DNA of 64,000 bases, taken from NCBI RefSeq assembly GCF_024713945.1, contig NC_134680.1, positions 4,240,001 through 4,304,000 of the forward strand, read 5' to 3'. Within the stretch, counting starts at the first letter, position 1; each line of letters opens with the position of its first letter. The notes below the pieces were generated by a model. That model was not told the DNA's origin. It saw only the letters and a program-made list of their open reading frames with translations, and did no database searches. The translations under genes were made by a program, and so were the position numbers. Below, one piece after another: positions 1-64,000 of this stretch. Source of the DNA: Dermatophagoides farinae (lineage: Eukaryota; Arthropoda; Arachnida; Sarcoptiformes; Pyroglyphidae).

Positions 1-1115
1 GAGAACCACCAGATAGATACATAAGGTGGTTACAATAACAACAACGACAATAACCGGCTTGTCTTGCGCTAAAACAAGCAAATAGAAACAGCTATATTCT
101 GGACATGAACAAACAAGAAACAACGATAACAACAACAACAACAACAAAAATATCGGCTATTTAATAGACCATTTTTCTACCATTTTTATTCTATGTTTAA
201 ATTTTGGGCGGATCTTTTTTTTCACTCTTTGATTGAAAAAAAAAACAAATGTGGTGCCCGTACACACACACACACACACATCATACAAATATTGAAAATA
301 AAATGTTATAGTCAGTCAATAATAATAATGATAAAATATATAACTACCTTACATGACATTACATATTGAATATGATAATAATGGTCAATATAAAAACATT
401 GAAATATCAACAGTCAAACAAAACAAAACAAAAATGAACAATGAATGAATCAAACCTATAAAATTGGATCTTTTTTTCCCTTTCATCATTCATTCATTCA
501 TTATTATTGTTTTATTACATTGGCAAAATGTCACAATGTTCGATGTCAAATTAATATAATTATTATATATTATGACAAGATTATTTTTTGTTGTTGTTGT
601 TGTTGTTTCGTTTCATGACATTTTCATTTTTATTTTCATTTTTTTTATATAATAAACTACACTTTATTATTATATGATCAAAAGTTAACAATTACATCTT
701 CTATAATATTGAATGTCGTCATTGTCATTGTTAATGGGTTTGTGTGTGTGTGTGTATGGGATTCTATTTGGTCAATCAATGATGATCATCATCATTTCAT
801 TGTCAAAAAAAAAACAACAACAACAAACACTTGAATAAACACTTGAAAATGCATTTGAACATCTTCATCTTATACATTTGAAGAGAATTTATCAATAGTG
901 TAGAGAAAAATAAAATTGCCATTAAGTTTTGGGGAATCTATTTTTTTTTTTAAATAGAATTATTCCATAAACTTTGTTTCCATGTCTTCATTGGTTAGAT
1001 GGTTATATTGGAATAAAACCTACCATCATCATCATCGAACTTCAGTGACTTTATGAATTTTATTATGAACCAGAAAAAAATAAGAACAAAACAAAACAAA
1101 AAAAACAACAAAATT

Positions 1116-1167
1116 TCATTCATAATTGGATTGTCCGTAAAATGTGAGGCAATCCAATTATGAATGA
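1116..1167. repeat. Perfect 18-bp inverted repeat (hairpin)
   Basis: The left arm at 1116-1133 reads TCATTCATAATTGGATTG and the right arm at 1150-1167 is its exact reverse complement. They are separated by a 16-nt loop at 1134-1149. The arms contain no simple repeat, so chance is an unlikely explanation. The stem does not extend further. It could be a small hairpin RNA, a miniature inverted-repeat remnant or a replication-generated palindrome. No function can be assigned. Confidence 0.8.
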
Positions 1168-1815
1168 GCGAAAACAAACAAACAAACAAACAAATGACCA
1201 TTCAAATTAGAATGTGAATGTATGTTTCAATTATGTTTTTTATTATTATTATTATTATTATTATCATCAATGTTCCAAATAATGGAAATGGACAATAGGA
1301 ACACAAATATGAAATGAAAAAAAAAGTTTTATTTTTGAAACTTTTTTTTTCATTTTATTTTTTCATTCATTCATTCAATGATTCTCGTTGAATTGTGAAA
1401 TTTTTTTTTCATTTTGAAAATTCGAATGATGATTGTTTTTTGTTTTATTTTTGGCTCAAAAGTTTTTTTTCTTTTTTGAATGAAAATGAAAATGAATCAT
1501 TTGCAAACAAACAAATCGTATGAATATGTTAATCAGACTAAAATCATCTCATAGTAAATATTCATTCAGATTCTTATGATTTTATCATTGATCAATGATC
1601 AAACAATCAGATCAATTTTTCATTTATTTCTTTTTTTTTAGAAAAATCAGAATCAACACACACACACACATTATGTACTCAAACAAACAACGAAAAAAAA
1701 TATCCTGGTAAAAGGCGGATTTGTGTTCACCTGTTTTATTTATCTTAAAGGTGCGACACACACACACACAAAAGTGTGAAAAAAACCCATATAAACGCAA
1801 TACGGTAGTAAAGTA

Positions 1816-1819
<4 letters not shown>

Positions 1820-1851
<32 letters not shown>
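1820..1851. repeat. (AC)16 microsatellite
   Basis: An uninterrupted dinucleotide run of 32 bp. A shorter (AC) run lies at about 1649-1669. Confidence 0.95.
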
Positions 1852-1852
<1 letters not shown>

Positions 1853-4260
1853 GATCAAAATTATTGTCGAACCTTGTCTGCAAAAAAAAAACAATCAGAT
1901 AAAAATGAATCGTGTTTTTCTTATTTATTTCAAATTCACTCCCTTTAATCACACATGCACGCTATAGAATTTGAATTGAAACATTTTTTTTCATTTTTTT
2001 TTGTTTAAAGAATTTTCTTTCTTTTTTTGTTCACAACAATGAACAAATAGAATTCATTTTTTTTAATGGAATCACGAAAATCATTTAATTCGTTTAGGAT
2101 TGGCAACATGTTTTCAATAGATAGTGAATCCTTAGATAAATATTTTCGATCATGTTTGAAATAAAGCCAATATTTTTTTTTATATTTTCAATGGAATTCT
2201 TTTGATTTTCAGTTGTTGTTGTTGTCGTTGGTTAATTGGCATTCTATGATTTTTTTTTCATTTATGAAATGAAATGACTTGAATCATTTCGTAAAAAAAA
2301 TATATGAAAAGGCTATATATGTTTATTTTGATTTTGTTATTCGTTTTTTTTTCTCATTTCATCTAATAGCAATTTTTTTATAAAAATTTAAATATGGCGA
2401 AACATTGAGGAATATTCTTGAAAGTTGATGTTGTTCCATCCATTCATATTCATTTTATTCACATGCGAAATTAAAAACATCACATCACAATATAAATATA
2501 TGACATACAATGAACAAGAAAAAAAAATACATTGGCTCATTGAATGAGTGGATCAAACAAAATTGAACGAAAATAATAACGTTTCCAAGAATTAATCGAT
2601 GGGGAAAAAATGATGTAGAAAATAACAACAAAAACAACAACAACAATAACTAAAATTGAAAAAATCAAATTATTCGAAACAAGAACAAAAAAAATAGAAA
2701 TAAATTTTCAATTATCTTTTAGCATATTGTTCAATTCATCGAAGTTGCTTGAATATTCTATGTATGTGTGTGTGTGTTGTTTATATTATATAAAACATGG
2801 GACCTTTTCAAAATATTGCCTCATCATCATCATCATCATATTGGAACATGCAAACAAAACAAAACAAAACAAAAAAGCTGGAAATTGAAATAAAACGATC
2901 AAAAACATCATAATATAAAAAAAAGGATGAAAAACAAAATGAAAAAGGGAAATAAATAAATGAATAAAACATGTCCATAACAATCAATATATAATAATGG
3001 AAAGATAATTCCAAGAAATTCAAAGATTTTGCAAAAAAAACGAAAAACGAATACAGAATAGAGAAGCGATTTCTATTGACGCCATTGCTATTATGTTGTA
3101 TTGAAATTGAGTTGAATAATAAAGTAAAGTAAAATGTCAAACCTCATTGATGATGATAATGATGATGATGATGATGATGATGATGAAACAAAAGACACAC
3201 ATTTCGAGCATATTTTTATTCCGGATGAAACATCTTTCATATTTTATCAACAACAACAACAACAACAACAACAATAACAACAACAAAAAGTATGTCAATT
3301 TTCCCATCACAGAGAAATAACAGAAAAAAACGAGGGTTAAATATTAGTAATCCTCGATAGAATCAGGTTTCAATAGATTATTCATATTTTTGTCTTGTTT
3401 TTTTTCATTGGTTTCAAAAAGAGATTTGTCGATTGTTTTGATATGTGAATTTTTGTTGGTGGTTTTTCCACACACACACACACACACACACAACAACAAC
3501 AACAACAAAATTTTTTCCCGGGAACAATGTATCCAATTTTTTTTTCTTTAATGTTTGGTTATATGGAAATGACCTTGTTTTGTTTATCAACATATCTATT
3601 ATGTTGTTGATTATGATGATTATTGTTAAAGATGGATTGTTTCATGATAAATTTCATGGAAATCTATATTTTAGTAACAAGAAAAAAAAGTGGGTGGTAT
3701 ACAACCAGTATATGAAACTACTTATCAAGATTGTGATTGAACACACAAAATAAAGGTTAAAACTGAAAAATTTTAAATTATAAAAGAATCGATTTTCATA
3801 TTCATCAGAAAAGAATCGAAAATCATATCGTATTCATGAGAATAAAAATGATCATCAGAAATGCAATTCATGTTTTTAATTGAAGAAATGATTTTTTTCA
3901 TTTTTTTTTTTGAATATTGAAACTCACAGAAATCAAGGGCAGTAAAAAAAAATTTGTTTCCAAAAAGGTTTCCACTAATAACGAAACGATGATGATAACA
4001 AAATTTATTTCATCGATGATGATGACGATGATCGAATTTGAATATTTCCAATTTACATTTCTTTCATTTTTTTTTTTTTTTTTGTTTTACAAAAAATGAT
4101 GATGAAGACCAAGTAGGTGGAACCGGAGCCAACGACAATAATGTAATTTAAAATGGAATAGATATGCTTTCATATAAAATTTTTGATACCATGAATATAG
4201 TAGTTTATGATTGGTAGTTTTTTTCCCCCACCAATGGATCCTGATTTTTTTTCCTGCAAG

Positions 4261-4270
4261 TATAAAAAGG
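4261..4270 (+). promoter_or_regulatory. Canonical TATA box of the secreted-protein gene
   Basis: TATAAAAAGG lies 137 bp before the ATG at 4398. A perfect TATAAAA followed by GG is rare even in AT-rich spacer and is typical of tissue-specific promoters. This placement predicts a transcription start near 4290 and a 5' UTR of roughly 110 nt if no upstream intron exists. Confidence 0.5.
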
Positions 4271-4397
4271 GTTAGAATTGGGATGAAAAAAAATTATTTT
4301 TATTTTGAAAAAAATAAACAACAAAAAAGACGAACCAAAAAGAAAAAAAACATAGTCCATGATTGTTTGATTTAAAATTAAGTTATCCGAAGAAATT

Positions 4398-4981
4398 ATG
4401 ATTCAAAAAATGACCACAAATATGGTGATGATCATCTTTTTTTTCGCCATATGGCAATCACATCATATGATGATGACAACGGATGCGGCATTAATGTTGA
4501 CAAGAGATGATTGTGCTGATCTTTATTCAATGATTGGTGCTAATGAACAACAGCAACCAGAAAATGCTATCGGTATGTATAGTTTGAATTTTTATGTTGT
4601 TGAAATTTGTCTTCTTTTTTTTCAATTGATTACATTGATTATCATTACAAATTAGAAATAATTCGTCGTATAACACAACATCAAATGGATGCCGATAGTC
4701 TTGTTCGTCTTTATGATCTTTGTTTACGATCCGAAGAAGGTATACGTTATCGACGATCAATGTGGCCACAACCATCATCATCATCATCATCATCCAGATG
4801 GTCATTTATGAATAGAAATCAACATAAACAACATAATTCCATCATACCATCGTTATCAACATCAATGAATAATCATCATCATCATCATCATCAACATGAA
4901 CAACAATCACCATTTGAAACCGATTCATATGGACAACAAACAACAAAACAGGAACAAGAACAACAACAACAACGAGAATAA
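4398..4981 (+). CDS. Unrecognised small secreted protein, possibly a peptide precursor
   Basis: Two exons are proposed, 4398-4572 and 4656-4981, joined over an 83-nt GTATGT..TTAG intron. They give 166 aa. Residues about 9-31 form a hydrophobic signal peptide (IIFFFAIW core) ending near DAALML. The mature part has only two cysteines, in DDCADLY and LYDLCLR, with a helical stretch EIIRRITQHQMDADSLVRL between them that crosses the exon junction. A basic site RYRR follows, then a Ser/His/Gln-rich tail ending in Gln-Glu runs. A TATA box lies 137 bp upstream. Signal peptide, a cysteine pair and a basic site fit a neuropeptide-like precursor, but I recognise no known arthropod neuropeptide motif and give no function. 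The low-complexity tail could partly be wrong if another intron exists. Confidence 0.6.
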
Positions 4982-5082
4982 CATTGAATATTTTGATTCA
5001 TTAATATTTGATCTGAAACAAAACAATGAATAGAATAAGAAGAAAAAAACAAAAACATTATTTGAATATTTTGAAATCAAAA

Positions 5083-5088
5083 AATAAA
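5083..5088 (+). terminator. Candidate poly(A) signal AATAAA
   Basis: AATAAA lies about 100 nt after the stop codon of the secreted-protein gene. In such AT-rich DNA the hexamer occurs often by chance, so only the position supports it. Confidence 0.35.
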
Positions 5089-7392
5089 TAATTACAAAAT
5101 ATTACATACCTACATATAATGATCTTTCATCATTATCATATCAAAATACAAAATACAAAATACAAAACAAAAATTAAGACTATTTGACAAAAAATAAAAA
5201 CAAAAAAGTCCCTGCAATGTATATTGATGATTAAAATGAAACATTCTCATTCACTTTTAACAAAAAAAAGCTTATTATGTTGTTTATTACCTGGAAAAAA
5301 ATAGAAAATTCAATTCTCAAACATAATACTTACCCCTGTGTGTGTGTGTTTTTTTTCATATTCACGATAATAATATTGATTCAATTATATTAATTGAATA
5401 TCAAAGTATTTTTTTTTTTTTTTTTTTGATCAATAAATAAGTATCAAAGAAAAATCGGATGAAATATTCTTCTTCTTCTTCTTCTATTTTCATTTTCTGT
5501 AACAAAAAATAAATAAATAAATAAAAAATAAATAAACAAAAAATGAACAGACAAAAAAAAAATTACCATAAAGCATCTTAGTTGTATGCAAACTAAAAAT
5601 AAAAAAAAAGTTTATCGGGTTTTTTTTCGAAAGAATAAGGGGATGAAACAAAAAATTATTTTTTGCTTTTCCACATGTATAAATTCAATGTCCATATACA
5701 TAATTCATCAATTTGATGCATAGCAGAATGGCAGCGAATAATAATAATAATAACATCAAATGCAATGAATTTTTGTCTATTTTATGATGATGATGATTAA
5801 TATGAGAAGATATTGCCACACACACACACACACACAATCGAGTCTGAAATGTTTTGGTCAATAAATTTTGGCCAATGTTTGTTGTTGATATGATAAATTC
5901 TTCAATGAGATTTTAAATGTGAAATATACATGTTGAATTTTTTTTCCATAATATGATGATGATGATTGCATTTTGTTTTGTTTTGTTTTTTTAACATCAA
6001 TTTTCATTTCATTTTTAGATATTTATCATGATTTAATTGATTGCTGTGAATGGGAGAGAGAGAGAGAGAGAGAGAAAGAGTAAAAAAAAGTGAAAATTAA
6101 AATTTTCTAATTTTAACTTTTTCATATAACCAATTACCTTGTTATGTAAATAAATAGAAATCGAAAATTAATTTCCGATTTTCCATCCTCTCTTTCCAAA
6201 AAGGTACATTTCATTCGAATCAAATGGAATGAGTTTTTTAAGCCTACGCAAATAAATATTCTCTGTGTATATGTTTATGGCAACGATAAAAACAAAAAAC
6301 AAAAATTGGCCACTTACGAAAATGGTCTATCAAACGAGAAAATGAAAAAAAAAATCAAAAGCTGATAATAAAATAAAGAAAAAAAAATTAAAGAATACCA
6401 TTAAAAAAAATGAATATGTGATGGTGGTGTTTATTTTGAAACTAATCACATATATGTAAAGAATATTCGTGAAATGTGGAATATTCACATACACACACAC
6501 ATCATATATACGCCATGATGATGGATGATCATTTGCGTGGGTTCACTTTTTTTTTGTTGGTGCATATTTATTTCATACTGTAATAATGACAAAAATAATA
6601 AAATTTTAGTACATCAAATGAATCAGCCACAGAGAACCGTAGAGAATATCATTACATTGGGTTGGTTGGTCATTGTTTGTATTTTTTTTTTTTTTTTTTG
6701 TTTCTTGAATATGTTATCATCATTGGTTATGGCCAATTTAATATTTACCGTTATTTTTCTTTTCTAGTTAATTTTCTTTTTTTTTCTTGTTCACCAACAG
6801 AAAAAAAGTTGTTGAAAAAATGGATTTTTCTAGTTTCAGGACAGTTTTGTTTTTTTTTCATCATCAAACAAGATAAATCTACATAGTTCCAGAAAAATTG
6901 AATCATAAAAAACAAGAAAGAAAGAAAAACATTCATGTTCACATTCTATTTCGACATTTGCCGCCACATACAATATTGTGGTAATCGGATATCAATATTG
7001 TTTACCATTATAAATTATAGAGGAAATAAGAAAAAAAAAATTTTTTCTTTAAATTCCGGAATTTCCTTTATTCTATTCTCATCTAATACAGTAGAATGAT
7101 TATTACTATTTAACATTTTAAACATTTTAAATATTTACATCACGATCGACCGAATGAAGGGGGAAAAAAAGAATATTAAACAGTGTGTGTGTGTACTCAT
7201 CAATTTTTTTCCAACAAAAACGACAACAACAACAACAAAAAACACCCATATTCTTTCATCCAAAAAATTTTTTCTTCCTACACTCGATTGGGCGGTGGCT
7301 CAAGTTATTTTTATATTCTCGGTGTAGTGTGCGTGTGCAGTGTGCGTGTTTGCATTTCGTTTTTTTTTGTATGTCAAAAACAAAACGAAAAA

Positions 7393-7412
7393 TTGTACGT
7401 ATATACGTACAA
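7393..7412. repeat. Perfect 20-bp palindrome
   Basis: TTGTACGTATATACGTACAA equals its own reverse complement with no spacer. It consists of two CGTA/TACG blocks and stands in spacer with no nearby gene. It could be a protein-binding dyad or a cruciform-prone site. No function is claimed. Confidence 0.8.
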
Positions 7413-10400
7413 ATACAATTCTGGTGTTTCGTATTTTTATTTCATCTTTATTTTGTGTAAAAAAAAACAAAAACAAAAATTCTTACTTTATTCTCATGAA
7501 TCATTATTATTGAAATTTTTCTGTTTTTTTTTATCGAATTGACGTATATATGGCCATGAATTTAATGGTGGTAGGTGGATAGGTGGATGGATGGAAATAG
7601 TGAAACCTTTATTTGATTCCATTCGAAACATAACATTAACAACCGCTTTCTATGCTACTTTTATTAGTTCAAGTTCAAATTATTCACATTTCTTCGTTCC
7701 AAATTGTCATGGAAAAAAAATTATGGAATTTTTTTTGTTCATAATTATAATTCAAAATTCAAAAATAGAGAATTTTTTTGTTGTTGTTTTCTTAAATTTT
7801 ATCGTGATGACGATAATGATGATGAATAAAAATTTTGAAAAATACAATCATCATCATCATCATCATTATTCATTGCAAAAAAAACACTAATGTGGCAAAT
7901 ATGTTAATAAAAGTGGAAAAAAAAATAAAATCACGGAAAAAACCTGTATGAATTCTTGTTGTTTTCATTTTGGGCCGCAAAAAAAAAATTTATTCTCTCC
8001 AAAATGACATCTCATGTATGTTCAGTGCAAAATGGGAATAAAAAAGAATTTCAAATAAGAATCAAAAATAGCTTGCCAAAATAACATATGAAAGAAAAAT
8101 TTCTAAATAACCGACTGACTGATTATATGATTGGCTGAATACATTTATTCGTTTTTTTTCTACAATCATCATCATCAATGACATATTATTTTGGCATCAA
8201 TTTGTCAACAACAACAACAACGACCCGAAAATGGAATATAACTAATCTATCTATTGCAGTAGTCAGCATTTGTCTAGTAGTATGTGTGTGTGCGTGTGTG
8301 TGTGTGTGTAGCAACCTGCAGCCAACCGAATCGTCAATGAGGGGGGGGGGGAAAAAGTAAAACAACAAATTAATGAATGAATGAATTTGACAAAAATTCA
8401 ATGAAAAAAAATAACTGTAAAAACAGATTAATAATAAACAAAACTGTATCGAATAAAAATGAATGAAAGATTCTGTCTTTTTTTTTACTCTTCAACAAAT
8501 AAATCGCTGATAGTGGTATAAAAATTTAAAGTCATCATGATGATGATGATCACACACACACACACACACAGACACTTCACCCCTCAACCAGTATTTTGTA
8601 TCCACAAAATCATCAAAAATTCACGTTTTTTTTTCTCTATTTTGGCTTCCCCCTTTTTTTTCATTCATCCATTTATTCATCATCATCCAAACACCACCCC
8701 ACACACACACACATACATACACACAAGAATTCACAAGACATCAACATCATCGACAACTACCTAAACTATTTCAGTTGATTTTTACATTTTTTTTCTTGTT
8801 TGTTTGTTTGTTTCGAATTCTTATTTGTTTTTGTTTTTTTTTTTTTTTTTTTTTTTTTGGTTATGTTATTGGTTAACATCCAAAACAGAAATAACTGAAC
8901 AACAACAACAACAACAAAAAACAGGGCAAAAAAAAATGCAAAAAAAACAACTGCTGTTAGGTCACAAGTTATATTCACACACACACACACACACATTCAA
9001 ATGTTGTAAACGAAAAAAAAACAGACAAAATACACATTTGCTTGGATACAAAAGAATTGAATATTTGTTCAAGGGGAATAATCATCATTATCAACATTTT
9101 TTTGAAAGTCATTCATTCATATAGTAGTAAGTTTCTTTTTTTTCTGAATATTTATTTTTTCCCAAAAATAATTAAATAGGTAATCGATTCCCATTCAATA
9201 TCCGGTGGTGGTGGAAACTATTTTCACTTTTTTTGTTTTGTTTTGTTTTGTTTTGTTTGTGTATATGTAGGTGTTTTTGTTTCGCATGATTCGATTTGTT
9301 TTTTTTGTTCTATTTAAATTGTGATCAATTAATTAATTAAACGACTAATTAAAAATTGAAGAACAATTTTAATTTTGTGAATTTTTTTTTATCAACAAAA
9401 TAATATCAACTATATAGTGTTTTTGTCGTGTGTAAGTGTGTTTTTGTGTGTGTGTGTGTGTGTGTGTATAATTGGCTATTTTGTTCCAAACAACAACACA
9501 TTCCCATTCTATTGTTCCACCGTTATTATCCATTGAATCCAGCTCCAGAATCCATTCAAAATTGATTCATCCACAAACAGCACCTATTTCCTATTGCTTT
9601 TTTTAATGTTTTCATTTTCTCACAATCGTTTCATTCGTGGCTAGAGGTGTGTATGGCTTGTTTGTTTTTTTTTTGTTTGGAAATATCATTCATGTAAAAA
9701 TTTGTTGGCTTCTCAAATGTGCTATTTTTTTACATAAACATTTCATTATAATAAACTCAAGAATCCATCAAAAAAAAAATCCAGAACTCCAAGTAATAGA
9801 ATAATTCACAAAATGAGTGGGGTTAGGTAGATATAGAAATCGAATCTTTAATCTAATCATGACTGAATATATTCATAAAGTGAATATATATGAAATCAAA
9901 TCATGAAAGTAGTGTGAATTGGATTTTTGTTTTCTTTTACATTTATTTTTTTATCCAGATATTTTTTTTTTTGATGGATGGCATTTTCTTTTTCTGGTTT
10001 GTCATCCAGTGTTTTTTTTTCATTTGGTTCTGTTTTTCATTTACCATATCTCTCTCTCTCTCTCTCTCTGTGTGTGTTTTCCAATCTCATTTACATGATT
10101 ACATGATTATGAAAAAATTACTAAAATCCAATAAATTTTTTACATTCCCCAAAAAATTATTCATGATTTTTTTTTCTGTTACATTTGGCGTCATAAAGGT
10201 TGTTCAGAATGTAAATCCTTTTTTTTCACATTCATTATCAATTTATGTATTTCTAAGAGTGTAGAATTTTGAAAAACATTCGAAAAAAAGCAATCCATAT
10301 TTTTGGTGTTCATACTACTTTTTCCTTATACAATTCACCGAATATTTGCCTAAATGTCTAAATTCGAATCTATCTATGTATGTATATATATAGTGTTTAT

Positions 10401-10886
10401 GTTTCATCATCACCATCATATTGTTTATATAATATTCAATCCATTTGCAATCAATCCTAGCAATATTTTTACACGTTTTAAGCTTTTTTTTTAAATTTAT
10501 TTATCCTTTCATCGAATGTTTGCGTGTCTTACTCGACGACGACGACGACGATGATCATCATTTCAAAGTCGACGATCAATTTCAATTTTCGTTGTTCTGT
10601 AAATCCAATTGTTTGAATTTTTTCTTTTCACATCTTCTCTCCCCTAGATTATGTGATTGAAAATAGTAATATCGAATGATTTATATATATGTTTAAATTG
10701 AATTGAATCTTTTCTTTTTTTTATTGAAAATTTGTTTCATGTTGTTTTCTTTATTTTTCATTTTTGTTTGTTCAAATAGATAGTTCTCATCTAGATTATT
10801 ATCGTCTTTATCAACAACAACAACAACAACAACATCATCATCATCACTAAACCCTCTCTCTCTCTCTCTCTCTCTATCGAACAGAA

Positions 10887-13366
10887 ATGGCGAAATTCAA
10901 TATCAAGTAAGTGTTGTCAACAAAAGCAGAATGTTTTTATTTATAAAAAAAAAATAATCCGATGAATGAATGTATGTGGAATTCCAAGTATTGACAACGT
11001 ATAATTCAAATTTACGGCCGGAAATGTTAAAATAAAAAAAAAGATTTCAATCATATCTAATAGAATCATACATATATCATATTTCATAAATAATATTCGA
11101 TATTGTAATATTGAAGAGATTGAAAATATTATCGGCAAAAATCGGATTTTGTTGTTGTTGATTTTTTTTGTGAAAACAAAAAATTTATCTGCTAGTTTTG
11201 TTTTGATTAAATTGAATTAAATTCAAAAGAAAACATGTATCAAATATTGATCATCATCATTTATTATTATTATTATAGGGAGATGCACATTTTTGGCATG
11301 GGTAATCCATTGCTTGACATTACGGCGACAGTTGATAATGCTTTTCTTGAAAAGTAAGAATTTTTTTTATCATTAAATTAAATTACTATCATTAAATAGA
11401 ACAAGAATTGATGCTGACACGTCGAAGATGAGCTCGTTAATTCTTGTTGTTTGTTTATACAATGCAAGTACTTTTATTTGCAAAGTTTAAACCGGGTTAT
11501 TTTGAAAAAAGTTTACTCACACACTAAACGACATAATGAATTAGCAGAATAGGATGTTATGAATTTTTTTTTGTTTTTTTCCACAAATATAGATATGGAT
11601 TACCGAAAAATTCGGCCATATTAGCCGAAGCTAAACATGAACCGATGTATGAAGAGGTAATTAATAAATATGAGATTGAATATTCAGCAGGTGGTGCAAC
11701 ACAGAATACGATGCGGTATTGTCAATGGGTTGTTGGTAAAAATCTACAATTAACAACATTTATCGGTGCCGTTGGTAATGATTATTTTGGTAAAATAATG
11801 GAACAAAAAGCCAAAGATGATGGTGTTAATGTACATTATCAAAAAGTTGATGATGCTCTTACCGGTACCTGTGCCGTATTGCTTAATAATAATGGCAAAT
11901 ATCGTTCACTTTGTGCTTATCTTGGTATTTATTATTCTCAATTATTATTTGTCCAAATATTCATACGAAATTCTTTATCTTTCCCATTTTATTATGTTTC
12001 ATCTTCCGACAAACGGCATTTTTCTGGTGTTCATCTTATTTTCAAAATATATTCCATTTCATTTCATTTTAGGTGCTTGTAAAAAATTCGATAAACATTT
12101 TCTTCTATCCAATTCGGTATTTGTGGAAAAGGCTAAACTTTATTACATTAGTGGTCATATGTTGCCAGGTAAATATGCTTTTTGTGTGTGTGTGTGTGTG
12201 TGTATTTGTTCACCTTTGAAGAAAATTTTGTTTTTTTTCTGTTTGTTGATATCTAATAACATTGACAGTTTATAGTTGAAATGACGTGAATCGAAAACCA
12301 TTAACCATTATTTTTTTTTCTTCCAAATTTATTAAGATAAATTAAAAATTGACCATTTCTTTGAAATGAAAGGGCGATGATGTTGTGTTGAATTGAAAAT
12401 ATAAATAATTAAAGTTTTTGACGTTTCATTTTTTTTCTTGAATTCTGATCAAATAACAATGGGTGTAACTCAAAGTTTATTTCATAAAATAAACAGTGAA
12501 GAAGAAAAATTGTTTACCATGGTATACCAATGTCAATGTAAATGTTAAGTGTGTTTGCGTGTGTTCGTGTTATATGGTGAATTTGAGAAAAAAGGAAGGA
12601 AAATTCAGGAAATATTTTTTTAAAATTCTTAACGAAAATCTTTTTTTTCATTTATTTAAAATAGTATCACATGAAAGTTGTATGCATATTGCACAACATT
12701 CAATGGATTGGGGTAAAGATTTTTTCTTCAATCTAGGTATGTATAATAATAAGAATGAAAATAAATTCCAATTTCTATTCACTTTTTATCTTCTTTCTCA
12801 CCTTTTTTTTTCTTTATCAATCAATTTAGCTGCTCCATATGTAACACAAAAATGTCAAAAAGAATTGGAAAAATTAATGACATATGTTGATTTTTTCTTT
12901 GCCAATCTGGATGAAGCCCTTGCATTTGCCACAATGAAAGGATACACTGTAAGTTATTCTGATGAATATTTTTGTTTAAAATTACATTTTCATTTATTAC
13001 TAGACAAAAGATCCGAAAGAAATCGCCAAACTTATTGCTAAAGAACCGAAACAAAAATACAATAATCCACGCATACCAAGCCAATATAAAGCTGGCCGTG
13101 TTGTTGTCATTACACAATCGGAAAATCCGGTCATCATGTTTAAATCCGATTGGTCCGATGTAAAAGAATTCCCCGTACCACAATTATCAGAAAAGGAATT
13201 AAAAGATACAAATGGTGCTGGTGATGCATTTACCGGTGGTTTTTTGGCCATGTATATTTGGGGTAAACCATTGGAACAATGTATTAATTGCGCTATTTAT
13301 TGTGCAACTGAATGTGTTAAACAACAAGGCTGTACATTGCCTAAAACCATGTCTTATAAATTCTGA
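10887..13366 (+). CDS. Adk: Adenosine kinase
   Basis: Phosphorylates adenosine to AMP with ATP (purine salvage and control of adenosine levels). It belongs to the PfkB carbohydrate kinase family. Seven coding exons: 10887-10906, 11279-11353, 11593-11924, 12073-12168, 12665-12736, 12830-12948 and 13004-13366. All phases fit and give 358 aa, the usual length. The N-terminus has IFGMGNPLLDITATVD, the substrate-loop region has YSAGGATQNTMRYCQW, a central part reads FIGAVGNDYFG then TGTCAVLL, and the C-terminus carries the PfkB signature DTNGAGDAFTGGFL, with the catalytic Asp in GAGD. The short first exon codes only MAKFNIK. A (CT)n tract and ACAG just before the ATG may be the acceptor of a 5' UTR intron. 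It converges with the mucin-like gene downstream. Identity is secure. Confidence 0.95.
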
Positions 13367-13987
13367 ACAAACTAAATCAACAAGATATATATAAGATTAA
13401 GATTATGATTGACCGTAACCAAAAAAACAAAACAAAAAAAATGGTATCTAATATCTAAATCGTAACTAAATTCGAATATATCCATGACCCCACCCAAATG
13501 TTTATCAAGACCAATACAAAAAAAATAAATGAATGATTCCCATTACCCATTGATAAAAATGGAAATAACCAGTTTCCTCAAAAGATATAAAAACAATCAA
13601 TTTTATCAGTCCATCAGATGAACGCACCACTTATTACACAGACACCAAATGAATCGTACATTTGATTGATAATCTTAAACGTTAATCAAAAAAGACGAAA
13701 AAGAGTTCAATGGACAATGATTTCTATATTTAATTACACGTTGTTGTGAATGAATAAAAAAAAGTCGAAAAAACATATGATGATTTGTGTTGTAATTAAT
13801 TGAATTGTGTAAATTATTAAAACACACACATGTGGTCAGATTGAAATGATAATAATGAAAAAAAAATGTTTGACATTATTATATATGACAAAATAATATA
13901 ATACAAAATTATCATCATCATCATCATCATTGATGATGAAATCAAATCAAGGTTAGGTTATTTTTTGGTTTGATGATCGATTTGTAA
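13367..13987. other. 3' spacer between convergent genes
   Basis: About 620 bp between the stop codons of adenosine kinase (+) and the mucin-like gene (-). Several AATAAA-type hexamers (for example near 13525 and 13749) could serve adenosine kinase. A (CAT)n run sits near 13910-13931. No coding potential is seen. Confidence 0.6.
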
Positions 13988-16563
13988 TCAATTCGTAATC
14001 CATTCATAATGATTGAACCGATTCAATTGTTTCAGAAAATTCGATGTCAATTGCAATAAACGATTTAATCGTATCAATTCTTCTTGTGTTTTTGAACGTG
14101 GCCTTTGAAATAATCGACTATGTTGATGTGGCTGTTCCATTGGTCGTAATATTTCTGATAATGTTATTATCTCTTTCGATATACGATCACGATATTGTTC
14201 GAGTGCTAATAATAATCCATGTTGAATATTTCGTCGTTCATTCGAAATTTGACAACGATAATGATTTAAACGAAACATTCGTTGCCATAATGTATGTATA
14301 TGTTGTGGTAATAATTGTGACCATTGTGATTCGATACGTTGTTCATCATTATCCATATCGAATGAATGTGACCACCGATCACAAGGTTTTATTTGTGTAT
14401 TCCAACCTTCATTATTGGATGGCCAGAAACGCATCCAAAACGGTATGTTCGATGGTCGACCATTTGATTGTGTTGGATTACGCGAAGGTATCGTTTTGGA
14501 CGGACCAATTGTCGTCATCGTTTTGGTGGAAATCGTTGGCATCATTGTTGTTGTTTTTGTAGCCGTCGTTGTGGATTGATCCCAATCTGAGACGGTTGAA
14601 GCCGATGATGATGATTGGTCAGTTTTGGCAACAGGTGAAACTGTTGTCATCGGTACTCGTTCTTCTACTGATGGTGATACCATAGTTGTCGATAAAGTAG
14701 TTGTTGGCTCTTCTGTTTCCATTATGACTGGAGCTTCTGTTGTTGTTGTCGATATTGTAATTATTTCGACCTTATTAGTTGTAGGTTGTTCATTAGCTCT
14801 TGATTCATTGTCACCTTCGATTACAGATATTTCAGTTGTTGTAGGAATCGAATCTGTCGCTAGTTCTGTAAGAATCGATTGTGTCGTAGTTGTGGTCGAT
14901 GAAATAGGTTCCAACGGTGATGTTACATCCGGTTCTTCCATTAACCGAGTGGTCATTCCCATATCGATGGTATGTGAAGAAATGGCTTGATCGGTAATAA
15001 ACTCTTGATCCACTTCTTCATTAGCCATAGTTGTCACCGTCTCAGTTATTGACATTTCATCTTCCGGTGCAATTACAGTCGAAGAATCGACACCATTATT
15101 CTGATCAAATGATGGAGGCATTTGTCGATCAATATCAAGACTGTTTATCTCTGTTTTTGGTTCCACATCTTTTGACATTGATGTCGTTGATGCTGGTGAT
15201 TGAGTAGAAAATGCTGTTGCTGGTTGTTCGTAATTTGTTGTTCCATCCATTCCCGAAGTAGTCGTTATGAGAGTTGTGACTTCATCGACCGGTGTCGCCG
15301 TCGTCGTTACAGTCGAATATGGTGGCATTTCCGTATCCATGCGTAATTCTGTTGTCGTTTGCATTGGGAAAGGTGTCGTGGTCATCAAGTTAAAATCTGT
15401 GATCAATGAATTTTCAGTTGTAGTAATCGGAGCTTGTAGTTCTGTAGTTTCATCTATTGAATTGACCGTGGTCATTGATTCGGGAGATAATGTCGAGATT
15501 TCCGAAGTCGCTGTCCGTTCTATGGTTTGAGTAGTAGTTATATCAAAAACATTCATCGTAGTTGATTCTTGTTCATCTTCAGTCGATGATGATTTATCAT
15601 CAGATGAGGTGATTGAGATATCGGTCGAAATCGATGAAGTTGATGAACTTGATAGCTCAGTAGTATCCATAGTAGATTCAGAACTGGAAATACCAGCATC
15701 ACTCATGGTTGTCATTTGATCATCGATCATCGTAGTCGTAGAATCATTAATCGGTTCAGGTGTTGATGATGATGATGGTCCAGGTACATTCTCTGTTATT
15801 GTCATTACGGATTCCTGATCAACCGTCGTAGATGGCATCAAAGTCCATGATTCTTCCATGACAGTAGAGATTGTACTTGGCAATGTTGTCATTGGAATTT
15901 CAAAATCAACTGATGAATCTGTTCTATCCACTGGTGGTAATGATGATGATTCAGTAGTGGAATAATCAGGCGTTAGATTATCAACATCAAATGATGGAGT
16001 ATTCGATTCTTCAGTTGTACTTGCTACTGTCGATGACTGCTGCTCAACATCAGTCGATGGAATTGAATTTTCATTTCGATCTTCAACGGAAATAATAATC
16101 GATGATTCTGTTGTCGATGTCGATGATGGCAAAGTTGGATTTGAATCTAATGTATAATAGAAATGATTATAATTATTTTTAAGATTAAGATTTTTTAGAA
16201 AAACATACAAGATTCCATCGGAAACGAAGTCAAAGTTGTCAATGAAGTCGAAATAGTAGTGGTAGTAGTAGTAGTTAGCTCTTCATCCGGAATAGGTAAT
16301 TCGACACGTTGTCCCAAAGAACGAACATCGATTTGATCGATATTGGATTCTTCGGCATCATCATAATTCTCATTATTATTATCTGAATCGATGACAAAAT
16401 GTTCTTGTTCATTTATCGTAAACACTGTGAAAAAGAAAAAATAGGATTAGAATGGAAAAAGATTTTCTCACAAAAATGTTTCAATAAACCTACATGGAAA
16501 TGTGACTGAAAAATTAATGAAAAAAACATTGACAATAAAGATGACAACAAAAAATTGATTCAT
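13988..16563 (-). CDS. Mucin-like Ser/Thr-rich secreted protein
   Basis: Three exons on the minus strand are proposed: 16494-16563, 16209-16424 and 13988-16146. They give 814 aa with all phases matching. Exon 1 codes a signal-peptide-like start (MNQFFVVIFIVNVFFINFSV). Exon 2 is acidic (DSDNNNENYDDAEE) and ends in a Thr run. The long third exon is an irregular, almost uninterrupted Ser/Thr/Pro/Glu domain of about 550 residues with many TTT, STT and SSS clusters. It looks like a heavily O-glycosylated mucin stalk, with no exact tandem unit. The last 160 or so residues are unlike the rest: basic, rich in Trp, Arg, Leu and Gln, and probably helical (QEELIRLNRLLQLTSNFLKQL). I see no chitin-binding domain and only two cysteines there. 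A role as a peritrophic or surface mucin is inference. A possible extra 5' exon is listed separately. Confidence 0.75.
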
Positions 16564-19417
16564 AGCTGAAGAATAAGATAAACGAAATCAAAGAAACATG
16601 TGAAATAGAATTCCCTAATCGATCGGTTGAAAATTGAATACGAAGAAATTAGGATTTCAACTGTGTGTTTGTGTGAGTGTTAGCGTGTTTTCACTGGTTA
16701 TGGTCCAAGTAATAATGGAAAATCCAAACAAAAAAAAATGTAATGATCATAATTTATATATATGAAAAAAAAACTTGTTTCTTGTGGTTTTTTTTCAGCC
16801 ACTAAATAATCATTACTCATCATAATTATTGAAAGTGAACAAAAAAAAAATTTTTATTCTCATCGGTATTGTTAATTGTATTGACCAGTGTACACAAAGG
16901 TCATTTCAAAAATGTGTAAAAAGAGGTAAGAATATCAAATAATAAAAAAGGTGGATCATACCAGGCACACACTCAAACACAGGGTTTCAACATAATTATC
17001 AATGTTAAAAAAGGTATTTGGTTTTTTTTGTTTGAACATTTTTACTTACCAAAATTTATTAAAATTATTTTGATCGACCATAAAAATATGGCCATCAATA
17101 TGGCCAATTGTATAAAATGTATTAATCGCATGAATGTTTGATAACGAAATTCAACACCAAAACGGTATCGTTGTAGTTTTGGCCTTTTTTTGTTGTTGTT
17201 GAAAACCGGAAAAAAATAGAAAAACAAATAAACAAAAAAAAAAACAGGCAATTAGAACATGATGCTTATACTTTTTAAAAATGATGATTTACAATGGAAC
17301 CAGAATAAATTTAAAACGTGAAAACATCATTTTTTTTCGTTTTTCTTATGAGTTTCAATTGGAAAGTAATGACGAGAAAAAAGAAAACCAAAAAAGCTAT
17401 TAATTATTGTTATATTGTATATGTGACCGTGGTCGTTGTTGCGATGATAATTATAGATTTTCACTTTGAAATTTCAGTCTAAAATATCGTCGTTGTCATC
17501 GAAGTCTTAATGACAGGAGTATTAATGTGGTGTTTATATTATTATATTATCCCCCTTTTTTCCAAATGTCACCAAACGAAGCCTGAAGCCAAAGATTTTG
17601 CCATTCATTTCGACATTTTTTTATTTTTCCAAACATTAACAGGTAAATTAAACGTAAAGAAAAGGGGAAAAAAAGAAAAATTAATTATCAATCAATCAAT
17701 CAATCAATAAGAGAAATAAAATCATCAAGGCAAGGATAATTGTGTCACAAACACACACACACACACAGTTATTATTACTTACCCATAAATAATATTGATG
17801 ATCAATTAAAATTCGATAATATGATAAATTAATTGAGAATTGTGCGAATTAATCACAATGGACCAAGGTCAATTATCATCAAAATATCCATAAATTGATG
17901 GAACATGTTCCACATATGACATATTCTCTATATAAACATTCGAAAATTCGAATCTTTTTCTATCTATCTAATTGATGTGATGAATTGGAAATTTAACAAA
18001 AATAAAAACAAAGTTAAAATTAATTTTGTTCTGTTTTTCTTCGTTGTTTTTGTCTTTGTTTGTCCAAAGTTGACCATGATTATGATGATGATAATTGTTG
18101 AACTTTTTGTTCACATTTTTGACACACACACACACAACAATAATGTTGAACTTTGTCGATTTGGTTGTTGTTTTTTTTTCTGTTCATCTCTCTCTCTCCC
18201 TCTCTCAATGTGTGTGTGTCTGTGTGTAATTCTTTGATTCTGATCGAGAAATTTTTCAAGGTATGTTTATTATGTTTATTTATGGAAAATAATTCGTTCC
18301 GCTTTTCGAATGTTGTTGTTGCTGTTGTTGTTGTTAATTAACTTGTGGTTTATTTTCTTATTCTTTTGTTTTTTCTTTTCCATAGTTTTTTTTTTTGGTT
18401 TTACTATTCATGCGAAAAATATTCACATGGTATGACATTGACAATATAATCAGATATATAAATCAATATCGATTTTTTGAAGGGCAAAAATGTCGAAGGC
18501 GTTTTTTAACAGATGATTATCATCATCATCATAAACATAATGATGATGATAAAGTTGAAATAAAAAAAAGAGAAATTTTTATGGACATGACCTTGACATT
18601 GAACATTATTATCCATTATTCCCATTTATTGACCAAAGTTTTCAAAATGATGATAATGATTTTTCGGGACATCGACTTTAAAAAAAAGCGCGAACACAAA
18701 AAACACAGCACGACAACAACAACAACAACAATCAAAAAAACCGTAAGCCATAAATTATTTGTCAAATTATACCTGTCACATTTTTTTTTGTTTTTGTTTT
18801 TTCATAGACAAATAGATAATTATTCTGAGATTTGTAAGAAGAAAAAAAATATTGATTGACATATCTCCGGAACTGATTGACTGATGACCCGAATTTTGAT
18901 GGACAAAAGAAAAAAGATCCTATCTATAGAATCTGAAAATGTGATAAACTTTGATATTTTGTTCGTTTTATATTTGTAATATAATAGAATTTTTTTTTCT
19001 CTTTCACAATAATAATAGGGATTGTAAATGTTGGTATTTGGCCAAGACCAACTTTTCCAATGATTTGTGGCAATATGTGTGAATATACATTTGAATGGAA
19101 TTCACGACGACAACATATGAATTGATGATGATGATGATGACGAAATAATATATAAGGAGCAAGGCAAAAAGATTATTCTTTTCGTTGTTGTTGACATTGA
19201 ATGAATAAATGAATGAATGAATTGTAGAACAAATCTTTTACTCTTTTTTTGCCAGAAAATATTCTATATGCTAAAAATGACTGTTTGTTTTTGATTGTTA
19301 TTCTGGTGATAATGTCACAGAATTTCACAATGATATTCTTCTATTGTCATTTAATCTTTTGTTTTCATTCATTCATTCATTCATAGTTTTCATCATTTTT
19401 AAATTTATTCCTTAAAA
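16564..19417. other. Divergent spacer between mucin-like and RCC1 genes
   Basis: Apart from the candidate exon at 17050-17190 I see no real gene. Open frames here are low complexity. The spacer holds (CA)n near 17751-17766 and 18122-18136, (CT)n near 18187-18206, and (GAT)n near 19125-19140. Confidence 0.6.
17050..17190 (-). other. Candidate upstream exon of the mucin-like gene
   Basis: This minus-strand block ends in a good donor (TTTTG then GTAAGT). A good acceptor (TTATTCTTCAG) lies 2 nt before the ATG at 16563. Splicing 17050 to 16565 keeps the frame open and would put a non-repetitive stretch (RFGVEFRYQTFMRLIHFIQ, then a hydrophobic LAILMAIFLW segment) in front of the mucin signal peptide. 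An initiator could be the Met in FMRLIHF. The alternative is that it is a 5' UTR exon that happens to be open. Another GTAAGT donor lies at about 17777-17782 for a still earlier exon. Confidence 0.4.
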
Positions 19418-20671
19418 ATGCCCTCAAATATGGAACCATCAACTAAATATCATCATACAACTATGGCCATATGGAAACAAGAATTTGAAACCTTTTCGAC
19501 AGATTTCATTCATACAATTCAAGCATTTTGTCGTATACATTATCGAAATGATTGTGAACAAGATTGTCATCTTGGTTATATTATACATACAAAACATAAA
19601 CGAACATTTATTTTTGGTGAAACATTATGTCGTTGGCTTTCATTACGTTATGATGATCCTTGTGAACTGCAAGAATTACGTACGTTGAATGGAAAAATTA
19701 TCAAACAAGTTGATTATGGTCTTGATTTTTTTGTTATACTCACCACTGATGGTTGTGTATATCTGGCCAGTTCTGATCCATATTGGGAAACTGATCGACA
19801 ACTCAAATGGATTGACACCGGTTCCAATCATATTGAACAGATTGCCTGTGGACATGAACATTTACTTTTATTACGTTCTGATCAACGATTAATGGCTATG
19901 GGTTGGAATGGCCTAGGTCAAACAACCGGTACGGCTGAACATTCACATCGATCATTAGTTTATACTGGATTAGAAAATGTAAAAAAAATTGCTTGTGGTT
20001 GGGCACATTCATTAGCATTAACCTATACGGGTAGAGTATATTCATGGGGCCTTAATGAATCTGGTCGTTTAGGATTGAATGATGAAATTAATCGTAATAC
20101 ACCCAATCTTATTGAATTCGAGTGTGATGAACAATCATATCAAATTAAGGATTTTGTTGCCGGTGCTGCACATACATTATTCCTGATGGAAAACGGTACT
20201 GTATATGGTTGTGGATGGAATGATAATGGTGAGCTTGGATCACCTGATTTTGATCAATACGAATTATCACCAATACGATTACCGATTGAAAATGTAAAAG
20301 CCATCGCAACCGGTTGGTCATATCGTTTTACGATTGCATTCACTAACGATCATCAATGTTATGTATGGGGTGAGCTAGGACAAGACACAATGGGTACAAT
20401 TAGATTATATCATCCAACAAAAATTATACCCAATCTATTATCATCATCATCATCGTGGTCATTTTCAGCCATATCATCACTTTATTTTAATCCACCATTG
20501 ACATTTGGTTGGTGTCAACGTTACACAATGAATAAACTAAAAGTTAAACAACCAAATTTTAATAATAAATATTCACAACAACGTATTGAATGTGATCCTG
20601 AACATGATTATGTTAATATGATGGTCAAACGTTTTTCAATCACATCTGATCATTCATTAACATTTCCTTAG
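19418..20671 (+). CDS. RCC1-repeat (beta-propeller) protein
   Basis: A single uninterrupted 417-aa frame. The middle (about residues 135-320) holds repeated RCC1-type units with the typical pattern of a CGxxHxLxL strand followed by a WG-N-GxLG turn: IACGHEHLLLL..GWNGLGQ, IACGWAHSLAL..SWGLNESGRLGL, FVAGAAHTLFL..CGWNDNGELG and IATGWSYRFTI..VWGELGQ. Only four or five repeats are clear, fewer than the seven of canonical RCC1, so the outer blades may have diverged. RCC1 itself is the Ran exchange factor, but many relatives have other or unknown roles. There is no nuclear localisation run, lipid domain or other fused domain to choose between them. RCCD1-like and SERGEF-like are possibilities I cannot separate. 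The gene is intronless and converges on the ABCG gene with only 195 bp between stops. Confidence 0.8.
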   Translation: MPSNMEPSTKYHHTTMAIWKQEFETFSTDFIHTIQAFCRIHYRNDCEQDCHLGYIIHTKHKRTFIFGETLCRWLSLRYDDPCELQELRTLNGKIIKQVDYGLDFFVILTTDGCVYLASSDPYWETDRQLKWIDTGSNHIEQIACGHEHLLLLRSDQRLMAMGWNGLGQTTGTAEHSHRSLVYTGLENVKKIACGWAHSLALTYTGRVYSWGLNESGRLGLNDEINRNTPNLIEFECDEQSYQIKDFVAGAAHTLFLMENGTVYGCGWNDNGELGSPDFDQYELSPIRLPIENVKAIATGWSYRFTIAFTNDHQCYVWGELGQDTMGTIRLYHPTKIIPNLLSSSSSWSFSAISSLYFNPPLTFGWCQRYTMNKLKVKQPNFNNKYSQQRIECDPEHDYVNMMVKRFSITSDHSLTFP

Positions 20672-20866
20672 AGATAGAAAAAAATAATAAAAATTGATTT
20701 GAAAAAATTTTAAATTTAAGTTATTATTGTAATCCATGAGTTAGAGAGTGAGAGAGAGAGATAGAAAAAATTGAAAATATGAGTAAAAAAAATGAATCAT
20801 CATCATTTGATATATAATGTAAAAATGACTAGCAATGTGTACAATGTAAACATTTTTTGTTTTGTT

Positions 20867-23800
20867 TCATAATCGAATCGTTACAAAATCATCCGATGTT
20901 GATGCGGAAGACGATGATGCGGAATATGAAGATGTTGATGGCATTTTACATAACAATTTTTCTTTATGATAACATTGTATACGTTGTACACGGCTACGAC
21001 GGCTATTCATTGGATTTGATTTGATTATTAATAACCATAATGCTAAACAATGATAAAATATGGCCAATATGACCAACATGGCTATACCATAAAGGAAATT
21101 TTCCATCGTATTTGGTATCATTAGCTGATAAAGAATGGATTGAATTTCATGTTCAAGACAGCGTTCACCACCATAGATTAGCCAAAAATCTGATTGATTA
21201 ACGAAACGTAATATGGAAAAATATGATAATAATCGTTGAAAATAATTAAGCTGTTCAATTGGATTGAATGCATTTGAAAACATTAAAAATGTTGAAACAA
21301 ATGATGCTAGACATAGTATCATTAATATAAAATGGCCATTTGTAATTAATGCAACTAAATGGCCAATTGCTTGAAAACTTATTGATGCCAATAATAGGAT
21401 TAAAACTTGCCAACAATAATAATGATGTACAGAAACGATTGAATAGATATCGGTTACATAGACGAATGCCATTATGATTGGAATTAATGTTATGGTTTCG
21501 AATAGAAATTTCTGTAAATAGAATACACCACAACTATACCATCCTATGGTGAATGGGGAAAAAAATTCGTTAATATAATAAATTATTTAAAATTCGATCA
21601 TCATCCCACTTACCATTATGATGTTCATTAAGAAAATATTTTAATTCATTTATAAATGTAAACATTGTTTGCATTGATAATGCTAATGTAAATAGAATCG
21701 GTACATATGCAATATAATAAATTGAATTGATAATCTGTTTTTCTTCACGAATTTTATCTGCTGTTCGATTCGCTGAACAATAGGCAAGAAAATCATCTTC
21801 AAGATTAAGACAACCACTTGGTTGATTTATATTCGAATTGAAGAAAACCACTAATGATGTACCGATTGCCATATAGATGAATATAAAAACTAACCATTCT
21901 TTCCATTGATGTCTGATGATATAATGTAAATAACGTTGTGATAGAATCCACATGGAATATAATGAAAAACGAATACGATTAAATTGTACACCATCCGGTA
22001 TGGCAATCGTGTCCGTTTGAATATCTGTTTGACGAATCAATTTTTCACTTCGTTCAGCCATTTGTTGGACAATAGGATTATTACCACCAGTGCAGGAATA
22101 TTTTATTAATTGTTCAATTGGAAAACGATCTCGACCACATTCAGGTACGGATATTTGATCAAGATATTCTTTGATTCGTTCGGGTTTTCCTGAATAAATA
22201 CATAGGCCATCACGGGCGAGTACATAACAATGATGAAACATCATTAATAATTCGGTATTTGGTTGATGGATACTGGCAACAATACAAATATCTGGATGAC
22301 GATTAACTAAATTATCTAAAGTTTGAACAACAAGTCGAGCTGAATTTGAATCCAATCCACTGGTAGGTTCATCAATACAGATCAGGTTCGGCATCTGTAT
22401 CGATGTTAATTCAAGGGCAAGCGCTAAACGTTTACGTTGACCACCGGAACAATGTTGTACCATTGTATCAACAGTATCGGTTAAATCAAGTTCATTGAGT
22501 ATTTTCATAGTCAATTTTTCATGATCAACAAATGTTTGATCACCAGCACCATCGAGATTTTTCATATGACAATTCTTTAGTCTTGATGCATAGATTAAAA
22601 TTTGTCCAACAGTAAGGCCAGGCATTAGATGTCCAGATACTTCTTGTGTAATGAAACAAGTACGAATTGGTACATATTTACTCATATGAAATTCTGTCGA
22701 ATCGGCTAATCGTGTTTTCATACGGCCATTCAATACTTTAAGCAATGATGTTTTACCCGAACCAGATGTACCCATTAATGCATTTATCGTACCGAATTGT
22801 AGCTGGCCGTTAAGATTTTTCAATATTAATCGTTTTGATCGATTAATCGATGACGATGTCTCATCATCCGACGGTACAGGTCGATTTTCATAGATTGATT
22901 GAGTTGCAAATACTGATAATGATCTCCATCCAATAATATGACGACCGCGTAAAAATTGTTGTCGATGATTATAGATGTTTTTCCCATTTATATGAGATCG
23001 ATCAAGAATTGTTTGCTCTTTTTCATTTTGATTATCATCCACATGATCATAATCAATTGGAATGGAATGAGCGAAACGTTTTTGTCTTTCAGATTTCTGT
23101 ACAATACGTTTATCGATGAATGTAAATCGTAAATACATTAAAATGAATGCAGCAATACGTAAAGCCGTAATATTCAATGATGAAGGCAAAAGATTTGCGT
23201 AAATGTTATCTGGATCAATATTGAAATCGTGTAACATATATGAATATTCTGATTCTGTGTCACAACGATCAATACCATAGAATGCAAATAGAACACCATC
23301 GGCTAGATAACGGATTCCTAAACAATGTGATATGATCATCAACCATGGTTTATCCATTATTTCCAATGTAATTGAAATGCCATTCATCAAAATCATATTT
23401 GAAAATACTAATTGTAGACAAATGGTCATTATTTGCATATTATCCATGAATACAAGAGCGGCTAATTGACCATATGATTGAAGATAAACCATTAGAAACC
23501 AGTAATAGAGGATAAAATGTCCAATACGATTCCAATTAAAATGATAATCATCGATGATAAAATAACCGCCGGTAAAATATATGACCATTGTTGAATTGAA
23601 AATTAATGTGCTCATCTGAGCTAATTGTCCGAATTGAAATGCAAAGAAAAATGTTGATAAACTATACCAGCCTATGTAGAAAATTAAAAAAGATTAGGGT
23701 TACGTAAATCATTTTATCTACATTTTTTTACCATTTCGATGTTCATTAATAAAAACTTTTAGCAATTCAACAAGAAAAACGGCACTAAAACCAATGGCAG

Positions 23801-25333
23801 AAGCGGAAATGAGTATGAATAGAACCTGTTGATATACGATATAGGTGCCGGTAAGTATACCATCTTCTAATTCATCTTGACATGTACGATTATAGCCATC
23901 AGGATCATGTGGTCGACAACCATTTGGTAAAACCATATCACTATTAGTGGCGAATCCAGCAAAAAAGACAAATAATGAATTCGCAAAAAGCATGTACAAT
24001 AATTTTCTTATATCAACGATGAATATAAGTTGTAAAAGACGATACATTTGAATACAAAGATCATCTAAATTGAATGATTTTGTATGTCTAGGCATTCCGT
24101 TCGGTACTTGTACAAGATGTTCAATCATCGAATCATCATTCATCATTATCATTTCATGATTAGTTTGTTCAAGGGTATTGTTCGCTAATTCACGAACTTT
24201 TGCGTTGATACCTATTTTTAAATTTAAATTTTTTAGATTCTGAATTTAGAAAAAATCACAATAAACTTACCATTCGAAGCAATGCGAAGAAATTCTTCAA
24301 TAGGTGAACGATCATCATCCATTTCCAATTGTAATGTTTGCAGTAGATATGAACGCATTAGATTTGGTTCACCCGAATAAATACAAACACCACCTTTAGC
24401 TAATATATAAAGATGATCGAATAACATTAAAATTTCCGAACTGGGTGCATGTATTGAGACCATTATTGTCAAGGAATTATTCAATGATAATCGTCGTAAA
24501 CATTGCATGACTAATAATGCAGCTTCACTATCCAAACCGGTGGTTGGTTCATCAACGAATAAAAATGGTGGCTTTGATTCCAATGACATTAATTCCTGTG
24601 CAATGGCTACACGACGTTGTTCACCACCGGAACATTGTTCAAATTTTGTTTCCAGTACTCTTGAATCGAGCATTAATTCTTCCAACACCTGGCGAATATG
24701 TTGCCCGGCTTGATGACGTTGTCCGAATGGATTTTTAAAACGAAATGCATAATAAAGTAATTCTTTGACAGTGAATGAACCAAAAACTATTTCATGTACT
24801 GATTGTGGTATCGATCCTACTAATGTCATTTGCCGTTTATTTGCCATAGTACATCGTTGATCAATTATTGAACGATTTAAATAGATTTCCGTATCGGATG
24901 TTATGTTTGATTTGGAAACATTACCGGTTAAACATTTTATCAGTGAAGTTTTTCCTGCACCACTTGGTCCCAATAATGCATTCAATGAATTTTCACGTAA
25001 TGAACCATTCAAACGTCTGAGGATAATTTTACGACGACGACGTGGCCAACCAATCCATGATGATCGATCACCGCCACTGCCATCATCATCAATATACCAT
25101 TCATTCACTTCATAACGAAGATTTTTCCACCATAATGCAATCGGTTTTCGATTAATATCTGATGATTGTGTAACTGGTTGTTTTGGAACGCCATTTTCAT
25201 TCAATATGAATGTTGTGTTAATATAGTATGATGATGATGATGATGATGATGAAGATGATGATGATGATCGTTGTTGATCTTCCAGTTCCTTCGATATCAT
25301 TGTTGTTTTGTTGTTATTTTTCATCATTGGCAC
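20867..25333 (-). CDS. Full-size ABCG transporter (NBD-TMD-NBD-TMD)
   Basis: Four exons: 24271-25333, 23732-24211, 21614-23671 and 20867-21543. All junctions are phase 1, giving 1425 aa. NBD1 has Walker A GPSGAGKT (about 122-129), signature CSGGEQRR (234-241), Walker B FLFVDEPTTGLD and the switch His in SIHAP (about 295). It is followed by TMD1. A linker of about 100 residues leads to NBD2: Walker A GTSGSGKT (about 815-822), signature CSGGQRKR (922-929), Walker B LICIDEPTSGLD (about 944) and switch His in SIHQP (about 983). TMD2 follows. Each half has the ABCG hallmark NGWYS after the NEH(R/H)NG motif, and in both halves an intron splits the Gly codon of that motif. Exon 3 alone carries the end of TMD1, all of NBD2 and most of TMD2, so the fusion is read directly in one frame. 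The N-terminus has a Ser run of about 13. Substrate is unknown; ABCG members move lipids, pigment precursors or xenobiotics. All ATPase motifs are intact in both halves. Confidence 0.92.
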
Positions 25334-25717
25334 GTTTTTGGTGATTGATTGAAAATTGACTTGAATTTTTTTTTATGGCACATAAACAACCACCCACACA
25401 TGCACACACACACTGAATAAATGAGTGATCACAAATGTTTATGTTGTATTTGTTGACTTTTGTGAAAAAAAAACAATTGATTCAATGTATTTGTGGATTT
25501 TTTTTGGTCATTCTTATGGGCATATGGAATCTTCTTCTTGGTCGTCGTCTTGTTTATATCTTATGAGGACCATAGGAAAAAAACTTTGTTGTATTTTGTT
25601 AGTAGTAGTGGCATTCAAATTTTTTCAAAAAAAAAAAAAAAAAAAGAAAAGACCGGATTTGTCACTGGTGATCGAATGATGATCGAATCGAATCGAACCA
25701 AACAAACAAACAAACGA

Positions 25718-25773
<56 letters not shown>

Positions 25774-27201
25774 CAACAAATGTAAAGTTCAAATGAAAAA
25801 ACCAAAGAAAAAAAATGGAAAAAAAACGGAAAAAAATTTAATGTTATGACCTCTTATTGTTATCAGTCATGGCATATAATGAGGATAATTATTTATATTC
25901 TGACAAAAAACAAATCAAAATGCCAAATACACATAAATAAATAACCAAAAAAAAAAAATTGAAACAACATTTAACGATGATAAACAACAACAACGACAAC
26001 GATAGACTTTCAATCTAATCTAATCGAATTGAAACAAAAATCGAATGTTTCAAAGAAAAAAATAGTGAACGAAAAAAAAAATTGCTCCAAAGAGGAAAAA
26101 GAAAGAAAGAAAAATGAAAAAAAACAACAAACTCGACTCTCATCCGTTATCCAATTGGACGAAGAAGAAAAAAAATAGTTTCTCTTTTCATGAAAAAACA
26201 AAAATTTCATTTTTTAATTCATTATTTTTTCTTCTTCTTCAAATAATCTCCATCATCATCATCATCATTATCATCATCATATGCAATGAGTAAAAAAAAG
26301 GAAAGAGAGATTATATTCACATATTTTCAGTGTATGGCTATTCACCTTTTTTTTCATCTTATGATCATCATCATCATCATGATTATTATGGTAAAAAGAA
26401 TGAAAAAAAATGGAAAAATGAAAATATTTATCATCATCAATAATATATGAGGAAATGATGGTTCCAGAAATGTTCAACAAGTGGTGGCTACATGTTAGGA
26501 CAACAGCAACAGGTTTTCCTGCTTAATTTTTTTTTTTTTGTATGAAACAGCAGTTTGTTCCATTCAATTTCATTGGTTCGTTTAATGTTTGTTTGTTCGA
26601 ACACATTAGGATCATCATTGAAGTTGGATCCTTCCTGATATATAGTATTTTTTTTTTTTTTTTTTTGATCTTTGCTTTTTCTCTTTGTCGTTTTTTTTCT
26701 TCTCAAATCTAGCATCCTTGAATTGAGCTTTGAGTTTTCAAGTGAACTTGTTGTTGATCACAATGTTTTTTTTTTTTTTGTTTGATCGTTCATAAGAAAC
26801 AAACACTGTTGTTTCAGGAATAATTTTTGTCCTTTTTTCAAAAAAAATTAAAAAAAATGACCATTAAAAAGATAATGAACTTTACGCACACGAAGAAATA
26901 AACCTTGAATCGAGTACTTTTTTTTGATTAGATAGAAAAAAAATTCTTTAAATCACGAATGGATAATTGAAATGCGAATGGCGAAAAAAATATATATTTT
27001 TAGAAATTGAAATTGAAAAAAAAATTCCCCGGAAAACTAAAACTTGATGTAAATTCTAACTGGGAAAATTTTCGGAAAAATGTTTCATACTCGCAAACAT
27101 ATCATACACGCTTGAAGTTCGAATCAAGTTGAATTTTTGGATTTGAATTTTTCTTTAATCAGTTTCATTAAATTTCACATTGAAATCGACATTTAAAAAC
27201 G
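25334..27201. other. Divergent spacer between ABCG and TOMM7
   Basis: About 1.9 kb of AT-rich DNA with a long (AC)n at 25724-25770, poly-A near 25627-25645, (CAT)n near 26251-26280 and poly-T near 26648-26666. No coding region is recognised. It must hold the promoters of both flanking genes. Confidence 0.6.
25724..25770. repeat. (AC)n microsatellite, 47 bp
   Basis: The longest perfect dinucleotide run in the window. Confidence 0.95.
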
Positions 27202-27455
27202 ATGCAATTAAATTTTCAAATGGAACCGGAACCTACCGGTGCACGTGCTCGATTGAATAATGTTCTCAAAGTTTGTCGTGTTGTTTATCAATATGGTTTC
27301 ATTCCATATGTAATCTATTTGGGTATTAAAAAAGGTTCTGATCCTGGTTTGCCCGAAATCACTCTTCGAAGGTAATCGATGATAATGATTAATTGATTGA
27401 TAATTTAATTTTTAAAATGAATTTTCTATTTTATCTATACAGTGTTTTGTGGTAA
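27202..27455 (+). CDS. TOMM7: TOM complex subunit Tom7
   Basis: A small subunit of the translocase of the outer mitochondrial membrane, which helps assemble and stabilise the TOM pore. Two exons, 27202-27371 and 27443-27455, with a 71-nt GTAATC..ACAG intron; the second exon codes only the last residues (SVLW). The product is about 60 aa. The diagnostic core is GFIPYVIYLGIKKGSDPGLP, containing the single membrane segment and the conserved Pro and DPG residues, followed by EITLRSVLW where animal homologues end in LLW or LLWG. The N-terminal EPTGARARLNNVLK is the cytosolic helix. A Met six residues in (MEPEP) is an alternative start. It converges with COA1, 181 bp between stops. Confidence 0.93.
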
Positions 27456-27586
27456 CGAATTTGGTACTTATCCGAGAAAAACAAACAAAAAAAAACAATT
27501 CTTTTTGGATTTCCATTATGAACAATTTTTCTTTGAATAATTTCTGTTAGTTATAATAATAATCATATGTGTATCATAATTACAAA

Positions 27587-27592
27587 AATAAA
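27587..27592 (+). terminator. Candidate poly(A) signal of TOMM7
   Basis: AATAAA lies 131 nt after the TOMM7 stop codon and just before the COA1 stop on the other strand, so the two 3' ends probably lie close together or overlap. Confidence 0.45.
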
Positions 27593-27636
27593 TAGAAATA
27601 CACTGATATAATTGAAATTTGAAAATTACTATTTGA

Positions 27637-28104
27637 TCATTCGTTCATTTTTTGTTTATATACAATTAACAATTTATCTGGCATATCATCTAATTTCATT
27701 TCTAATCGTTTCAATTGCCAACCATCATTATCATGACAATCAGCATTACCATCGTTATTGTTGTTGGTCTTATTTTCTATTCGATATTCTGCTTCGATAT
27801 GTAATGCACCATTTCGTTTGGTTCCATGAAATGGTAACCAAAAATCTGCATGATTCGTACCAACACGATTACGTTGTTTATCCACTAGATTTGGTGGTTG
27901 TATTTTCAGTGGTTCACCCACTAATCTTAATGCTGCTTCATTACGATTTACTTGTTCGATGGCCATCGTACAGAATGGCCGTTTTAATATAGAATATTGG
28001 GTATATTTAAGTGCAACAATACATATTGTTGAACCTATCACACCGATAGCCGATGCTGTAATTACATAACGATTTAATGGTAAACGTAGCAGAAATCTAA
28101 TCAT
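27637..28104 (-). CDS. COA1: Cytochrome c oxidase assembly factor 1 homologue
   Basis: A mitochondrial inner-membrane protein of the TIM21/COA1 family, which acts early in complex IV assembly. A single-exon frame of 155 aa starts at MIRFLLRLPLNRY. The frame is open further upstream, but MIRFLL gives a basic amphipathic start followed at once by the membrane segment (VITASAIGVIGSTICIVALKY), as in the family. The soluble part shows the family pattern AIEQVNRNEAALRLVGEPLKI, then NHADFWLPFHGTKRNGALHIEAEY and WQLKRLEMKL. A species-specific Asn/Asp insert (NKTNNNNDGN) interrupts the last strands. It is head-to-head with eL41, 319 bp apart. I think COA1 is much more likely than TIM21 because the chain is short and has no long presequence. 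Confidence 0.85.
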   Translation of the reverse strand: MIRFLLRLPLNRYVITASAIGVIGSTICIVALKYTQYSILKRPFCTMAIEQVNRNEAALRLVGEPLKIQPPNLVDKQRNRVGTNHADFWLPFHGTKRNGALHIEAEYRIENKTNNNNDGNADCHDNDGWQLKRLEMKLDDMPDKLLIVYKQKMNE

Positions 28105-28423
28105 ATTTATGGAATTATCGATTTTTTTTTTTTTTCTCGATCTCGATGATTCCGAAATCCAACTAAATACACACATTTAAAGCCGGCAATGTTGAAATGG
28201 AAAAACACAGCCACACGACCACACGTTTTTTTTGCTTTCCTCTTGTTGTGTTTGCTCGCTCGCTCTTTGTTCATTCTCACGTTGGATTTTTTTCATTTTG
28301 CCGATTTTTTTCTTTTTTTTTTTGGTAATAACTTTATTTTCTATATCCCCCGTATCTTGGTTGGTTCCCATCTTTGAAAGTACTAAAGGGAAACCGTTTT
28401 CCCTCTTTTCAAGAGATTCAATT
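28105..28423. promoter_or_regulatory. Shared divergent promoter region of COA1 and eL41
   Basis: Start codons of a mitochondrial assembly gene (-) and a ribosomal gene (+) are 319 bp apart with nothing else between. A pyrimidine tract on the plus strand near 28233-28247 (TTGCTTTCCTCTTG) could hold a 5' TOP-like start typical of ribosomal protein genes. The run CCCTCTTTTCAAG just before the eL41 start looks like a splice acceptor for a 5' UTR intron. Exact start sites cannot be fixed from sequence alone. Confidence 0.5.
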
Positions 28424-28501
28424 ATGCGTGCCAAGTGGCGTAAAAAACGTATGCGACGTTTGAAACGTAAACGTAGGAAGATGAGGGAAAGGTCCAAGTA
28501 G
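28424..28501 (+). CDS. RpL41: Ribosomal protein eL41 (25 aa)
   Basis: A 78-nt frame codes the entire protein, beginning MRAKWRKKRMRRLKRKRR and ending KMRERSK. It matches the nearly invariant eukaryotic eL41, which is 24-25 residues, almost all Arg and Lys, and forms a single helix bridging the large and small ribosomal subunits. The one visible difference from the common animal sequence is MRERSK where MRQRSK is usual. The gene is too short for most gene callers and lies inside a longer spurious minus-strand frame. An acceptor-like CCCTCTTTTCAAG ends 10 nt before the ATG, suggesting a spliced 5' UTR. Confidence 0.95.
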   Translation: MRAKWRKKRMRRLKRKRRKMRERSK

Positions 28502-28905
28502 ACTGGTGGCATCTCCACATCGATCATCATTCTTGAATCTTATGATTCCAGAATTCCATTGATCCAAAACCCCTTAAACCTTTGTATTTTTTCTCTTTCA
28601 GTTCAAAAATTTATTTTCAATTTCAAAATTTAAAAAACCACAAAATTTCAATTATCAAAATTTTTTGAAACTTTTTTGTTTCATTACTATTGAATTTTCT
28701 TACAATCTTTCTGTGTTTTTGTTTGAAAATTCGCATTTTTTTCCGATGAATAAAAAAATTTTAAAATGGTTCATATTGAACCAAAAAAAAAAAACTTTTT
28801 TCGATTTATTGGATATAAATAGTGTGGTTGACTCGGTAGAAATATCCATTCGAATGAATCACGTGAGTTCTGTTCCAAAAAAAACAGAATAAAAAATTTT
28901 GCACC
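28502..28905. other. Spacer between eL41 and the SRR1-domain gene
   Basis: About 400 bp, AT-rich. It contains the E-box palindrome at 28859-28866. An open frame at 28665-28892 is low complexity and not believed to be a gene. Confidence 0.55.
28859..28866. promoter_or_regulatory. E-box palindrome TCACGTGA
   Basis: A perfect TCACGTGA lies 40 bp before the start codon of the SRR1-domain gene. The same 8-mer occurs upstream of WDR61 at 61934-61941. CACGTG cores are bound by bHLH-zip factors of the Myc/Max, USF and MITF/TFE types. Confidence 0.45.
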
Positions 28906-29730
28906 ATGAATTTAAACATGGAAGATGATGGCTTTAAATTGGTTAAAAATCGTCGCCGTAAACGTTATAAAAAATCTATCGATACAATCAGACATGAATA
29001 CATGAATGATATTGGTACACTGAATCTAAATAGTAAAAATGATATTGTCGAAAAAATCCAAAAATGTTTGTATGAAATATCGTTTTTTGTAAAAATTTTT
29101 GATACTAATCTGAAAGAAATTATTGCGTCTCATCACCATCATGATAATCGTCCATCCCGTATCGATCAGATTGTCTGTTTTGGCTTGGGTAATTTTACCC
29201 GTTCACGATCATCGTTATATCAATTTGCCTTACTCAAACATTTAATGGAACATGACGAATTCATTCATCCTTCAGCCAAATTCATAATCTATGATCCAAT
29301 ATTTACAGAATTTGAACGAAACATATTGAAATCGTTTGGATTTCAAATACTTCAAAATAATAATAATTGTCGTTATACGATTAATCGGTCATCATCTTCA
29401 AATGAATCAATTATATTATTTTTTATGCCACATATGGATTATAATCATTATTATAATGTATTGGATTGTAATCGAGAAAATATCGATCATATTATTATAT
29501 TTGGTAATAGTTTTGATAATTGTATGAATGAAACATATTTCACTGAATATTCGACAGATTTACGTCGATTTCTTCAGCAAATCGGTTCCAAAAAATTAAA
29601 ACTGATTGAACATCATTTATTTGGTAATAAAAATGATCATTTTTATAATGAAATTTTCTATCGTCAATCATTACAACGACTTTTTTTCATCTCAAAAACA
29701 ATGATTCCTTCTGCGTCACACAAGAATTAA
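28906..29730 (+). CDS. SRR1-domain protein (SRRD-like)
   Basis: A single-exon 274-aa protein. The core matches the SRR1 domain named after Arabidopsis SENSITIVITY TO RED LIGHT REDUCED 1, whose animal relatives are linked to circadian and haem-related regulation. Visible family blocks are the glycine motif ICFGLGNF-like (VCFGLGNFTRSRSSLYQFAL), IIYDPIFTEFERNIL, then SIILFFMPHMDYNHYYNVL and a HIIIFGNSFDNC strand. The N-terminal 25 residues carry a strongly basic patch (VKNRRRKRYKK), possibly a nuclear localisation signal. A second Met (MEDDGF) five residues in could be the start. No membrane segment or signal peptide is seen. The molecular activity of this family is not established. Confidence 0.85.
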   Translation: MNLNMEDDGFKLVKNRRRKRYKKSIDTIRHEYMNDIGTLNLNSKNDIVEKIQKCLYEISFFVKIFDTNLKEIIASHHHHDNRPSRIDQIVCFGLGNFTRSRSSLYQFALLKHLMEHDEFIHPSAKFIIYDPIFTEFERNILKSFGFQILQNNNNCRYTINRSSSSNESIILFFMPHMDYNHYYNVLDCNRENIDHIIIFGNSFDNCMNETYFTEYSTDLRRFLQQIGSKKLKLIEHHLFGNKNDHFYNEIFYRQSLQRLFFISKTMIPSASHKN

Positions 29731-30121
29731 GTTGTTTTATATTCACTATATAATTTAATAAATGAACAACAACAACAACAATAACAACGATAACAAAAAA
29801 CAAGAAATCTGAATAATTATTATTCTATCATCGATTGTAAGTTTATTTATTGGATTGAATATTCGAATCATATGACTGATATGTAAGGAATTTTTTTCTT
29901 TTGATAGATAATGTAAAATTATTTTGAATTGCCGGATAAATCAATCAATCAATTTTTTTCTAATATTCTTTTTGTTACATATTTTTTTTGTTTGACAGCA
30001 TATCGATTTATTTTCTTTTTTTTTTTTGGTCGCTTGAAAAATCATTCAATAGATTTTGATTATATGATGAAACATAATAGTTTTTTTTTTTGGCTAATGT
30101 GAAGAAATATGAATATTTTTC
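29731..30121. other. Spacer before the ionotropic receptor gene
   Basis: About 390 bp with poly-T tracts. An acceptor-like TTCAATAG near 30049 might end an undetected 5' exon of the receptor gene, which otherwise lacks a signal peptide, but an in-frame stop lies between it and the ATG. Confidence 0.5.
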
Positions 30122-31657
30122 ATGATGAAATCTTTGCTTTTGAATCGTACACTTACGATTGCCTATTCGAATGTAAGTGATTTCTTTTTCGAATCGAAAT
30201 TATATTATTATTATAATTTTTAATACTTGAATTGTAAAATGAAATTGAAATTGTTTTTTTTTCTGTATAGACACTACCATATACGGGAATTAATCATGAT
30301 CATCATCATATTGGAATTGAATATGAACTATTGAAAACATTGGCCAATATATTTCAATTTAAAATGATTTTCATTGATTGTGAAAATGATTATGGTATCA
30401 GACAATCTGATGGAAATTGGACCGGTATGATGGGCAAAATATTTAATCATGTAAATTATTGAAAAATGAAAGTTTATCTGTGAATGTGATTGTTATTTAT
30501 TTTTAATTTTTTTTCGTACATAGGAAGCTGATATCGCTATCGGTGGTATCGTCGTTACATATGATCGAATATTATCAATGCCATTTTTATATCCACATTG
30601 GATTGATAGCCTTACATTCAGTACGACAATTCCACATAAACGTGTTCCGTTGGGTCTTTTTTTTCAGCCATTCACACCGATTGTTTGGCTATGTCTTTTC
30701 ATTTCGTTAATATTGTTTCCAGTATTGAATCTATGTTATCAACATCCACCATATGATAATTATGCTTATAATCTTTTTTGGATCAATCTTTGTTTATTAT
30801 TACGACAACCATATAATGGATTGCGATCACGATTAAATTTATCATCAAAAATGACCACAATTATATGGATGATATCATTGATAATGTTGGCAAATATTTA
30901 TTCATCATATCTTTGTTCAAAATTTACCATACCCGATTATAATATGATTGATACGACAGATAAATTAGCCGATGAATGTGATGATAATCGTATTACACCA
31001 ATGTTAACAATGAAAACGATGGTATATTCCCTGTTTAAAACGGTAAAAATGTTCGAAAAATTTTTTAATTAATTTCATAGCTAATTATTTTCATTTGTGG
31101 ATAAAAATTCCAAAAAGGATTCATCGATTCGAACAATCAGATCTGTAGCGAGAATATTACGTGGAATTATGGATCAATCCGAAGGTGAACGATTAATTAT
31201 TGATCAAACACAAAAAGAACGATATGCCCTAATATCATCATATGATCGGATAAAATTCAGCGAATTAAAATTTGGACCAAAATCATTCTATCTACCATCA
31301 CCAAGTGGTGACAGTTCATTTTTTCCATTAATTGTTAGTTTTCCTGTACGATTACCCAACGATTATATTGAACCATTTGAAATATGGATAATGCGTATTA
31401 CATCATCTGGTCTGATGGAATGTTGGAAAAATCGATTAACAATAGCCACACGACAATCACTCATTATGAATAGAAATATTAAACATTTCAATTCACAAAT
31501 GGACAAGAATATCAATACCAATACGAATAAAGATTTTAATCTCAATCATTTTGAACGTCTTGTTCAATTATTTCTTCTGTGCATAATAACATCATTTATC
31601 ATTTTTATGAATGAAATTTTTGTTTATCGACTAAAAATTTTAATCAAATCGCTGTGA
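30122..31657 (+). CDS. Divergent ionotropic receptor (iGluR family)
   Basis: Four phase-0 exons, 30122-30172, 30271-30450, 30524-31042 and 31118-31657, give 429 aa. The order is that of an ionotropic receptor without the amino-terminal domain. The S1 half of the ligand clamp reads LTIAYSN..GIEYELLKTLANIF..WTGMMGKI..ADIAIGGIVVTYDR, keeping the family Arg in TYDR. M1 is about PIVWLCLFISLILF, a short pore region follows, and M3 is MISLIMLANIYSSYLCSKFTIP in place of the SYTANLAAF motif of true glutamate receptors. S2 follows, with the last membrane span LVQLFLLCIITSFIIF near the C-terminus. Such proteins are ligand-gated cation channels used in arthropod chemosensation. Odd points: there is no signal peptide, only about nine residues before S1, so a 5' exon may be missing. 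The last acceptor (CCAAAAAG) is weak, but it is the only one found that keeps the frame open. Confidence 0.82.
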
Positions 31658-31968
31658 TATTGATAGAAAAAATTTGTTTTCTTTTAATTTGCCAATACAA
31701 GATTATACAATACAAATAAATTATTACAAAAAAATGTTTTTTTTTCTGTCACAAAAATTCGGCAAAATGTTAACCTATAGAGATAGCAGCGTTGATTTAG
31801 ATGAAATCAAACGACGATATGTATATTTCATAATAGAAAGATAAAAAAAAGATAGAAAAAAGTGAGGAATAAAAAAAATTATGAACGGAAATGTTCCATT
31901 ATTGTGCGGATATTAAAAAAAATGAAAACTGAAAGAGGCACAAATTTAAAAAAAATCAATGAATTAAT
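31658..31968. other. 3' spacer between convergent receptor and DOCK genes
   Basis: 310 bp. It holds AATAAA at 31715-31720, 58 nt after the receptor stop, as that gene's likely poly(A) signal. I see no clear hexamer for the DOCK gene on the other strand. Confidence 0.5.
31715..31720 (+). terminator. Candidate poly(A) signal of the ionotropic receptor
   Basis: AATAAA 58 nt downstream of the stop codon. Confidence 0.45.
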
Positions 31969-34900
31969 TCAATGAAATAAGAGACTAGATGTAGTTCCAG
32001 TGGTTGATAATGTTGTTAATGGAGATGATTGTGACTGTGGCGGAGGAAGATTTGAATTCGAATGAACCATCATCGATGATGTTTGATCCATAATAATATT
32101 ATTATTATCGACCACGGTATTTTGATTGTTATTGTTCAACATTGAATCAGTAAATTGTTGTTGTAAACTTCGTGGTAATGAATTAGATTTCGTACGATTC
32201 AATTCTAACGATGGAGGACGATGATTACCAGGTATTTCATCCAAAATCAATGATGATAGGCCATTATTATTACTAATAGCTGCGGTAGTTGTATTGGAAT
32301 TATTATTAATTTCAATGCCAATAATTGGTGCAGGCCTTGATGTAGTCGTTTGCTGTGATAATGGTGTTGGTGATGAAAGTAAAAGATTTTCAAATTCCAG
32401 ACCATCTAATGTAGTAAAATGAGCATTACTAGTAGTTGAAGGTGGAATTGTTGGTGGAGGAGGTGGTGGTCGTTCAATTGGTGGTCCAGGATCAATAGTT
32501 TGATTTACAATAGGTTGTTTAGCTACTATTGGTATGATTGGTGGTGTTGAACAAGATGAACGTCCACCACCATTAGAAACTATTGTATTATTATTGGTAG
32601 CTGCCGAAATTGATGATGATTTTTTCATCGGACGTTGTGGTAAAGCAGGAGGCGGTGGTGGTGGTGGTGGTGGTGTTGCTGGAGGTCCAATACTACTCGG
32701 ACGATATCTACCGGAATTCAAAGAATTCGAACGATCTAATGTCGAACCAGAAGATCGTGGTGGTAATGGTGGTGGCGATAAAGTGGTAATGACATTTATA
32801 TCATCATTATTATCACCATCGACAATTGATTCAATTAGATTTCCTTTATGACCATTGTTATTATTATTGTATAATGACATAGCTATTGCTGACGATGGTA
32901 TCGAAAATGAACGATTAATTCGATTGGATAATTGATGTGGCTGAACACCATCGATCATATCGATAGAAGCTGCACCGGTTGCTGTATGGCGATTCGGATG
33001 ATCATTAACATTAACATCACAATAATCCATACTATCATCCACTGAACTTTCATTATCAGGCAATAAATTACAAAGATCAAGATCAGTATACTGTGGTACG
33101 GAATAAATACTATCTTCGATTGGTGGCTGTTTTACAATCAATCGTGGTCGATGTTCAACATTAGAATTGTGACGTTTAATAACAACTGGATGTTGTTGTT
33201 GTTGTTGTTCACTAATGATAGATGATGAAGTCGGCGGCAATGGTGGTAATGGTTTATTCTTTAAAGATTTTGTTCCCGGTGATTGATGATTATAAGGTGG
33301 TTGAGACGGTGGTTGCGATAGTGGTGGTGTACGCAATGATAAACGATCATGATGATGTTGATGGCTGTGGTGTTGGTGATGATTATTATTAGGATGGTGG
33401 GAATGATTTGATTGTGACAACGTGGATGGATGGGCAATGATTGCCGTTGCTGTTGTTAATGATGAATTTGATGAAAGTGATGATGTGTCCGATGATGATG
33501 ATTGCGATGATATCTCACCAATGCTTACATTATCCGAATGATTCGTACGTTGTGGTATAGGTGGTAATGGTTGTGATAATATTGATGGTCTGTGGTGATT
33601 TGATGCATTATTAGGACACCATAACAATGCTTGTGATGTTTCAATATTTGCCTGGTGTACAGTGGTACGCATTGTTGAGAATCGTTCCAAAAGTCTAGTA
33701 TGTAATGGCCGAACTGCTGTCGGTGCTAATCGACCATGAAGCTGTAGACCAGATTCAACTAATTGAATCTGTTGTGCAATACGATCTTTTAGACGGGTTA
33801 CATTTGTTGCTTGATCCGGATTTGCTGAAAGAAATTCTGATCCAAGAAACGCTTCAATATATTTGGCAACACCACCATTAACAGCTGCATCCAATATGCC
33901 TTGTAAACGCATCGATAATGGTGCAATTGATTCGGGTCGATTAGCAGATTCTTGTCCCCCACCGCCATAAGTGTGAATTAATTTGGATAGTTCAGAATTT
34001 TTATTCTCGATAGTTTCACAGGCATTTTCGATCGGCGATAAATATGAGACTAATGTGCTTGTCACTTTAAACATACGTAACATTCCTGGCAATGATTGTT
34101 CTGTCGTATAGATAGTTCGTTCAATCCATAATGATTTAAATTCATTATTCGGATCGAATGGTCCACGTTGAATTGGACGATCTTGACTGAATTGTCGTAC
34201 GGAATTTGTTTGGTAATATTTTAATACTTGATGATCGACCGGACCAAATAAATCGGCCGATATGGGTAATTCAGGTATTGGTTTCACCGAAAATATCTGT
34301 ATATATTGACATTTTGATTCGGTGATATTTTCATCGGTCGGTATAACTTTTGTCAATAATTGAGCATCAGGAAATTCTCGTTGAATGCGATGGGTAAATG
34401 ATGAGATTTTTTCAAATTCTAGACCACGAAATATGAATGTAGAATTCTGTAGAAATGATGGAAATTTTAATCCATAAAATGACACACGAAAATATTCATT
34501 ATCAGGTCGATGTTCGGTGAGTATTTTGTCCAATAATTCAGCATTTCGTTTCAATATGGCCGATAATTTTCGATATTTGAAATTACGTTCATAAACCTGT
34601 TGTAATTCTTTACAAACACGAATACCTTCTTCCCAGCAATGACCTTTTTCAAAATAATTTAACATTGTATGACAAAGTGATTCTTTACGTGATGATTCTG
34701 TTGACCATGTTAATTGATCAGCTTGTAATTTCAAAGTGAAACCGGCTTCAGCATAATTGCCTAATGTGAATAATAAAAAAAATTGATTGATCATAGTTGT
34801 TTTTAAAATAAAATCCTAAACACACATACCAAGTAAGGTGTGTATATTGGCCAATTTTTCCAAATATCTTGACATGATTGTCTTACGATTCATTGAATCA

Positions 34901-37900
34901 ATATCATCCAAACAGAAACGTAATAATGTATATGTACAGATCAAAAGACGATCATTACAGCCGATATCGGGATCTATACAGTTTTTTTGTGATGATTTTG
35001 TTGATGGCGATGATGAAGACATTGTGACGTTTGTAGGTGACGAAAATTCACGTTTCAATTCATTATTATAATCAATTAATAATGTTAAAAATCTGGATAC
35101 AGATCGAACTAGTTTTAATCCATCCACCGACCAAACTGGTTTTTGTACATCAATCATGTCCGTTAAACTAATGAAAATAAATCAAAATAAAAAAGCAATG
35201 GACGGTAATCAAGTAAAAGATTTAAAAAAAATATCATGTTAAATAAATCAAAATGTTTAATTAGTTTTTCGTTTGATTCAGCTATTCACAAACTTACATT
35301 TGAGTGAATAACTCTTTGAATTGTTGATCACATTCAATTCGGTGAGCGACGACATCCAATTTATCCAGGAGAGCAGCTTCAACCTGATAGAAAAGAATGA
35401 ATGTTGAATAAATCAAAAAAAGACATTTGAAGAAAAAAAGAAATAGCGGTGGATATACCTGTTTAAAATTAGCATTAGCCATATAATCAACCATTAACAT
35501 ATCGTAGAAAATCGGTATCGTAGCATAGCGAAGTTCCGATTCCGGTATCAATGTTACATCAACAAATGGTCCAACTAGATTTGGTATGAATGTTATTTTA
35601 AACGGTCCAATTAGTTCCCAACAGGAAACTAATTCCAATCCCATTACGATACGCATATCGCAACCATATACATCCAATATGAAACGTTTTTTTGCCCATA
35701 ACGATACCGATGATACGAATGGCGCCGACGACGATGGTGATGATGATGATTGTTCTAATTGTAATCGTGGCTGGGTTAGAAATGCAATGGCTAATTTAAA
35801 ATACATTCGCCATATTGTTTCATCAAAATGTTCATGGCCAAGAAATTTTTTACACATAACAGTTGTACGTAACATTGTAAGAGAATGTAACATAATACGA
35901 TTGATGGCCATTTTGATTTCAAGCCAATTATCCGAAAAATAATATAATGCATTAAGAAAGACGGCGAACAGATTTAATAATAATTCTTTACATTGAATTG
36001 TTGTCCGTTTTTCAAATAATTTTTCAAAATGTTTTGCTGACATATAATCGAATAGTACCATTAAACATATTATCATTGATCCAAGATAATCATTCATTTC
36101 TGTAGATGATATGTCCATTTGATTATGACCAGTTATTCTTGTAAATCGATGATGATGATGATTGTGATGATGATCAATTAGTAAATGATCAAATGATGTT
36201 GGTACAATACCTATCAATTCGATTATATGTTCAACAATCGATTCGACAGCACCGAATGATAACATTTCAATTTCTCGTTCATTCGTATGACGTTGCTGTC
36301 CTCCGACGACACCAGCACAACGTACAAGACATGGATCAAATTTTTCAGAATTATCAATTAAAAATGTAACAATATCACGAAGAATATTTAGAGAATATTT
36401 GGATTCTCCGATACAAATATTCAACATTCGTATGTACGTGTCCAATAATTCTAATCGTGCTTCATCGTCAATCATCCATATGTATGGATATTTAATCGAT
36501 TGTTGTAGTAATGATAATTTTGCATTAATAATTGTTGATGTTTTCTTTTTCATCGCTGTTGGTGTTGATGAATTTGTTGGCGTTACCGATGATGATGATG
36601 ATGATGATAATGAACCGGAGGGTGAAAAACATTCGGATAAACGATTATTTGTTGATGATGATGTTGTTGTCATGGAATGATTGTTAAATTGAACTAATGA
36701 TTGAATTAATTTTGCCATTTCAAATGGTTGAAGAATTTGTGATAAAAAATCAAATGCATTTGGCATAGAATTTAATGCTGCTTCCTGTATGGCAACAATT
36801 AAATAATCATCTGATGACTTACATTTACTATTAAGTAATCGTTGAATTGTTTCAAAAAGTGAAAGTAATTCCATTTTGAATTGATCATCACTTTGTAGTA
36901 CGGAATTTTCGATTATTAAATTATCCGTTATGGATGCACGAGTATAAAGAATTCTGGATTGAACAATAATTTTCAATATCCAATCTAGAACCGATAAACA
37001 ACGTAAAATGAATTCTAAATCACGTTTCGTAACGATTGTCGATGATGATGTTGATGATAAATCGATAGAAGATGATCGTTCATTATTCGTGTGTTGTATG
37101 GAAACAATGACCATTTCAACAGAACGTCGTACACAGGCAATCAAACCCGTATATACTAATGGAGCTGAAAATTGTTTTTCAATATATTTTTCCAATGCTG
37201 AACGATAGGATACAAATTTTGGATCATTAAGTGTTTTGAAAAAATCGATTAATACACGAAAAATTAATAATATTCGTGATGATGATGATCCAGATGAATT
37301 ATTTAAATTGACAATATTGGTAGCCGTATTGGTGGTTGTTGTGGTCATCGTAAATAAAGCAAATAATGCATCAAGAATATCTTCAAGAAATTTTACCATT
37401 TCTTCACCTGGAACACGACTCAATCGTTGCAATGAATCAAATACCTGATCCAATGGTAATGATGACCATTTTAATAATGATAAAATATCGGAATTTTGTG
37501 TCAATTTAGAAGAAATTAATGCTGTTTTTACATGAAACATTTCTTTTGATGAACGAGAATTCAATAATGATTGAGTCGATAATGATGATAATGACGTGGT
37601 AGTGGTGGTTGTCGTTGTTGAATTCAATGATAATAAACTTTGTGAATTCATTGATCCTTTACGATCTTTTAGATGATTTGGACCCCATGGAATTTGTTGC
37701 AGATAGAAATGGCTATCATCAATTTTACGTTCATTATCACATTTATAGATATATAATTCATGTTCACCATCCGAAAGACATGCACCATTTTGATCGGCTA
37801 ATGGTAAAAATGCGAATCCAAGAAATTTACGTTCACGTTCTCTCGATGAACAATGGCAAAATGTAAAACGTAAATGTGCCATTTCAAATTGTTCCAATGG

Positions 37901-40900
37901 TACATTCACCTTTAAATGTTCAAACCATTTTGGTGAATTTTGATGATATTGTATATGCGAACGATAAATAGTAACCGGATCGGCATTGATACCCGAACTA
38001 ATTGCACGTTCTTGCATACCATTTTCAGTGATAAGACAAACGGATACTTCAATATTTTTGGCTATTGTTTTACCTTGAAAAAAGAAAAGATAAATTGATA
38101 AAAAAATTAAAGGAATTCAGAATAAAAGATAAATACCTCCTTTCTCGAATTCAGCCGATTCTAATGTTAGATAGAAATCATTACGAAAATGACCGGCTGT
38201 AATTAGATCACCAAAACAACGTTTCTGTATCAGAACAAAATTATACGGCGTGGTGACTTCTGTCACTACCGATGAACGGCCGGAAAGATTCGATTTTTGA
38301 TTATGCGTCAATAGCAGATAATCGGCCAATGATAATGTCGGATAATGTTGAATATTTGAATTATTTTTCAACTGTACATTATTTGTATTATTGATCATTA
38401 ATTCACTGATAAATTTTGCACTAACAATCAATTGATAGGAATTTGTTGCCAGCATTGACAATTTTGAGATCGATGAATTCTGTTGTGATGATATTGATGA
38501 AGAAGAAGTTAATGATAATGATGACGACGACGATGATGATGATGATGAATGGCCAATCGAAAGGGCATGTACATTTTGACGATTATGTTTTAATAATGAT
38601 TCAAGTATCGATACAGTAAGATCACCTTCATACAATCGTACTGTTAATGGTAACAGCATTGATTCATCGGAAAATAGTATCCTAAATAATAATGATTCAT
38701 TCTGAAATAATTCCGGTGATGGCCGTATTTCTTTATCACGGCTAACCAATTCTAATAATGGTATCACAGCAAAACCAACCGAACGTTTAAATGAATGTGT
38801 CATTGCTGTCTGTTGTTGCGATGATGATGAATCAATGGATGATGAATCGGGTGTTGTTGTTTTGCAATCACCATTACCACTATTATTATTGTTATTGTTC
38901 GAATTACTAGAAAATGAATTCGATACAAACGATGTAAGTGATGAAAGTGAATTTGATGCTGCTGCAGCAGCTGATGATCCAATCGAACTGGCCGTGGATA
39001 TTGTATGGAAAACCGATTGACCAGTTGTTGATAACGAAGTCGATAAAACGGATTTACTCACACTATTACGGCCATTATCATTGGTTAATGTGCGGCTAAA
39101 ACGCCAAACTTGTATGATTAGATAATAATTTGATGCATCTGAATGTTGTGATGAATTTTGATGATGAAATGAATGATGATGATGGCCATGTGTAGAACTA
39201 AGATTTTGTGGTGTTCGTTTGGAAAGAACATCAAGAAATAATGCTCGATTCATATGATTAACAGAATTTCGACTTGATGATGAGGAAGATGGTAAACGAT
39301 AACAGAATTTTTCGGTCAATACTTCATAATTGGCAGTATTTGTCGACGAAGAATTCATCATCATTGTGGTCGACGACGTTGTTAATGTTGATGATGCTGT
39401 TGTTGAATCCGAATGATTCATTTGATTATGGTTATTATATCGTACTAGATATATTTCAATCTGTATTTGATCCGAATCTATGGTATGATGACCATTTCCA
39501 TTGGATGTTGAGCCATTACCAGTCGCTGTATTGGAAATGGCAAAATTAGCATCACGTATCGTGAACAATAGATGACGACGAAATTTCCTAATCAAATTAT
39601 TTGAATTTGCATTTGTTGTCGTCGTCGGCGTATTCTTTGGTGTTGTTGTTGCTGTCGGTGTTACAAATGATGAAAATGAATGCCGTTGTTGATTAATTGA
39701 TGTCGTTATATTGGAACGAAATTTCTGATTAAAACAACGATTAATTTGATTATAATAATCAAGTATTCGCGGTAGATATTTGCATTGATCTTTTCTAGTT
39801 GGATAATAAGGGAAAAATTTTGTACGTTGTTTGATTCGTTCATTTGAAACAAGTGATTGACGATCATCGGCATGGAATGTTAGAAAATTGATATCAATTT
39901 GAAATTGATTTAGTTTTGATGTTTGTTGCTGAAGGATAGTTGTACCATGTGTAAAACTGGGCATTATATCCATAGCAAGATGCTGATTTCCTTGATTTAA
40001 TTTACTTAAAATACGTTCATATAAATCTTCAAGATTTGAATCCAACATTGTCATTGTTGTAGAGGTGGTAATATTTTTTATCGACTCAATTGAATTATTT
40101 GATGATATTGTATGTTGATGACCATCATCGCTGGTAATATCATCATTACAACCATGGCCATGATCATTGTGATTATCACCGCCATCAATATCATCATTAT
40201 CATTATCATCGTGATCTTCATCAAGATAAAGTCTTGCGAATGGGTCTTTTGGATCGGAATTTATTTTCAACATTTGATTACGACGACGACGCCATAATGT
40301 TGGTGCTAGATCACGACCTAATGTTGTCGATATTAATTCGAATAATTCATAGATAAGATTTCGTACGATTAAAAATTTTTCCATATTCACATTTTGACGA
40401 TAATAAGTTCTAATGAGTATATGATACCATTCACGTAATGTACGTATCACCTGTAGATATAATGGATCTAATAATGTATAATAATAGAATGTCATTGGAT
40501 TAATATTATTATGATGATGACCGGATTGGATACGATATTGACGATAATCATCGAATACATGAACATAACTGGCCGGAAATATACCCAATTGCTGCTGATG
40601 ATGATGTTGTTTGCTAGTAGTAACATCATCATATGGACGAAAACCACGATACCATTGATGGCCATAATATTCAACAATAATAACGATATCACCTAATAAT
40701 AATGGTAGATATCGATTTTTTCCATCTTTCGATGATGATGATGATGATGATGAATGCTTAGGTTGGAAATTATATATGGCTATACCAACCAGTTCCGGTT
40801 CTATTAATGACCATTTATTATGATGATGATGATGACTATTATTATCCATCATTTCGGTGGATGATGATGATCTATGATGGTCAATCGTATTGAACAATGA

Positions 40901-41344
40901 TGATGAAGAGGTACTAACAAAACTTGTATATCGTCTTCGACGTAATCGTTGAAAGTTATCATGTATAAATGATTTATTATTATTACAATTCTTCATTGTT
41001 TGATTGACTACCATTGATGATGATGATGATGTATGAGATTTGCCATTCATAATTGAAATATTATTATCCAGATGATAATAATGATAATTTCGAAATATTG
41101 TCTGTTGATTTGTCATAGATTTAGATGATGATGATGGAAAACATTGTTGTTGTTGTTGTGGTTGATCAATAATTGATAAATTTGTCAATTGATTTAAATT
41201 GATTGAATTCATTGAATGATGTCGATTATGATGATTTGTTGTTGGTGGTTTATTATTATTACTAGTATTCATCATCATCATTTGATTATGTAAAATCGAT
41301 GTATTGTTGATCGATGACGACGACGATGACGAATTCATCATCAT
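31969..41344 (-). CDS. mbc: DOCK1-type Rac exchange factor (myoblast city homologue)
   Basis: Five coding exons, 38137-41344, 35459-38073, 35298-35383, 34830-35167 and 31969-34760, give 3012 aa, against about 1900 for human DOCK1. Family role: with ELMO and Crk, the DHR-2 domain loads Rac with GTP for engulfment, myoblast fusion and migration. A low-complexity start of about 180 residues precedes an SH3 domain (about 184-266: ELVGIAIYNF..LLLGDIVIIVE..QWYRGF..GIFPASYVHVF), itself stretched by a Ser run and a His/Gln run. The DHR-1 lipid-binding domain crosses the exon 1/2 junction (FYLTLESAEFEKGG-KTIAKNIEV..LRFTFCH). A helical middle contains STKLTQN-like SSKLTQNSDILSLLKW and FLTQPRLQLEQ. DHR-2 runs over exons 3-5 (NYAEAGFTL, PDNEYFRVSFYGLKFPSFL, EFKSLWIERTIYTTEQSLPG, LRPLHTRLLERF). 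The C-terminal tail has Pro runs (PPPPPPPPALPQRP near 32640-32690) suited to Crk-type SH3 binding. The start could be the later Met at residue about 165. The DOCK1/2/5 subfamily is secure. Confidence 0.92.
35384..35458 (-). other. DOCK intron that is open in frame (75 nt)
   Basis: The intron begins GTATAT and ends TATCAG, has a length divisible by three, and contains no stop in the reading frame. Reading through it would insert 25 mostly hydrophobic residues (VYPPLFLFFF..). Family alignment (mammalian F-x-x-FENEII-KLDHEV against mite NFKQ-VEAALLDKLDVV) supports removal. Confidence 0.75.
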
Positions 41345-42977
41345 TATTCATATACATTGGATCATATGATATTGTTATTATTATCGACCAGAAAAAATGA
41401 AAAAATGGCACAAGTTTATGTTGTTGTTTTTTTACTTCTCAGAAGTAGAAGCTGTCAATTGTAAATAGTTTCCATCATTTGAATTTGAATTGATGATGAT
41501 GGTGATCAATCTATGTATTTTCCACATTCACAATAAATATAGCCTAGAAACCGAGAGCAGAAAATGAAAAGAAAAAATTTTTTTAGATTGAAATCAAAAA
41601 TGTTATTGAAAAATCACCAGACACACAGGCACATAGCATAGTGATTACGGGATAATCTCAAATCACACACACACACACACAAACAACCAGAGGATAACGG
41701 AAAGAGAGAGAGAGAGACAGAGACAGAAAAAACTGAAAAAATTATGAGAGCAAACGGCAGCAAGTAGATGCAGAAAAAATATTTCAAAAGATTTGAAACT
41801 CTCTTTCAATCAATCAGTTATTTAGAAAATGGTCAATATGTACGGAGATGTTTAGGGTGTATGATGTGTACCAAAATATCAATGAATTCAAATCCAATAA
41901 AAAAAAAAAAGAAACAAAACAAAAAAAACGATTCATCAAATGACACAATTTACCTACAACAGAAACAACAACAACAATAACAACAAAAGAAAAGAGAAAA
42001 TAAAAAAAAACGATCAATGGATCAATGTTTCGATCACCACCATTTGTTGATTATTATTATCATCATCATCGATCAATTTTTAGACAAAAAAAAATTCGAC
42101 AATAATTATTAAAAAGTGTTTATACGATGCAAAATGTCTTTTTTTCCTATTTATCTCATAACCTTCTAACCTAACCTGAACACTCTACCTATTTTGACAT
42201 TTTTTATTTTTATTTTTCTTATACAACTAATTCAGATTCTCATCAAAAAAAAGCTCAAAAGAAAAAAATCAAGGATTGCCAGATAAACAAAACAGAAAAA
42301 AATCATCATCACAGAGAGTGAGAGAGAGAGAAAAAAAAAGAAATATGAGATGAGTTAATAAAACAACAACAACAACTGTCAAATTATTACAACCAAAAGA
42401 AAAATTTAGTTAAAGATGCTTGACATTAAATATGTGCGTGTGTGTGCATAATAGCTACTATAGTACCTACTAAACTAAATAACAAATATAATACAATTTT
42501 GAATGAAAAAGAAAATAAAAAAAAATGCATAATATTTTCAACTGAAATGAAATAAATTGCTTATGTAATAATAATAATAATGAGATAATCATCATTACGC
42601 TTTATGCTTGAAAATTACATTTCAATGATGCATGTATGATTTTATAAGGTTAAAAAAAAAATTTTTCACATACACAATACTTGCAATGGCATACCTTAAC
42701 CCTGTTTATCATTATATGGATGCTGATGATGATGATGATTGCATCCCGGACAATGATATAAACAAACCGAGAAAGAGAACAAGAAGGGAAGGAAAATAAG
42801 TGAACAAAAAAAAAAATGAATTTCAACATCTTTGTCAATCCATATAGAGTTCATTCAATCAGGTGACATTCATTCTCATGTTCTAATAATCTTTCATCTG
42901 ACTGATTCATTAATAATTTTATCTCAGTGATGATGGTGATGATGATAAATTGAATAAAAGAAAAATCTGAAATGAGA

Positions 42978-43000
42978 GATAGATAGATAGATAGATAGAT
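42978..43000. repeat. (GATA)n microsatellite
   Basis: A 23-bp run of the tetranucleotide GATA. Confidence 0.9.
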
Positions 43001-43984
43001 ACACACAAACATAGAGAGAATTAAATTAACCTGTTTGTATTAAATGTGTGTAATATGGGTGATAAAGCATGAATAAACAAAATCAAAACAAAACAAAAAG
43101 ATGAATGAAAAATTAATGTAAATAAATGGATGACCACATGTCGTGTGTATCCACCACCATTATGTATGAACAAAAAAAATATTTTAATACAATGTCACAA
43201 CCTACTTATAACCAAAAAAATGGGGGAAAAACTGGACACGGTTACATACGCTCAATTCAAAACTGTTTGCATAATTGGCTATTTTTGGAAGCATACATTT
43301 CACATTCAAATTATTAAAAAAAGTATGACAAAAGATACCTGGGAGTTGAGAAAATTGAAGATGAGAATGAGAATAATGGATGATGATGAATTCCTACTAT
43401 TTATGTGGTTATTGTTGTTGAGGTTTGTGTTATAATTGATGATGATGATGATCTGTTCAGCTTGCTGCTTATTTGATATTTATCATTTATTGTTAGTAGG
43501 TGTGTGTGTGTGTGTACGTGTGATGATTATGATTATATGATAATAACGGTGGTTGCAATTAAATTTTTCTTTTGATTCGTCAAAATTCAAGGTTGTTTTC
43601 AGAGATGCGATTTTCAAAAATAAAAATGATGATAATCAAAGTTATATTATAATAAACGCTGAATGGATGAATTGAAAGAATGAAAAAAAACACCGTTAGA
43701 ATAATTCGTGATTTGATTGAAATTGAAAATGAAGAATTTTTTTTCTTATCAAAGCTTCATTGAAACAAATTGAGATCATTGTGTGTGTGTGTGTGTTTTG
43801 GAACCAGAAAAAAAAGTGAAAAAAATCATAAAAAAAACAATCACAAAAAATCTATTTCAAAAAATTAATGGATACGATTTTTTTAAAAAAAAGTCAAAAT
43901 AGACAATGTTTGTTTACCTCAAATGTTGTTGCTGTTCCAAATGGAACGATCAATTCATTCATTCGATTCGATTGTTTTGATTCC

Positions 43985-44008
43985 TGTCTGTCTGTCTGTC
44001 TGTCTGTC
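43985..44008. repeat. (TGTC)n microsatellite
   Basis: Tetranucleotide run of about six units, ending in a degenerate TATC unit. Confidence 0.9.
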
Positions 44009-44696
44009 TATCTGTCCAACAGTATATGCAGATATTCATCATGCATACATGCATGCTTTTATGAAAAGCTCACACACACACACACAAACAATACACTCGA
44101 ATAAAAAGAGAGGGAGGAGGAATGTATGAATGAACCTTACCACTAGCATTCGAATTTGAATCTCTATTCTTTTTCATTCTACTCATAATACTCTCTTTTT
44201 TTTCTATCAAATTTTTTTTTGTTCGTGTTGGACACAATGTATGCACAAAATGGACAATGTATGGTCAACACAAAATAACATTACGATTAGGTTCTATTTG
44301 ATGTTATTGTAGATTCTGATAATTTGAAAAAAGTCCGTAAATACGTCGAACATTGTGACCAAACCCAATCTTTTATATCTAGCAACAATCAACAGAGTAT
44401 TCGATGATGATTGGTTTATTTCGACTCGTCCAAGATTTTGTGTGTGTTTGTGTGTGAAATAAGATCGATTTAGGATGGGTACGATTTAGTTGTAATGATG
44501 GTGGTCATCATTTCCAATAACCCCCCACATTCAATAATAACATCACATCATTTATCGCATCGAAAAAAAATCGCAGCATCATCAATTTTAGGATTGATTT
44601 TTAAAGTTTGAATTTTTCACTTAATATCAATCAAATCAAAAAATGATACGAAGAATTTTTTTGTCTAAAAAAATTTTTAAAAAGTAAATGAGATTT

Positions 44697-44780
44697 GTCA
44701 TCGCTAGATGGTAGCACATTATTTGTAATGAAAATTTTGCAAATATTTTTACTCACTTTCATCATCGATAGATGGCGGTA
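44697..44780. repeat. Two similar TAGATGG motifs 63 bp apart
   Basis: TGTCATCGCTAGATGGTAGC near 44697-44716 and TCATCATCGATAGATGGCGG near 44759-44778 are about 75 percent alike. They share CATCG-TAGATGG and sit in otherwise unstructured AT-rich DNA. A related core on the other strand, TGCCATCTAC, occurs at 51431-51440. Confidence 0.45.
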
Positions 44781-45271
44781 TAAGGGTGGAACGAAAAAAA
44801 AATTTCAATCATGATTTTTAAAAAGTTATATATGATCACGATTATTTAAGGCAAGATTAACAAGTTATTGTCATTTTTTGCAAAAAAAAAATTCTCAATT
44901 CTCATTCATACGAAATGATAAGAAAAAATAAAGAAAATTCAATGAATAAGAATCATCATCATTTTGGAACCCGGATATTTTTCAAGGCCAAACAGAGAGG
45001 CCAATCATCCATCACCAAAGTGTTGATTTGTAAATGAAAATCTAACATTGCATAAAATGTTAAAATTTTTCGTTGAATTTGGATTCTTTGATTCTTCTAA
45101 ATAAACAAAACAAAACAAAAAAATACTAGATTTTTTTTAAATATTTTTTCAAGAAAAAAAATGTATTTTATTCCAACAAATCCATATAGAGTTCCATGGC
45201 GAATGAGAATTCTGATATCTGGGCTCACAATGTAAATTCAGGGCTACCGACCTCGATCACAATTCAATTCA

Positions 45272-45279
45272 GTCACAGT
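45272..45279. repeat. Left target-site duplication of the hAT element
   Basis: GTCACAGT is directly repeated at 47503-47510, immediately outside the two element ends. Eight-base duplications are the rule for hAT insertions. Confidence 0.92.
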
Positions 45280-45991
45280 CAGGGCCGGCCCAGGCGCCTG
45301 TGCAGACTGTGCACCGCACAAGGCCTCGCGCTACTGAAGGCCTCGCGCTGCCGGAGGCAGCGCGGTTCCGGAAACAGCTCGCAGTCCCAAAAGCCTCGCA
45401 GTTCCAAGAGCCTCGTAGTACTAAGAGCCTCGCAGTTCCAAGAGCCTCGTAGTACTAAGAGCCTCGCGGTTCCAAAAGCCTCGCGGTTCCGAATTTTGGA
45501 TGATTTAATAAAATGAAAATGTTTTTTGTTTTGATACATTTGAATATTATGGTAATCCTGAATCAAAAACATGTACTTCATCTAGTCAAATATCTATTAA
45601 TAGTTGTGCGAATTGTTTGTAGTGGAACCAATATAGGAAAAATAAATAAACAAACAATGTCGATGGCTAAATATCTAACCTAGTAAGTGATAAATCATCA
45701 AAGGAAAATGAATAATGAATGCATTGCCTGACTTCTTTAAGATGGATTTATCAATAATTCCAAATTAAACCGATTTTCAATGGATCATGGATCATTTATC
45801 CCAAAAATTTGGTGACGAATAGGGTATGCACAATCCCGTTTGTTCACCAGTCGCCTCATAATTTAAATTCTTGTCTAAAATTCTAAAATCACAAATCAAA
45901 AAATTGACTGATTGATTGATTATTTAAATTGGAGAAACAATTAAATGAAAAAAATGTTGTGTCGACAAATTTCCAACAATCAACATCATAA

Positions 45992-46201
45992 GCGATTCCA
46001 GAAAAAAGAAGTACAGTTGATTCTGTTGAATCAATATTCAAACAATTGGAATATATAAAACAACTTTCAGAAGAAATACTGGAAATCTTAGAAAAAGATT
46101 ATTCGTTGGCGAAGCAAAAATATCCAAAGGATGATGATCCTTTTAAAGCTGAAAGCCAAAGAAAGATAAATGAAATGACCAGTTCAAAATCGAGAAAATA
46201 A
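45992..46201 (+). pseudogene. 69-codon open remnant inside the hAT element
   Basis: A stop-bounded open stretch reads, in part, PEKRSTVDSVESIFKQLEYI then KQLSEEILEILEKDYSLAKQ and KYPKDDDPFKAESQRKINEM. Unlike neighbouring frames it is balanced in composition and looks like real helical protein. It ends by running into the 42-bp minisatellite. It has no good start codon. It may be a leftover of a transposase or of captured host coding sequence. I recognise no family. Confidence 0.4.
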
Positions 46202-46625
46202 CAAGTCCAAACTAACACGACCAGTTCAGAATCGAGAAAATAACAAGTCCAAACTAACACGACCAGTTCAGAATCAAGAAAATAACAAGTCCAAACTAAC
46301 ACGACCAGTTCAGAATCGAGAAAATAACAAGTCCAAACTAACACGACCAGTTCAGAATCAAGAAAATAACAAGTCCAAACTAACACGACCAGTTCAGAAT
46401 CGAGAAAATAACAAGTCCAAACTAACACGACCAGTTCAGAATCGAGAAAATGACAAATGTCCAAACTAACACGACCAGTTCAGAATCAAGAAAATGACAA
46501 ATGTCCCAACTAACACGACCTGTTGAGAATCGAGAAAATGACAAATGTCCAAACTAACACGACCAGTTCAGAATCGAGAAAATAACATGTCCAACCTAAC
46601 ACGACCTGTTCAGAATTGGGAAAGT
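46177..46625. repeat. 42-44-bp minisatellite, about 10 copies
   Basis: Unit landmarks (GACC of ACACGACCAGTTCAGAAT) fall at 46177, 46219, 46261, 46303, 46345, 46387 and 46429 (42-bp steps), then 46473, 46517 and 46561 (44-bp steps) and 46603 (42). Because 42 is a multiple of three and one minus-strand frame has no stop, it creates a long spurious frame of the 14-residue repeat YFLDSELVVLVWTC. Confidence 0.95.
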
Positions 46626-46739
46626 AATCAATAAAGCATTGTCAACCAATTCTGAACTGGTCGTGTTAGGTTGGATTTGCCATTTTCTCGATTCTGAACT
46701 GGTCGTGTTAGTTTGGACATTTGTCATTTTCTCGATTCT
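46526..46739. repeat. Large inverted repeat (94-bp arms, 26-nt loop)
   Basis: The last two minisatellite units (46526-46619) are followed, after about 26 nt, by two units in the opposite orientation (46646-46739). The arms are nearly complementary over about 94 bp and would form a long hairpin in RNA or single-stranded DNA. Confidence 0.85.
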
Positions 46740-46844
46740 AGTAAATCTTTGAAAGAACAACTCTTTTGCTATGCACTGGTGAAATATGTGTGTATGTATT
46801 TTTGATTTAAATGAAATAAAAAGATTAAATGTACGTATACGTAT

Positions 46845-46880
46845 TTAACCCATTCACGACCAAGCGTCACACATGTGTGA
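46845..46880 (+). mobile_element. Possible piggyBac-like terminus
   Basis: TTAA at 46845-46848 is followed by CCCATTCACGACCAAGCG and then by the palindrome TCACACATGTGTGA (46867-46880). TTAA plus CCC and an inner palindrome of this type are features of piggyBac ends. No partner end was found, so this is a fragment or a chance likeness. Confidence 0.3.
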
Positions 46881-46908
46881 GGCTCAAATTTTCCACCATC
46901 TCAAATAC

Positions 46909-46955
46909 ATTTATCGAGAGCCACAAATAATCTTTTAAAGAGCCGCAGGTTGGCC
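46909..46955 (-). mobile_element. Fragment resembling a second hAT terminus
   Basis: Read on the minus strand, this contains CCAACCTGCGGCTCTTTAAA, followed by AGATTATTTGTGGCTCTCGA. It resembles the well-known hAT end that starts CAGGGGTCGGCAACCTGCGGCTC. The outermost CAGGGGT is absent: the sequence beyond is a TTGG/TTGCGG repeat. It would be a truncated end of a different hAT family lying within the larger element. Confidence 0.45.
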
Positions 46956-47502
46956 GTTGGTTGCGGTTGGTTGGTTGGTTATAGTGATTTAGAATCAAAA
47001 ATGACACAAAAATCTTAATGCACTTCAGAATAGAGATTGAAAAATTCTTAAAACAATTTCCTTTGTTGAACGATCATGGCAATAGTTTTACTTGGATTGA
47101 ATGATTGGTAATGTTATTAATTTCATGAATCTGAAATTTTCAACGCATTTTATAATCAATTTATAGAAAGTCCAAATAAAATCTAAAATAACCAAAATAG
47201 AGTCGAGGTGACATTACTGATTCGAATGACGTTGATGATTTGATGATCATTAGAAAAAATTTAAATTGATTGATACAAGCTTTTGGAAATTTTTTCGGTC
47301 ATAAATTGCTGCACAGACTTTATGAACGATCGCAGTTTTTTGCCAGTTGTTTTTTAGCGCGCTTCAAATTAACAATCAAGATTTTTAACGCTTCAAATTT
47401 TTTTTAAGCAATCATTTTTTGAAAATTCCTTAATTTTTTTAAGGCCTCGCGTTTTTCAAGTTGACTTTGCACAAGGCCTCGCGATTTTCCGGGCCGGCCC
47501 TG

Positions 47503-47510
47503 GTCACAGT
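47503..47510. repeat. Right target-site duplication of the hAT element
   Basis: GTCACAGT, identical to 45272-45279. Confidence 0.92.
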
Positions 47511-49846
47511 CTATGTCTGGCTCTAATGCTTCTGATGATTCTGTTGCTGTCGCTGTTGTTGTTGTTGTTGTTGTGGATGATGATTTGACCTAATTATTCG
47601 TCGTTGTCGAAATATATTTTTTTCCCGGAGAAAACGATAACAACAACAACAACAACGAAAGTGAGAAAGAAAAAAAAATTCTGGAAGCTTTTGGAACAAC
47701 GAACCCGGCCGAAGTTCACATCCGGCCTTTGAATGTATGTGTGTGTGTGAGTGTGTGGTGACACAACCACCACCATCATCAGGCCTAGATGTAATTCGGA
47801 GGAAAAAAAAACTTCGATGAAGAAGTGGTGGCTGTAGTTCTTCAATCATCCAACAACTTTGAGAAAATTGGCCCGCCAAAAAAAGAAAAATAAAAATATA
47901 GCTAAAAACTGGATCAAGAGCAGCTGTGTGTGTGTGTGTGTGTATGTGTCTTATTTTCCTATAGGCAAGCTAGGAAGAAAAAAAAATTTTCAAGTGAAAA
48001 ATTTGTACGAATATTGAGAGCAACATCGGTCATTGGGTCAGGCATCCATACACGCATACACAGTGGAAATAAAAAGAATAAATATATTCTTGTTGCACAT
48101 GATGATGATGATGAAATAACGTGTGTGTCTACCATACACAGATATCGTATTCGTACAAATTCGTTATTACCGATCCAAAAAAGAACAGAAATTATAAATG
48201 TGTTATATAGGAAATCGATATATATATGCCATGATGTGATGATGGTTGGATCAATCGACTAATGATGATGATAGTGGTAGCGGTAGTAGCGATGGTAGTG
48301 GTAAGAATTTTTTTTTGTATCTTGGGTTGGGTATTGTTGTTATATTAGAAAAAAAAATGAGAGATGCCAGATGGATCCCTGGAAGTCGTGTCTATCAATG
48401 TGTATCATTTATTGTGGCTGCCACACCCAAAATTACACACATTCACACACAGATGTGTGGAGTTGGTTTTTGGGGGAAAAGAATCTAAATCCAAACCTTT
48501 AACACTCACATCACACACCTTCGGTTTTTTTGCCGATTTTTTTCGTTTGGTTTTCATCTCATAAAAATATTCTAGGGTACAGTGCACTGTGTGTGTGTGT
48601 GTGTAATTGTTACAAATATTGTGTGATCCAGATGGCGTAATTCCATGAGTGAATATTTGTTTTTTGTTTCTTGAAAATCAAAGATCGATAACGAATGATG
48701 ATGATCGATTCTTGACCAGAATTCTGATTGGTTTCAATTCTCAACAACCCTCAACAAAAAAAATATATTCAGAACGCCCGCCCTTTTTGTTATGAAAAAA
48801 AATTCATTTCAATCAAATAAAAATTGAAATCGATAAAACAAAAAAAGGGGTTCCGATTTAGAATAATTTTTTTATTATTATTTTTGATCAAATAATTTTC
48901 ACCACTCACACCTCTCCTCTCGCGTCATACATTGACTGTAACATCTTTTTTTTCATAAAATAAATATATGATGATCCATGAATCATTATCGAATCAAACT
49001 ATTCAATCCAATTTTTGAATCACTTCTAAAAACGTAACGAAATCTATGTAAGGAGTATAGAATTGTCGGCATGAATTGCGGTAGTGATGGGGGCCAAAAA
49101 AAAAAATGCATAGTGGCATCCTTTGATGAGGATGTAATGTGATCGCATGATGGTGATGATGATGATGCTAGCTATAATACATACATATAATACATACATG
49201 CGTTTCATTATATTCTATCGATAATATTTGGTAGTAGTGGTATTAATAGATGAAAAAAGAGAATGGGATGTATCATTGTCATCATCAATCAGATTAAATC
49301 GAACATATAATATTCTGCATATTATTATTATGCATATAATACACAAAGCGGTACAAGTAACACACACACACACACACATTATTTATTTGAACCCAAAAAA
49401 TATTCACTCAAAACATCATCTCGTTGTCGTCGTAACCAAAAAAATCTTTATACACACATTCTGGCCACAAGACTTTTCCTCGTTTGTTTTTTTGTTTTTT
49501 TTTATCAACGTCGTCCGTTCAAAAGAATTCTATTATTCTTGTGTGTGATGTATTAGCTACTACCATCACTACTACTACTAGCATTAGTATTTCCACTACT
49601 ACCGGGAAGTAATCGATGCTTCTACTAATAGTTAGCACATACTGTTATTATTCTCGAAAGGAAAAAAATTATTTAGTAGTGGTAAATCTAAATGAGATTC
49701 TCTTTTCAATTTCATTTGGTTGTTGTTGTATGAACATCATCATTATCAACATCAAAAGCAGTAGCATCCATTCGTTTTTTTTAAATATAAAAAACAACAA
49801 CAACAATTTTTTTTCTGGAAGCATTTATGGATGATGTGTAAAGAAC

Positions 49847-49877
<31 letters not shown>

Positions 49878-49902
49878 CACAAATATTGTAAAATAAGAGA
49901 AA

Positions 49903-49934
<32 letters not shown>
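49847..49934. repeat. (CA)n and (GA)n microsatellite pair
   Basis: (CA)14 at 49847-49874 and (GA)13 at 49909-49934, 34 bp apart. Confidence 0.9.
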
Positions 49935-52900
49935 CAGAAAAAAACGCTCCCTCTCTCTCAACTAACTCAACTCACTAATTTACTCACATCATACGGTTTT
50001 TTTTCTACTTTCTCTCTCATGTATTCTTTACCCAAAAAAAAAAGAAATAAAGAAAAAAATTATCCAAATGAAAAAAAAACAGCAGAAAAAAATTCTCAAA
50101 CCGAAAAATAGATAAATAAATAAATATAATTTCCGACGAGTTCATTATCATTCGAATTTTGTTTTCCTATTTCTTTTTTATTGGTTTTGTTTTGTGTATC
50201 TTTTCATCCAAAAACAAAAAAAAAATATTCATAATTTTCTTCTACTATCCATGCTTAATTTTCTAATGTAAAATATTCTTGATGATTGAATATCAATGTG
50301 TGAATCAACTGGTCAATCAAGCAACGGAAACATAAAGGCAGAAGAAAAAAAAATTCAACGAGATTCAAAAAAAACATCATTTTCAAATCAAATCATCAAT
50401 TTGATCAATCAACGTTTGTTATTCATAATTCAAAAAAAAATAAATAATAAATCAACAACAACAATCTCATCACATCATACAAAAAAAACACGTTTCAATT
50501 TCATCGATTGTTTTTTTAAAGTGATAACCGTCGAATCATCAATTTTTTTTTTTTGAAAAAAAAATTCTGGTCGATTTTTCTCACAGCAACAGCATTCTCT
50601 CTCTCACACACTTTTTGATCCATGAAATGAAAAATTGTTTCTTGTTTCAAAAAAATCAATCCTGGATGATAATGATGATGATAATGACAAGAATTTGAAG
50701 AGAAAAAAAAGAAAAAAAAATTTTATGAAAAAAAGTGACAGTGTGTGCGTGTGTGTGTGTGAGAGAGAGAGAGTGTGTGTGTGCGAAAAGCGAGTGTTGT
50801 TGTTGTTGTTGTTGTTGGGTGATGAGCAAATGTGTGTTGGGTGAGAGATAGTGGGTGTGTGTGTCTTTGTTTGTTTGTTTGGTGGGTGTGTGCGTAAATG
50901 AGGAAATATGTTTATACACACACACCATTGATGATTGAATGATGATGATGATGATGGATGATTTCCTTGTATATGTTTGTGGGTGGTGATGAAAAGGGTT
51001 TTCAACAAATGATTCGAATTTCAATTTGTTGTAGTCATCGCTAACATCGTCCAGCAGAATTTAATCGAATGTTTTTTTTTTTTGAAAAAAAGTGACCGAA
51101 ATTTTTTTTTATTTTAATGTTTGACCTTTGAGGTCAAAAATCTGTATATTGTTTTTTTTTCGATTTCAATTTTCATCAACAACAATCAGTGGATGTATAT
51201 TTTAAAAAGTTGAATATTGTTTAAAAAAAAAATAGTTGAAAACTGTTGCTGATTATGAGAAATGTTGTTTTTTTTTGTGAATTTTGTCATCAATCATCAT
51301 CATTCTGATTAAATTTGATTCGTGATTGTATCAATTTATGCGATAAAAAAAAAACAAAAAACAATTCAAAAATTGATTTAAAATAATCATCATCATCATC
51401 ATCATCAACAACAATCTATAATAAACCCTCTGCCATCTACTATAATTTAATGATGGATCTACAACACTGCCAATGATAATGACAACAATAAATGAAATAA
51501 TAATAATAATTTTTTAATGAAAAACAACAACAACAACAACAACAAAATCAAAGAAAACATTTCCTTTAAAATAAAAAATATTCATCATCTGATCACATAT
51601 ATGATCATCATCATCAGTATAAATAATTTGAAGCCAAAAAGTTTGTATAATTGTTAATTTATTGTTTTTGCAAATTTAAACAAAAAATTTTTCAATTTGT
51701 CCACAGGTTCAATCTATCTGAAGAAGAAGAAGAAAAAAAAAATCACAGTATTGTAACATCATTGTCGCCATTATTTTTGGTATTGATTGATTCTTTTTTT
51801 ATTTCATCGAAATAATTATCATCATTCATTCATTCAAAATTACTATTGATTCAACTCGTTCACTGCCTATATATATCTATTATTATTATCATCCAATTAT
51901 TTAATCTCAAAAAAAAAATTAATTTAATCAACGGATAAAAATAATAATAATAATAATTACTGTTGCCATCGTTGAAGCAGAATTGATTTTTTTTTCTTCA
52001 ATCCCTTCAATTTTGGGCCAATTTTCATCATCATAACACGAATTATCCAAAATTGAAGAAATCCAACAAGTTTTTTTTTCTGGTTTGATTGGTCCATTCA
52101 TATTCAACATTATATATTCTATATATACGTATAAATTCGATATATCTTCGATTGTGGAGCTAAAAATAACCGGTTGAATATATATTATCCGAAAAAAGAT
52201 ATATTCTTTTGTTCTTATCTCTGTGCGTGTGTATGGATTAATTGATTGGATTTTTGGTTTCAAAAATCAGTGTGGGTGTTGTGTGTGTATTTTCTTGTAT
52301 CTTATTCAATTGCTTCCTCCCTTCTATATATATACATATTATATTCGATTACAACCAACCAAACACCCACACTCATTGGTCATCATTCTGTTTTATGAAA
52401 AGAATTTTGTGCAATTTTTTTTCGATTTCAATTTTTTGTGATTAAAAAGAAGAAAGAAGAAAAATTCATCATCATCACACACATGTTGCAATTAAAATAA
52501 TTCAAACAAAAAAAAATTAATTTGAAAATTAATCAACCGACCTATCAATATCAGTAAAGTTTTCATTATTCTCTTCATCACACACACTCCAATAACGACG
52601 ACCATTTTCCCGTCCAGAACAATAGCAAAAATAGAAAAATTTTTGCCAGAAAAAAAAGAATTGTAGAATCTTCTTAGGTGCCAACAAAAAAACCATATAG
52701 CCACATAACCATAACAACAACAGACGACGACTATTTCATTCATTCAATCAAAGTGAAATCCGAAATAAAATATTTTTTTCGACAATAATAACAACAACAA
52801 ATATATCATATATATGATTCAACTCATCATTGGAGAAGAGAAAAAAAATCATTTGTTTTATCATTGATTTAAATTTTTTAAAATATTAGGAAAAATTCAA

Positions 52901-53237
52901 TTATTCGCATTGAAACAACAACAACAGCAACAAAAATCATACAACGAAAACAGCGACAACAACCTACGACTACTACTTTACTAGCCATCCGAAATTCTTT
53001 TCATTTTTTTTTTTTTTGTAAACAACAAAAAATCTTTTGAATATATTGTTATTATACACCTTTTTTTAGACATAATCAACCAATCAACAAAACAAAACAA
53101 AACATTGGCATTGAATCTTGCATCATTTATATATCATTGATCGATAATCCAAGATTATTTTTTTTCTTTTTTTTCAAATTTCTTCAATTATTTTTTTTTC
53201 TCATTCATTTTGGTTGTACAACCGTGTGTTCGTTTTT

Positions 53238-53294
53238 ATGATTCTCGTCCGGCGTCTTAAAAAATAATAAGACGCGTCAGTGACGAGTAATCAT
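53238..53294 (+). promoter_or_regulatory. 20-bp stem-loop before the G alpha-q start codon
   Basis: The outer stem is ATGATT with AATCAT (53238-53243 / 53289-53294). A one-nt bulge (53288) follows, then CTCGTC with GACGAG (53244-53249 / 53282-53287), an internal loop of 2 against 6 nt, and the inner stem GCGTCTTA with TAAGACGC (53252-53259 / 53268-53275). The apical loop is 8 nt, AAAAATAA. All 20 pairs are Watson-Crick. It ends 57 nt before the ATG and is markedly more GC-rich than its surroundings, so it is a credible 5' UTR or promoter element. Confidence 0.65.
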
Positions 53295-53305
53295 TAAAAC
53301 AAACG

Positions 53306-53317
53306 ATCCGAAAGGAT
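53306..53317 (+). promoter_or_regulatory. Small GNRA-tetraloop hairpin
   Basis: ATCC-GAAA-GGAT forms a four-pair stem capped by a GAAA tetraloop, 12 nt after the larger stem-loop and 34 nt before the start codon. Confidence 0.35.
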
Positions 53318-53351
53318 ATAAAAAAAAACCGCAACCACGGGTATTACAGTG

Positions 53352-59018
<5,667 letters not shown>

Positions 59019-62000
59019 CTAATTAAACTATAACAACGAGAACAATGACAACCGATAACAACAACCGAAAATCGACAACAACAACAACAACAACACATCT
59101 ATGGACATTGATCACACACACACAAACAAACAAAAGTTATCTTTTTCACACGATATACACACACACACACACAAGACAAAACCAAACCAAAACAATTTGT
59201 TTTTCCTTTGTTAGAAAGTTGTCCTTTTTCTATGTTGTTTGTTTGTTTCTGTGTGTGTGTGAGTTAGAGAGAGAGAGAGAGAGACATCTTTGGTTTATGT
59301 GTATGTATATGGTGCTGCAATTTTTTTTCATTCTAATTACCGGTTATTAAGTGAAAGAAGATGAAGAAGAATATAGTGATGATGATGGAAAATGAAATTT
59401 TTTTTTCATGTTGTTGAAATATGTTTATAAGTGACTGTGTGTATGTGTATGTATTATATATGTAATACAGAAATATTCAAATTTTGGCCAAAACAAAAAC
59501 CATCCATCACCATCATTATCATCAACGACGTCAACATCAGCAATCGAATCTATCGAATTCGGATCGATTTTATACATAGGAATTATATTATTATTATAAA
59601 ATTTAAAAATTAAATTATTTGCATACAGACACATACACACACACACACCAATCACAGCAGCAGGAACGAATGAAAAAAAAGTAATTGAACAAAAAATTCT
59701 TTCCAGCAAAAAAACCTGTGTGTATGTGTGTGTGGGTGGGTGGAAAACCAGAATGAAACAAAAAAAAGAAAATTTCTTTCGATGGTTTTTTTTTGATACA
59801 AACAAAAATTTTTTTTATTATTATTATTAATTACTACTACTACAACATTATATACAAAAAAAAATCGACATTATTCCCCCAAAGAAGAGAAGATGAAAAA
59901 GAAAACTAAAAAAAAACCTGATCATAATTTCACAATTCATGAATCATCCACGATTCTTCTATCCATCACATCATTACATCATCATCGCCATCATCATCAT
60001 CATCCGTGACAACTACATTCTTCGCAACCACCACTAACAACAATAACAACACATTTCACAACCATCCATTTTCTCATTTATGATTCAATTCATTTCGATT
60101 TTTTTTCTTCTTCTTCTCTCATTCTTTACATTTAATAAATTTTCATTCATTCATCATCATTGTACAAATTGTCGAAATGTTTTTTTTTTTGTGGGTGGAA
60201 TGAAAAAACAACACACACACACACATACACGAATCATTGAACCAAATCCAACCAACAAAAAAAAAAGAAATTATTTCATTTTATCAAGATAAAATATGAG
60301 AGAAAAAAAAACACTTTTGAATTCTGTTCATGCAACAAGTGTACGACCACAACAACAACAACAACAAAATACATACATGCATACATGAATCTGCAGAATT
60401 TTTCTTGTAGTTTTTATTGTGAAAAACAATTTTTTTTTGTTTGTTTCGTTTTCGTCGTTGACAATATTTAAATTAGCCCGAAAATATTTGGAATATTCTT
60501 CATCATCATTACATTATCATTTTTTTTCCAATCCATATATATTATACAGGTAGATGAATGAAAATTAGTGAAATATAAAAAAAAACAAACAAACACCAAT
60601 GTAATACTGATAACTCTGTTCAACAAAAAAAAAATCTATTGGAAGTAGTCAACAATATACATATAGATGATGAACATCTTTTTTTTAGCATCTTTTCTTC
60701 AGCACACACACACACACCTGACGGGCAAAGACAGAATCTGTTAGCCGAATTTTTTTCCCGTTATTTTGCGAAAAAAAATCAGCGATATAATTATTAATAA
60801 TGAAAATCAAAAAATTGAAAAACAAAACAGATTAATGATGATGATTCTTGTTGTTTTTGTTTTTTTTTCTGGATTATTCATTTTCCTGCAATCACATGAT
60901 ACAAACACAATAATAAGCCAACAACAACAACAATGCCATCACACCTACGCAATATATATATTAATTAATTATAAGAATTTTTATTCACCAAAAACAATAC
61001 AAAACAAAACAAAACATTGTCATTTATTTTTTATTCGTTTTCTCCGGTTTTTTCCTGTTATCTCATCGTCATTTTTGGTTGTTGTCATCTATATTTTTTT
61101 TTGTGTTTTGTTCTTGTTCATCATCGTGACCACCACCTACATCATCATCACACACACACACACATACACCCACTGATCATTCAAAATTTGTTTGTTTGTT
61201 TTCATTTTTTTTTTTGTTTTGTTCGTTCGTTCAATTTTTCTAATTTTTTTTATCGTTCGTTTCAATGACCCATCATCATCTGACCAACGGATTATTGTTG
61301 TTGTTGTTTGTAAATTGTTTTGAAATCAAAAAAAAACGAAAAAAATCGAGAAAAACAAGAATTTTTTTTCGAAAAATTAAATCATTCAAATGTGACATAC
61401 AAGCCCACACATACATACAATTTTGAAAACAAAAACAAACAAAAATAAAAACACCGGACAGGATTATGTATTTTTTTCGCTGATTTATTCATTCATTTGT
61501 TTCACATCGATGGAGTGATTGATTGATTCGAATCAATCGTTTATGATTTGCCCAAATTATTTTGACAAATTGATGATACACACACACACACACAAATGAT
61601 ACAGCCAACAAACGCCCATACACACCCGAAAACATAAAAAATCGTCTCTCTTTCTTTCTCTTGAATCTTGTTCCATATATACATTATATTCTTGCTATTT
61701 ATATATATACTATACATATTGATTATATGATGAATTGATGAAATATATAAATATTCGATACAAAAAAAGAGACAATTTTTCATTATTTTAATTCTCATGA
61801 TTTGTTTGTCTGTCTGTTTGTTTGTTGAGCAATTTTTTCTAAAACAATTTTTCAAATTTTTTTTTCGTTTGAATTTTTCCTTTTCATACATAACGACATC
61901 TATGGAAATTTCGTGGAATATGTCACAGAATCATCACGTGATCAAATGTTTGCATGCATTTTGCGGTTCATGAGCAAATTGATAATTTTTGAAATTTCCA

Positions 62001-62048
62001 TTTTGGGATTATATTGATTTATTGATTGATTGATCATCATTTTGAATA
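59019..62048. other. Spacer between G alpha-q and WDR61
   Basis: About 3 kb holding the G alpha-q 3' UTR and the WDR61 promoter. Microsatellites include (CA)n near 59156-59174, (GA)n near 59268-59284, (CA)n near 61148-61164 and 61577-61595. No coding region is supported. Confidence 0.6.
61933..61942. promoter_or_regulatory. E-box palindrome ATCACGTGAT
   Basis: A perfect 10-bp palindrome with a CACGTG core lies about 107 bp before the WDR61 initiator. The inner TCACGTGA is the same 8-mer found 40 bp before the SRR1-domain gene. Confidence 0.45.
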
Positions 62049-63247
62049 ATGGTAACTATTTCAAATTTGTTGAAAGAATTTTTATTCAAAATTTTTTCTT
62101 ATTTAGGTATTCAAATTGATTTATACACATGAGAATGCTCATGATGATTCAATTTGGTCAATATCATGGGGTAAAAGTGAAACAGATAATGTTGAACATA
62201 TTGTTACTGGCAGCCTTGATGATACTGTAAAAGCATGGAAAATGTAATTTTATCAAATAATTTGATTGTAATTTTCAAAAATTTCAATTAATCAATCCAT
62301 CAATTGTTTACAGTGATCAAGATGATAATATGGATTTACAATATATATTCGAAGGCCATTCATTGGGTGTTGTATCGGTGGATATCAATCATAATGGAAC
62401 GATTGCTGCATCCAATTCATTGGATAGTATTATACGTTTATATAATCTTGATTCGGGTGATCAAATTTTAAGTATTGATGCTGGTCCAGTCAATGCATGG
62501 ACAGTGGTATTTGCACCAAATTCTGAATTTCTAGCCACATGTACACAATCGGGTAAAATTGTTCTGTATAATACGACAACGGGTGAAAAATATAATAATA
62601 AAGAATTGGATTCCACCGGAAAATTTACCATGTGTATTGCCATTGTAAGTATATTTGTTTATTTACCTTGATGTATCTCACCATTTTCATCTGTGTTATA
62701 GCGAAAAGATTCGAAACAGATTGCCGGTGGTGCTATCGATGGTATGATAAAATTATATGATGTTGAAACGGGTAAAATAATGACCACATTAGAAGGTCAT
62801 GCAATGCCCATACGTTCATTAGCATTTTCACCCGATGGTAAATATCTAATATCCGGTTCGGATGATTGTCACGTGAAAGTGTATGAAGTGAAAACTGGCG
62901 AATTATTGGCCACACTTTCTGGTCATGGTTCAGCCATTCTAAATGTTGCCTTTTCACCCGATAACAAACATTTTGCATCAAGGTAATTTATTTTTTTATT
63001 TTGAAATTTAATTTTAATTATAATTAATAATTTAACATTTTTTCATGATTTAATTAAATACCTATATATTATGATTATTAGTTCATCGGATAAAACGGTA
63101 AAAATCTGGGATATAGATACTAAACAATGTTTGCATACATTGGAACAACATAAAGATCAAGTTTGGGGAATTAAATTCAATCCTAATGGTACTAGATTAG
63201 CATCGGTTTCCGAAGATAAATCCATCTGTATCTATAGTTGTGCATGA
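62049..63247 (+). CDS. WDR61: WD repeat protein 61 / SKI8 homologue
   Basis: A WD40 propeller protein that serves both the cytoplasmic SKI complex (with SKIV2L and TTC37, feeding RNA to the exosome) and, in animals, the nuclear PAF1 complex. Five exons: 62049-62051, 62107-62243, 62314-62644, 62702-62982 and 63082-63247, giving 305 aa, exactly the length of human WDR61. The first coding exon is just the ATG: ATG, donor GTAACT, and the next exon opens VFKLIYTHENAHDDSIWSI. Seven WD blades follow, with TGSLDDTVKAWK, FEGHSLGVVSVDI, SIDAGPVNAWTV, GGAIDGMIKLYD, LEGHAMPIRSLAFSPDGKYL, LSGHGSAILNVAFSPDNKHF and SSSDKTVKIWD. An E-box palindrome lies upstream. It converges on HDC with 171 bp between stops. 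Confidence 0.95.
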
Positions 63248-63392
63248 TAAATGAATAGAAAATTCGATAATTCCAATTCCAACGTCATTTTACCATCATC
63301 ATCATCTATCAAATTCGATTTAATTCATCTTGACTTTTGCTCATCTCATCCGGTTCATTTTGATTTTCCTGTATTGAATCGGCTAAATATTA

Positions 63393-63398
63393 TTTATT
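63393..63398 (-). terminator. Candidate poly(A) signal of HDC
   Basis: AATAAA on the minus strand, 20 nt after the HDC stop. It supports the end of that gene before it meets WDR61. Confidence 0.5.
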
Positions 63399-63418
63399 GA
63401 TTTAAAAAAAACATTTAA

Positions 63419-64000
63419 TCATTTAAAAATTTGATTCATTAATGAAAAATAAAACAAACCTGATGAAACAGAATGTGTTTTAATTTTTGTTTCCATATTT
63501 AAACGATTTATATTCTGTTTATCAACCGTTGCTATAATCGAATCGATAAGATCGATACGTGAATCAAGACTATGTTGTTTATCGGTCAACATTAAACCCT
63601 TTATACGACGTCGTAATGCTGGTCCTGATTGCTGATTTCTATTTGAATCATGCATATGTTTAAAATGTTTTACATAATCATTGGCCATATCTTGATTATC
63701 GAAAATGGCCATAAAACTAGCGTTAATAATTTTTGGTGTACGTGGACAATTTGATAGTAATAAACTAGTACCGAACGCTGGTGATTTCTTTTTAATCTGT
63801 CCCAATGGCACACGTATAGAAGTGCCAATGTATCCCGTATGTTCGGGTGCAAATGATTTCAATACAATTGTTGCCATCTCTTTAATGAGATACCAATCAC
63901 GTTGTATGTCAGATAATTCGGTAGCGTTCGATGTTACCGTAAAGCGGATGACATATGTACCTTTCAATGATGCCGGTACACAATGTAATTTGCCGCTAGA
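63419..64000 (-). CDS. Hdc: Histidine decarboxylase, C-terminal part (cut by window edge)
   Basis: A PLP-dependent decarboxylase making histamine, the photoreceptor and mechanosensory transmitter of arthropods. Only the end is here. The frame is open to the window edge, with KLHCVPASLKGTYVIRFTVT, the conserved last strands of the group II decarboxylase fold, then ATELSDIQRDWYLIKEMATIVL. The catalytic PLP lysine lies outside the window. What singles out HDC from dopa or tyrosine decarboxylase is the tail, which I recall as conserved in insect HDC: FGTSLLLSNCPRTPKIINAS, FMAIFDNQD and then ALRRRIKGLMLTDKQHSLDS, like RRRVRGILMSGKQFSLDS in fly Hdc. The predicted end after SVSSGLFYF is plain sequence. 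A GTTTG donor inside it could instead lead to another exon, but little room remains before WDR61. The tail is much shorter than the long tail of fly Hdc. Confidence 0.88.
   Translation of the reverse strand, partial: SSGKLHCVPASLKGTYVIRFTVTSNATELSDIQRDWYLIKEMATIVLKSFAPEHTGYIGTSIRVPLGQIKKKSPAFGTSLLLSNCPRTPKIINASFMAIFDNQDMANDYVKHFKHMHDSNRNQQSGPALRRRIKGLMLTDKQHSLDSRIDLIDSIIATVDKQNINRLNMETKIKTHSVSSGLFYFSLMNQIFK

Follow-up and report, generated by a model that had tools for sequence, protein, structure and literature searches.

We have found that a gene on the minus strand of the 64,000-nucleotide stretch of the Dermatophagoides farinae genome analysed here (the window) encodes two complete ABCG halves in a single reading frame, and that it is one of 30 loci of the same layout in this genome, where the first-pass annotation had treated it as a single case. 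Judged by its sequence, the gene is an ABCG transporter that would have become full-size by its own route. It is very probable, in our view, that the full-size ABCG proteins of this mite arose by duplication and fusion of a half-size gene, that the fused gene spread to ~30 loci and that the paired halves of its products form two ATP sites and act in export.

The gene runs from 25327 to 20867 in four exons (Table 1) and encodes 1423 residues, numbered from the first ATG, in the order NBD1-TMD1-NBD2-TMD2. The three introns between its exons (59, 60 and 70 bases) have GT-AG ends, and each interrupts a Gly codon in phase 1; a custom-written spliced aligner given the 1423-residue protein returned identical exons. 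The first-pass annotation had given a length of 1425 codons; the frame it chose is correct, and its start at 25333 lies two codons upstream of the protein (GTG CCA before ATG ATG). It had also described exon 3 as free of stops from TMD1 into TMD2, and this exon indeed lies inside an open frame of 707 codons; when the bases of the gene were shuffled 200 times, no frame exceeded 148 codons.

Table 1 Features of the full-size ABCG gene (positions in the window; a slash marks the place of an intron)
Feature	Position	Strand	Basis
Exon 1: N-terminal tail and NBD1, to SNG	24271..25327	-	ORF, Pfam ABC_tran; Walker A, signature, Walker B, switch His; ATG at 25327
Intron 1: phase 1, GT-AG, at Gly 353 (SNG/INA); half 1 only	24212..24270	-	
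Exon 2: remaining NBD1 region, then TMD1 as far as EHRNG	23732..24211	-	ORF, spliced model
Intron 2: phase 1, at Gly 513 of NG/WYS in TMD1	23672..23731	-	
Exon 3: remainder of TMD1, linker, NBD2, start of TMD2; single open frame	21614..23671	-	
Intron 3: phase 1, at Gly 1199 of NG/WYS in TMD2	21544..21613	-	
Exon 4: remainder of TMD2, C-terminal tail, stop codon	20867..21543	-	ORF, spliced model

Pfam recognises ABC_tran and ABC2_membrane twice each in the protein, and in both halves the NBD is N-terminal to the TMD, which is the ABCG order. Each half has its own Walker A (GPSGAGKT at residue 120 and GTSGSGKT at 813), signature (CSGGEQRR at 232 and CSGGQRKR at 920), Walker B (FLFVDEP at 255 and LICIDEP at 942) and switch His (SIHAP at 291 and SIHQP at 979), together with the TMD motif (EHRNGWYS at 509 and EHHNGWYS at 1195). 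The two halves are 30% identical to each other over 568 residues (E 1.9e-67). The four-exon model, the Pfam stretches and the motifs thus bear out what had been proposed on first reading, namely one frame with two complete ABCG halves, each with the full set of catalytic motifs. Near the gene lie a single-exon gene for an RCC1-repeat protein (WD40_RLD/RCC1; 19418-20671, plus strand), with its stop ~195 bases from the ABCG stop, tail to tail, and an ORF with a Coa1 (cytochrome oxidase assembly) domain (27637-28176, minus strand).

The whole assembly, 62.4 Mb in 22 contigs, was searched with NBD1 and with the TMD1-NBD2-TMD2 stretch of the window gene. It also contains a group-2 allergen exon (L077) that matches Der f 2 (1ahk) over 121 residues with a single substitution (271.8 bits) and reaches 246-248 bits with Der p 2; by this one gene the mite is D. 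farinae or a very close relative. An NBD1-type match with an adjoining TMD1-NBD2-TMD2 match on the same strand was found at 30 loci, the window included, and counts of large families from such a genome search are lower bounds. The loci are spread over six long contigs (C3 11, C9 7, C6 4, C7 4, C4 2, C8 2), with clusters of six at C3:5.61-5.64 Mb and of four at C9:2.01-2.04 Mb. Of the 29 loci outside the window, 26 have an NBD1 that is 50-71% identical to that of the window over nearly its whole length; the remaining matches are in two pieces at C9:2029 kb (67 and 63%), partial at C6:4508 kb (52%) and 39% identical at C3:816 kb. Eighteen loci could be modelled to a stop codon (the window, L061-L074, G20, G22 and G27, the last three from overlapping stretches), giving proteins of 1300-1466 residues. 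Fifteen of these models are without frame anomaly, two (L069, L074) have an apparent frameshift in exon 4 and one (L067), counted as complete despite doubt, has a 1161-base gap; for three (L064, L071, G22) no starting ATG was found. Models G19 and G23 are partial, being cut by the locus end, and were left out of the complete count; in L041-L045, L055, L056 and L058 the reading covered half 1 and went no further than NBD2, and in G30 (L075) the layout is present and the NBDs are degenerate.

Some members of the family depart from the common form. In L075 (G000:C3:812400-817800) neither the Walker A nor the signature pattern is matched, and the layout and both phase-1 introns are kept; its sequence suggests a member that has lost catalysis or turned regulatory, or else one in decay. 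L067 (G000:C9:2033900-2039900) has NBD1-TMD1 followed by an additional piece of TMD1, after which TMD1-NBD2-TMD2 comes as usual, an arrangement as after unequal crossing-over between tandem copies. Apparent one-base frameshifts are seen in exon 4 of L069 and L074 and in NBD1 of L058, and an internally truncated copy at G000:C6:4506225-4508571, known from search-table matches only, lacks the stretch where NBD1 ends and TMD1 begins; these four are apparently pseudogenes or assembly errors.

An intron that splits the Gly codon of the NGWYS motif in each half had been noted in the window gene, and it holds both there and in the family. Of the 29 loci read, the window included, 27 have the phase-1 NG/WYS intron in half 1, the exceptions being L063 and G19; in half 2 it is present in all 19 loci read, again including the window, 17 of them by the aligner and two (L069, L074) by eye. 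The site of intron 1 was also modelled in L061, L071, G20, G23 and L041-L045. Among the half-size ABCG genes of D. farinae, only one of the ten modelled, L025, has an NG/WYS intron; the intron places in these distant genes are approximate. L025 (G000:C5:5256445-5259828) is a half-size ABCG with a degenerate NBD and a phase-1 NG/W intron, and groups with NBD1 (94/86) on a long branch. It may be what is left of the ancestral half gene, or else a half that has broken off.

An unrooted tree of NBDs (60 rows) was calculated from 21 of the 30 loci, both NBDs of each of three fungal PDR proteins, human ABCG1 and ABCG2, L025 and nine other half-size ABCGs of D. farinae. The 21 NBD1s form one group (99/98) and the 21 NBD2s another (100/99), and NBD1s, NBD2s and L025 together form a group (100/100) apart from fungal PDR, from ABCG1/ABCG2 and from the nine mite half-size ABCGs. 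L025 and G30 are on long branches and their place is unsure; the PDR branches are also long, and the joining of PDR NBD1 with PDR NBD2 may, according to a program warning, be an artefact. Quick trees of whole halves and of TMDs, from 16 of the 18 complete genes (without L066 and L067, and with no partial ones) and ten half genes, gave one group per half in each; the TMD tree gave no supported joining of the half-1 and half-2 groups to each other. Distances among NBD1s and among NBD2s are strongly correlated (r 0.956, 20 genes, G30 left out), none of 2000 permutations being as high, which is what one would predict for a family that spread with its halves already fused. Mean identity is 37% between NBD1 and NBD2 and 36-37% between ABCG2 and NBD1, so that raw identity barely separates the cases.

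A chain of this domain order and size is also that of a PDR-type gene, and the full-size gene might have been acquired from a fungus (or plant) or have entered the assembly as fungal contamination. For both NBD queries the top whole-chain PDB matches are indeed CDR1/Pdr5, with chain scores that sum two domains. Taken by single domain, animal ABCG outscores PDR in both cases: NBD1 scores 93.4 bits with ABCG2 against 74.8 with CDR1, and NBD2 scores 93.8 with ABCG1 against 67.5 with Pdr5. The best PDB matches are ABCG1, ABCG2 or PDR chains, which favours ABCG over other ABC subfamilies; the match to an 'ABCG23-like' entry, presumably an insect ABCH, is much weaker (1.9e-11 against 4e-29). The best NCBIfam model is the half-ABCG TIGR00955 (pigment precursor permease) at 327.9 bits, below its cut-off of 736.35, against 198.2 bits for the PDR model TIGR00956, below its cut-off of 1959. 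Pdr5 and CDR1 have GRPGSGCTT, with Cys for Lys, as the Walker A of NBD1 and LNVEQRKR as the signature of NBD2, whereas both NBDs of the window protein carry GKT and CSGG and show neither fungal change. None of PDR_CDR, PDR_assoc and ABC_trans_N, which we take to be PDR-specific Pfam domains, is among the best 25 of its 40 Pfam hits. The grouping of NBD1 with NBD2, in a tree that holds fungal PDRs only, is against acquisition, and AU tests reject both the placing of NBD2 with PDR NBD2 (p-AU 0.0025) and that of the whole family with PDR (p-AU 0.0092). For NBD1 placed with its PDR counterpart, the test falls short of formal rejection (p-AU 0.061). Contamination is rejected by the copies on six long contigs and by the RCC1-like and Coa1-like genes near the window copy. 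Altogether, with fungal PDRs as the comparison, we consider a PDR origin to be very unlikely. Its rival, the duplication and fusion of a half gene, had already been preferred in the first-pass annotation and is favoured by the NBD tree, the AU tests and the NG/WYS introns.

The window gene could be full-size and yet be a decaying or non-transporting copy, as the damaged relatives described above (L075, L069, L074, L058 and the truncated copy on C6) might suggest, but it keeps every motif and an open frame, and NBDs are under purifying selection in close paralogs, pairs among which the window gene is not found; the chance of this seems to us slight indeed. We give hardly any credence to the reading in which two adjoining half-size genes have been joined on paper, or in which one transcript yields two half proteins. 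Half 2 does have internal Met codons, and in the partial model G19 a 45-base intron was placed in the linker. Against this, there is no intron between the two NG/WYS sites in any of the 18 complete models, TMD1, linker and NBD2 being in one stop-free exon in all of them. Moreover, L063 has a single exon of 1180 codons, without stop or intron, from NBD1 to the NG/WYS of TMD2, and hence its fused frame needs no splice model. A misreading of two genes as one is rejected by the single exon across the linker and by the L063 frame.

Thus, the sequences favour, as the simplest reading, a single tandem duplication and fusion of an intron-carrying half gene, and they do so over PDR transfer because of the grouping of the NBDs, the mirrored NBD1 and NBD2 distances and the common phase-1 Gly intron. 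The ancestral NBD-TMD gene, an ABCG of half size, would have carried a phase-1 intron at NG/WYS and been duplicated in tandem, the two copies then fusing into one reading frame and the fused gene reaching ~30 loci by tandem and dispersed duplication. ABCG half-transporters dimerise, and each ATP is then sandwiched by the Walker A of one NBD and the signature motif of its partner. In the fused protein the two halves may be expected to fold onto each other like the two chains of such a dimer, giving two ATP sites, and the fusion would fix the partner. Since the catalytic motifs are kept at both sites of the window protein, two active ATP sites are expected, unlike in Pdr5; hydrolysis at both would power export by way of the paired TMDs. 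On this reasoning, the window protein is most likely an ABCG exporter whose halves come ready paired and whose two ATP sites are canonical.

Substitution rates were compared in seven pairs of close paralogs; the pairs overlap in shared genes, include L069 and L074, and do not include the window gene, which is without a close pair. Ka/Ks is 0.08-0.22 in NBD1 and 0.07-0.20 in NBD2, and 0.25-0.90 in TMD1 and 0.25-0.54 in TMD2; in the linker it is noisy (0.18-1.45 over 88-89 codons). Among close paralogs, the NBDs are under purifying selection and the TMDs are fast-evolving, which is the pattern of a conserved engine with a fast-changing substrate path. Such a pattern, together with the size of the family, points to exporters of varied compounds; drawing on knowledge of the family, we infer the direction of export and consider a diverse cargo of lipophilic or xenobiotic molecules to be plausible. 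A structure predicted for half 1 of L063 (mean pLDDT 65.9, pTM 0.48, the first 98 residues below 50) is weakly supportive of an ABCG fold: the best 50 of its 332 Foldseek matches (E <= 0.001) are all ABCG, among them chains of ABCG1, ABCG2, ABCG5/8 and plant ABCG25 and ABCG16, with TM-scores of only ~0.3.

Scans for relatives gave 11 pattern matches in viral contigs, none confirmed, and 62 loci in genome contigs, all bacterial or archaeal and 21-53% identical, with no useful relative among them. By 2013 only half-size ABCGs had been reported in metazoans, according to the passages of PMC3724490 drawn on here, and those of PMC6471920 describe ABCGs as half-size in most metazoans as of 2019. Arachnids are given few ABCGs, with a median of 3.5, in the part of PMC8290562 used. 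A full-size ABCG in a mite was not found in the literature searched, whose coverage does not extend to the main comparative-genome work on astigmatids, nor in the portions of PMC3724490, PMC7738191, PMC8290562, PMC4247197, PMC12364353, PMC5467014, PMC2984421 and PMC6471920 on which this statement rests. For other animals the same searched literature, in the excerpts covered, gave no clear report, save one sentence of PMC4247197 that assigns ABCG full transporters to oyster and shrimp (fungicide resistance, detoxification) and that looks garbled. Some 30 full-size genes of their own origin would be a clean convergence with the PDR pumps, would test what ABCG fusion permits, with fixed pairing and two TMDs free to differ, and would form a candidate detoxification set in mites that cause allergy. 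More tentatively, and with somewhat less than even confidence, we suggest that house dust mites, perhaps astigmatids generally, have evolved a PDR counterpart of their own: a full-size ABCG subfamily, ~30 genes strong and of animal origin, with constant engines and rapidly changing substrate channels, which would serve as a principal route for exporting compounds that are toxic or come from the diet.

In having two NBD-TMD halves in one chain, in the order NBD1-TMD1-NBD2-TMD2, the window protein is like the fungal and plant PDR proteins (Pdr5, CDR1), and its 1423 residues are close to their size of about 1400-1500. It differs from fungal PDR, the only PDR covered in the comparison, in that the NBDs of its family group apart from PDR NBD1 and NBD2. 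With the animal half-size ABCGs (ABCG1, ABCG2, white) it shares the NBD before the TMD, the canonical motifs and the best NCBIfam and single-domain PDB matches, and it is unlike them in the fusion of two halves in one chain; mean NBD identity to human ABCG1/ABCG2 and to the mite half ABCGs is only 27-37%. An ABCG expansion in an acariform mite is also known from Tetranychus urticae, where the passages of PMC3724490 drawn on describe 23 ABCG genes in NBD-TMD order with a lineage-specific expansion and, unlike D. farinae, make no mention of full-size ones. Full-size ABCGs that arose inside a lineage from half genes are described for Tetrahymena (ABCG37-39) in the part of PMC2984421 used here. 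Those are three genes in a ciliate, apparently formed by more than one route, whereas the mite family would have one origin and ~30 loci in an animal.
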